Both the position numbers and the translations under genes were made by a program. 35,672 bases of DNA, taken from positions 1-35,672 of the IMG/VR virus record IMGVR_UViG_3300044712_001119; one strand, 5' to 3'. Origin of the DNA: a virus. This document shows, piece by piece, positions 1 through 35,672 of the stretch (position 1 is its first letter; every line of letters begins with the position of its first letter). A model generated the notes under the pieces. The model searched no databases. It was not told the DNA's origin and worked only from the letters and a program-made list of their open reading frames with translations.

Positions 1-192
1 TCCTGATATCTCGATGACGAGGCAAGCACCTTTCGCTGCCCGTTTTCAGAATACTCCGCAGAGCAAAACCCATCAGCTACCATACGATCAATCAGGCGCG
101 CTGCCGTTGTAAACGCAATTCGCAAGTGCCGTTGCAGAGTGCTTAGCGACACATACCCATTTTTCTTGCCAAAATCCATGGCTTTTGTCATC
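1..192. repeat. Terminal overlap, left copy (circular contig)
   Basis: These 192 bases recur at 35481-35672. The only difference is position 115 (g) against 35595 (c). A gene runs in frame across the join, which fits a circular or circularly permuted molecule whose assembly was not trimmed. True terminal repeats are a less likely alternative, because the repeat lies inside a gene rather than beside the terminase. Confidence 0.93.
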
Positions 193-596
193 AGTGAATC
201 ATCAGATTGATCGGTTGCTTGTGCAGTGATCTCAATAATTTTTTCATCAATCTCTATATAATCATGCTCTATTCCGCAAATGGGAGATATTGCCTCAACG
301 ATATTTTGATAGTTTGTTTCATCGCTATCGTTCCATGTGCCTTTTATTTTCTCGTGTTGGCGGATTAAGGCGAATACCTCAGCAAAATAAGATTCGCCCA
401 CCGAGATGACGACAAACTCTTTCCGCTTTCGCAATAATTTCATCGCTCTGGGATGAAATTTATCGAACTCATTTAGCTGTTGGACCTCGCGCCACAAATC
501 ATTTACCAATGCTGAAGTGCCAACATGCATGAACATCGGTTGGCCAGGCAATGACAGCATATTGAACTGTTGAACCCGATTTTCTAAGTCATCCAT
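1..596 (-). CDS. FtsK-gamma-like winged-helix protein (5' part; continues across the join)
   Basis: The reading frame starts at 596, overlaps the stop of the upstream gene by 8 bp, and runs off the left edge. Joined to 35480-35468 it gives a complete protein of about 202 residues. The N-terminal 135 or so residues are unrecognised. The last 65 or so contain the pattern VSLSTLQRHLRI-FTTAARLID, which matches the C-terminal gamma winged helix of the FtsK/SpoIIIE DNA translocases. There is no Walker ATPase, so it is a DNA-binding protein rather than a motor. The role is inferred to be binding of polar DNA motifs or regulation; the partner is unknown. It is the last gene of the early operon. The left copy has Ala where FtsK gamma usually has Gly. 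Confidence 0.8.
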   Translation of the reverse strand, partial: MDDLENRVQQFNMLSLPGQPMFMHVGTSALVNDLWREVQQLNEFDKFHPRAMKLLRKRKEFVVISVGESYFAEVFALIRQHEKIKGTWNDSDETNYQNIVEAISPICGIEHDYIEIDEKIIEITAQATDQSDDSLMTKAMDFGKKNGYVSLSTLQRHLRIAFTTAARLIDRMVADGFCSAEYSENGQRKVLASSSRYQ

Positions 597-951
597 TTTT
601 CTTGTCCTTTTTGACTGCAATATCACCGCAGATTGATATTAGGATTTCATACATATCGCTATCGCTCAAAATCCAAGTTGAAAAGCATTGATCAACCGTC
701 TTTTGAATTACTTCTTTTGCTTGCGTTTTGTTCACACTCATACTCGTATATCCGGTATGTATTTTTCTCCCGTTCATTTTTTCAAGAATAAAAAGAAAAT
801 ACGGGGCACAGGCTTCTCCATAAGTTTCCGGAGTTTCACGCAGTAACTTTTCAGCTTCGCTTTGAAATGTTTCCGGGTCTTCGCGGTATCTGCGTTCCCA
901 TTCAGTAAAAGCCTTTGCGATTTGTTCTTCTGTAAATTCGATTTTTTTCAC
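589..951 (-). CDS. Hypothetical protein, 120 aa
   Basis: I do not recognise this protein. It is acidic and soluble, with no signal peptide or membrane segment. The N-terminal 60 residues look helical, with a EWERRYREDPETF motif typical of small phage early proteins. A strong SD (AAGGAG) lies 5 nt before the ATG. It sits in the early operon between another unknown gene and the FtsK-gamma-like gene, whose start overlaps its end. Confidence 0.75.
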   Translation of the reverse strand: MKKIEFTEEQIAKAFTEWERRYREDPETFQSEAEKLLRETPETYGEACAPYFLFILEKMNGRKIHTGYTSMSVNKTQAKEVIQKTVDQCFSTWILSDSDMYEILISICGDIAVKKDKKNG

Positions 952-963
952 ATAACACTCCTT

Positions 964-1239
964 TTAAGGACAAGTTCTGAGATAAACATTTCCAGGGAAC
1001 ATATCCCGAACTTCCTCAATACTCCAACCGTCAGGAATGGCGAAAGTGTGATCGACTATCCATTCATCGCCATTATCATTTGCACATTGCACATAGATTT
1101 CGTTGTCCTCTGTCAGCGACACACAAATTTCAAGATATTTCCCAATATCAATACCTTTGGCGGCTTGGGCATCATTCAGAAGTTTGGTGTAGTCTGCATC
1201 GATGTAATCGCCATCATGCGGGTCATAACTGGTTGGCAT
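964..1239 (-). CDS. Hypothetical acidic protein, 91 aa
   Basis: This is a small, strongly acidic protein rich in Asp and Glu, with no recognised domain. An AGGAG SD stands about 7 nt before the start, and its 5' end overlaps the 3' end of the upstream gene by 17 bp. Its size and charge would suit a DNA mimic or inhibitor, but nothing specific supports that. Confidence 0.72.
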   Translation of the reverse strand: MPTSYDPHDGDYIDADYTKLLNDAQAAKGIDIGKYLEICVSLTEDNEIYVQCANDNGDEWIVDHTFAIPDGWSIEEVRDMFPGNVYLRTCP

Positions 1240-1585
1240 TTGCTTTCTCCTCTGGGGTTATCAGCTCAATGCAACAGACATCTGATTTGTTGCCAAAATC
1301 TAATCCCATAAACTTTCGATACCTTGTATGGGCATCAAGCTGTTTCCCGCACCAATGACAGAATAAAAACCCTTGCTCATCCTGCTGATCGTGTACTTCC
1401 TGGGTGCACACGGAGAAAATATACACAAATCTCGCCTGAAGCCGCTGACCGTATCTAATGGCGCTGATCGGGTTATCAAACGCCACCCGTGTTTTGCGCT
1501 GACGGCCCGGCCTGGCCATCACCGGCCAGAACATAACCTCTCCACCTTTGCGAACGATCCACGTAAGTTCGAAAAACTTATACAT
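1223..1585 (-). CDS. Hypothetical protein with CxxC pair, 120 aa
   Basis: I chose the internal ATG at 1585 (MYKFFELTW) because it overlaps the upstream stop by 8 bp and has GGAG upstream; an in-frame ATG at 1606 would overlap further. The C-terminal half holds CHWCGKQL followed by a CC pair, which suggests a small zinc-binding fold, although the four-ligand spacing is not a standard ribbon. The function is unknown. Confidence 0.7.
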   Translation of the reverse strand: MYKFFELTWIVRKGGEVMFWPVMARPGRQRKTRVAFDNPISAIRYGQRLQARFVYIFSVCTQEVHDQQDEQGFLFCHWCGKQLDAHTRYRKFMGLDFGNKSDVCCIELITPEEKANANQL

Positions 1586-2060
1586 CGCCTGACTCCAGAT
1601 ACCCAATGCTGATCTCAGGCAACGCCTTGATCAGTGGATCGACATCCAACTCCCCAGCCGTAGGAGGAAGCTTTCCAGGTTCTGCTGCACCGGCTAATTC
1701 CATAAATCCAAATAAGGCGTGTGGATGCGCGTTGGCTGCTGTCAGGATGGCTTTCACAAAATAAGCGGCAATGCGCCCCATTTGCCACCGGGATTGTTCC
1801 TCGGCGCTACGCTTCTTTCCGCCATAACTGCGTTGAGTTCCAGGATTCTTACATTCCAACGGAGAAAACACAAAACGATATGGGCGATCCATCCACATAA
1901 AGCGGATCAGCCAGGCATGTTTTCCTTTGGTCATGCCCTGCACAACCATCACATTTTGAGCGCCAAAATCATCAAGCATTTCCTGTATTTCGCCCAGGCT
2001 TTTGCTTGGGTGCACCGTAGTATCGAAATAGTTCACTTCTTCCGCAAAACGTTTATTCAT
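1578..2060 (-). CDS. Hypothetical protein, 160 aa
   Basis: I recognise no domain. The middle of the protein is aromatic and basic (WLIRFMWMDRPYRFVF), followed by a Lys/Arg-rich segment (GGKKRSAEEQSRWQMGRIAAYF), a pattern seen in small phage proteins encoded beside replication genes. Its start overlaps the upstream gene by 8 bp and is preceded by AGGAAGGG. It is cotranscribed with the initiator gene. Role unknown. Confidence 0.75.
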   Translation of the reverse strand: MNKRFAEEVNYFDTTVHPSKSLGEIQEMLDDFGAQNVMVVQGMTKGKHAWLIRFMWMDRPYRFVFSPLECKNPGTQRSYGGKKRSAEEQSRWQMGRIAAYFVKAILTAANAHPHALFGFMELAGAAEPGKLPPTAGELDVDPLIKALPEISIGYLESGDV

Positions 2061-2358
2061 GTTGCCCTTCCTGGATCAAATCCGGCACCAAGCGCACCTG
2101 GCCAATCAGGTAATAAAGCCGCGAGTCCTTCAGCGGCTTGGGCGGTTTGACCACAACGTATTGGCCGGGCCACTGGTCCAGTACCGTGCGCCATTCCTGG
2201 GTCGCCGGGTAAACATCCGCCCGGGAGAGCTGCACCGATGCAACATCATCCACGACCTTGATTGACACGGTCAGCCCGCGCGCCAAACGTACGCGCGCAG
2301 GCGCATGGGTTCTGCGGGATTGATCTACCAGCCCTTTGATAGTCTGCCTGAGAGTCAT
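2053..2358 (-). CDS. Hypothetical protein, 101 aa
   Basis: The N-terminal 30 residues are basic and rich in Arg (QSRRTHAPARVRLARG), followed by a more beta-rich acidic part. It could bind nucleic acid, but there is no motif to prove it. Its start overlaps the stop of the upstream gene by 4 bp, so it is probably translationally coupled. Confidence 0.72.
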   Translation of the reverse strand: MTLRQTIKGLVDQSRRTHAPARVRLARGLTVSIKVVDDVASVQLSRADVYPATQEWRTVLDQWPGQYVVVKPPKPLKDSRLYYLIGQVRLVPDLIQEGQHE

Positions 2359-2648
2359 AGCTCATCATCCTCTCCCGCTTCAAGTTGGTGCCGCAATGAA
2401 ATAGGCACAATTTCCGGGATGTAGATCGTTTCAACAATCGCTCTGGCCACATTCTCGTCAACCGGAGTGATACCGTAAACAGCGGTTGGGTTATAAAAAC
2501 GGGTATGGCCTGCTTGTTTACCGGTTTCGGGAACATCCACACGCACAAACCCAGTCCCGGCGATCACCTGCTCGGAAACCCTGCCTGCAATCTTCTGGTG
2601 TCCAAACAATTCCACCAATGCCCACATATCAAAACTTTTTTCGCTCAT
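2355..2648 (-). CDS. Small conserved-looking phage protein, 97 aa
   Basis: The pattern WALVELFGHQKIAGRVSEQ, then RVDVPE, a Thr/Arg-Phe stretch and AVYGITPVDE, resembles a small beta-rich protein often found beside phage replication or partition genes. I know no established function for it. It is compact and acidic at the C-terminus. It overlaps the end of the initiator gene by 4 bp. Confidence 0.75.
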   Translation of the reverse strand: MSEKSFDMWALVELFGHQKIAGRVSEQVIAGTGFVRVDVPETGKQAGHTRFYNPTAVYGITPVDENVARAIVETIYIPEIVPISLRHQLEAGEDDEL

Positions 2649-3895
2649 TCTGCCTCTCCAAAACTAACAATGATTTCACGATGGGTAATTTCAGCCAGGT
2701 AACGCGTGATCTGCGCATCCAAACGGCTCGCCATCCACTGCCTGGCATATTCGTTCCGGCAGCCGATCATCAGCTCACCGGTAGTGTCATTCCAGGCTGT
2801 TGGAACCGTATCGCGCACCCAGGTTTCGTATGACGCGCGCGGCATTTCGGCCTGCAGGTGCTCAAGCACAGCTGACCAAACATCACCAATATTCGCATCG
2901 CATCCTGCGACCGGATAAACCATGCACTCGGTTTCAACGGCCGGAGCTTCAAATTCCGGATCCCATTCGCGCGCCGCCCCCTCAGTTTCAGCCTCGAAAA
3001 CGGCAATGTGCTCAGGCGTGCGTTGTTTTTGGTGTTGATCACGCTCAGCCTGCCGATTGAACACTTCTCCGCACAACGTGCACTCGTAATCCACAAGTCC
3101 AAATTCCTCCAGCCAGGCTTTTGGCAAATAAACCAACGGACCTTCTAGATACTGCGCATCCGGCTGCCTGCCCTTTTGATATTTTCCCTGCATCCCCTTG
3201 TAAACAATGCCGGCCGGATTTTCCAATTCGGCATGTTTTGCCAACGTATACGCAAACGCGATCCAAGCAAACAACTCAGGCCCGCGGTTCTCGAACTCGG
3301 AACGCCAATAAATTTCGTGCCCAAAAAGTTTGTAGGCGGTTTTGCAAACGAATTTCAACTGGTCTCTAGTTAAGTTAAGATTTTTACTAGATTCTTTAGT
3401 AGTTAAAGTACTTAACTTAACTAGAGAACCAGAATCAGGAAATTCCTGATTCTGGACGCTTTCCGCGTCATTTTTAGCCGTTTTTGGCTCATTTTCGACA
3501 TTACCATTGGGGCTGATCTCGCCAGAATCAGGAATTTCCTCAACCTGGGGCGCGTCGATGGCCACCAGTTCATCAGCGCAGAATGCGGAATTTCCTGATT
3601 CTGGATTTCTGGCAACATCAAGCATCGGCGCAAAACCAGGCAGCAACATGGCCTGGGCGCTGTTCGAGATCGAATAAAACGTTTCGCCATGCGCGCGTTT
3701 TTCGCTCTTGACCATCCCGTAGCCGCTCAGTACATCGAGCGCTTTGCGGATGGCCTCTCCCTGGTAATCGGTGTGGGTTTCCAGCTCAGCGATCGACAGA
3801 GCCCGCCGCACAAGCACCAGCACCCACAGAATCGAACTAGGCGCGCCCTTGATCGAGCGTACAAACATCATCGGATTTGTCGTTGATTGTTGCAT
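2645..3895 (-). CDS. Replication initiator: winged helix, C2H2 and DnaA domain-I-like C-terminus
   Basis: The protein has 416 residues. Residues 9-80 form a winged-helix-like DNA-binding region (SIAELETHTDYQGEAIRKAL). Residues 115-175 are a low-complexity linker whose DNA carries iterons. Residues 272-296 hold a C2H2-type finger (C272, C275, H288, H296). Residues 336-412 match the DnaA N-terminal domain, the DnaB-loading and oligomerisation module, with MPRASYETWVRDT and a C-terminal ARQWMASRLD. No AAA+ domain is present. By analogy with lambda O-type proteins it probably binds the origin inside its own gene and recruits the host helicase or helicase loader. AGGAG before 3895 supports this start, although the upstream gene overlaps by 59 bp. 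Confidence 0.85.
   Translation of the reverse strand: MQQSTTNPMMFVRSIKGAPSSILWVLVLVRRALSIAELETHTDYQGEAIRKALDVLSGYGMVKSEKRAHGETFYSISNSAQAMLLPGFAPMLDVARNPESGNSAFCADELVAIDAPQVEEIPDSGEISPNGNVENEPKTAKNDAESVQNQEFPDSGSLVKLSTLTTKESSKNLNLTRDQLKFVCKTAYKLFGHEIYWRSEFENRGPELFAWIAFAYTLAKHAELENPAGIVYKGMQGKYQKGRQPDAQYLEGPLVYLPKAWLEEFGLVDYECTLCGEVFNRQAERDQHQKQRTPEHIAVFEAETEGAAREWDPEFEAPAVETECMVYPVAGCDANIGDVWSAVLEHLQAEMPRASYETWVRDTVPTAWNDTTGELMIGCRNEYARQWMASRLDAQITRYLAEITHREIIVSFGEAE
3363..3427. repeat. AT-rich inverted repeat (candidate DNA unwinding element)
   Basis: Perfect 17-bp arms at 3363-3379 and 3411-3427 surround a 31-bp AT-rich spacer. The block is far richer in A+T than the flanking coding sequence and lies directly beside the iterons, inside the initiator gene. 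I infer that it is the unwinding or melting region of the origin; it could instead be an RNA hairpin. Confidence 0.7.
3429..3604. repeat. Four 18-bp iterons (putative replication origin) inside the initiator gene
   Basis: The unit CCAGAATCAGGAAWTTCC occurs four times: 3429-3446 (forward), 3438-3455 (reverse, sharing the centre to make a 27-bp palindrome), 3522-3539 (forward) and 3587-3604 (reverse). They fall in the poorly conserved linker of the initiator. This layout matches lambda-type origins, where iterons lie within the O gene and bind O. The protein sequence carries the echo as (E/I)PDSG/PESG motifs. Confidence 0.82.
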
Positions 3896-4169
3896 CGTAA
3901 TCTCCTAATGATTCCAGCTTGTAAAGGATCGTCAACCGGTAGCACTTAGGCGCCAGTTGATTGCCTGAGACGCCCTTGACCTGGTGACCGGCCAGCAGCA
4001 CCCCGCTCCAGACAACAATGTCGGGAAATTCCTCGGAATGCTCGACCACCAGCCTGAGCAGGCCGTGAAACCTGCCCAGGCTGTCGATCACACGCTCATG
4101 GGCCACCACCCGCCCCTGCCCCATCAACTCGGAGCCCACCGGCGGGCGGATCACAATCTCGTTACTCAA
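3837..4169 (-). CDS. Hypothetical protein, 110 aa
   Basis: I chose the TTG at 4169 because it overlaps the upstream stop by 8 bp, as in neighbouring pairs, and has AAGGAT 6 nt upstream; ATG codons further up would overlap the upstream gene deeply. The 3' end overlaps the initiator start by 59 bp, which is unusually long for this operon. The residues are well mixed and coding-like. I recognise no domain. Confidence 0.6.
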   Translation of the reverse strand: MSNEIVIRPPVGSELMGQGRVVAHERVIDSLGRFHGLLRLVVEHSEEFPDIVVWSGVLLAGHQVKGVSGNQLAPKCYRLTILYKLESLGDYDATINDKSDDVCTLDQGRA

Positions 4170-4701
4170 AATCAAATCCTTGAGTGCGAGCAATGTTGCG
4201 GAATAAGTGCACTGCATCTGCTGTAGGATCCACAGCAAAATATTTCTGACCGGCAGTCAATGCCGGGTAGCGCACCAATCCTAGAGCCTTCAAGTGTTCG
4301 AAGGTATCCCAACGGAATGTTGGCGTGAGGTGGCCAAGGCATGTACCAGGATGGCGCAGAACAGCGCGCAACGCCTTCAGGTGCAGCGTGCGCAGACGCG
4401 GGCTGTACCCCTGTTTGCAAATCTCCATCTGCGCCGCCTTGGGAATGTCGATCTTGTCAAGCACGCTCATCGGCAGGCACGGCGATTTCGGCTCAAACGT
4501 TCCATGCTCGATGCTCAGCACCAAGTTATGCACCACTGTACCTACTTTTGTCAGCGAGCAATCTGCCGCGATCAACCCGCCCTGCTTCAGTGCGCTCATC
4601 GTTGCGCCCGGGATTTTCTCGCCGTTCGCTGCCATCAGGAAATGCATGGCGCGATCGCTGTCCATATCACAATACAGCGCCAGGTAGATAAATTTATGCA
4701 T
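4162..4701 (-). CDS. Hypothetical protein, possibly with winged-helix repeats, 179 aa
   Basis: The start at 4701 is preferred, with GAGGTGG just upstream and an 8-bp overlap with the preceding gene. Two stretches (MSALKQGGLIAADCSLTKVG and FEHLKALGLVRYPALTAGQK) resemble the recognition helix plus wing of winged-helix proteins, so a DNA-binding role is possible. This is inference from pattern only. Confidence 0.68.
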   Translation of the reverse strand: MHKFIYLALYCDMDSDRAMHFLMAANGEKIPGATMSALKQGGLIAADCSLTKVGTVVHNLVLSIEHGTFEPKSPCLPMSVLDKIDIPKAAQMEICKQGYSPRLRTLHLKALRAVLRHPGTCLGHLTPTFRWDTFEHLKALGLVRYPALTAGQKYFAVDPTADAVHLFRNIARTQGFDFE

Positions 4702-4978
4702 CATCCACCACCTCATCGTCATGAACGTAATACACCGGCAGGATCAGGAACGGCGTGTGCATCGGGGCCAGCTTCAGGAGCTGTGCCTGCGCCTCCTCGA
4801 TGGAATCACACGGATCAAACGCCGAGATGACTTCTCCATCCGCATAAGGCACCATCACATCAACCAGGACGCGCCGCACTTCGTAATCCGTCTCAGCCTC
4901 TTGGGATGCCCAGTAGCGCTCGCGCTGGAGTTCGAAAATTTGATACTTGGTAATGATTTTCTTTTCCCGCTGTTTCAT
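4694..4978 (-). CDS. Hypothetical protein, 94 aa
   Basis: The ATG at 4978 overlaps the upstream TGA as ATGA, which fixes the start. The N-terminus is basic and the remainder acidic, ending in DDEVVDDA. No motif is recognised. It belongs to the coupled run of small early genes. Confidence 0.72.
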   Translation of the reverse strand: MKQREKKIITKYQIFELQRERYWASQEAETDYEVRRVLVDVMVPYADGEVISAFDPCDSIEEAQAQLLKLAPMHTPFLILPVYYVHDDEVVDDA

Positions 4979-5277
4979 GATTCCATCTCCGTGCATAATT
5001 CTTTGTATCTCTCGTGGATCGTCTCTATGATTTCGTTCAGGTAGAGAAATTCCTGAATTGCAGGCTGCCCGTTCGGGATGTCGAGCAGGAAGATGGTGTA
5101 TCCATACGGCTGGCCGCCATCGTTGAAAGGCATGGTTATCTCAGAACATAAATGATTTTCGATCACATGGCGCAATGGGTCATATGGGCCAAATTCGGAT
5201 ACAGGCCAAAACCAGCTCTCCCCTTCGAAGCGCTTGCAAACGAGCTCTGTGTGAAGGACACGCACGTTATCGCTCAT
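4975..5277 (-). CDS. Hypothetical protein, 100 aa
   Basis: The start at 5277 (MSDNVRVLHTE) overlaps the stop of the RNase H-like gene as ATGA. The product is acidic and aromatic-rich with no recognised domain. Direct coupling to the nuclease gene suggests coexpression but gives no function. Confidence 0.72.
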   Translation of the reverse strand: MSDNVRVLHTELVCKRFEGESWFWPVSEFGPYDPLRHVIENHLCSEITMPFNDGGQPYGYTIFLLDIPNGQPAIQEFLYLNEIIETIHERYKELCTEMES

Positions 5278-5804
5278 AGGTTCAGATCCCGCCAATCCTG
5301 ATCGATGGGAGCTTGTTGCGCGATCCACTTCTCCCCCACCATTTTGCAGGCTTTGTCACACCAAACATTGTGCTCGCTGACCGGATGCCCGCGTTTACCG
5401 ATCCCGGCCGCCAGCTGCGCGGCTGTCGGGTGGCCATCCAGTAAAACGTAGCTGATCTTGTCCCAAAAAATCAGGCGCATGACCTGGTCCCTGTACTCAT
5501 CATGGATGAATTTCGGGACATTGCTCCAGCGCCAGCCCTTGAACAGCCGCCCCAACGAGACCGCAGAGTCGCTGTAAACCGTTCCAGCGAAATCGCGCGG
5601 CATTTTAGACAGCCCGCGAATGATGGCCAGCATTTCGGTCTGGTTGTTCGTCACCGGCGCGCCCGGTTTGCCTGGCAGCACATTGGCAAACCCGATCGGC
5701 TCGCCGGAAACTTTGATCAGGCGATAGGCATACGTCCCGCCAATCTCTGATGGATTTGCCCCGATCACACCGCCATCGGCATAGATTGCAATAATGTCGC
5801 TCAT
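5274..5804 (-). CDS. Ribonuclease H-like protein
   Basis: The 176-residue product has the RNase HI layout: D10 in IYADGG at the end of strand 1, E57 in NNQTEMLAII, D79 in VYSDSAV, and a final Asp (D150) in HNVWCDKACK with nearby His residues. All four acidic catalytic residues of the family are present, so it is probably active, removing RNA from RNA-DNA hybrids such as primers or transcripts at the origin. It lies in the operon that encodes the initiator. The first ATG overlaps the upstream stop by 4 bp. Confidence 0.88.
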   Translation of the reverse strand: MSDIIAIYADGGVIGANPSEIGGTYAYRLIKVSGEPIGFANVLPGKPGAPVTNNQTEMLAIIRGLSKMPRDFAGTVYSDSAVSLGRLFKGWRWSNVPKFIHDEYRDQVMRLIFWDKISYVLLDGHPTAAQLAAGIGKRGHPVSEHNVWCDKACKMVGEKWIAQQAPIDQDWRDLNL

Positions 5805-6328
5805 GACAATCCCTCCAGGGCATCCACCAGGCGCTGCGGACTCCCCTTTGTGCCGATCACCTCAAATTTTCCAGCACGTGGATGGCGGATGATCGTGCCA
5901 GGTTCATATCCGCCGGCAGCCAGGCGGTTATCTTTCTCAGTCTTGGTGATCGTCTCAACTTTTGCCCCGCCCACATAAACCAGCCAGCTTTTGATCTCAA
6001 AACCCTTCTGGGGTCGAGGCTTTTTCTCTGTAACTTTTTTGACCGGCTTCTCCCCCGCCCAGGATCCGCGCGCCGTTTTTGCTGATTTTTTATCCACTGC
6101 CGGCTCGGCATCGCCAGTCATATCAAAACGGATGTGATCCGTTACGGCTTTCTGCATCAGCAGCCCTTCGAGGGCCGCGGCTATCCGGCTGTCTGGCGTG
6201 CGGATCTCGAAATACTCGACCACCGAGGCCCGCGCCCCGGTAAACTTCTTCATGGCGTCGATCAGGGCCTCAATATCATCGAGATTGTTTTTTGCCTCAT
6301 CAATGCGGAATACAAATTCTTCTGTCAT
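5801..6328 (-). CDS. Hypothetical protein with basic linker, 175 aa
   Basis: An acidic, helical N-terminus (residues 1-60) is joined by a Lys-rich linker (near residues 78-110) to a C-terminal part containing GYEPGTIIRHPRAGKFEVIG, which looks like a small beta-barrel. I do not recognise the family. It has 4-bp overlaps with both neighbours, including the RNase H-like gene. Confidence 0.73.
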   Translation of the reverse strand: MTEEFVFRIDEAKNNLDDIEALIDAMKKFTGARASVVEYFEIRTPDSRIAAALEGLLMQKAVTDHIRFDMTGDAEPAVDKKSAKTARGSWAGEKPVKKVTEKKPRPQKGFEIKSWLVYVGGAKVETITKTEKDNRLAAGGYEPGTIIRHPRAGKFEVIGTKGSPQRLVDALEGLS

Positions 6329-6624
6329 AACAATTCCTCCATGCCAAGTTGGTACATCCTGGCCAGCCGTGCCAGTGCCAGGCGTTTTAGTGATACGGAC
6401 AAAATCTCTGTCTCATGGTCTGGCCCATAGGCCACTACAAACGAACCTTTTCGACTCCAGCTGCGGCAGCCTTTGAAAATATCCATCGGCCCGCCATACC
6501 CCACCGCGGTCAGGTGCTTGAGCATGTAATCCACTGGATCAGGCATCCGGCGGGCCTTGTTGACCAGGTCGCTATTGAATACCGATTTCGCGAGCGCTAC
6601 CTCCTGCCAGGTAAATATGTCCAT
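6325..6624 (-). CDS. Hypothetical protein, 99 aa
   Basis: The start is taken at 6624 (MDIFTWQEVALAK), one base after the upstream stop. ATG codons at 6657 and 6723 are in frame but would overlap the preceding gene. The protein is basic with a helical C-terminus (KRLALARLARMYQLGMEELL). No known domain. Confidence 0.65.
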   Translation of the reverse strand: MDIFTWQEVALAKSVFNSDLVNKARRMPDPVDYMLKHLTAVGYGGPMDIFKGCRSWSRKGSFVVAYGPDHETEILSVSLKRLALARLARMYQLGMEELL

Positions 6625-6625
6625 C

Positions 6626-6814
6626 TCACCCGCCTTTGATAAATCGGCCGCGCTCATCGCGTTTGGCTTTCGAAGCCCGTGCCATGCCACCCAGGTGTCC
6701 GTGCTGGTGAGCCTCCCTGCCAATCATCGAAAACACCTTGCGATCTTCAGACGGGATTTTGGCCAGCCAGTTGCGGCCGGCGCGTTTGTAATTTTTGAAC
6801 AAGCCTGCGTACAT
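6626..6814 (-). CDS. Small basic protein, 62 aa
   Basis: The start at 6814 (MYAGLFKNYKRAG) follows GGGAGGG closely; a longer frame upstream is Arg-rich and shadow-like. The C-terminus GGMARASKAKRDERGRFIKGG resembles the basic glycine-containing tails of small phage or stress proteins. Nucleic-acid binding is plausible but unproven. Confidence 0.65.
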   Translation of the reverse strand: MYAGLFKNYKRAGRNWLAKIPSEDRKVFSMIGREAHQHGHLGGMARASKAKRDERGRFIKGG

Positions 6815-6824
6815 GGTCCCTCCC

Positions 6825-7037
6825 CTATACCAGGCGGGCTGCCAGCCTGGGCAGCCCGGCCCGGCGCGCCATCTCGGCCGCCAGCGGGATCTCGTCAACG
6901 TAGACGCTGACTTTGCCGTTCACCGCGCGCTGGAAAGCCAGCCATACAAACGCCTGGGGCATGTTTTCGGCATAATCGTTTTCATCGAGGAACTTCTCCC
7001 GTTCCTCCGGGGTGATGTCGAAAGTTCTGGTTGGCAT
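6825..7037 (-). CDS. Hypothetical protein, 70 aa
   Basis: This is a soluble, well-balanced small protein (FDITPEEREKFLDENDYAEN) with GAGGT before the start. It lies 6 nt after the lipoprotein gene. Function unknown. Confidence 0.7.
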   Translation of the reverse strand: MPTRTFDITPEEREKFLDENDYAENMPQAFVWLAFQRAVNGKVSVYVDEIPLAAEMARRAGLPRLAARLV

Positions 7038-7043
7038 AAGACC

Positions 7044-7331
7044 TCATTTGCAATACATCAAATTAATCCAGCCCTGGGAAACTTTTCCCCAGCCGTCCGA
7101 AACATCGGACAGGTTGAGCACATCTCCGGACTGGTGGTATGCCACGTGCGCAGCGCGCCAGTCTGGCTCACTGCGCACGTGCAAGGGCGCCTGCACCGTG
7201 CAGATCATGGATTCGGGCGCTTGCGTTTGGGGTGTTTTTGTCGCCGATGGCCGCTGCACCTGCATTGGCGCGCCAAGCGCACAAGCCAGGCTGACGATCA
7301 TCAGGATCAGAGCCAGGGATATTTTCTTCAT
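7044..7331 (-). CDS. Exported SH3-domain (lipo)protein
   Basis: The 95-residue product has a classic signal peptide (MKKISLALILMIVSLACALG) with a near-lipobox SLAC at residues 14-17. A Pro/Thr-rich linker follows (PSATKTPQTQAP), then a bacterial SH3-like domain (LHVRSEPDWRAAHV ... VSDGWGKVSQGWINLMYCK). Such domains bind peptidoglycan or surface polymers, so the mature protein probably sits on the outer face of the membrane. In a temperate phage it could be a lysogenic-conversion or superinfection-exclusion factor, which is inference. GGAGG lies 4 nt before the ATG. Confidence 0.82.
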   Translation of the reverse strand: MKKISLALILMIVSLACALGAPMQVQRPSATKTPQTQAPESMICTVQAPLHVRSEPDWRAAHVAYHQSGDVLNLSDVSDGWGKVSQGWINLMYCK

Positions 7332-7343
7332 GGGCCTCCGGGG

Positions 7344-7381
7344 CGCGTTACGTTACGACTCATGAGCCGTAACGTAACGCG
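7344..7381. promoter_or_regulatory. 38-bp near-perfect palindrome
   Basis: Of 19 base pairs, 18 match around the centre CTCATGAG, with arms built from repeated GTTACG units. It fills the gap between the zinc-finger gene (7383) and the lipoprotein gene (7331), just upstream of the latter's SD. There is no U-tract on either side, so it is not a standard terminator. It could be an operator for a dimeric or tetrameric repressor, or a hairpin in the operon mRNA. Confidence 0.75.
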
Positions 7382-7382
7382 G

Positions 7383-7610
7383 TTAGTATTCCTCAGCCAG
7401 CTCTCGGCGGGCCTTCAGCCGCAGGCGGTAGGCTGCCTGTTTGTGGCTCTCATTGCAGTAAGACCGCCTGCCGAGCCGCCCCCTGGTGATCTGTTTGCCG
7501 CAGTACAGGCAAACCGCATAATCACTGCCCCGATCACGGGCCGAAACGCTCTTGAGCCTGGCTTTACGAATCGCATTGACGGCCCAGTAGTAGCGTCTGG
7601 TTTGGCTCAT
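7383..7610 (-). CDS. Small zinc-finger protein, 75 aa
   Basis: A CLYCGKQITRGRLGRRSYCNESHKQAAYRLR region has a Cys-x2-Cys then Cys-x3-His ligand set, like the short treble-clef-type fingers of many phage and mobile-element proteins. The rest is strongly basic. It is likely to be nucleic-acid binding. The start overlaps the upstream stop as ATGA. Confidence 0.75.
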   Translation of the reverse strand: MSQTRRYYWAVNAIRKARLKSVSARDRGSDYAVCLYCGKQITRGRLGRRSYCNESHKQAAYRLRLKARRELAEEY

Positions 7611-8053
7611 ATCAATTTCGCTCCAGAAGGCAGTATCTGCGTCACCAGGCTGTCCACCAGGTGCCCGTCGTCCGTTACCGGGCAGTAGCCCCGCAAGTGT
7701 CCCTGCGTATCGTACGCGCGGGTGTAATAGCGGAAATCGGTTCGATCTGTGCCTTGGTAACGGAATTGGTGCGACTGGGCCTGGATGATCGGGGGGCGTG
7801 TAACGCGCTGTTTTGTGTTCCGGGCAGGGCGGGGGGGCATCGCCCCCCGCCGGTAACTGGCCATCTGGCGAGCATAATCGTCACGATGCTCGATCTTGTA
7901 CCAAACCACTTTGATGGACAACAGCCCGATTGCGACTGCCAGACCCTTTGAGCCAATCCCCATGCCCGCGGGGAATGTGGCGATGATCAACATCGCCACA
8001 GCCCCGGCCTGCAGGGAGGTGAGTGCCATTTTCCACAAAATTTTGAGCGGCAT
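7607..8053 (-). CDS. Membrane protein with basic cytoplasmic tail, 148 aa
   Basis: Two hydrophobic segments lie near residues 9-30 and 36-51, followed by about 90 mostly polar, basic residues. No family is recognised. It lies between a larger membrane protein gene and the zinc-finger gene, 10 nt from the former. Confidence 0.75.
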   Translation of the reverse strand: MPLKILWKMALTSLQAGAVAMLIIATFPAGMGIGSKGLAVAIGLLSIKVVWYKIEHRDDYARQMASYRRGAMPPRPARNTKQRVTRPPIIQAQSHQFRYQGTDRTDFRYYTRAYDTQGHLRGYCPVTDDGHLVDSLVTQILPSGAKLI

Positions 8054-8063
8054 GGCTGGCCTC

Positions 8064-9266
8064 CTAATGCTTCCCGTTTCCGTTGCCGTTTTTGCGCAGC
8101 GGTAGCGTCACCGGCACCACCTCGCGCGCCTGATCGGTCAGAAACGCTTCATCGGGCAGGGTAACGCCATCCTGGTGGAAGTTGGCACTGATGGTTTCCA
8201 GGTCTGCGCGCAACTTGTCATCCACCGGGATGAGCGTGGGCTGGGTAAATATTGGCTGCTGAGGCTGCTGTTTACGTTTGTATTCGTCCGACTGGCTATA
8301 GCAGGTTTCAGAACAATACGAATATCCAGGATTTACAGCATTTCCGCATGTCAGGCACTGGCTGAACTTGCGCACCTGCGTGTAATTCGGCATAGGCGTT
8401 TTCGCCCGGACAGGATAGCGGTAAGGAGTAGCGTGAGGATCCTGTTGCGCAGATTGCGCCGGCTTGCGGTTGCTCTCGGTGGCGATCATCGAGGCCAGAT
8501 CACCGCTCTTGGCGGCAGCGAATACTTCAGCCAGATCAACCCCACCTGCATCCATTTTTTGCAGGAAAAGCTCGACCGCCTTACTCTTGATCTCCAGCTC
8601 GGCCATCTGTTCGGCCTCGGAGATCATCTGCTGGATTTCGAGCTTGCTGTCCTCCATGTCAGATTTCAACTTGCGGCGCACCTCGGCTTTGTTACTGCCC
8701 AGTGCATAAGCGGTCAGCAGGAAGATGTACACCACCAGCAGGGCGGGGATGATCCGGATCACCCAGGTCTGTGCCCAGGCCGGGACCTCGTTGAACGCGC
8801 TCATAAAATCGATGATCGAGGCGATTACCACGCCGCCGGCGATGCCCGTCCCCAGGATCGATACGCCCGAGATGATCATCATGGCCAGCATGGTCAGGCT
8901 CTGGATGCGATTGTCTTTTTCGCGTGTGTAGAATAAGCGCTTGGCGATGATGAACGCCCCTTCAGTGACTGCGACGAATGCGATGGCGTAAGTGCCGGCC
9001 AGCATCACATGGGGGAAGTCGGTGTTGAAGAAAACCGATTTATCCGGCTGCACCTGGGGGTTGAGTCCCATAAACACACCCAGGGTGATGGTGAATAAAG
9101 CGCTAACGGCGGCCATCACGTACAGGAACCAGTAGTTCGCCAGCTCGAAAGCGAAATCATCTTCAGTGACTTTCTTTTGGGTCTCTTCCTTGAGCTTTTG
9201 GCGCACACTTTTGCGGTTGCGGAAGTCTTCCAGGCGTTCCTGGAAGGATTTTTGATTGTTTTCCAT
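8064..9266 (-). CDS. Four-helix membrane protein with C-terminal zinc finger, 400 aa
   Basis: The ATG at 9266 is chosen because AAGGAGA precedes it; the frame extends upstream without an SD. A charged N-terminus of about 45 residues is followed by four hydrophobic segments, a long acidic coiled-coil-like stretch (KLKSDMEDSKLEIQQMISEA), a linker, and a CLTCGNAVNPGYSYCSETCY finger. A membrane protein with a cytoplasmic coiled coil and a zinc finger is unusual for a phage early operon. Possible roles are superinfection exclusion or membrane tethering of replication, both speculative. Confidence 0.78.
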   Translation of the reverse strand: MENNQKSFQERLEDFRNRKSVRQKLKEETQKKVTEDDFAFELANYWFLYVMAAVSALFTITLGVFMGLNPQVQPDKSVFFNTDFPHVMLAGTYAIAFVAVTEGAFIIAKRLFYTREKDNRIQSLTMLAMMIISGVSILGTGIAGGVVIASIIDFMSAFNEVPAWAQTWVIRIIPALLVVYIFLLTAYALGSNKAEVRRKLKSDMEDSKLEIQQMISEAEQMAELEIKSKAVELFLQKMDAGGVDLAEVFAAAKSGDLASMIATESNRKPAQSAQQDPHATPYRYPVRAKTPMPNYTQVRKFSQCLTCGNAVNPGYSYCSETCYSQSDEYKRKQQPQQPIFTQPTLIPVDDKLRADLETISANFHQDGVTLPDEAFLTDQAREVVPVTLPLRKNGNGNGKH

Positions 9267-9282
9267 TGCGTAACATCTCCTT

Positions 9283-9417
9283 TTACACTTCGTTGGAAGT
9301 CGTATAATTGGAGCAGGCATGGGTTTCTTGGTCAGTTTCCCAGCTAATTGGCGTGATGCTCGCGAGGCATTGCGCCTTTTTTATGCCTGCTCTTTGCTCA
9401 GTGGGGAGGGGCATCAT
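9283..9417 (-). CDS. Possible small ORF, 44 aa
   Basis: A short frame begins MMPLPTEQRAGIKK with a poor, distant GGAT. It fills the 183 bp between two supported genes, but its composition is not convincing. It may be untranslated operon sequence. Confidence 0.25.
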   Translation of the reverse strand: MMPLPTEQRAGIKKAQCLASITPISWETDQETHACSNYTTSNEV

Positions 9418-9449
9418 TGGCGGGCAAATCCTTTCTGCTACATATTGAT

Positions 9450-9545
9450 CTATTTGTGTCTGCGCCGGGGGCGGATGATGATGGCCAGGGTACACAGAGC
9501 CAGGAACGCCACCGTTATGAGGATGGCATATCCTTCGAGGCTCAT
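9450..9545 (-). CDS. Single-span membrane microprotein, 31 aa
   Basis: The ORF starts MSLEGYAILITVAFLALCTL and ends in an Arg/Lys-rich tail, so it is a typical one-helix protein with an N-out, C-in orientation. Its ATG overlaps the upstream TGA as ATGA, which supports translation by coupling. Function unknown; it opens a run of membrane-associated products. Confidence 0.65.
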   Translation of the reverse strand: MSLEGYAILITVAFLALCTLAIIIRPRRRHK

Positions 9546-9730
9546 GCGATCACCTGTACCTGGTACTGTCCGGGACTGGTGGATAGGACTTCACCAAGGG
9601 CAACCAGCTGGTTGCGCTGATTGACAAATTCCACCTGCTCTCCCAGTTTAGGGGGGGGCAAAAACGACAGTCGGGGGATTTGGAGCACCTGCCCACACGC
9701 AGGCGCCTGGCGTACTGATACGGTCTTCAT
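9542..9730 (-). CDS. Small protein, 62 aa, first gene of the early operon
   Basis: The start (MKTVSVRQAPACGQ) is fixed by an excellent AAAGGAGACCT leader directly before the ATG. The leader and first codons closely match those of the gene starting at 34925. The product is small and beta-rich (GEQVEFVNQRNQLVALGEV) with no known domain. It is the most upstream supported gene of the leftward operon. Confidence 0.72.
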   Translation of the reverse strand: MKTVSVRQAPACGQVLQIPRLSFLPPPKLGEQVEFVNQRNQLVALGEVLSTSPGQYQVQVIA

Positions 9731-10034
9731 AGGTCTCCTTTCGTAACAATTGGTTTCCGAATATTTTGGTTGTGTGGTAAAAATAATTTGGATGTGAGAT
9801 TGCGTACCACACTGCGCAGTCCGGTCAGGCCCACAGAACCCGCCGCGCACGCACAACGGCACCGAGGGCTTGCATATCCTGGCCGAAGCCCGGCCAGCGC
9901 TCACTGGTCGGGCTATCGAACCGTACTCCACAGACCCGGCCTGTGGAGCGCACCTCACATAACAGTGGGGCGCAGGCAGCAGCACCATGCAAAACATCAT
10001 GCGGCTGCCTGCAAGCCCCAAGTCGGGAGATAAT
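9731..10034. promoter_or_regulatory. Divergent control region between early operon and integrase
   Basis: I see no gene here. There are two inverted repeats: GTGTGGTA/TACCACAC at 9772-9779 and 9805-9812, and CTCCACAG/CTGTGGAG at 9926-9933 and 9941-9948. Promoters for both directions must lie here or nearby, but no convincing -35/-10 pair is visible. The repeats are candidate operators for the lysis-lysogeny switch. Confidence 0.5.
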
Positions 10035-10976
10035 ATGATCGGGTTAGATATCCAAACAGCAAGGGAAATGTCAGTGCACGAAATTACCGAGTATTTCCTC
10101 GAATTGGAATTGCTCGGAGTATCTGCGGAAACCCGCACCTGGTACATTCGCAGGCTAGGGCTGTTCATCGACGAAATTGGGCCAGATCGCAAACTATCTA
10201 CATTGACCGCCCTTGACCTGGTCCGCTGGTGGCGCCAACTCGAAGCCCGCACAATTTCTGTCCCCCCAACATTGACCGTCGAAACGTTCCACGGCTATGT
10301 GCGGTCCGTGCGCCGCTTGGTCAAATGGATGTATGACAAGCATTTGATCATTGACGATCTGTCTGATTACGTTAAGCTTCCCCGCTTGCCCAAAAACCGC
10401 CAGAGACGCGGGATCATGGATGACAACGCCATCCACATCATTGATCTGGCTCGCGATAACCCGCGCAACCTGGCCATCCTGCTCTTCCTCGAATCCACCG
10501 GTGCCCGTAGGGGAGGGGTGGCAAACTTGCGGCTGGAAGACATCGATGTAAATGCGCCTGAGCCGTTGTGCCGGCGGGCGATCGTGAGTGAGAAGGGCAG
10601 CAAATCCCGGATCGTTTTCATGTCCACCGAGGCTCTGGCAGCCATGCGTGCCTGGCTCGATATTCGCCAGTCGTGCTCAGACTACGTTTTCACAGATCTA
10701 AGGAAACACAAAACGGACAACCGACTTTTGCCTGGCGCGATCAACCAAATCATCGACACGTACCGGGTCAAGCTGGAACTCTCTGGCCGCTGTAGTCCCC
10801 ACCAATGGCGGCACCGCTGGTTTCGCGGTTTGATCAAAAATAACATCGGCCTGGCTAAAGTCCAGCAGCTCGGCGGGCATTCCAGCCCCGTCATCACGGC
10901 CAATATTTACGGCACGCTCGACGATGATGAGCTGCAGGACGCGTACGACGCGGCCTATCGACCAATAAAAACTTGA
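10035..10976 (+). CDS. int: Tyrosine integrase
   Basis: The product is about 313 residues from the ATG at 10035, which follows GGGAG by 5 nt; ATG 9987 is an in-frame alternative that adds 16 residues. A SAM-like core-binding domain (residues 15-125) precedes the catalytic domain. The full active set is visible: Arg in ESTGARRGG, Lys in SEKGSKSR, His and Arg in PHQWRHRW, His in LGGHSS and the nucleophile Tyr in ANIYGTLD. It catalyses recombination between attP and a tRNA attB. The attP core begins 80 bp after its stop. The stop lies inside the first arm-type inverted repeat, so integrase binding may repress its own expression. Confidence 0.93.
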   Translation: MIGLDIQTAREMSVHEITEYFLELELLGVSAETRTWYIRRLGLFIDEIGPDRKLSTLTALDLVRWWRQLEARTISVPPTLTVETFHGYVRSVRRLVKWMYDKHLIIDDLSDYVKLPRLPKNRQRRGIMDDNAIHIIDLARDNPRNLAILLFLESTGARRGGVANLRLEDIDVNAPEPLCRRAIVSEKGSKSRIVFMSTEALAAMRAWLDIRQSCSDYVFTDLRKHKTDNRLLPGAINQIIDTYRVKLELSGRCSPHQWRHRWFRGLIKNNIGLAKVQQLGGHSSPVITANIYGTLDDDELQDAYDAAYRPIKT

Positions 10977-11057
10977 CGAATGGCTCTAATAGCCATTTGT
11001 CAAGTTGAAAAACCGGGCGCAAAATTTAGACAAATGGCCTTTTAAGCCATTTGTTGA
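10971..11057. repeat. Four integrase arm-like sites as two inverted pairs
   Basis: The motif AGCCATTTGTCAA occurs at 10991-11003 (forward), 10973-10985 (reverse, one change), 11029-11039 (reverse, partial) and 11045-11057 (forward, two changes). The first pair forms a 15-bp-arm hairpin spanning the integrase stop codon. The second pair abuts the tRNA-like core. The layout suggests arm-type binding sites; the first hairpin may also end integrase mRNA. Confidence 0.7.
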
Positions 11058-11080
11058 GGGTTCGATCCCCTCCGCGCTCA
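11056..11080 (+). other. attP: attP core: 3' end of a tRNA gene (T arm plus acceptor strand)
   Basis: GAGGG-TTCGATC-CCCTC forms a perfect T stem with a canonical 7-nt T loop. It is followed by a 7-nt acceptor strand CGCGCTC and discriminator A. The 5' acceptor strand, D arm and anticodon arm are missing, so this is not a functional tRNA. Lying just past the integrase gene, it is the expected phage copy of the tRNA attachment site, which would restore the host tRNA on integration. Confidence 0.82.
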
Positions 11081-11108
11081 CAAGCTGTTTTTCCCGTCGG
11101 GCTTATTT

Positions 11109-11318
11109 GGTTCTGTCGTCACCGACAAAAGAACAGCGCAACGGGGGAGCGGGAGTGCGTCAACATTCCCGCTCCGTTTCCCGGTTTATAAATTTTGAAC
11201 GTTAATAGTGTGAATCACAGCCATCCATTCCCCCGGTGGCTGTTTTTATTTCAAGTGCTTATGCGGTTGTTAAGGTTCTGTCGTCTGTCAACAAAAAACG
11301 AATAAGCGCGCGTCAACA
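11109..11318. repeat. Second set of direct repeats on the other side of attP
   Basis: GGTTCTGTCGTC occurs at 11109-11120 and 11274-11285. GCGTCAACA occurs at 11157-11165 and 11310-11318, with a related TGTCAACA at 11286. No gene is present in 11081-11321. By position they are candidate P'-arm integrase or excisionase sites. Confidence 0.5.
11217..11248 (+). terminator. Intrinsic terminator downstream of integrase and attP
   Basis: The stem ACAGCCA/TGGCTGT (11217-11223, 11237-11243) is followed by TTTTTATTT on the plus strand. It would stop rightward integrase transcription before the convergent excisionase gene. Confidence 0.75.
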
Positions 11319-11321
11319 CGT

Positions 11322-11537
11322 TTATTCGTTCGAATATGGCTTTCTAGGTGTAATGACCTGAGCAGATACAAAGGCATCCACTGAGCTTTTCGGAATCCGA
11401 ATCGGAGAATTTTTGCTTGTCGGATTTAGCTTCTTAGCTCCAGGGAACTTCCCATCCTGAACAAGCCTGGATACATGTGTCTGAGACAGTCCAATTATTT
11501 CGGAAACCTGTTTTGTCGTCAAATATTCATCGCTCAT
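11322..11537 (-). CDS. xis: Excisionase-like MerR-type HTH protein
   Basis: The product is 71 residues from ATG 11537. YLTTKQVSEIIGLSQTHVSRLVQDGKFPGAKKL is the helix-turn-helix of the small excisionase/DNA-binding family (HTH_17, MerR-like), followed by a wing. Its place on the far side of attP from the integrase suggests it directs excision, although it could be a repressor. A good -35/-10 pair puts the transcription start at or next to the ATG, so the mRNA may be leaderless. An alternative start lies at 11546. Confidence 0.78.
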   Translation of the reverse strand: MSDEYLTTKQVSEIIGLSQTHVSRLVQDGKFPGAKKLNPTSKNSPIRIPKSSVDAFVSAQVITPRKPYSNE

Positions 11538-11544
11538 GTTGTAC

Positions 11545-11573
11545 ATAATAAACCAGTAATACGCGAGAGTCAA
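11545..11573 (-). promoter_or_regulatory. Sigma-70-type promoter for the excisionase-like gene
   Basis: On the minus strand TTGACT (11573-11568) and TATTAT (11550-11545) are separated by exactly 17 bp. The predicted start falls around 11538, at the ATG, implying a leaderless transcript. Confidence 0.7.
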
Positions 11574-11580
11574 TGTCTTT

Positions 11581-11610
11581 TTGCCTTAAAAAACTTGATT
11601 TGCGTTTAAT
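11581..11610 (+). promoter_or_regulatory. Probable promoter for the exonuclease cassette
   Basis: On the plus strand TTGCCT (11581-11586) and TTTAAT (11605-11610) have an 18-bp spacer and lie 20 nt before the start codon, with the SD AGGAGG in between. Match quality is moderate. It is divergent from the excisionase promoter and would make the cassette independently expressed. Confidence 0.5.
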
Positions 11611-11629
11611 TTAAGGTTCAGGAGGGATT

Positions 11630-12826
11630 ATGAAACACGCTTTGATCATCGATGTTGAAACCACCGGTCTGAAGCCAAAAGACGAGATTATTGAGCTGGG
11701 GGCAGTTTTATTCGAATATGACAAGAAAAAAGGCCAGGTGGGTTATATCGTCGAAACATACTCTGGGTTACGGGAACCAGGTGTTTCAATCTCGAAGGCT
11801 GCCCAGGAAATCCATGGCATCAGCTCTAAAATGATCAGAGGACAGGCGCTCGATACGCAGCGTATTGAGGAACTGATCGATAAAGCCGACATCATCATTG
11901 CCCATAATGTCCGATTTGACCAGCGCTTTGTTTCAGCGCTGATTCCATCGGCGCGCCGTAAAGGGTGGCGCTGCTCGATGGATGATATAAATTGGGCAAA
12001 ACGGGGACATGCTTCGAAGGGATTGCAGGAATTGGCCACTGACTATGGCATCGCGCAAGATGATGGCCATCGCGCGTTATCAGATTGCAAAACGGTTTAC
12101 AAACTGCTCAGCATCGAAAATCACTTCAAGGAACTTTTAGGAGCTGATCGTCAGGTTTTCAAGCTGTCATTTAGCGGAGAAGAAAAATATCCGGCATTGG
12201 TAGAGGGCGAATCGAATTACACAAGAAATATCCTCAAAATTATTGGTTATTACGATGAGTACGAAGGTTATGAGGACGATAATCACGAGGCATTTCTTAC
12301 CATCAACGAAAACAGCGCAGATCCGGCTTACGCAGTTGAAGTGCGTATCGATGGCCTGACCGTTGGAAATTTGAAGGGCACCCATGCCAAGACTTATCTG
12401 AAGCGGCTTGAATCGCTTGGCGCTCCCAGGAACGCAGTCACATTTTGCACGGCCAGCATTCACGGTGGGAAGCAAACTGGCGGATACAGGACTAGTTTCG
12501 GTGTCAGGCTGGATTTTGAACCGGATGCATTTTTGTTATACGAGAGCGACCGCACACTTCCGAAATGGGAACCTGGCGCGAATGCCATCACAGACCCAAA
12601 AATCCAACCTGGTGTTGTTGCACCGAAACGGGAAGAGCAACCATTTTTTCAAAAACAGGCTGAGCCGGTCAAGGCAATGCCATTGCCGCAAATTCCTGCA
12701 GGAATTAAGACTATTCCAAACCCTGTTGCGCCTAAAAAAGACAATCCTCCTATACCGTTTATTGTTATTTTGATAGCCGCGGCAATTATTTACATGGTGA
12801 TTATTTGGTTGGTTGGCGGAAAATAA
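11630..12826 (+). CDS. DEDDh 3'-5' exonuclease with HIRAN-like region and C-terminal membrane anchor
   Basis: The 398-residue product has a DnaQ-like domain at residues 1-165. Motif I is IIDVETTG (D8, E10), motif II AHNVRFD (H92, D97), and motif III DGHRALSDC (H147, D152), so all catalytic residues are present. Residues 220-300 (AYAVEVRIDGLTVGNLKG then GVRLDFEP) look like a HIRAN-type DNA-binding beta domain, a tentative call. A Pro-rich linker (310-373) leads to one transmembrane helix (374-395) at the very C-terminus, which would hold the nuclease on the cytoplasmic face of the membrane. AGGAGG precedes the ATG. It is one of few plus-strand genes, lying between attP and the late terminator, a classic accessory-gene position. 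Confidence 0.85.
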   Translation: MKHALIIDVETTGLKPKDEIIELGAVLFEYDKKKGQVGYIVETYSGLREPGVSISKAAQEIHGISSKMIRGQALDTQRIEELIDKADIIIAHNVRFDQRFVSALIPSARRKGWRCSMDDINWAKRGHASKGLQELATDYGIAQDDGHRALSDCKTVYKLLSIENHFKELLGADRQVFKLSFSGEEKYPALVEGESNYTRNILKIIGYYDEYEGYEDDNHEAFLTINENSADPAYAVEVRIDGLTVGNLKGTHAKTYLKRLESLGAPRNAVTFCTASIHGGKQTGGYRTSFGVRLDFEPDAFLLYESDRTLPKWEPGANAITDPKIQPGVVAPKREEQPFFQKQAEPVKAMPLPQIPAGIKTIPNPVAPKKDNPPIPFIVILIAAAIIYMVIIWLVGGK

Positions 12827-12963
12827 TGTCAAAACACTCCTTAAAGCGCGAAATCTACCGATCGATGAGAAAAGACCAGCCGCCCGGGCGTCCTGGAGCG
12901 GGGGAGATCATTGTTGGGGTAATTGTGGTGGTTATATTCCTGATAGCAATTTTGTGGAAATAG
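12826..12963 (+). CDS. Small basic single-span membrane protein, 45 aa
   Basis: The ATG overlaps the exonuclease stop as TAATG, so the two are translationally coupled. The N-terminus is basic (MSKHSLKREIYRSMRK), then a Pro/Gly turn and a hydrophobic helix (IIVGVIVVVIFLIAILWK) to the end. The partner of this microprotein is probably the membrane-anchored nuclease, since both are single-span proteins from one mRNA. No homologue is recognised. Confidence 0.72.
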   Translation: MSKHSLKREIYRSMRKDQPPGRPGAGEIIVGVIVVVIFLIAILWK

Positions 12964-13061
12964 AAGAGTCATAGCGCACGATAGGTCGGAAGAGCAAAGT
13001 ATCTCTCCTCCTCCTCAAAAATCTTTTTGAGTAAAAACAAACCGGTAAAGCCTGAATACAT

Positions 13062-13136
13062 ATCCCTTAAAAGGTCAATATACGGGGTTAAAAATATAGA
13101 TACATCCCTTAAAAGGTCGGCATACGGGTTAAAAAT
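13062..13136 (+). repeat. Two tandem 42-bp-period repeats with in-frame SLKR coding potential
   Basis: Copies at 13062-13095 and 13104-13136 share ATCCCTTAAAAGGTC then ATACGGG and GGTTAAAAAT. The 42-bp period equals 14 codons. The reading frame from a TTG at 13027 gives MSKNKP and two SLKRSxYGxK units, in the same frame as the SLKREIY of the gene ending at 12963. This is possibly a decayed, duplicated start of that gene, or a protein-binding array. The rest of 12964-13204 shows nothing firm. Confidence 0.6.
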
Positions 13137-13204
13137 CGGCTGTTTTCCTGGCCGGGTGTCTCACCAGGTGACTCGCCGCCGTGAACAGCAAACGATGGTG
13201 TCTC

Positions 13205-13241
13205 ACTGCAAAAACAAGAGCCGCTTTGATAAGCGGCTCCC
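13205..13241 (-). terminator. Intrinsic terminator of the late operon
   Basis: Read on the minus strand, a perfect 9-bp stem GAGCCGCTT/AAGCGGCTC with a 4-nt loop (hairpin 13241-13219 or so) is followed by TTGTTTTT. It lies about 55 bp beyond the last late gene, so it ends leftward late transcription before the plus-strand cassette. Confidence 0.8.
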
Positions 13242-13271
13242 GATCTGTTCCTGCACTTGGCAGGTCAGGCT

Positions 13272-13302
13272 AAATAAGTGTGTATATTATACACACTTAT
13301 TT
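13272..13302. repeat. 31-bp perfect palindrome at the end of the late operon
   Basis: Arms of 15 bp (AAATAAGTGTGTATA and its complement) flank a single central base. The palindrome covers the stop codon of the last late gene. It is AT-rich and has no U-tract, unlike the terminator 30 bp further. It could be a binding site for a dimeric protein or an RNA hairpin protecting the 3' end. Confidence 0.75.
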
Positions 13303-13635
13303 TCTTAGTTTTTCGGGCGTAGCGTCTTCAGGTCCCCGGTAGACCGGCACGCCTCCCAGGGAAATAACCTGATCCACCAACATCCGGATACCATTGGTCA
13401 TATTATCGATGAGGCGTTGCTGCTCATCGATCTTGTTTTGCTGGTTTACTGCCAGTATTTCGAGATGTGATACCCGCTCCTGTAAAGGCGCGTTGAGTTT
13501 TTGCCAGGCAGCAGATACTTTATCTGCCTCATCTCCCTGCGCCGAGCCAGCTTCTGCTCGGTATTTTGCCAGTTGGAACAAGGATGGCACGACCATTATT
13601 ATTGCCACTACGATGGTTACGACGTTAGGGTCCAT
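13297..13635 (-). CDS. Membrane protein with coiled coil (lysis-protein candidate), 112 aa
   Basis: An N-terminal hydrophobic helix (VVTIVVAIIMVVPSLFQLA) is followed by a long coiled coil (HLEILAVNQQNKIDEQQRLIDNM) and a short polar tail. It is the last late gene, and it overlaps a three-span membrane protein gene by 19 bp. This position and layout fit a holin accessory or spanin-like protein, or a XhlA-type lysis factor. No certain family. Confidence 0.68.
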   Translation of the reverse strand: MDPNVVTIVVAIIMVVPSLFQLAKYRAEAGSAQGDEADKVSAAWQKLNAPLQERVSHLEILAVNQQNKIDEQQRLIDNMTNGIRMLVDQVISLGGVPVYRGPEDATPEKLRK

Positions 13636-13877
13636 ATTGATTTTTTACGATGCCAGATCGAAATGGCCGAAACGATGATTTCGGCGATGAACATGATGAT
13701 AAATCCACTGCGCACATATTGGATCTTATCCTCGATGGGCAGCGTGTATATGGCTACAAAATACAATCGGGGAACGATCAGGGTCAGTCGCAAACGCCAT
13801 GGCATTGCACGCGTTTGCCAGAGCAGAATGACTGATACGGCACCGAGAATTGCTACGATCCAGGACGGAATGATCAT
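13617..13877 (-). CDS. Three-span small membrane protein (holin candidate), 86 aa
   Basis: Hydrophobic stretches occur near residues 3-21, 30-48 and 56-75, with a charged C-terminus (WHRKKS). The size and span number fit class I holins. The position after the tail-fibre genes also fits. The start overlaps the upstream stop as ATGA. Holin function is inference. Confidence 0.65.
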   Translation of the reverse strand: MIIPSWIVAILGAVSVILLWQTRAMPWRLRLTLIVPRLYFVAIYTLPIEDKIQYVRSGFIIMFIAEIIVSAISIWHRKKSIWTLTS

Positions 13878-15187
13878 AATATAGCCTTTGTTTCCGTCGC
13901 TACAACCCCAAACGGGGCACTCGAAAACGGTTTGATGGCATCATCATCTGGCATAATGAATTTGAGATCATAGGCTGTCGTTGTCGGCTCTAATGATAAA
14001 AGGGCTGTTACGCTGGCAGCCAGTGTGATCGTCAGTGTGCTATCGATTTCGCTAGGCGATAATCCGCCTTTATCGCGCACGCCGTGATCCGTTAAACCGG
14101 ACAGGATTATGACGCCATCCGACTCGGCTGAAGGCGGATTCGAGAGACGCATTTGCAAAACAGCAGCGCTATCCGGGTGGGTCGTGGAGCGTTTTGCCGT
14201 CATTAGCAACGCAATCCAGCCAGGTGGATAAGCAATGTTATTGATCTCTTTTGAATACGATACGCCCTTGGTGATCGAGATCGCCGCCCCGGCCTGAGCT
14301 GCAGCCGTCTCCTCTGCCGTACTTGTCAGGGTTCGCATGGACCCGTTGAACACGGCCAGCAAGCCCGCCAGCGCCTTGCCAATGCTACCGATCACCGTCA
14401 TCAGCGTGGTTTGGTAAGACCAGACCGCAGCCGCGTTTTCGTCGGCTGATGGCGCAGATCCTCCACCGCCCCCGGCCGGAGCAAGCTCGAGCGCGTGCGC
14501 TGAAAACTGGGTGGTGTCTGTCCCGAGCAGGGCGGAAACAGTTGCCTGGCTGGCCTTACCCGCAATGTCTGCGCTGACGCTCGCGCCCGCCGGCGCGCCC
14601 AATCTGACATAAGCATCCCCGGATTGCGGCTTATGGGTGCCGCTGGCCAGCGTGCCCAGGATGCGGGAGAGCAGGGTGGTGGTGCCTGCTGTATCACCAC
14701 CTGCATACGTCGAGCGTGAGCTGATTGCCGCGTCCAGGTAATCCACGATCAACTTACCAATGCTGCCGGCTGTGGTTATCCCGTTGGTTAGCGCTGCCCA
14801 GATCACGCCCGCCAAACTGGTTCGTTCGCTGGCGGTCAAGGTTTTTGCGGCACTAATCGCCTCATCGATTCTGGACAACCCAAGGGCGGTTGCATCAAAC
14901 GGGTCAAACGAAACAATCAGATATTTTTCATCCGTTGGGTCACCACCCGTTGCGGTTGCGTGTAAGTCAAGTTCTCCGAGCGTGTCCCGGTCAGTTGCGT
15001 TTGCTGCGAGGGAGTACCACCCGGAGCCGATTTCGGTAACAGCACCAGCCGGAGAAGCGAACGCGCCCCCATTTTTTGAGAGCGTGACCGTCACGGTTGC
15101 GCCCGTCAAGCCAGTAACGTGGTCAGCGGATTGAACCATCAGAAAAGTGATGGGGTATACAGATGACGATAATTTTCTTAGTTTCAT
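13874..15187 (-). CDS. Baseplate/tail fibre-type protein, 437 aa
   Basis: The N-terminal 95 residues (ATVTVTLSKNGGAFASPAGA ... GSGWYSLAANATDRDTLGELDL) match a beta-sandwich domain common in phage virion tip proteins. Ala/Gly/Ser/Thr-rich repeats with a GGGGGS linker follow (about residues 100-290), then a C-terminal beta domain. It is probably a trimeric host-interaction fibre or upper baseplate protein. It lies in the tail-tip module and overlaps its upstream neighbour as ATGA. Confidence 0.75.
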   Translation of the reverse strand: MKLRKLSSSVYPITFLMVQSADHVTGLTGATVTVTLSKNGGAFASPAGAVTEIGSGWYSLAANATDRDTLGELDLHATATGGDPTDEKYLIVSFDPFDATALGLSRIDEAISAAKTLTASERTSLAGVIWAALTNGITTAGSIGKLIVDYLDAAISSRSTYAGGDTAGTTTLLSRILGTLASGTHKPQSGDAYVRLGAPAGASVSADIAGKASQATVSALLGTDTTQFSAHALELAPAGGGGGSAPSADENAAAVWSYQTTLMTVIGSIGKALAGLLAVFNGSMRTLTSTAEETAAAQAGAAISITKGVSYSKEINNIAYPPGWIALLMTAKRSTTHPDSAAVLQMRLSNPPSAESDGVIILSGLTDHGVRDKGGLSPSEIDSTLTITLAASVTALLSLEPTTTAYDLKFIMPDDDAIKPFSSAPFGVVATETKAIL

Positions 15188-16788
15188 ATTGTCCTGCTCC
15201 TTGAAACTCCACCAGAGCCGCCAACCGGAACGATATCAAGTTGGGTGTAAACCGAACCGCTGGCGTTCATTCCAGAAAATCGAACTGTAATGTCCTTTGG
15301 GGCGTCAGTTGAGTTCGTATAAGACCAAGAGTCACTCTCCCACGTATCGGTTGAGTTGGTCATCGTAAATGTGTGTAACGCCAGCGCCGGGGCAACGAAT
15401 GGGTCAATGTAGGTATCGAATACGAAAGCTCTTGGAAGGTACGACATGGATACAGTTTTTCTCATGTAGAGAGTTATCGTAACCGTCTGTCCAGCATTGA
15501 CCGTATATTTCCTCTCCCACCAGCCCTCTGTCGTTGCGGATATCAGTGCTATTTGATACGAACGTATCTTGCCCGTTGGAACGGGGGTTGCAACCGAAGT
15601 AGTTGAGCCACCCTTTGACCATCCTCGAAAAGCCCCGTCAACCTGATTGTGCCGTAAGCTCTCTGAGTAGCTGTATCGGTACAGTTGACCGACATTTTCC
15701 GAGCCAGTCGAAAAGATACAGTTATCCGCGTAAATCGGCCCACCATTCGTATGATTGGTATTTCCTTGAAAAGTGCAATTTACCAGCGTCGCACCCGAAT
15801 TAACCGCAACCGCATTTCCAGTGAACTCGCACGCGTAGGCCATCACATTCACGCAAGCGGACAAAGACACGGTATTAGCCGTGAAAAGGCATCTGACAAG
15901 TGTTATTCCGTTGGAGGACGCGATATTTGTTCCACTAGAACTAAAAACGCAGTCCTCGATGTAACTGTTTGAAGCGGCGTCTACATAACCGGCAACCTGA
16001 CAGCACTTTTTCATTATGACTGCACCAACGTTGTACATACTGCGCGGCATTGCTGTTCCAACCCAAGCGACCCCCACAAAAATCGGAGAGATTGAGCTAA
16101 CGGCTGTTACCATGAAGCCGTTGGTAATAGTTGGCGAAAAGACTATGTTCCTTGTCACCAAAACGACATTGGAACCAACGAGCATAGTGTTGGTCAGATT
16201 TGTAGTCAAAACAATCGAGTTCGCCGTAATGGATTGAATAACCTTCGTCTCTGCGTTCGCAATTGGGACGTTGGTTGACATTATTTTCACGGTGTCGCCA
16301 ACCGCCCAATTATCGGAGGTCAAATCACGGTCAATAACCAGTGTAGCTTGACCGCTATTTGCCTGAGATGTCAGTTTTGCGAACTGGTTTGTTGGCGGTG
16401 TGCCAACCCATGTACACCTAGCAGTAGAGCCAATTGAAAAATAGCTTGTGGCCGATGACGCGCTATTGATAAATGTTATTTTTGTAGCGTATGGCAGTGG
16501 GTCTGCCTCTGTCCCACCATCGAACGTACTTCCTGCGGCACAGTTTATGACCGTTGAATTTTTCAACTTGAACACGTATGTTCCAGATGAGCGAGTAACC
16601 TTGACCGTTCCAGTGTTGGAGATTGTCACACCAGCAAATCCATTTGCCCAACTGGTCATATCCAAGTCAAATTCAACCACATGATTTCCAGCGATATAGG
16701 GGGTGTCGTTATCGGCGGGTGGAACACCACCGACCCACGTTGAACCCGCCGAGAATAAACCCGATTGAGCTGATGTAATCGTAGCCAT
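15184..16788 (-). CDS. Receptor-binding tail protein: G8-like start and beta-helix, 534 aa
   Basis: The start reads SAGSTWVGGVPPADNDTPYIAGNHVVEFDLD, resembling the G8 domain that opens some beta-helix surface proteins. Residues 60-370 are rich in short Asn/Thr/Val/Cys strands (VTISNTGTVKV, FTGNAVAVNSGATLVNCTF) typical of right-handed parallel beta-helices. The C-terminal 150 residues look like a beta-sandwich. It is probably the polysaccharide- or receptor-binding tailspike. Sampled segments have clearly lower G+C than the flanking tail genes, pointing to modular exchange. Confidence 0.75.
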   Translation of the reverse strand: MATITSAQSGLFSAGSTWVGGVPPADNDTPYIAGNHVVEFDLDMTSWANGFAGVTISNTGTVKVTRSSGTYVFKLKNSTVINCAAGSTFDGGTEADPLPYATKITFINSASSATSYFSIGSTARCTWVGTPPTNQFAKLTSQANSGQATLVIDRDLTSDNWAVGDTVKIMSTNVPIANAETKVIQSITANSIVLTTNLTNTMLVGSNVVLVTRNIVFSPTITNGFMVTAVSSISPIFVGVAWVGTAMPRSMYNVGAVIMKKCCQVAGYVDAASNSYIEDCVFSSSGTNIASSNGITLVRCLFTANTVSLSACVNVMAYACEFTGNAVAVNSGATLVNCTFQGNTNHTNGGPIYADNCIFSTGSENVGQLYRYSYSESLRHNQVDGAFRGWSKGGSTTSVATPVPTGKIRSYQIALISATTEGWWERKYTVNAGQTVTITLYMRKTVSMSYLPRAFVFDTYIDPFVAPALALHTFTMTNSTDTWESDSWSYTNSTDAPKDITVRFSGMNASGSVYTQLDIVPVGGSGGVSRSRTI

Positions 16789-16955
16789 TATGACACCTCC
16801 AGCGATACCGCTGCAAGCGCGTCAACCGCAGCCTGTAATTCTTCGGGGGTTGGTTTTTGAGGGAACGCCAGTTCAACCACCTCGCCACCGATTATCACCT
16901 GAACGTAGTAGGTTTCAAAATCAGATTGTATTTCTTGCAACAAAGTGAATATCAT
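16788..16955 (-). CDS. Small tail-module protein, 55 aa
   Basis: MIFTLLQEIQSDFETYYVQV begins a 55-residue acidic protein ending in PTPEELQAAVDALAAVSLEV. The start overlaps the upstream TGA as ATGA and the stop overlaps the downstream ATG as TAATG, strong evidence of translation. It may be a chaperone or linker for the adjacent tailspike. Confidence 0.72.
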   Translation of the reverse strand: MIFTLLQEIQSDFETYYVQVIIGGEVVELAFPQKPTPEELQAAVDALAAVSLEVS

Positions 16956-17548
16956 GGCAATCCTATAATCCCGGTCACATCGAAAACAGTATCCGGCACA
17001 TCGCCAACACTCACAGCGGAGTACGCGCCCCCGGATGAAGCCATGGAGATCGTATCGGTGGGTGTGGTGGTGGCCAGGCGGTAGCTCACGCGTCCCCAGG
17101 AGCTGTTGTTGAACAGGTTCACCATGCCGGCCGTGCCATCCGAAATGCTGGCTGAGTGTTTACCCACCATCAGCATGAAATCGCCAACGATCCTGGTTGT
17201 AAGGGTTGCCGAAAATCCAGTGCCAGACACGGTACCGGATGCGCTGAGGTACTGTGAACCACCCGAGATCACAACTGCTTCGGCTTCGATGAACCCGGTG
17301 CCACCGCTGGTTGAAACGGTCACGTTGTACGTACCCTGGGTGGGAAATTCCAGCCGATATACCCAGGTTTGGCCGTAGTTTGCAACCAATGTCATGGCCG
17401 CCCCATTGAACGTCACGCCTGTGATGGACGAAGACGTTGTGTTCAGGATCGCCACCAGGAGCATGTCCCCGCCAGAGGCATTGACCGCAAAGGAGCCTCC
17501 GCTTGCGCCTGAAAGTGACCCGTGCGTGTTGCGAACCAATGCGCTCAT
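16952..17548 (-). CDS. Beta-rich tail-tip protein, 198 aa
   Basis: It is rich in Gly/Ser/Thr/Val with patterns such as GGDMLLVAILNTTSSSITGV and GTYNVTVSTSGGTG, suggestive of a jelly-roll or Ig-like fold. No catalytic motif is seen. It belongs to the host-recognition section, three bases from its upstream neighbour. Confidence 0.7.
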   Translation of the reverse strand: MSALVRNTHGSLSGASGGSFAVNASGGDMLLVAILNTTSSSITGVTFNGAAMTLVANYGQTWVYRLEFPTQGTYNVTVSTSGGTGFIEAEAVVISGGSQYLSASGTVSGTGFSATLTTRIVGDFMLMVGKHSASISDGTAGMVNLFNNSSWGRVSYRLATTTPTDTISMASSGGAYSAVSVGDVPDTVFDVTGIIGLP

Positions 17549-17551
17549 GGT

Positions 17552-18382
17552 CTACTCCTGCAGCACAGCGAAGATCAGGTTGAACATTCCCTGCTTGATG
17601 GTGGCCGGCGTTGCCTGGATGTATGGCCGGATCAGGCTATCCTTCGGGCATACCTTCTGGGTTGAGGCGATGCCGCTGGCCTGGATCGCGCTTGAGATCG
17701 TGAGGATATCCATCGATGTGTATGTTCCAGATGCATAGGCCGCCGGAGTGGCGTAGCGCACAACCTGGATTCCTAGTGTGCCGGATGCATCGGCCAGTCC
17801 TGTCCACTTGATGAACTTGCACCTTACGGGGAGCTGCACAGCGCCAGGCACAAAACCTGTTCCGGGGACGTTCACTCCGTTCCCGATGCGGAGTGGCAGC
17901 GTAAAGGTACCCAGCGCCCAGGATCGGTAATCCGCCACTTTGGCCGCCGCGATCGTAACGGCCGCCGCATCTACGGTCACCTGGGCCAGCTCGATCTGCC
18001 ATTTGCTGGTGCTCTGGGTCAGCGCCGGCGCGGCCGGGCTGGCCGCCGCGGTGCCGGTCAGGATCTTGACCGACATGGTATAGGCCGTCCAGTCCACCTC
18101 GCCAATCACCCGATCGATACGCCCCAGAGTGGCATGAGCTGCGGAAATGGCGAGGGTGGCCTCAGTATCGTTCTCGTAACGGTGGCCGCGGATCCACATC
18201 ACGCCAGGCTTGACCTTGACCTGCATCCCGCTCGAATCGGCGTACACGCGCAGCTCGAGATCGTCGTCTGCATCGGCGACAACGCCATCGCCAGCAACCC
18301 AGAATCGCGCCATCTTGCTCCAGCGGTCCTGGTAACTGTTGGCGCCATCGCCCTGGTTGAACGGATAATAAGTGATTGTCAT
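17552..18382 (-). CDS. Baseplate/receptor-binding-type protein, 276 aa
   Basis: The N-terminus (YYPFNQGDGANSYQDRWSKM ... VKPGVMWIRGHRYENDTEAT) matches the upper-baseplate or fibre-attachment domains seen after Gp37-like proteins in siphoviruses of actinobacteria and firmicutes. The middle (SKWQIELAQVTVDAAAVTIA) and the C-terminal beta domain fit a virion protein. It has a TAGGAG SD. Probably it links the fibres to the tail tip. Confidence 0.75.
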   Translation of the reverse strand: MTITYYPFNQGDGANSYQDRWSKMARFWVAGDGVVADADDDLELRVYADSSGMQVKVKPGVMWIRGHRYENDTEATLAISAAHATLGRIDRVIGEVDWTAYTMSVKILTGTAAASPAAPALTQSTSKWQIELAQVTVDAAAVTIAAAKVADYRSWALGTFTLPLRIGNGVNVPGTGFVPGAVQLPVRCKFIKWTGLADASGTLGIQVVRYATPAAYASGTYTSMDILTISSAIQASGIASTQKVCPKDSLIRPYIQATPATIKQGMFNLIFAVLQE

Positions 18383-18391
18383 GGTCAGCTC

Positions 18392-19510
18392 CTAAACAAC
18401 TTCAAGCCTGGTCAAACGGCTTTGCATCGATGATTCGGATTTTTTGCGGGGCGAGAACACGTTGCCGTAGATCTCATCTCCGATGGATACTTTGATTTCA
18501 ACGCCATCAGCGGAATGGGTAAATGCAATCTCCTGCACCAGGGCCTGCACTTCCACGCCGCGGAAAATCGCACCTACCAGATCTCCAACCCAGTAGTCTG
18601 TATACAACCTGGTTGCCTCAGTTTCAATGGGAATGATCTCGTAAGCAGTTTTCGGGGCATCCGTCAGTAACTTGTCGATGGCTGCCTGCACCAGGGTGGC
18701 GTTGTCGTTGGTATCGCCGCGAGACACGAACGACTCGCGTAGACCGTCATCGTTGATGGCCTGCGAATTGGCCACCTCTTTGATCGTGCGCAGGGTACCC
18801 TCACCGGCGCCACCTGAAAATGCAAAGCTGGATTTCGATGCGCTGTAGCGATATCGGATGGAGGACATCGTATCAGGCTGCTGGAAAATGATGCTCGCCG
18901 ATAGATCACGCGCCTCGTAAATCTCGAACGTGCCGCCGACAACCCGATAACCGAGGTTGCCACCGCGCCTGGCAATGGACTGCACCAGCTCGTCGAGCCG
19001 TTCGAACCGGGCCCGCTCGCTCATGGCATCGCCGCGGCCATAATCCACCTGCATGGCCGTGATCAACTGGCGCGCCACCGGCGAGATGCGCGCCGAAGGG
19101 CCTGCATTGGCATCCACATAGCCCTTGATCACTGCCTCAGCTGATCCGGTGCGGACATCATGCGAGGCGGACGAGTAATCACTGGTAGTGGTGCCGGGCA
19201 CCGGCAATGCCAGCCGCCAGGCCAGCAGCCCGGTTTCATCGATCCCAGTAAACGAGATCGTATCCGACTCCAGCCCAACCTCTCCGCTGTATTCCAGGAT
19301 GCGCCCGGACCAGATCACCTGTCCATCCATCTCGATGTCGATGGAGCGGTTTGGCAGGAGCAAATCACGGCCAGGGGCGTTATATGGCATTTCCAGGGTA
19401 AACGGACCGCCCAGGTTATAACGTATGCTGTAAGCCAGACGCGTATATGACTCCACCTGTCCCACCAGGTTGGAACCATCCCGAACGTAGAGTGCATATT
19501 GATGATCCAT
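18392..19510 (-). CDS. Siphovirus Gp37-like tail tip protein, 372 aa
   Basis: YALYVRDGSNLVGQVESYTR then SIRYNLGGPFTLEMPYN, and LLLPNRSIDIEMDGQVIWSG with ILEYSG, match the ReqiPepy6 Gp37-like / tail-associated family that follows the distal tail protein. Members form the baseplate hub. No clear peptidase or muramidase motif is visible. It overlaps the distal tail gene at TAATG. Confidence 0.85.
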   Translation of the reverse strand: MDHQYALYVRDGSNLVGQVESYTRLAYSIRYNLGGPFTLEMPYNAPGRDLLLPNRSIDIEMDGQVIWSGRILEYSGEVGLESDTISFTGIDETGLLAWRLALPVPGTTTSDYSSASHDVRTGSAEAVIKGYVDANAGPSARISPVARQLITAMQVDYGRGDAMSERARFERLDELVQSIARRGGNLGYRVVGGTFEIYEARDLSASIIFQQPDTMSSIRYRYSASKSSFAFSGGAGEGTLRTIKEVANSQAINDDGLRESFVSRGDTNDNATLVQAAIDKLLTDAPKTAYEIIPIETEATRLYTDYWVGDLVGAIFRGVEVQALVQEIAFTHSADGVEIKVSIGDEIYGNVFSPRKKSESSMQSRLTRLEVV

Positions 19511-20352
19511 TAGTACGACACATGCCTCTCTGTAAATTCGACATGCACCAGCGAATCGCCGGTGGCTCCGTTGAGATTGATGGATACGTTGTTATCGCCT
19601 GGGAGCAGACTCCACAGGTATTTTTGGCCGGTTCGCAGCATGGGATACATGTTATTTCCGGCATCGTCCAGGATGGTTTTCACCAGCGGGCGGGAATCGA
19701 TAACCACATACTCATCCACGGCCAGATCGAGATCCAGCCCCAGAGTGAGCCCGGTGCGCTGATTGGTCATCTCGAGGGTGTCTCCCGGGCCCGAGATCGT
19801 CCACACAGGCCAAGCCTCGACATCCCCATTATTGGCGATCGTGATATCGGCGAACACCTGTGAGGCGATCAGCTGCAGCGGAAACAACGGAAAAAAGCCA
19901 ACATTGGCACCGGTTTGCTGTGCCTGGTCAATCTCCTGCGTGGCTCCATACCAGTACGGATCCGCGGCCGCAAATGTGAGCACGGATTTGCGCGCCAGGC
20001 TGTTGATCACCTCAGCATTATCCAGTCCCCCGGAATATCGGCAGTTGAGATAGCGGGTTGCGCCATCGCGGGTGACTTGCAGCCTGCCGGTGCCGTTGCG
20101 CGCATTGAGGGCGCGCGATAAAGAACGCATGTTCGAAGACAGATCACTGCCTGATGTGCCCTGTACTGCCACAGGGAGATCTACATTGCGCGCATTGACA
20201 ATAGAGCGGTCAAAATACCCTCCCGATCCGTCTGGAAGCCCGAGGATCTTCGAGGCGTACACGGGCGAATAGACGCCCTTTTTGCCGCGCATCACATCGA
20301 TGGGCATCTCATTCCCGTCTGGATCGATCCAAACCCATGTTTCCAGGCTCAT
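19510..20352 (-). CDS. Distal tail protein (Dit family), 280 aa
   Basis: The N-terminal 130 residues (GKKGVYSPVYASKILGLPDG ... LSRALNARNGTGRLQVTRDG) and the FAAADPYWYGATQE link are standard for siphovirus Dit proteins, followed by a galectin-like C-terminal beta domain. It forms the hexameric hub at the tail end. It is encoded directly after the tape measure gene with an ATGA overlap. Confidence 0.87.
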   Translation of the reverse strand: MSLETWVWIDPDGNEMPIDVMRGKKGVYSPVYASKILGLPDGSGGYFDRSIVNARNVDLPVAVQGTSGSDLSSNMRSLSRALNARNGTGRLQVTRDGATRYLNCRYSGGLDNAEVINSLARKSVLTFAAADPYWYGATQEIDQAQQTGANVGFFPLFPLQLIASQVFADITIANNGDVEAWPVWTISGPGDTLEMTNQRTGLTLGLDLDLAVDEYVVIDSRPLVKTILDDAGNNMYPMLRTGQKYLWSLLPGDNNVSINLNGATGDSLVHVEFTERHVSY

Positions 20353-22754
20353 GCGCCAGCCTCCAATCGCGATACCATGCGCTCGAACGTGTATTCATCG
20401 GCGCCGCCGTTGACATAAAACTGGTAGGTGTTGCCGGTCCGGTTGACTTGCGGCGCGGCCTGCCCAACCGGCGCGCCGCCCAGGTTGATCATCGTTCCGA
20501 TGCCGCGCTTCATGGTTTCAACGGCGCGCGCAATCGATTTATCTGCACCGATCTCAAGCCCGCGGCCCATCATCTCGCCGATCTCGTCGAATACCTGGGA
20601 CGGTGATTTGATGCCCAGCAGGTTTTTGATTGCCGCCAATACTTCCTTGAAATTTTTGATCACATTGTCCTTGAACCAGGCAATACGATTCTTGAACCCA
20701 TCCCACAGGCCGTTCACCATCTGTATGCCGGTTTCGCGAATGCTGTTATACATGCTCATCATGCCATCCGTGAACGCCTTGAGCAGGTTGATGGCAGACG
20801 CCAGGATCAAGCCCTCGTTTTGCTGCAATCCGGCCAGCAAAGTGTTGATCACCTCGACAGCCGCATCGCCGATGATCGGCAGGGCAGCCACAATCGCGTT
20901 GAAAATAGCCGTTACAAGCTGGGGAATGTACGGGATCAAGATCGGGATGGCTGCCACAAGACCCGTTGCCAGCCCGAGGATCAACTGGGTGGCGGCCTGC
21001 ACCAACAGCGGCAGGTTGGCCACCAGCGTATCGACGATCTGGATCATCATCTCCACAATGGCCGGGATAAGGGTGGGCAGCTGCTCAGAGATGGCCGTGG
21101 CCAGCTGGATCAACAGCGTGAGCGCCGCCTCGACGATCAGTGGCAAGTTTTGCACAATGAACTGAGCCAATCCAGTCAGGATGGCCACGGCAGCCGGGAT
21201 CATGGATGGCAGGGCCGCAATGATGCCGGTCAGCAGGGTTTGCAGGATGGTCAGCGCGGTGGAGATGATCACCGGCAGGTTTTGGATCAGCGCGCCGGCC
21301 AGGAACTGCAGTATTTGCAAGCCGACATTTATCAGCTGCGGGCCAAGTGTTGCTGCCTGGTCCAGCAGGGCGGTGACCAGGTTGTTGAGCACCCCGCCAA
21401 CGTCCTCGAACACGCCCGCGATCCGGTCCGGGTTGCCGCTCTCAAATGCGCCGAATAAGCGAGTAATGAGGTCAACGACATCGAACAAGGCGCTGCCCAA
21501 CTCCGAGCCAAAAATATCCTGTAGCTGCGTGAGCGCGCCCAACTTATCGCCGCCGGAGAACGCCGATAACAGGTTATTGAGCTGGGTCAATGCCGGCAGA
21601 AGCACCGTGAGCAGCGCCTGCCCGGCGCTCGCCCGAATGTTATCGAGCTGGTTGGTCAGCTCGCGCACCTGGTTGGCCCACCCGCCGGATGTTTCGGCAA
21701 AATCGTTCATGGCCGGGTTGAGCTGGCTATCAAGCGCAATGGCATTCAGGATGATCGCGCGCTGGTTGGCGTCCAATTCGGTGGTGTTTTTCTTCACCAG
21801 GCCATTGGCCGTGCCATACGTGATCAGGTACTCATTTGTGATAAATGGGAAAAACTTTTGGATCGGCTCATACTGGCCGCGGATGGCGCTCTGCCACGCC
21901 TGGGCCACATCGCCTACCTCGGCATTGTGGAACGAGGCCAGATCGGCAAAATGTTTGATTGCCTGCTCTGAGAGTGCCGTAGCCTCGCCGATACCCAGTC
22001 CGCCGGCCCTCAGCGCCGCACCGATCGACGATGCGTAATCCAGGTATTTTTGTTGGCTGACACCCAGCGTATCCGCTGCCCGGCGGGCATTGGCCACAAC
22101 CCCGTCTGCCAGCTCTCCAAATACAACGTTGGATTTGGAGAGCGTTTCGTTGAGGGCACTGGCAGGCCCAACCGTAGCCCCGGCAATGGCCCCGGCCATC
22201 AGCGCAACCGCAGCCACCAGCCCAAGCACGGCGCGGGTGGCAGATGCGATCCCGCCCGCGATGCCGGAAGCCAGGCCGCCCAGCCCGGAAAGCGCCGATT
22301 TCAGGGTGTTGCTGGATTTGGCGGCTTTGTCCTGGCTTTTGGCGAGATCGTTGGTTTCTTTTGCCGCCTCGTCTGTGTTTTTTTGCATCGCATCGAGGGC
22401 GTCAGAGTTTTCGCGCACCTCGCGTCCCATTTTGTTGAGCTCGGCGGTGGCGTTGTTGACCTTTACCGCCAGCTCCTGCGCGCCGGCAGAATTTGCCCCA
22501 TATTTCTCCACTTGGGCATCGTACTGGGCTTGCAGGTTGGTTATCTTCTGGCGCTGCAGGTCCATTGCCCGATTCAAGAATTGGATGCGCGACTCCAGCC
22601 CGGTGGCTGATTTGCTCCAGTCGCCCAGCTCCGCAGCGCTGGCCTTGAACTCGCTGTTCAAAACGCGCAAAGAACGGTTGAGATCGCTCAGCCCGTTCTT
22701 GAAATCGGTGGTGTCCAGTCCGGTTTTGCCGGTAATGCCGTCAACTTCTGCCAT
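20349..22754 (-). CDS. Tail tape measure protein, about 801 aa
   Basis: Coiled-coil helices open the protein (residues 20-140), followed by an Ala/Gly hydrophobic segment and the TMP core (FGELADGVVANARRAADTLG and AWQSAIRGQYEPIQKFFPF). A long stretch of hydrophobic ~33-residue helical repeats follows (residues 440-680), as is usual for tape measures that enter the membrane. At roughly 0.15 nm per residue the tail would be about 120 nm. ATG 22754 is chosen; an in-frame TTG at 22769 would overlap the chaperone stop. No lytic domain was seen. Confidence 0.88.
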   Translation of the reverse strand: MAEVDGITGKTGLDTTDFKNGLSDLNRSLRVLNSEFKASAAELGDWSKSATGLESRIQFLNRAMDLQRQKITNLQAQYDAQVEKYGANSAGAQELAVKVNNATAELNKMGREVRENSDALDAMQKNTDEAAKETNDLAKSQDKAAKSSNTLKSALSGLGGLASGIAGGIASATRAVLGLVAAVALMAGAIAGATVGPASALNETLSKSNVVFGELADGVVANARRAADTLGVSQQKYLDYASSIGAALRAGGLGIGEATALSEQAIKHFADLASFHNAEVGDVAQAWQSAIRGQYEPIQKFFPFITNEYLITYGTANGLVKKNTTELDANQRAIILNAIALDSQLNPAMNDFAETSGGWANQVRELTNQLDNIRASAGQALLTVLLPALTQLNNLLSAFSGGDKLGALTQLQDIFGSELGSALFDVVDLITRLFGAFESGNPDRIAGVFEDVGGVLNNLVTALLDQAATLGPQLINVGLQILQFLAGALIQNLPVIISTALTILQTLLTGIIAALPSMIPAAVAILTGLAQFIVQNLPLIVEAALTLLIQLATAISEQLPTLIPAIVEMMIQIVDTLVANLPLLVQAATQLILGLATGLVAAIPILIPYIPQLVTAIFNAIVAALPIIGDAAVEVINTLLAGLQQNEGLILASAINLLKAFTDGMMSMYNSIRETGIQMVNGLWDGFKNRIAWFKDNVIKNFKEVLAAIKNLLGIKSPSQVFDEIGEMMGRGLEIGADKSIARAVETMKRGIGTMINLGGAPVGQAAPQVNRTGNTYQFYVNGGADEYTFERMVSRLEAGA

Positions 22755-22759
22755 TTTGG

Positions 22760-23307
22760 TTATAGCCAATCTGCCTGATCTGCATAAACGTGCGTTTTGG
22801 ACGCGCCTGGCGAATCAGCAGCGAGCTTGTCCACCAGGTTGAAGAAATAAATGATCACATTCTCCATGTCTGTGCGGTCCAGATCGTAGAGCGACCAGTG
22901 ATAACGTTCGATCAGGAAATGTTCGACTTCGTCGATCCAGGATAATTCGCCCTCATCATCATCCTCGAAGACCGGTGGCGCAGAACCTACGCCACCGGTG
23001 GAGCGTTTGGGATGATGCCTTTGGCGCGATTGGCAATCGAAAGGATGACCGAGATCAGGTCACCGACATCGGCATATTTGTCGAGTTCTTCCACGGTGAC
23101 GCGATCCTCGCCAAATATCTCAACTACCAGGGAGGAAATCTCATCGATGTCGGCATCTTCGAGTTCTTCCTCTTTGGATTTTTTGAGGCGCTTGCCCAGC
23201 CGGTTGGCCTTTTTGAGCACGCCCCAGGGGACGATGAGGCGGTGGAGGTCTTTCACCACCTCATCGTTGGCATCATAAAGTTTCAGTTCCACGTTTGCGC
23301 GCGGCAT
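22760..23307 (-). CDS. Tail assembly chaperone GT fusion made by -1 frameshift, about 182 aa
   Basis: The upstream ORF (22987-23307, 106 aa) is the G-type chaperone. Slipping by -1 at the heptamer 23011-23005 opens the other frame for about 80 residues, giving RSTGGVGSAPPVFEDDDEGE and a T-type tail with ERYHWSLYDLDRTDMENVI, and ending at 22760 just before the tape measure. That tail has no start codon or SD of its own. Arithmetic fits: 548 nt plus one re-read base is 183 codons. Its role is to bind the tape measure and recruit tail-tube subunits. Confidence 0.88.
22987..23307 (-). CDS. Tail assembly chaperone G, unshifted product, 106 aa
   Basis: A mostly helical acidic protein (VVKDLHRLIVPWGVLKKANR, KKSKEEELEDADIDEISSLV) lies between the major tail protein and tape measure genes, as G-type chaperones do. 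It terminates 18 bases past the slippery heptamer. A minority of ribosomes should shift to make the GT fusion. Confidence 0.87.
   Translation of the reverse strand: MPRANVELKLYDANDEVVKDLHRLIVPWGVLKKANRLGKRLKKSKEEELEDADIDEISSLVVEIFGEDRVTVEELDKYADVGDLISVILSIANRAKGIIPNAPPVA
23005..23011 (-). other. -1 programmed frameshift site C CCA AAC
   Basis: On the minus strand the heptamer CCCAAAC is in the required X XXY YYZ phase with the G frame (ATC CCA AAC). It is the only such heptamer near the overlap and directly joins the two chaperone frames. The following GC-rich inverted sequence (CCACCGGTGG) could act as a stimulatory stem. Confidence 0.85.
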
Positions 23308-23314
23308 CGGTCAC

Positions 23315-24226
23315 CTATGCGGTGGTGAAATCGTAGACGGTGTTGGCCAGCGTTTGGCCGTAAATATCGGTTACGCCAGACAGCGTGATCAGGTGCTTGG
23401 TGGCTGCGGCCAGGGCGCTGTGCGCCAAAGTAACAACCTTGTTGTCCGCATCCCAGGACGGGGTGATCGCCACGACAACGCCATCGTTCTTGGTGAGCAG
23501 GATGCCCACATTGCCAGTGCGGATCGCGTTGTTGAAGGTCAGGGTGATGGTGGCAGTTGTCGAAACACTGGTAGCGCCATCCGCCGGGCTGGGGGTGCAG
23601 GTCAGGGCGCTGGCCGAAACAACCTCAGGGGTCTGCACGGCAGCAAACCAGCCGGTGGGGTCAAAATCGGTGGTGTCGTCATCGCCCATCACGCGCTTGA
23701 TGCCATCGGTGCGGCTGCCTTGATCGAACTTGTAGATCGTCTTTTGGGCAGAGTACATCAGCTCGATCGGCTTGCCCTCGGCCTTTTCGCCGACCGTGGT
23801 GTGCTCGGCGCCGGGCTTTTGGAAACGGCCCTTCAAGAACCAGTAGTACCGGTAAGAGCCGTTGCTCTTCTTCGCCCGGTATCCCAAGGCGAAATACGGC
23901 GCGCTGGCCGGATCCGCGCTGTCATACAGCCGCCCGGAAACCGCGTCGAAAACTTCGCCGGTGAGCAGCGCCTCGATTTCAGGCGGGAGCGCGGAAATCT
24001 TGAGCTTGCGTTCGGTGATGCCTTCCGAGGCGAGCACCTCATAGGGCATATCGTCGTAGTACAGGATTTCCTCGTTGAGTTTCGGCTGGCCGGAAAGCTC
24101 GGCCACCGGGGCGAGGTAGACCGGGGTATCGGCCACGAACGCGTTGGCGTCATCCTGGAGGATTTCTGCCACATACACGCTGTCCAGGCCGATGCTGGTC
24201 AAATATTCGGTTGAATTGGTTGTCAT
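23315..24226 (-). CDS. Major tail (tube) protein with C-terminal Ig-like domain, 303 aa
   Basis: Residues 1-190 have the tail-tube fold pattern (SIGLDSVYVAEILQDDANAF ... GRLYDSADPASAPYFALGYR, RYYWFLKGRFQKPGAEHTTV). Residues 205-302 form an Ig-like SbsA/Big_5-type domain (SPADGATSVSTTATITLTFN ... LSGVTDIYGQTLANTVYDFT), probably displayed on the outside of the tail. It sits just before the chaperones. Confidence 0.88.
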   Translation of the reverse strand: MTTNSTEYLTSIGLDSVYVAEILQDDANAFVADTPVYLAPVAELSGQPKLNEEILYYDDMPYEVLASEGITERKLKISALPPEIEALLTGEVFDAVSGRLYDSADPASAPYFALGYRAKKSNGSYRYYWFLKGRFQKPGAEHTTVGEKAEGKPIELMYSAQKTIYKFDQGSRTDGIKRVMGDDDTTDFDPTGWFAAVQTPEVVSASALTCTPSPADGATSVSTTATITLTFNNAIRTGNVGILLTKNDGVVVAITPSWDADNKVVTLAHSALAAATKHLITLSGVTDIYGQTLANTVYDFTTA

Positions 24227-24576
24227 GCGATTGTCTCCTCAACATAGTGATAATCCAGCGACAGCCCGAAATGCCCGCTTTGGGCATCCTGCGGCAGTGG
24301 CCGGTATGGACCTTTTGTAAATCCGGCGGGCAGCATGAGCGCATCGATGTCGGGGATCCCGACCAGCCCGCCGCGTTTCCAGACGTTGACCTGCACCAGG
24401 TGATCGCGCTCAGCCTCGGCATCGTCGTAGTGCGCAGTTGGTGTGCTGTCGATGAGCTTGTAGACCACAAACACATCGGGCAGCGTGCCATCATCCAGCA
24501 GCAACCTGGTCATTGCATACGGGACCGTCAGCCCGGACAGGGCGGTTTCAACGCGCTCGAAGATTGATATGCTCAT
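24223..24576 (-). CDS. Tail completion/terminator protein, 117 aa
   Basis: FERVETALSGLTVPYAMTRL with TLPDVFVVYKLIDSTPTAHY and QVNVWKRGG follows the DUF3168/tail-terminator pattern. Its gene stands between the HK97 gp10-like and tail-tube genes, the usual place. Overlaps of 4 bp occur on both sides. Confidence 0.83.
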   Translation of the reverse strand: MSISIFERVETALSGLTVPYAMTRLLLDDGTLPDVFVVYKLIDSTPTAHYDDAEAERDHLVQVNVWKRGGLVGIPDIDALMLPAGFTKGPYRPLPQDAQSGHFGLSLDYHYVEETIA

Positions 24577-24974
24577 TTCAGACTAACCTGAAGGTAGGAT
24601 TCCAGGACTTGCTTGACTTTGTTGCGCCACCGGTGACGCGTATTCCGAAAGGCCGGGCGAATGAACGACTGTGCGCCCATACGGACTGTTCCGAATTCGT
24701 TGTACACGGCAGCCGAGTTGTCGTCTGTTTTGGCGCCGATCTCAACGTAGTGAAAACTGCCTTCGCTTTTGACCTCGGTGCTGAATATTGCTTCTTCCGT
24801 CGCGCCGGTCAGTCGATTTTCTTTCGCCAGGCGGTGCATCTCGCCCTCGACGATTGGCGCTGCCTGGCGCACGGCATCGATGGCGGCCTGGTCAATATCA
24901 ACGCCCATCTTTTCAAGGCGCTCGATCATTTTGTCGATGCCGTAAAAGTTGAGCGTGGCTTTGACCGGGCTCAT
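24573..24974 (-). CDS. HK97 gp10-like tail-component protein, 133 aa
   Basis: A helical N-terminus (KMIERLEKMGVDIDQAAIDA) precedes APIVEGEMHRLAKEN and a beta part with HYVEIGAKTDDNSAAVYNEF and GTVRMGAQSFIRPAFRN; the latter is the hallmark of the gp10 family. It joins the head-tail connection to the tail. It overlaps its upstream neighbour by 4 bp. Confidence 0.88.
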   Translation of the reverse strand: MSPVKATLNFYGIDKMIERLEKMGVDIDQAAIDAVRQAAPIVEGEMHRLAKENRLTGATEEAIFSTEVKSEGSFHYVEIGAKTDDNSAAVYNEFGTVRMGAQSFIRPAFRNTRHRWRNKVKQVLESYLQVSLK

Positions 24975-25315
24975 ACCGTGCCCTCCATCGCCTGCACCTG
25001 CAGTTCCAGGTATGCACCGCGCTCCTGGATGTGATCTACCGAGAGGATGCTGAATCGCTGGCCGTTTTTGACGACAGCCCAGCGCGTTGTGACATCATTG
25101 CGATATCGGATGACTACCGTGGCCCGATGCAAACTTTGCTTCGCATCATCCGCAATAGACTCAGGCCCATGCGCATTTTTCCACGCGGCCCAGACATCGC
25201 CCTCAGAGGCCCATGATGGGCTTTGTGCGCCGCCTGCATCCCGCGCAATCGTAGGAGATTGCAGGGTAACGCGGGTGCGCAGATCGCCGATCGTGGAGGC
25301 GCGATATTTTGGCAT
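24971..25315 (-). CDS. Head-tail adaptor (head closure, SPP1 gp16/HK97 gp7-like), 114 aa
   Basis: GDLRTRVTLQSPTIARDAGG, then WASEGDVWAAWKNAHG and VVIRYRNDVTTRWAVVKNGQ fit the phage head-tail adaptor family (head closure). The ATG at 25315 is chosen because it overlaps the upstream stop as TAATG; ATG 25342 would overlap further. Confidence 0.88.
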   Translation of the reverse strand: MPKYRASTIGDLRTRVTLQSPTIARDAGGAQSPSWASEGDVWAAWKNAHGPESIADDAKQSLHRATVVIRYRNDVTTRWAVVKNGQRFSILSVDHIQERGAYLELQVQAMEGTV

Positions 25316-25884
25316 TAATACCAGCCTCGGTTTGACAGACACAGCGCCGTAACGCCAAACGGGATCTCGCTCAACGCGGCTTCCACGCTGGCCTCACGTT
25401 GTTCGTAAAGGTGCGAGATCAACATCAACATGGCTGCCTGATAGGTTTTTGGCAGCGCTTCAGGGGCATAGCCGGCCTGGTAGGTAATCCTCACTGCATC
25501 GCCAGAGAGCAGGCTGTCCGTTGGCCAGGATACGCCGCTTTTGAGCACAACACGGCCGGGATCTCCCTCGGTATCTGCCAGGTAATCAGCGGCAGACATA
25601 GTGTGCTCAATCCCATCATCATCGACATAGGTGATGCCATCGATGCTGATCAATGGCGGACGCGGCACGCGGATATAACTTTCTTGTGGGAACGACGCCA
25701 GGCTGAATTTCAGCGTCTGTACGGCCAGCGCCCGGCGGGTTAGCTCCTCGCACTTTTCCCGCGCAGTTGCGATGTAGAGGCTGATCAGGTCATCCTCATG
25801 GGCGTGATCGACTCTCGCCTGCTTTTTAGCGAGCTCGAGCGGGATCGGTTCTTCAGCGGGCGGGGTTACTACGGCGAGTTTCAT
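25315..25884 (-). CDS. gp6-like head-tail connector protein, 189 aa
   Basis: PIPLELAKKQARVDHAHEDD followed by LISLYIATAREKCEELTRRA is the helical signature of the gp6/phiE125 gp8-like connector. A beta section (PPLISIDGITYVDDDG) and a final helix (AAMLMLISHLYEQREAS) complete the fold. It forms the ring under the portal. Confidence 0.9.
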   Translation of the reverse strand: MKLAVVTPPAEEPIPLELAKKQARVDHAHEDDLISLYIATAREKCEELTRRALAVQTLKFSLASFPQESYIRVPRPPLISIDGITYVDDDGIEHTMSAADYLADTEGDPGRVVLKSGVSWPTDSLLSGDAVRITYQAGYAPEALPKTYQAAMLMLISHLYEQREASVEAALSEIPFGVTALCLSNRGWY

Positions 25885-25889
25885 GGCAC

Positions 25890-26036
25890 CTACTTCTTGG
25901 TGGTTTTGACAGGCTTTTCGATCTGGGCTTCAGGTTTTTCGACAACCTGCCAGCCTAGCTTTTGGTGTGCCTCAACCATTTGCGGATTTACATGGATGAT
26001 TTGCCCATCCTTTGACATTGCAACCAGGTTGCTCAT
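25890..26036 (-). CDS. Small protein paralogous to the N-terminus of the next gene, 48 aa
   Basis: The residues MSNLVAMSKDGQIIHVNPQM align with MSHLVIMEKDGVRIRVAKEQ of the upstream gene, including the following V-x2-H and GW positions. The ATG overlaps the upstream TGA as ATGA. The tail is Lys/Pro-rich. A duplicated capsid-related mini-domain is the simplest reading. Confidence 0.75.
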   Translation of the reverse strand: MSNLVAMSKDGQIIHVNPQMVEAHQKLGWQVVEKPEAQIEKPVKTTKK

Positions 26037-26659
26037 TTGTAATATTCCTCATCAGATCCGAGAGAATCTAGCAAAGCATGGATATCAAACTCGTTCAGTT
26101 TGACTGTACTGGCATATGTATCCGTTGGATCATTGCCGATTCTGGATATCCGGATCAGCATCATGCAGGATACGTGCTTGTCTTCCATCGTGATTTTTCC
26201 GAAACTCTTGAGCTGGTGCTGGTCAAATGTCCCTGCAGCAGCAGCCAAAACATTAAGGGTTGTCCAGTCAGCCGGGAATGCTTCTGTTATCGCGTCGGCA
26301 ATCTTGTATTCCATGCGCCAGAGCACATTTCCTGCGTTGGAATCGGTTGGAGACCAATGCACATGCGGATCGATATCCGTTCCCTCAACCCATGAATGCG
26401 GTAATTGGGCCTGTACTGCAATGATGTTTACCTGGGATGCAGAAAAAACAAGCCTTCCATCTTCAGGATCTCTCGTCGGATCAGTTGCGGCGCCAGGTGG
26501 GTTAATTCCGGATGCCGGAAAACGCACATCCTCAGTCTGCGGTGACACAATGCGAAACCCGACCGGAGTCACCCAGCCGGTTGCCAGATGTTCGTCGACC
26601 TGTTCTTTAGCAACGCGGATCCTGACGCCGTCTTTTTCCATGATCACGAGATGCGACAT
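26033..26659 (-). CDS. Probable head-associated structural protein, 208 aa
   Basis: It has an N-terminal mini-domain (see the 48-aa neighbour) followed by a beta-rich part (GTDIDPHVHWSPTDSNAGNV, KHVSCMMLIRISRIGNDPTD). It lies between the coat gene and the connector genes, so it is probably a decoration, head-fibre or completion protein. The family is not certain. Confidence 0.7.
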   Translation of the reverse strand: MSHLVIMEKDGVRIRVAKEQVDEHLATGWVTPVGFRIVSPQTEDVRFPASGINPPGAATDPTRDPEDGRLVFSASQVNIIAVQAQLPHSWVEGTDIDPHVHWSPTDSNAGNVLWRMEYKIADAITEAFPADWTTLNVLAAAAGTFDQHQLKSFGKITMEDKHVSCMMLIRISRIGNDPTDTYASTVKLNEFDIHALLDSLGSDEEYYK

Positions 26660-26712
26660 TCATACCTCCTGCTGGCCACCATCGCTGATGGCCAGCAGAA
26701 AACTCGGGAGGA

Positions 26713-27840
26713 TTAGCCGAGCAGAATAGCGATGTGCTCGCTCTTGACGGCCTTGACGCCCCAGGCCAGCCCTACTTCATAGGAAACCTGGTGGTACTGC
26801 GGATACACGGCCACCGAGAATGCCAGGCCGCTTTTCGGGTCCTGCACGATGGTGACATCAGCAGCAGAATCGCCGCTGCGCGGGCGCATGGGCACACGGG
26901 TCAGCAGATGGATCGCCGAGCGGGCGAATGCCATATTGGCGCGGAAACCGTTGCCAATGGTCATGGCCCCACCATCGGCTACAGCCACGCGTAAACCAGG
27001 CTTGCCGATAACGATCGTGCCAGCCGCGGCCACGCCGGTGTTGACGATATATTTGTTGGTGTCGCTGCCAAAGGTCACGACATCCCCGGCCACAACTGTG
27101 CCAGAGCCGGTTTTGAGCAGAATGCTCTCGATATCCACGGCATGAGCGCCATCGGCAACATAGCTGGTGCCGGTGCCTTTGGTATGGAGTTTCACCTGGG
27201 CCGATTCGCGCACTTTGAACCCGTGCAAATCGAGCAGGATGCCGCGCGCGCGCAGTTCTGCACTGCCAGCCTCATTGGCCTTGGTGAGCTGAGCCAGGGT
27301 GCGCAGGGCTGCGCCAGCGGTAGTATCGATCACCAGCTGGAGATCTTCCGGCGGGCAGCCGTTATCCAGCAGGATCTTGAGCATCTGGGCGGTATCGGCC
27401 AGGGTGGAGGCAAACGGCGTGGTGCCAGCCGTGCCATAAGCACGCGATGCAGCCTTGTAAAGCAAGGCCAGATCGGCTTCGACTTCGTTGACCAGCGTGC
27501 GCATGGCCTGCTCAAATTGCTGCTGCAGCAACAATTCATAGAGTGAGCCAAGCGAGCCCTGTTCTTCGCCGTTCCAAGGGAACGTGACAGAGCGGCTTTT
27601 GGTGATCTTCATCGAGCCAGTGCCAACGGTTTCGCCAGAGGGATTCGGCCCGGTTGCAGCCGGGGTGATGTCAGCAGCGGCGCGCGCCTCAACCACCGGG
27701 TAGGTGATTTCCTGGTCTTTGGCGACCATTTCGGCATCGCCGTTCATGGTGACGGACGGGATAAACCCGACCATCTCGCGGGAGACAGTGTCCACCGCGC
27801 GATACAGGGTCGGGATAAGACCGGTAAGGGTGTTAGCCAT
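26713..27840 (-). CDS. Major capsid protein, P22 coat-like family, 375 aa
   Basis: ANTLTGLIPTLYRAVDTVSR and MVGFIPSVTMN, and the ITPAATGPNPSGETVGTGSM segment, then the P-domain helices (LLLQQQFEQAMRTLVNEVEA) and the C-terminal RPRSGDSAADVTIVQDPKSG region, fit the P22-type major capsid group. A beta-rich insertion (ILLKTGSGTVVAGDVVTFGS, VNTGVAAAGTIVIGKPG) is in the place of the P22 I-domain. No N-terminal delta domain precedes it, so scaffold must come from elsewhere. Confidence 0.82.
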   Translation of the reverse strand: MANTLTGLIPTLYRAVDTVSREMVGFIPSVTMNGDAEMVAKDQEITYPVVEARAAADITPAATGPNPSGETVGTGSMKITKSRSVTFPWNGEEQGSLGSLYELLLQQQFEQAMRTLVNEVEADLALLYKAASRAYGTAGTTPFASTLADTAQMLKILLDNGCPPEDLQLVIDTTAGAALRTLAQLTKANEAGSAELRARGILLDLHGFKVRESAQVKLHTKGTGTSYVADGAHAVDIESILLKTGSGTVVAGDVVTFGSDTNKYIVNTGVAAAGTIVIGKPGLRVAVADGGAMTIGNGFRANMAFARSAIHLLTRVPMRPRSGDSAADVTIVQDPKSGLAFSVAVYPQYHQVSYEVGLAWGVKAVKSEHIAILLG

Positions 27841-27879
27841 GTTTCAATTCCTCGCTTTCAGGTTATTTGACTTGTTCGT

Positions 27880-28224
27880 CTACTCGACGATCGCGCCGCC
27901 GCCCTGAACAAACTTGGCCTGCTCGGCCACGCTCAGCGCGTTGTATTCGGCGCGTTTCATGGATGCGGCCTGTTGGCCGGGGGCGGGTTTTTCGGGCTCA
28001 GCCGGGATGTCCGCCAGGCTGTTGATGGCCTCGGACAGGCGGGCGCGTTCGGCCTGGATGGTTTCAATCTGGCCCTTGAGGGCATCAGCCTGGTCCATCA
28101 AGGCGGTAAAGATGACGCGCTCTTCCTCGGTCAGATCGCGGCTTTCGGATTCCGCGGTGTTGTGCAACGCCTGGGCCTGTTCGATCAGGCCAGCGCGCTG
28201 CTTCATGAGTTCGCGTACGTTCAT
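27880..28224 (-). CDS. Nested scaffold protein, in-frame start inside the protease gene, 114 aa
   Basis: Within the protease frame an ATG at 28224 (MNVRELMKQRAGLIEQ) is preceded by AAGGAG at 8-nt spacing (28238-28233). Initiation here would give only the coiled-coil part, 114 residues, as in lambda C/Nu3. The separate scaffold would meet the need of a coat protein lacking its own delta domain. Confidence 0.72.
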   Translation of the reverse strand: MNVRELMKQRAGLIEQAQALHNTAESESRDLTEEERVIFTALMDQADALKGQIETIQAERARLSEAINSLADIPAEPEKPAPGQQAASMKRAEYNALSVAEQAKFVQGGGAIVE

Positions 28225-29031
28225 GGGGGATTCTCCTTCGAGCATGAGTGATTTTGACAGCGCCAGACGCCTGGAGCGGTATGCCTGGTGCGCCTGCACC
28301 TGGTCAAGATCTTCGCTCTCATCCACGGTTTGGGGCTCCTGCCCCAGGGATGGATCGCTTTGCGCGCTTTGTGTAACAGTGAGGCGTTTAATTTCCTCGC
28401 TGAACATTTCTAATTTTTGGGTAAACAGATCGTTTTCGTCATCGAGCGCGGTTTCTACGCCAGTCCCAGGAACAGCCGGGCTGTTGACTGCCGATGTTTC
28501 GCGGCCTTTCGGCTCGACGAAAAGAATCTCGCACAATTTTGTTATTCCAGTTTCCGGGTTGGTATAGCGTCTTCCGGCGATATGATTGCAAAGCAGAGAT
28601 AGATAGCTGTTATTGCAAATCGTGCACAGTGCAGCCTTGTAGTCCCAAAATCCCACGGAGAACCGGTCAATTTTCCCCTCGACAAAATCTGTCATTCCCC
28701 GGCGGGTAGTCAGGCGAATATCCTGGATAATTGCATCGCCCTGCAGGGACGACTCGACAATGGATCCATCGCGGGAGTCGATGTCGTAACTGTCGTGATT
28801 GCGCAAAAACGGCTGGCCTTCGAAGCTCCTGGCAAACGATGGCATGTCCTCTGCGCGAAAGGCGAAATAATTGCGATTCGGGCCGAGCACGAACACACGC
28901 GCGCGGAAATCGATGTGATCCAGCTCGCCGCTTTCAATCTTTGGAAGAATTTCAGCGCGAGGGGGTAGATCGAGCTTGTCAACAAGCGGCATGGACCGCA
29001 AAATAGTTTCGATAGATTTAGACATCTGCAT
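27880..29031 (-). CDS. HK97-type prohead protease fused to scaffold-like C-terminus, 383 aa
   Basis: Residues 35-195 carry the S78-like protease pattern: VFVLGPNRNYFAFRAEDMPS, catalytic H79 in FLRNHD, and S125 in DRFSVGFWD, followed by NSPAVPGTGVETA. An odd Cys-rich insert, C136, C139, C148 and H150 (CTICNN...LCNH), suggests bound zinc. Residues 270-350 are a long coiled coil (LMKQRAGLIEQAQALHNTAE; ALKGQIETIQAERARLSEAI) like HK97 delta or scaffold. The start overlaps the end of the portal gene. Confidence 0.86.
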   Translation of the reverse strand: MQMSKSIETILRSMPLVDKLDLPPRAEILPKIESGELDHIDFRARVFVLGPNRNYFAFRAEDMPSFARSFEGQPFLRNHDSYDIDSRDGSIVESSLQGDAIIQDIRLTTRRGMTDFVEGKIDRFSVGFWDYKAALCTICNNSYLSLLCNHIAGRRYTNPETGITKLCEILFVEPKGRETSAVNSPAVPGTGVETALDDENDLFTQKLEMFSEEIKRLTVTQSAQSDPSLGQEPQTVDESEDLDQVQAHQAYRSRRLALSKSLMLEGESPMNVRELMKQRAGLIEQAQALHNTAESESRDLTEEERVIFTALMDQADALKGQIETIQAERARLSEAINSLADIPAEPEKPAPGQQAASMKRAEYNALSVAEQAKFVQGGGAIVE

Positions 29032-30589
29032 CCTCTTTCCAGGTTAGTAATGGTGCATACGGATCATCCCATGTCGATGCTTCTTCCTCAATGCGTTCCA
29101 ATGAGGCTTCGAGCGCCCATTCTTTACGCGCCTGGCAATCGCAGGACAGATAACTATTAAGCAGTGCGCTGGAATCCGATCCAGTGAGGCGCCGCTGAGC
29201 ATCAAATATCGCGCCGAATTGTTTTCGAACAAATGCCGGATGATCATTTGTATAAAACTGATCCACCCAGGCGCGAAATTGATCATTCTGCCCACGTCCG
29301 AGAAAACGGCGCGCAGCTCCGAGCAGGTCATTACGTTCGCGTTTGATAATGCGCTGGCCAGCCTCAACGATTAACGGATCGAGCGCAGACGATTGTGCCC
29401 TGGGAGCCTGGGATTGATTTGTGCCGATATTGAGCGGGTGGTAATACTCATCGCCGCCCTGGTACGGGTTGAGGTTTTCTTTTTCGCGCACCTCATTTGG
29501 AGACATAATGCCGTTTGTAAGGGCACTGGTATAAGCCTGGTAACGGGCAGCCAGGTCACCACGCAGCAGGCCATCGATAAGATGTTCGAAATACATGGTT
29601 TCACGATCTGCGCTGAGCAGCACCTGGGTATTGAGGCCCTGCTCAGTGCGCACCATCCAGGGCCGCAGGGTATGGTTGATGTATCCCTGTTCCTGGCTGT
29701 CGATGCCGGTCCCCCAGCTGGTAGTCTTTTCAACATCACCGATCATGTGAGGCGGTACGCGGAAAATACGGGCGATTTCTGATACCTGGAATTTACGGGT
29801 CTCCAGGAACTGGGCATCTTCAGGAGGCAGTCCGATGGTGGCAACATCCATGCCTTCCTCGAGGACAGCGGGTTTATTCGAGTTTTCAACCCCACCATGT
29901 TCGTCAAACCAGGTATCCCGAATATTATTAAGCGCTGTTTCCCCCAGTTGTCCGGGATGTTTGATCACAACACTGGGGCGCGCATCGTTTGTGAAAAACT
30001 TTGATCCGTATGTTTCAGCGGCCAGGGAAAGGCCGATGGCGTTACGCGCCAGCGTAATGCGCGAATAACCGACCAGCCCGTCAAAACCGAATGCCGGAAT
30101 GTGCAGGATCTCATCGGCAAAGAATAGACGCGGTTTCCCGCCTGCAGAGGACTGGTATAGGTAAACCTTCTCCCCCTTGATCCTGGATACAGACATCCGA
30201 TCGGGGCGCAGCGGCCAAAGTGCGGTAGCATCGCCAGCGCTATTCGTCACGATCTGGCTATAGTGATTCCCCCAGGCCAGCATGTGCCCCTGGATCAATT
30301 CGCGGTAGATCATGCTGGTTTGTTCCGGGTTTGGCTGATCGTGGAGCAGCTTGTAATAACGATTGCCATACGCGCGGTTTTTGTTGCGCCCGTTGCGCTC
30401 ATAAAGAATCAGCGGCAGGCTTGATATGTCTTCGCTTAGGATGGTAAATGCAGCCAGTACGGCGCTTACCGTCAGCGCGATCTCTGGGGTTATCGGCTGA
30501 CCGGCTTTGCTACTCGATCTCCCCGAGGTATTGCGTGCAGATTCTTCGGGATCAGCCATTTGGGTACGCGAGCGGCGCTCAAACAACAT
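29018..30589 (-). CDS. Portal protein, HK97 family, 523 aa
   Basis: The stem and clip pattern (PEIALTVSAVLAAFTILSED, SLPLILYERNGRNKNRAYG, PEQTSMIYRELIQGHMLAWG) and SEIARIFRVPPHMIGDVEKT are characteristic of HK97-type portals. About 120 extra residues follow the core (residues 400-523), with RIIKRERNDLLGAARRFLGR. It forms the dodecameric DNA channel. An AGGAGAT SD stands before the ATG. Confidence 0.93.
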   Translation of the reverse strand: MLFERRSRTQMADPEESARNTSGRSSSKAGQPITPEIALTVSAVLAAFTILSEDISSLPLILYERNGRNKNRAYGNRYYKLLHDQPNPEQTSMIYRELIQGHMLAWGNHYSQIVTNSAGDATALWPLRPDRMSVSRIKGEKVYLYQSSAGGKPRLFFADEILHIPAFGFDGLVGYSRITLARNAIGLSLAAETYGSKFFTNDARPSVVIKHPGQLGETALNNIRDTWFDEHGGVENSNKPAVLEEGMDVATIGLPPEDAQFLETRKFQVSEIARIFRVPPHMIGDVEKTTSWGTGIDSQEQGYINHTLRPWMVRTEQGLNTQVLLSADRETMYFEHLIDGLLRGDLAARYQAYTSALTNGIMSPNEVREKENLNPYQGGDEYYHPLNIGTNQSQAPRAQSSALDPLIVEAGQRIIKRERNDLLGAARRFLGRGQNDQFRAWVDQFYTNDHPAFVRKQFGAIFDAQRRLTGSDSSALLNSYLSCDCQARKEWALEASLERIEEEASTWDDPYAPLLTWKEDADV

Positions 30590-30791
30590 TGTGGATCTCC
30601 TGCCTGTAGCGCATCACCGAGTTGAGAATGGCGGTAGCGATCAGGACTCCACCCACCGATGCAAATGCGACTCCCAGCCCAATCGCAAGCCAGAGGCCGA
30701 TAAACAGAAAAACCACCCCGACCAGGTAAATGATCTCAGTGGCTTCGAAGCCGAATTTTGGCTGCGGTGCATTTTGCGGATGAGCAGTCAT
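30579..30791 (-). CDS. Small two-span membrane protein, 70 aa
   Basis: The start at 30791 (MTAHPQNAPQPKFGFE) has CAGGAG just before it. Two hydrophobic segments follow (IIYLVGVVFLFIGLWLAIGL, AFASVGGVLIATAIL), with a basic end. It overlaps the portal start by 11 bp. Its leader holds an intrinsic terminator, so it is probably controlled by attenuation. Holin or superinfection exclusion are possible roles. Confidence 0.7.
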   Translation of the reverse strand: MTAHPQNAPQPKFGFEATEIIYLVGVVFLFIGLWLAIGLGVAFASVGGVLIATAILNSVMRYRQEIHNVV

Positions 30792-30801
30792 AGGCTCCTG
30801 G

Positions 30802-30858
30802 AAATAAAAAAACCGCCAGCCAGCCCTTACGGGATTTGACTGGCGGGCGGTAAACTCC
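30802..30858 (-). terminator. Leader terminator (attenuator) before the portal operon
   Basis: On the minus strand GGAGTTTACCGCCC (30858-30845) leads into a CCGCCAG/CTGGCGG stem (30846-30813) and TTTTTTTATTT. Only about 11 nt separate it from the SD of the next gene, so no promoter can fit downstream. It must be crossed for the portal operon to be expressed from the promoter at 30914. Confidence 0.78.
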
Positions 30859-30908
30859 GTCTTCCTGCAAATTGTCAACGGCCATTGACTTGGCCATTGG
30901 TCAAAAAT

Positions 30909-30950
30909 ATTATAGCACGAGTTTTCTAGTTATCCACAAAATTATCCACA
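30909..30950 (-). promoter_or_regulatory. Extended -10 promoter with two perfect DnaA boxes
   Basis: On the minus strand TGCTATAAT (30917-30909) is a consensus extended -10. TTATCCACA (plus strand) occurs at 30930-30938 and 30942-30950, covering the -35 zone. The boxes match the DnaA 9-mer exactly and sit 12 bp apart. Directly after the -10, GCCATTGGTCAA (30893-30904) resembles the attP arm motif. Confidence 0.78.
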
Positions 30951-31016
30951 TCTCAAAATCATTGTTGACAATGTCAATAATGATAACCAGGTAGGATTAT
31001 CTACTCCGATTAAAGC

Positions 31017-31139
31017 GCAACCGCCCGGGAGGGAAACGGGCGGTTGCAAATTCAAAATAAATTATTCCGTCGCCCGGCGGGGTGAGGGGGGCACCTCGAC
31101 AAGCGATGTCGTTATTTTAGCACAAATAATCTAGTTATC
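31017..31139 (-). promoter_or_regulatory. Second promoter copy and stem-loop
   Basis: TGCTAAAAT (31122-31114, minus) and the flanking CTAGTTATC match the promoter at 30909 in 22 of 27 positions. About 65 bp downstream a perfect 11-bp stem GCAACCGCCCG/CGGGCGGTTGC (31017-31027, 31037-31047) with weak U-richness follows. The unit could end terminase mRNA or make a short RNA. No gene lies in 30859-31137. Confidence 0.62.
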
Positions 31140-31464
31140 AAAGATAGAGTTTCAAATTTCCCGAATCAGTAAAGTAAAAATCGCCATAAACAATGCCGAG
31201 CCATGCCGATTTCCCCAAATGCCCATATTTGTTTCCTAATAATACACGTGCCTGGCGCTCGGTGTGGATGCGGGCAATGCGGAGAGGCATATTTTGGGGT
31301 ATATTACGTTCCAGCCACCATAGGAAATGTGGATCAAGCTCGGCGAGAACACGCATTGCATTTCTCAATCGCCTGGCATCATCATCGGCGATTTGGTCAA
31401 ATTTCGGCATGTTTTGGATGGCTTTTCGCCCAATTTTCCCGCGTTTTATGCCTGGCTTACGCAT
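31138..31464 (-). CDS. Hypothetical basic protein, 108 aa
   Basis: A Lys/Arg-rich start (MRKPGIKRGKIGRKAIQN) leads to a helical middle (DDDARRLRNAMRVLAELDPH) and a C-terminal beta part (GIVYGDFYFTDSGNLKLYL). An AGGAGG SD lies 5 nt upstream. It is cotranscribed with the large terminase and may bind DNA, but no family is recognised. Confidence 0.72.
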   Translation of the reverse strand: MRKPGIKRGKIGRKAIQNMPKFDQIADDDARRLRNAMRVLAELDPHFLWWLERNIPQNMPLRIARIHTERQARVLLGNKYGHLGKSAWLGIVYGDFYFTDSGNLKLYL

Positions 31465-31472
31465 ATAGCCTC

Positions 31473-33230
31473 CTAAATCCTGATAATTCCGCGCTTTTCA
31501 TAAACCGATTTTTTAGGCGCTGAGGGCGCGCTTGTAGCCCTGGCAGTGGCCATAATCATGGCCGTAATTCCGTCAATTTTCTCTTTTGACCGGCGTTTAT
31601 CCGGTGCCAGATTTCCAACTGGGTCCATTCTTGCAACCACGTTACCAGCCATCCATGTAAATACATCGTTATTCCCATGATAAAAACCATGGCTTTTGAT
31701 CAAACGCTCGACTTCTTTCATCGGGGCAGACATGGATAGATACCCCTGCCCCATCTGCACGACCGTGATATCCATATCATCCTGGAGCGTTTGCACAATA
31801 TTGGGCGCGCCGTAACGGTCATACGCCACCTCTTTGATACGGAATCGCTTGGCATCCTGTTCGATCTGTGCCAGGATGTATTTGTAGTCAATCACATTAC
31901 CGGCTGTAGCCGTTATAAATCCCTGCTCAACCCACACATCGTATTTGACTCCCTCGCTTTTTGAGCGCCGCATAACGGTTTCGGATGGGCACCAAAAACG
32001 AGCGAGATACCAATGTTTTCCGCTTTCGTCGTCCTCCATTGGGGGAAAATCCAGGACAAACGCGCACAGATCGGATGTGCTGGACAGATCCAGCCCGCCG
32101 TAACATTCCCGGCCTTCGAGCAGCTCCTCAAAATCTGCGCAATCGTGCGGACCGGCGCATTTTGCCCAGTGATCCATCGGCACCCACGCCACCGACGCCT
32201 GCACCCAGATATTGAGATCAAGCTGGCGAAATGAGTTAAGCGCCGACGGCATCAACTTGGCATTGGAGGCCTCTTCTCGAATGTATTTCCAGTATTTCGA
32301 AACCCCCAGATTGGGATTGGATTTTGCCCATTTGGTTTCGTCGTCCCAATCGTCTCCCTCATCCAGGGAATAGATAATGCAAAATTCCGTGTCGCCATCT
32401 TCAAGGGATGCCCGCCCGCTCAGGATCATCTCGGCTTTGTTGTGCATCTCATAGCAAAACGAGGATCTGTCGTTCCCGGCCGTAGTGATGGCCACCATCA
32501 ACGGCTGCCGGCGCGCCGATGTCGATGATTTGAGCTTGTCCCAGACTCCAGAGTGTTTATGCGCGTGCAGCTCATCGACAATGGCGCAGTAAGTGTTGAG
32601 CCCGTCCATCGTATCGCTGTCTGCACCGAGGGGCTCGAATTTGCAGGCTGTACCAGGGATGTGCAGGTTGTGTTTGTAGTTACGTACCCGTTTTTTGAGC
32701 GCCGGTGACTGGCTGACCATGCGCTCTGCTTCAGTAAACGTGATCAACGCCTGGTCTTTTTTGGTGGCCGCCGCGTATACTTCCGGGCCTCCTTCACGAT
32801 CTGCGAGCATCATGTACAGCGCGATTCCCGCGGCCAGCGTTGATTTCCCGTTTTTACGGGCCACTTCCAGGTACAAAACTGAGAACCGGCGCATTCCGCG
32901 TGTGTCCTGGATGCGCCCGTCGGGCATCTTTTCAACCCACCGGTCAGACTGATCACGCTGCCATCCGAATGTCACCCACAAAACGAACTGCTGCCACGGC
33001 TCCAGGGTGATTTTTTGCCCGGCCCATTCGCCCTTAGAATGCCTGAGCAATCCGAAAAAATCTAATACGCGCTGAGCGGATTCGATATCGAACCAGAATC
33101 CGCGCTCATGTGCGTGCTTCAGATCGTCAAGATGGCGTTTTGCAGCGAGCTTTGCCCATTTGCCTACAACGATTCGCCCCCGGGCGGCATCCCTGGCATA
33201 TTGCTCAGCAGGGTGCAGCGGTTTTCTCAT
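31473..33230 (-). CDS. terL: Terminase large subunit, 585 aa
   Basis: The ATPase motor has a Walker A-like ARKNGKST (residues 124-131), Walker B AIVDE (216-220) and the coupling motif ITTAGN (248-253). The nuclease domain shows GGLDLSSTSD (D381) and later acids in VAYDRYGAP and KEKIDGITA. It packages DNA and cuts concatemers. It is the Terminase_1 type that pairs with P27-like small subunits and HNH proteins, usually cos-type packaging. It overlaps the small subunit gene by 4 bp. Confidence 0.94.
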   Translation of the reverse strand: MRKPLHPAEQYARDAARGRIVVGKWAKLAAKRHLDDLKHAHERGFWFDIESAQRVLDFFGLLRHSKGEWAGQKITLEPWQQFVLWVTFGWQRDQSDRWVEKMPDGRIQDTRGMRRFSVLYLEVARKNGKSTLAAGIALYMMLADREGGPEVYAAATKKDQALITFTEAERMVSQSPALKKRVRNYKHNLHIPGTACKFEPLGADSDTMDGLNTYCAIVDELHAHKHSGVWDKLKSSTSARRQPLMVAITTAGNDRSSFCYEMHNKAEMILSGRASLEDGDTEFCIIYSLDEGDDWDDETKWAKSNPNLGVSKYWKYIREEASNAKLMPSALNSFRQLDLNIWVQASVAWVPMDHWAKCAGPHDCADFEELLEGRECYGGLDLSSTSDLCAFVLDFPPMEDDESGKHWYLARFWCPSETVMRRSKSEGVKYDVWVEQGFITATAGNVIDYKYILAQIEQDAKRFRIKEVAYDRYGAPNIVQTLQDDMDITVVQMGQGYLSMSAPMKEVERLIKSHGFYHGNNDVFTWMAGNVVARMDPVGNLAPDKRRSKEKIDGITAMIMATARATSAPSAPKKSVYEKRGIIRI

Positions 33231-33703
33231 TTCCCCCCAAATAGCTTATTTTCCAAGTCATCCTCAGCCGTTTTCGGCGGCTCGGCATGTACCCGCGACC
33301 GGCTCGCCGGTGTAAAGCCAAACTCGTTGGCGATCTTGATCATGCGATCCATGGCCCTGTTGGCGATTCCAAGCCACGGCGATTGCACTTCAAAGCCTTT
33401 GGGAGTCGTTGTCACCATCCCATTGGTATCGATCTCTTTGCGAGCTGATACCCAGTCTGCCCAGGCCTGGCAGTATCCGGCCAGCGCAGCCCGATCTGCG
33501 ATGGTAAGTACACCCTTTTGGAGCAGCTCAGGTGCCAGGCGATTCCATTCCGTGATGGCATCTTCGGTCAGGTGCGCCGGTGGCTCCAAATCTGCGCCAG
33601 AGAGGGGAGACAACGCAGGCTCAGCTGCGTTGAGCGCCCGTTTGCCAGGGTTACCCTCGGCTTTTTTCACTGCGGTTGGTTTTGGTGTTCTTCCACGTGG
33701 CAT
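33227..33703 (-). CDS. terS: Terminase small subunit, P27 family, 158 aa
   Basis: The start MPRGRTPKPTAVKKAEGNPG with KRALNAAEP is the hallmark of the P27 family. A helical DNA-binding core follows (ITEWNRLAPELLQKGVLTIA, SPWLGIANRAMDRMIKIANE). It selects phage DNA for packaging. It lies between the HNH and large terminase genes. Confidence 0.92.
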   Translation of the reverse strand: MPRGRTPKPTAVKKAEGNPGKRALNAAEPALSPLSGADLEPPAHLTEDAITEWNRLAPELLQKGVLTIADRAALAGYCQAWADWVSARKEIDTNGMVTTTPKGFEVQSPWLGIANRAMDRMIKIANEFGFTPASRSRVHAEPPKTAEDDLENKLFGGK

Positions 33704-33779
33704 TTTCAGTCCTGGGGGCGAAAAATAACCCCATTTGATAATTTCGCGGATATATTTTCACGACTGCCCTGGCCGGTCC

Positions 33780-34175
33780 CTAGCGAGAAGTCCCAGAGTT
33801 TTGACTCCCCCTCCCCTGCCATCCTCCACCATCTTCTCGATTTGTTTTGATCGAGTGACAGCTCTTGCACAATGATTGCAAATTGCGGAGCGCATGTGTT
33901 CCGCCTCGTGCCAGTGGCAGGATATGATCTACTTCTGTAGCCTGGACAACAATGCCATCATGCAAATGATATGGATCGGCGCAGATCGGATGGCGCTGCA
34001 GCTTGATCAACCTGATCTTGCGCCAGCGAGCATCGTACCCGCGATGTGATGCACTGCCCCGGGCCTGCTCTGTCGCACGGTTGCGCCGGTGCGCCTCGCA
34101 CCGGCTTTGACCGAACTCGTAGACCAGATTGCTGCACCCTGGTTGGGTGCAGGCCCGGGGCGGCGCTGTTGGCAT
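33780..34175 (-). CDS. HNH endonuclease, 131 aa
   Basis: An N-terminal zinc knuckle (C9, C14, C26, H29) precedes the HNH motif: D83-H84 in EVDHILPLARGG, N98 in LRNLQSL and CKSCHSIKTNRE (C103, C106, H107). The layout is the same as HK97 gp74-type packaging nucleases, which aid terminase cleavage. It is next to terS, as expected for cos phages. Confidence 0.92.
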   Translation of the reverse strand: MPTAPPRACTQPGCSNLVYEFGQSRCEAHRRNRATEQARGSASHRGYDARWRKIRLIKLQRHPICADPYHLHDGIVVQATEVDHILPLARGGTHALRNLQSLCKSCHSIKTNREDGGGWQGRGSQNSGTSR

Positions 34176-34432
34176 TAGTTGCCCTGATTTGCTGGCGTAA
34201 AATCTAGGTAATACTGCTCCCCAACTTCGAACAAATCGTCTCGTAATGCTGATAGTTCCAACTCTCCATGAGGAGTCGCTGAAAAAAACTGTTTGTTTTC
34301 CTCTGATCCAGAAACCACAGCAGAGAACTTATAGCTGTAAACAGCTTTTTTTGAGGGAGATTGCTCGCCAGATGACCAAGAGATTTGCACTCTTTTTGTT
34401 ACGGAATCGCAAATAAATTTTGCTCTTGGCAT
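34175..34432 (-). CDS. Hypothetical protein, 85 aa
   Basis: The start at 34432 lies one base after the upstream stop; ATG 34450 would overlap. The product is soluble and beta-rich (FICDSVTKRVQISWSSGEQS). No known domain is visible. Confidence 0.7.
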   Translation of the reverse strand: MPRAKFICDSVTKRVQISWSSGEQSPSKKAVYSYKFSAVVSGSEENKQFFSATPHGELELSALRDDLFEVGEQYYLDFTPANQGN

Positions 34433-34433
34433 C

Positions 34434-34925
34434 CTAGCCGCCTTTAACATAAAGATCGACAGTAGTGCCTGGTTTAGTCAGCGACTTTCCCAGAAGTGGC
34501 ACACCAGCTGCTTTGAGCTGATCATATGTCGGCTTTGATCCTGCCATCTGGACCATAAACCCAAGCACAAATACAGCGATCTGCGCGATCTGGCCAGCAT
34601 ATCCGTCCAAAAGTTCCAGGGTAGTGTCAGGACGGAATACACGGAAAGCCACCAGCCCAACGAAAAACATAAGATTGATACCGGCTGCCCACTGGCTGCT
34701 GGTCCCATCACGGACAAGCCCAGTCAACTTGAGCAGACTGATAACGGCAGCTGTCAGCTTGCTGAATCCACCTAGGGCAGCAAACCCGACCACCAAAACA
34801 ACGATGGAGCCGAGAATGCGCTCGAACTCATTGCCTTCGGCCTGGGCCGCGCGCGCCGGCGCAGGCAGGAACAGCGTGCAAATCAGCACAACGGCAATCA
34901 CGACATAAAGCAGTTTTGTTTTCAT
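34434..34925 (-). CDS. Signal-peptide-bearing three-span membrane protein, 163 aa
   Basis: MKTKLLYVVIAVVLICTLFL and a PAPARAAQA cleavage site form a Sec signal peptide. Three hydrophobic segments follow (near residues 41-64, 78-95 and 112-130). Such TrbC/holin-like proteins occur in phages before the packaging genes; lysis or membrane remodelling is possible but unproved. The start has an AAAGGAGACCT leader and lies just after a terminator, as for the gene at 30791. Confidence 0.75.
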   Translation of the reverse strand: MKTKLLYVVIAVVLICTLFLPAPARAAQAEGNEFERILGSIVVLVVGFAALGGFSKLTAAVISLLKLTGLVRDGTSSQWAAGINLMFFVGLVAFRVFRPDTTLELLDGYAGQIAQIAVFVLGFMVQMAGSKPTYDQLKAAGVPLLGKSLTKPGTTVDLYVKGG

Positions 34926-34941
34926 AGGTCTCCTTTGCAAC

Positions 34942-35001
34942 AAAAAACCGCCCAGCCTGCCCTCTCCAAACAGAGAGGGTACAGGCTGGGCGGTAAACTC
35001 C
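34942..35001 (-). terminator. Leader terminator (attenuator) before the 163-aa membrane protein
   Basis: On the minus strand GGAGTTTACCGCCC (35001-34988) opens an 18-bp stem (34993-34948, one bulge), then TTTTTTG. Only about 16 nt separate the U-tract from the start codon. The 14-nt head is identical to that of the leader at 30858-30845. Confidence 0.85.
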
Positions 35002-35016
35002 AGCGATCCCGAATCG

Positions 35017-35025
35017 ATTATAGCA
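35017..35025 (-). promoter_or_regulatory. Extended -10 promoter TGCTATAAT
   Basis: A consensus extended -10 on the minus strand overlaps the stop codon of the zinc-ribbon gene. No good -35 is seen, which is acceptable for extended -10 promoters. Transcription would begin near 35010 and meet the leader terminator at once. The same element occurs at 30909. Confidence 0.65.
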
Positions 35026-35236
35026 TTTCTTGCGCCATTGCCTCACGGACAATGCGGGCTATCACTTTGCTGCTCACAGAAAAATAAAACATCCTGCCAC
35101 AGTTGAGGCAGATTCCCTGCGCCTCCCGGAATATTAGCGTACCGATGCGCAGCATAACCAGGCCATCGACATCGATGGACTCGCCTACTTTTTCCCGGCA
35201 GTCCGGGTTTGGGCAAAGTACCGGTGTGCGTGTCAT
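35018..35236 (-). CDS. Zinc-ribbon protein, 72 aa
   Basis: CPNPDC and CLNCGR are two pairs that can form a Com/zinc-ribbon fold. The rest is short with a helical C-terminus (SKVIARIVREAMAQEML). It may be a transcriptional regulator of late genes, since it is the first gene of the late region, but that is inference. No SD precedes the ATG. Confidence 0.72.
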   Translation of the reverse strand: MTRTPVLCPNPDCREKVGESIDVDGLVMLRIGTLIFREAQGICLNCGRMFYFSVSSKVIARIVREAMAQEML

Positions 35237-35261
35237 ATGCTAGATTTAATGTTCTAAAGTC

Positions 35262-35267
35262 ATTATA
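35262..35267 (-). promoter_or_regulatory. Probable -10 element for the zinc-ribbon gene
   Basis: TATAAT on the minus strand lies 26 nt upstream of the ATG at 35236; the -35 is poor. An activator may be needed. Confidence 0.45.
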
Positions 35268-35318
35268 CGTCAGGTCTAAGTGATTGTAGTTAGCCGATTT
35301 CATACCCGGTTTCATAGG

Positions 35319-35372
35319 CCGATTCCAGTGAACGGCCTTATGGGTGCTGGCGCTTAAGTTCACTGGAATCGG
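35319..35372. repeat. Large inverted repeat between early and late regions
   Basis: Perfect 15-bp arms at 35319-35333 and 35358-35372 with a 24-nt loop lie in the 231-bp gap between the FtsK-gamma-like gene (stop 35468) and the zinc-ribbon gene. There is no U-tract. It may be a transcription barrier between operons, or a site for the adjacent winged-helix protein. The rest of the gap shows no gene. Confidence 0.7.
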
Positions 35373-35467
35373 GTGCTGCTGCGGGAATTACCTGGTTAGC
35401 GGTTGGCCGGAATACAACTTTCTTTCTCGTAGTGCCATTGATCGCAAGTCATACAATGCAATAAGAT

Positions 35468-35672
35468 TCAACGTGCATCATCCTGATATCTCGATGACGA
35501 GGCAAGCACCTTTCGCTGCCCGTTTTCAGAATACTCCGCAGAGCAAAACCCATCAGCTACCATACGATCAATCAGGCGCGCTGCCGTTGTAAACCCAATT
35601 CGCAAGTGCCGTTGCAGAGTGCTTAGCGACACATACCCATTTTTCTTGCCAAAATCCATGGCTTTTGTCATC
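35468..35672 (-). CDS. FtsK-gamma-like winged-helix protein (3' part, right-edge copy)
   Basis: This is the C-terminal 67 residues of the gene that starts at 596, read from the right-hand copy of the overlap and ending in TGA at 35468. The visible core LRIGFTTAARLIDRMVADGF closely follows the FtsK gamma consensus. It should be annotated once, as one gene of 609 nt across the circular junction. Confidence 0.8.
   Translation of the reverse strand, partial: MTKAMDFGKKNGYVSLSTLQRHLRIGFTTAARLIDRMVADGFCSAEYSENGQRKVLASSSRYQDDAR
35481..35672. repeat. Terminal overlap, right copy
   Basis: This is the second copy of bases 1-192. It differs once, at 35595. This copy encodes Gly in a motif resembling the FtsK gamma recognition helix, where the left copy encodes Ala. 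Gly is the family consensus as I know it, so this copy is probably the correct or ancestral one. Confidence 0.93.

Follow-up and report, generated by a model that had tools for sequence, protein, structure and literature searches.

A conserved hairpin overlapping paired terminators suggests a late-gene antitermination switch in uncultured phages

We analyzed the viral record IMGVR_UViG_3300044712_001119 over a stretch of 35,672 nucleotides (hereafter the window) and found two minus-strand sites sharing a short module. We interpret each module as a late-gene antitermination switch, with a small zinc-ribbon protein as its most likely factor (probability around 0.6). The promoter, the terminator, a covarying alternative hairpin, the occurrence of two sites per longer contig, and the linkage to the zinc-ribbon gene can all be read from the sequences. 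A wider proposal, to which we give slightly better than even odds, is that this protein, the product of the last early gene, binds a hairpin embedded in the terminator and activates the packaging and head operons at the same time. Such a system would be an RNA-acting functional replacement of lambda Q, with an RNA family and a protein family that are both uncatalogued.

At both sites the order is an extended -10 promoter, the 14-mer GGAGTTTACCGCCC, a strong intrinsic terminator, a Shine-Dalgarno sequence (SD), and an ATG (Table 1). An earlier note on this DNA had described this arrangement, which stands except for one element: it placed the 14-mer before the stem, whereas the 3' half of the 14-mer (ACCGCCC) is the 5' arm of the terminator and only GGAGTTT lies outside it. 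The two copies are exact, as had been claimed, and the window contains no further copy, even when up to two mismatches are allowed. Beyond the extended -10 and this element, the two sites have nothing in common, the promoter spacers being unrelated by inspection. At site 1, the end of the zinc-ribbon gene falls within the extended -10. Since each promoter lies upstream of the terminator, it can serve the gene behind only by readthrough.

The first gene after site 1 encodes a membrane protein of 163 amino acids (aa) without any Pfam or PHROG match, and similar transmembrane genes follow site 1 in the phages G004 and L141. The packaging operon comes next, which puts site 1 at the junction of the early and late operons. 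Behind site 2, a 70-aa membrane protein gene is overlapped by the portal gene, which has a Pfam match. The earlier note called the membrane proteins holin-like: both are indeed hydrophobic, but no holin profile was matched and a holin function is unproven. It mentioned neither the early/late junction, nor the second hairpin and the linked zinc-ribbon gene presented below.

Table 1. Features of the two modules and of the neighboring genes, in window coordinates.
Feature	Coordinates	Strand	Evidence or remark
72-aa zinc-ribbon protein gene, proposed antiterminator	35018-35236	-	last gene before site 1
Extended -10 promoter TGCTATAAT, site 1	35017-35025	-	sequence; kept upstream of the element in relatives
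Putative antiterminator hairpin, site 1: GCUGG-A-GU-UUACC-GC-CCAGC	34985-35004	-	fold, covariation, permutation, covariance model 35.4 bits
14-mer, site 1	35001-34988	-	sequence
Intrinsic terminator (stem-loop + T-run), site 1	34942-34994	-	fold -42.6 kcal/mol, z -7.5; stem about 34994-34947, T-run 34947-34942
SD AAGGAG, site 1	34935-34930	-	
ATG, site 1	34925	-	
163-aa membrane protein	34434-34925	-	ORF, hydrophobic segments
HNH endonuclease, TerS, TerL (packaging operon behind site 1)	31473-34175	-	Pfam + PHROGs
Extended -10 promoter TGCTATAAT, site 2	30909-30917	-	sequence; kept in G002, G006, G004 site 2
Putative antiterminator hairpin, site 2: G.CGG-A-GU-UUACC-GC-CCG.C	30842-30861	-	fold; covariance model 36.9 bits
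14-mer, site 2	30858-30845	-	sequence
Intrinsic terminator (stem-loop + T-run), site 2	30806-30851	-	fold -26.5 kcal/mol, z -4.0; stem reaches about 30811, T-run 30812-30806
SD AGGAG, site 2	30799-30795	-	
ATG, site 2	30791	-	
70-aa membrane protein	30579-30791	-	hydrophobic
Portal gene	29018-30589	-	Pfam Phage_portal E 1e-105

The flanks of the 14-mer form a second hairpin, which is mutually exclusive with the terminator. It consists of a variable, covarying lower stem (3-6 bp), one bulged A, G-C and U·G pairs, and a UUACC loop; at site 2 the lower stem contains one A-C mismatch. The operator hairpin of the MS2/R17 coat protein also has a variable lower stem, one bulged A, a two-pair upper stem, and a small invariant loop. 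The layout is the same, but loop sequence, protein, and function differ, and the analogy is only anatomical. Over the 21 distinct sites at which we found the module, all in uncultured phage contigs, the paired cells of the hairpin reached 87.6%, against 72.0% (sd 2.7) after shuffling (0 of 500), and there were 20 cells with a double change, against 8.2 (0 of 500). Slid controls gave 19-50% pairing, and permutation of the flanks gave P<5e-5 overall and 0.0055 within subfamilies. These values come from related sites with four variable pairs, the outer two of which fail at 6-7 sites each. The loop has variants: UGACC in L141, and GUCCC at site 1 of G009, where site 2 is canonical. Hence, a match between the loops of one phage is not constant.

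On its own, the small hairpin (-2 to -9 kcal/mol) is far less stable than the terminators (-15 to -43 kcal/mol), so that some factor would be needed, although none is directly identified. The hairpin has the anatomy of a protein-binding antiterminator, an action that is itself inferred. Rfam 15 gave no curated RNA family at or near the gathering threshold and, for 14 element loci, no T-box or other match at E≤1; membership among the T-box riboswitches was rejected. A text search of papers for a 13-mer of the element returned no match. We abandoned the idea of a dual hairpin, since many sites lack the extra upstream hairpin and its loop is variable.

Judging from sequence comparisons, the two modules of the window are not a chance occurrence. 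Scans of IMG/VR for a 12-mer of the element followed by a terminator revealed the same order of promoter, hairpin, terminator, and gene in other phages. Each of the five longer contigs showing both junctions has exactly two sites. In divergent phages, site 1 separates the early genes from TerS/TerL, and site 2 precedes portal or capsid genes. The hairpin and the terminator are common to all 21 sites, and a -10 is present wherever there is upstream sequence; the extended form, with at most one mismatch, was found at 15 of 18 sites, compared with 1.7% of random positions. An SD and a start codon closely follow the terminator at most sites, not all. As most contigs were chosen by means of the element, the conservation of the 12-mer is partly built in. 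L141 was found with a promoter-terminator pattern that demanded no GAGTTT and no zinc-ribbon protein, and it carries the hairpin; most of the 49 loci with this pattern lack the element. Members score 25-38 bits with the covariance model, against 14-21 bits for four matches to the strict pattern in bacterial genomes, which look like chance. When the closing pair was relaxed (AGTTTACCGC...GCGGTTTTT), the new sites all lacked the promoter and the gene order, and single-protein queries with TerL and the 163-aa protein found no viral relatives. The earlier note had suggested attenuation or phage-specific antitermination, to be refuted by relatives without the 14-mer and the hairpin. Its suggestion is still the best reading, and the outcome of this test was favorable: relatives retain both.

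The zinc-ribbon protein has the cysteine pairs C8/C13 and C43/C46, and its AlphaFold2 model has a pLDDT of 86.5. Homologs are encoded by G004, G001, G009, G008, G011, and L141. In the six contigs that reach the early/late junction, the proteins are 67-94 aa long, and their genes always precede the first site, at a distance of 18-361 bp and on the same strand. Beyond one weak PHROG (E 0.005, one member), we found no Pfam or PHROG match for the family, and fold searches with the model gave nothing significant. Three members searched by tblastn against INPHARED phages had no match, and the alignment was too divergent for a back-translated scan. In possible hosts, 399 genomes from the phylum to which an uncultured Ruminococcus belongs and 392 from that of a Phycisphaerae genome yielded weak matches only; those that were inspected resemble YgiT/MqsA-like or other unrelated zinc fingers and come without the element. 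The window also has a tRNA-like segment at 11015-11080.

One might object that the hairpin does act as an antiterminator but that the protein binding it comes from the host or is a different phage product, and that the zinc-ribbon gene is no more than the conserved last gene of the early set. This is unlikely but deserves consideration: gene and element are connected by linkage only, there are no data on binding, the proteins, with charges of -2.3 to +7.5, are not uniformly basic, and a further small gene separates the zinc-ribbon gene from the element in G001 and G008. However, these intervening genes are not common to all contigs, whereas the zinc-ribbon family is the sole non-structural family found in all six early/late-junction contigs. 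L141, a seventh phage found without using the protein, adds an independent case (E 3.9e-17). We conclude that the zinc-ribbon protein is probably the antiterminator factor: the linkage is read in the genomes, while binding and readthrough are inferred.

In the mechanism we propose, a constitutive-looking extended -10 promoter would produce a very short leader. Without the factor, the terminator hairpin would form and transcription would halt ahead of the gene. The small hairpin, which is transcribed first, occupies bases of the 5' arm of the terminator. A trans-acting protein recognizing the bulge and the loop would stabilize it, block the terminator, and allow the late genes to be read. This factor would most likely be the 72-aa protein encoded immediately upstream and, as this is the last early gene, late expression would wait until the protein accumulates. 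Two general criteria for a protein-dependent antiterminator leader are fulfilled, namely a terminator between promoter and gene and a conserved alternative hairpin exclusive with it; for the third, a factor that stabilizes the hairpin and causes readthrough, there is a candidate gene only. The antiterminator role of the hairpin, its binding by the protein, the readthrough, and the timing are inferred, as we have no expression or binding data.

Several known systems resemble parts of this scheme. In BglG/LicT/SacY regulation, a protein stabilizes a leader hairpin that overlaps and excludes an intrinsic terminator; the RAT target is a stem with two asymmetric internal loops, recognized by a CAT-domain dimer under PTS control (PMC3369936). 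Our hairpin has a single bulged A and a UUACC loop and lacks the two internal loops; the candidate factor is a zinc-ribbon protein, and the genes behind are late genes of phages. No CAT/PRD antiterminator was seen among the profiled window proteins, only part of which were compared with Pfam. ANTAR proteins (NasR, EutV, AmiR) likewise prevent termination by stabilizing a hairpin recognized through its loop. Their targets are pairs of hairpins (P1 and P2) in which A1 and G4 of the loops are critical. In our element only one hairpin is conserved, its loop is UUACC, and the extra upstream hairpin of some sites has no conserved loop; ANTAR membership was rejected. The Com protein of phage Mu, a small zinc-finger protein binding a short RNA hairpin with the SELEX core GAG(N)2CC (PMC6483171), offers a precedent for a phage zinc finger on RNA, and its core resembles the GAG(N)4CC found here. 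Com, however, turns on mom translation by making the start accessible, whereas the present target overlaps a terminator. Homology is not significant (the best match is a "translational regulator" PHROG, E 0.005, one member only), and the Com family is absent from the Pfam matches listed for the zinc-ribbon protein. Finally, P7 of Xp10 is a small phage protein that carries the host RNA polymerase past intrinsic terminators before late genes (PMC6624301); it binds the polymerase at the RNA exit channel without a leader hairpin target, and zinc is not mentioned in that article.

The lambdoid Q and AlpA systems are close in layout, with a late promoter followed by a terminator, the regulator gene just upstream, and the late genes behind, as at PR'/tR' (PMC6606751). 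One could thus suppose that a phage protein loads onto the polymerase at a promoter DNA element and makes it resistant to terminators, and that the conserved hairpin is incidental, which we consider very doubtful. Q and AlpA act through helix-turn-helix contacts with promoter DNA and with the sigma-paused polymerase (PMC6606751, PMC9371919), and they depend on a -10-like pause element at the very start of the transcribed region. The spacers of the two window sites have no such promoter DNA element in common, and by inspection there is no TAnnnT in the initial transcript of site 1. The conserved signal is instead an RNA hairpin at the terminator, whose invariant loop and covarying stem Q-type action does not predict. 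By analogy, the proposed switch is best seen as Q-like in logic and position, with an RNA-hairpin action such as that of BglG/LicT or ANTAR proteins.

Two other explanations receive very little credit. The terminated leaders could be trans-acting small regulatory RNAs operating through the shared GGAGUUUACCGCC, with leaky readthrough into the downstream genes: a promoter, a short transcript, and a terminator make up the layout of such a gene, and each phage has two copies with common sequence, but at most sites an SD and a start codon stand close behind the T-run, and a stem that covaries while bulge and loop stay invariant better fits a cis structure recognized by a factor. Ordinary operon punctuation inherited among related phages, i.e., a terminator of the upstream genes next to a promoter, is hardly credible either: such pairs arise by coincidence or in other clades, as the pattern loci without the element recall, but punctuation does not account for two sites per genome in divergent phages, for a 12-mer that stays invariant while the arms vary in paired fashion, or for a promoter useless to its gene without readthrough.

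The timing of late genes is unknown in most uncultured phages, and Q-type antiterminators are known from few host groups. The antitermination switch proposed here would be a compact circuit, made of one protein of about 70 aa, a hairpin of about 20 nt, and a terminator, kept in divergent uncultured phages, and its sequence signature marks the early/late junction in such genomes. If confirmed, it would open a new route to late antitermination in phages, add a new case of RNA-protein recognition, and yield an orthogonal regulatory part of small size. Phage late-gene control would then include a new class, characterized by an RNA family and a protein family of its own.

The earlier note had proposed two similar promoter-terminator modules on the minus strand, and both were found in the window exactly where it placed them, each made of TGCTATAAT, then GGAGTTTACCGCCC, a strong hairpin with a T-run, and an SD and ATG within about 20 nt. 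It had also set the shared 14-mer apart from the stem, which holds for GGAGTTT only: ACCGCCC is the terminator's 5' arm. Because the record ends are repeated (99% identity), the 35,672-bp window, an IMG/VR virus record, is probably a complete phage genome; the repeat is consistent with a circular or terminally redundant one. The presence of an integrase makes the phage probably temperate. Just after the integrase gene lies a tRNA-like sequence (Rfam tRNA, 34.9 bits; no call by ARAGORN), which may represent attP or a tRNA of the phage and might point to the host.

Coordinates of the features (window, unless another record is named)
Feature	Record	Positions	Strand
Site 1 module	window	about 35025-34942	minus
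Site 2 module	window	about 30917-30802	minus
Zinc-ribbon gene (72 aa)	window	35018-35236	minus
Terminal repeat	window	1-192 and 35481-35672	
Integrase gene	window	9987-10976	
tRNA-like sequence	window	11015-11080	
DnaA boxes	window	30930-30950	
Additional promoter-like sequence and hairpin	window	31010-31141	
GP20-b RNA	L038	5610-5670	

The early genes of the window lie on the minus strand and are directed toward position 1; past the circular join, the last of them encodes a small zinc-ribbon protein. It is followed by site 1 and, behind this, genes for a membrane protein, HNH, TerS and TerL; site 2 comes next, ahead of a small membrane protein, portal and the remaining genes. The same layout, with site 1 ahead of packaging genes and site 2 ahead of portal or capsid genes, occurs in three other uncultured viral contigs (G004, G001 and G008) and, in pieces, in G002, G006 and the scanned loci L141/L143; scaffold and capsid-like genes are preceded by elements of G005, G009 (site 2), G015 and G018. 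Since transcripts from early genes or TerL meet the terminators too, the late genes can be expressed only by readthrough, no matter which promoter serves them.

Directly upstream of the site 2 -10 are two perfect DnaA boxes (TTATCCACA); TTWTNCACA matches number 7 in the whole window vs 2.4 expected (0 of 100 shuffles), and identical TGTGGATAA boxes precede site 2 in G002 and G006. A DnaA-regulated promoter or a replication origin is possible. The stretch separating the 108-aa gene from site 2 also holds an additional sequence resembling a promoter, TTGATA-16-TAAAAT, and a strong ACCGCCCG...CGGGCGGT hairpin that lacks GAGTTT and a clear T-run.

Scanning IMG/VR for GGAGTTTACCGCC...GGCGGTTTTT gave seven other contigs; all have a -10 upstream and a T-run, SD and start codon downstream. 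Several had second sites when searched entirely, and a second subfamily, (C)AGAGTTTACCGCCTG, emerged once the pattern was relaxed. A further viral scan required only promoter, ACCGCC and terminator, neither GAGTTT nor the protein, and its 49 loci included two new true sites (L141 and L143, from the same metagenome), both with loop UGACC; L143 resembles a site 2. The 21 distinct sites compiled all derive from related phages. They score 25-38 bits with a covariance model built from them, vs less than 21 bits for everything else searched. Exactly two sites occur in each of the five longer contigs that show both junctions (the window, G001, G004, G008 and G009); G011 (33 kb) has one. Of the 18 sites tested, 15 have an extended -10 upstream with no more than one mismatch, vs 1.7% of random positions. 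Because the element itself served to select most contigs, part of its invariance follows from the selection; flank pairing, gene linkage and, except for L141 and L143, the promoter were not selected for.

The flanks of the conserved 12-mer are mutually complementary at all sites, with varying bases and preserved pairing (left/right: GCUGG/CCAGC at window site 1, UUGG/CCAA at G001 site 2, GUUGG/CCAAC in G005, UCAG/CUGA in G008, GCAG/CUGC in G009). The purine before and pyrimidine after it covary perfectly (12 G-C and 9 A-U). Exchanging right flanks between sites destroyed pairing (P<5e-5 for all sites, 0.0055 within subfamilies), and sliding the partner lowered it to 19-50%. Paired cells amount to 87.6% vs 72.0% in shuffles, and double-change cells to 20 vs 8.2 (each 0 of 500). 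After refinement by folding, the hairpin combines a variable lower stem with a single bulged A, G-C and U·G pairs and a UUACC loop. An unchanging bulge and loop on a stem that varies yet stays paired usually indicate, we infer, that a protein recognizes the structure. The terminator's 5' arm supplies both the 3' arm of the small hairpin and part of its loop, so that only one of the two structures can form at a time. Being much weaker than the terminator (-2 to -9 vs -15 to -43 kcal/mol), the small hairpin requires assistance.

Other leader features were observed. A short inverted repeat near the transcript start, ATTCAA-n-TGAATA then AGG, is common to G008, G010, G016 and G005 (L086, L085, L093, L096, L091), between -10 and element, and GGGA or AGGA stands about 8 nt before the hairpin in many sites. 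An Rfam GP20-b RNA (45 bits) immediately follows the G009 site 2 terminator, before scaffold and capsid-like genes; at this position G015 and G018 carry a comparable untranslated stretch. A separate phage group (L111, L112, L126, L127, L135, L139, L142, L145, L147, L149, L152, L155, L157) has its own promoter-terminator-gene leader, with TGTGTTATAATACAG, a AAAACCGCC...GGCGGTTTTTT terminator and, in most, SD and ATG, and lacks the small hairpin.

All-against-all comparison of the ORFs of 14 contigs identified one non-structural family common to the six of six contigs reaching the early/late junction, the zinc-ribbon protein (67-94 aa, two cysteine pairs). In all of them, an element follows its stop codon on the same strand, at a distance of 18-361 bp. 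Consistent with this linkage, a variant element missed by exact patterns (loop GUCCC, bulged G) directly follows the gene in G009, and the gene is directly upstream of the L141 site (E 3.9e-17), where the scan did not require it. The structure model is confident (pLDDT 86.5), a small beta sheet with a C-terminal helix. No convincing match was found in Pfam, PHROGs, NCBIfam, PDB sequences, PDB folds or viral folds, nor did three members match INPHARED.

Among known systems, RAT/LicT and ANTAR work on a similar principle (PMC3369936), but the hairpin here does not meet their defining RNA features. Q (PMC6606751) and AlpA (PMC9371919) are alike in position and purpose; they read DNA within the promoter, whereas the window's two promoters have no common spacer sequence. 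Mu Com is a small phage zinc-finger protein able to read an RNA hairpin, and its SELEX core, GAG(N)2CC (PMC6483171), is near the element's GAG(N)4CC, a lead rather than a test.

The promoter, terminator, conserved alternative hairpin and gene linkage are shown by sequence. We favor, at roughly 60%, an antitermination mechanism that works through the RNA hairpin and depends on a protein, the zinc-ribbon protein being the factor; binding, readthrough and timing are inferred, without expression or binding data. Two sites with a hairpin each suggest local rather than processive antitermination. The zinc-ribbon protein would bind the hairpin, allow readthrough of the terminator, and so permit expression of the late genes.
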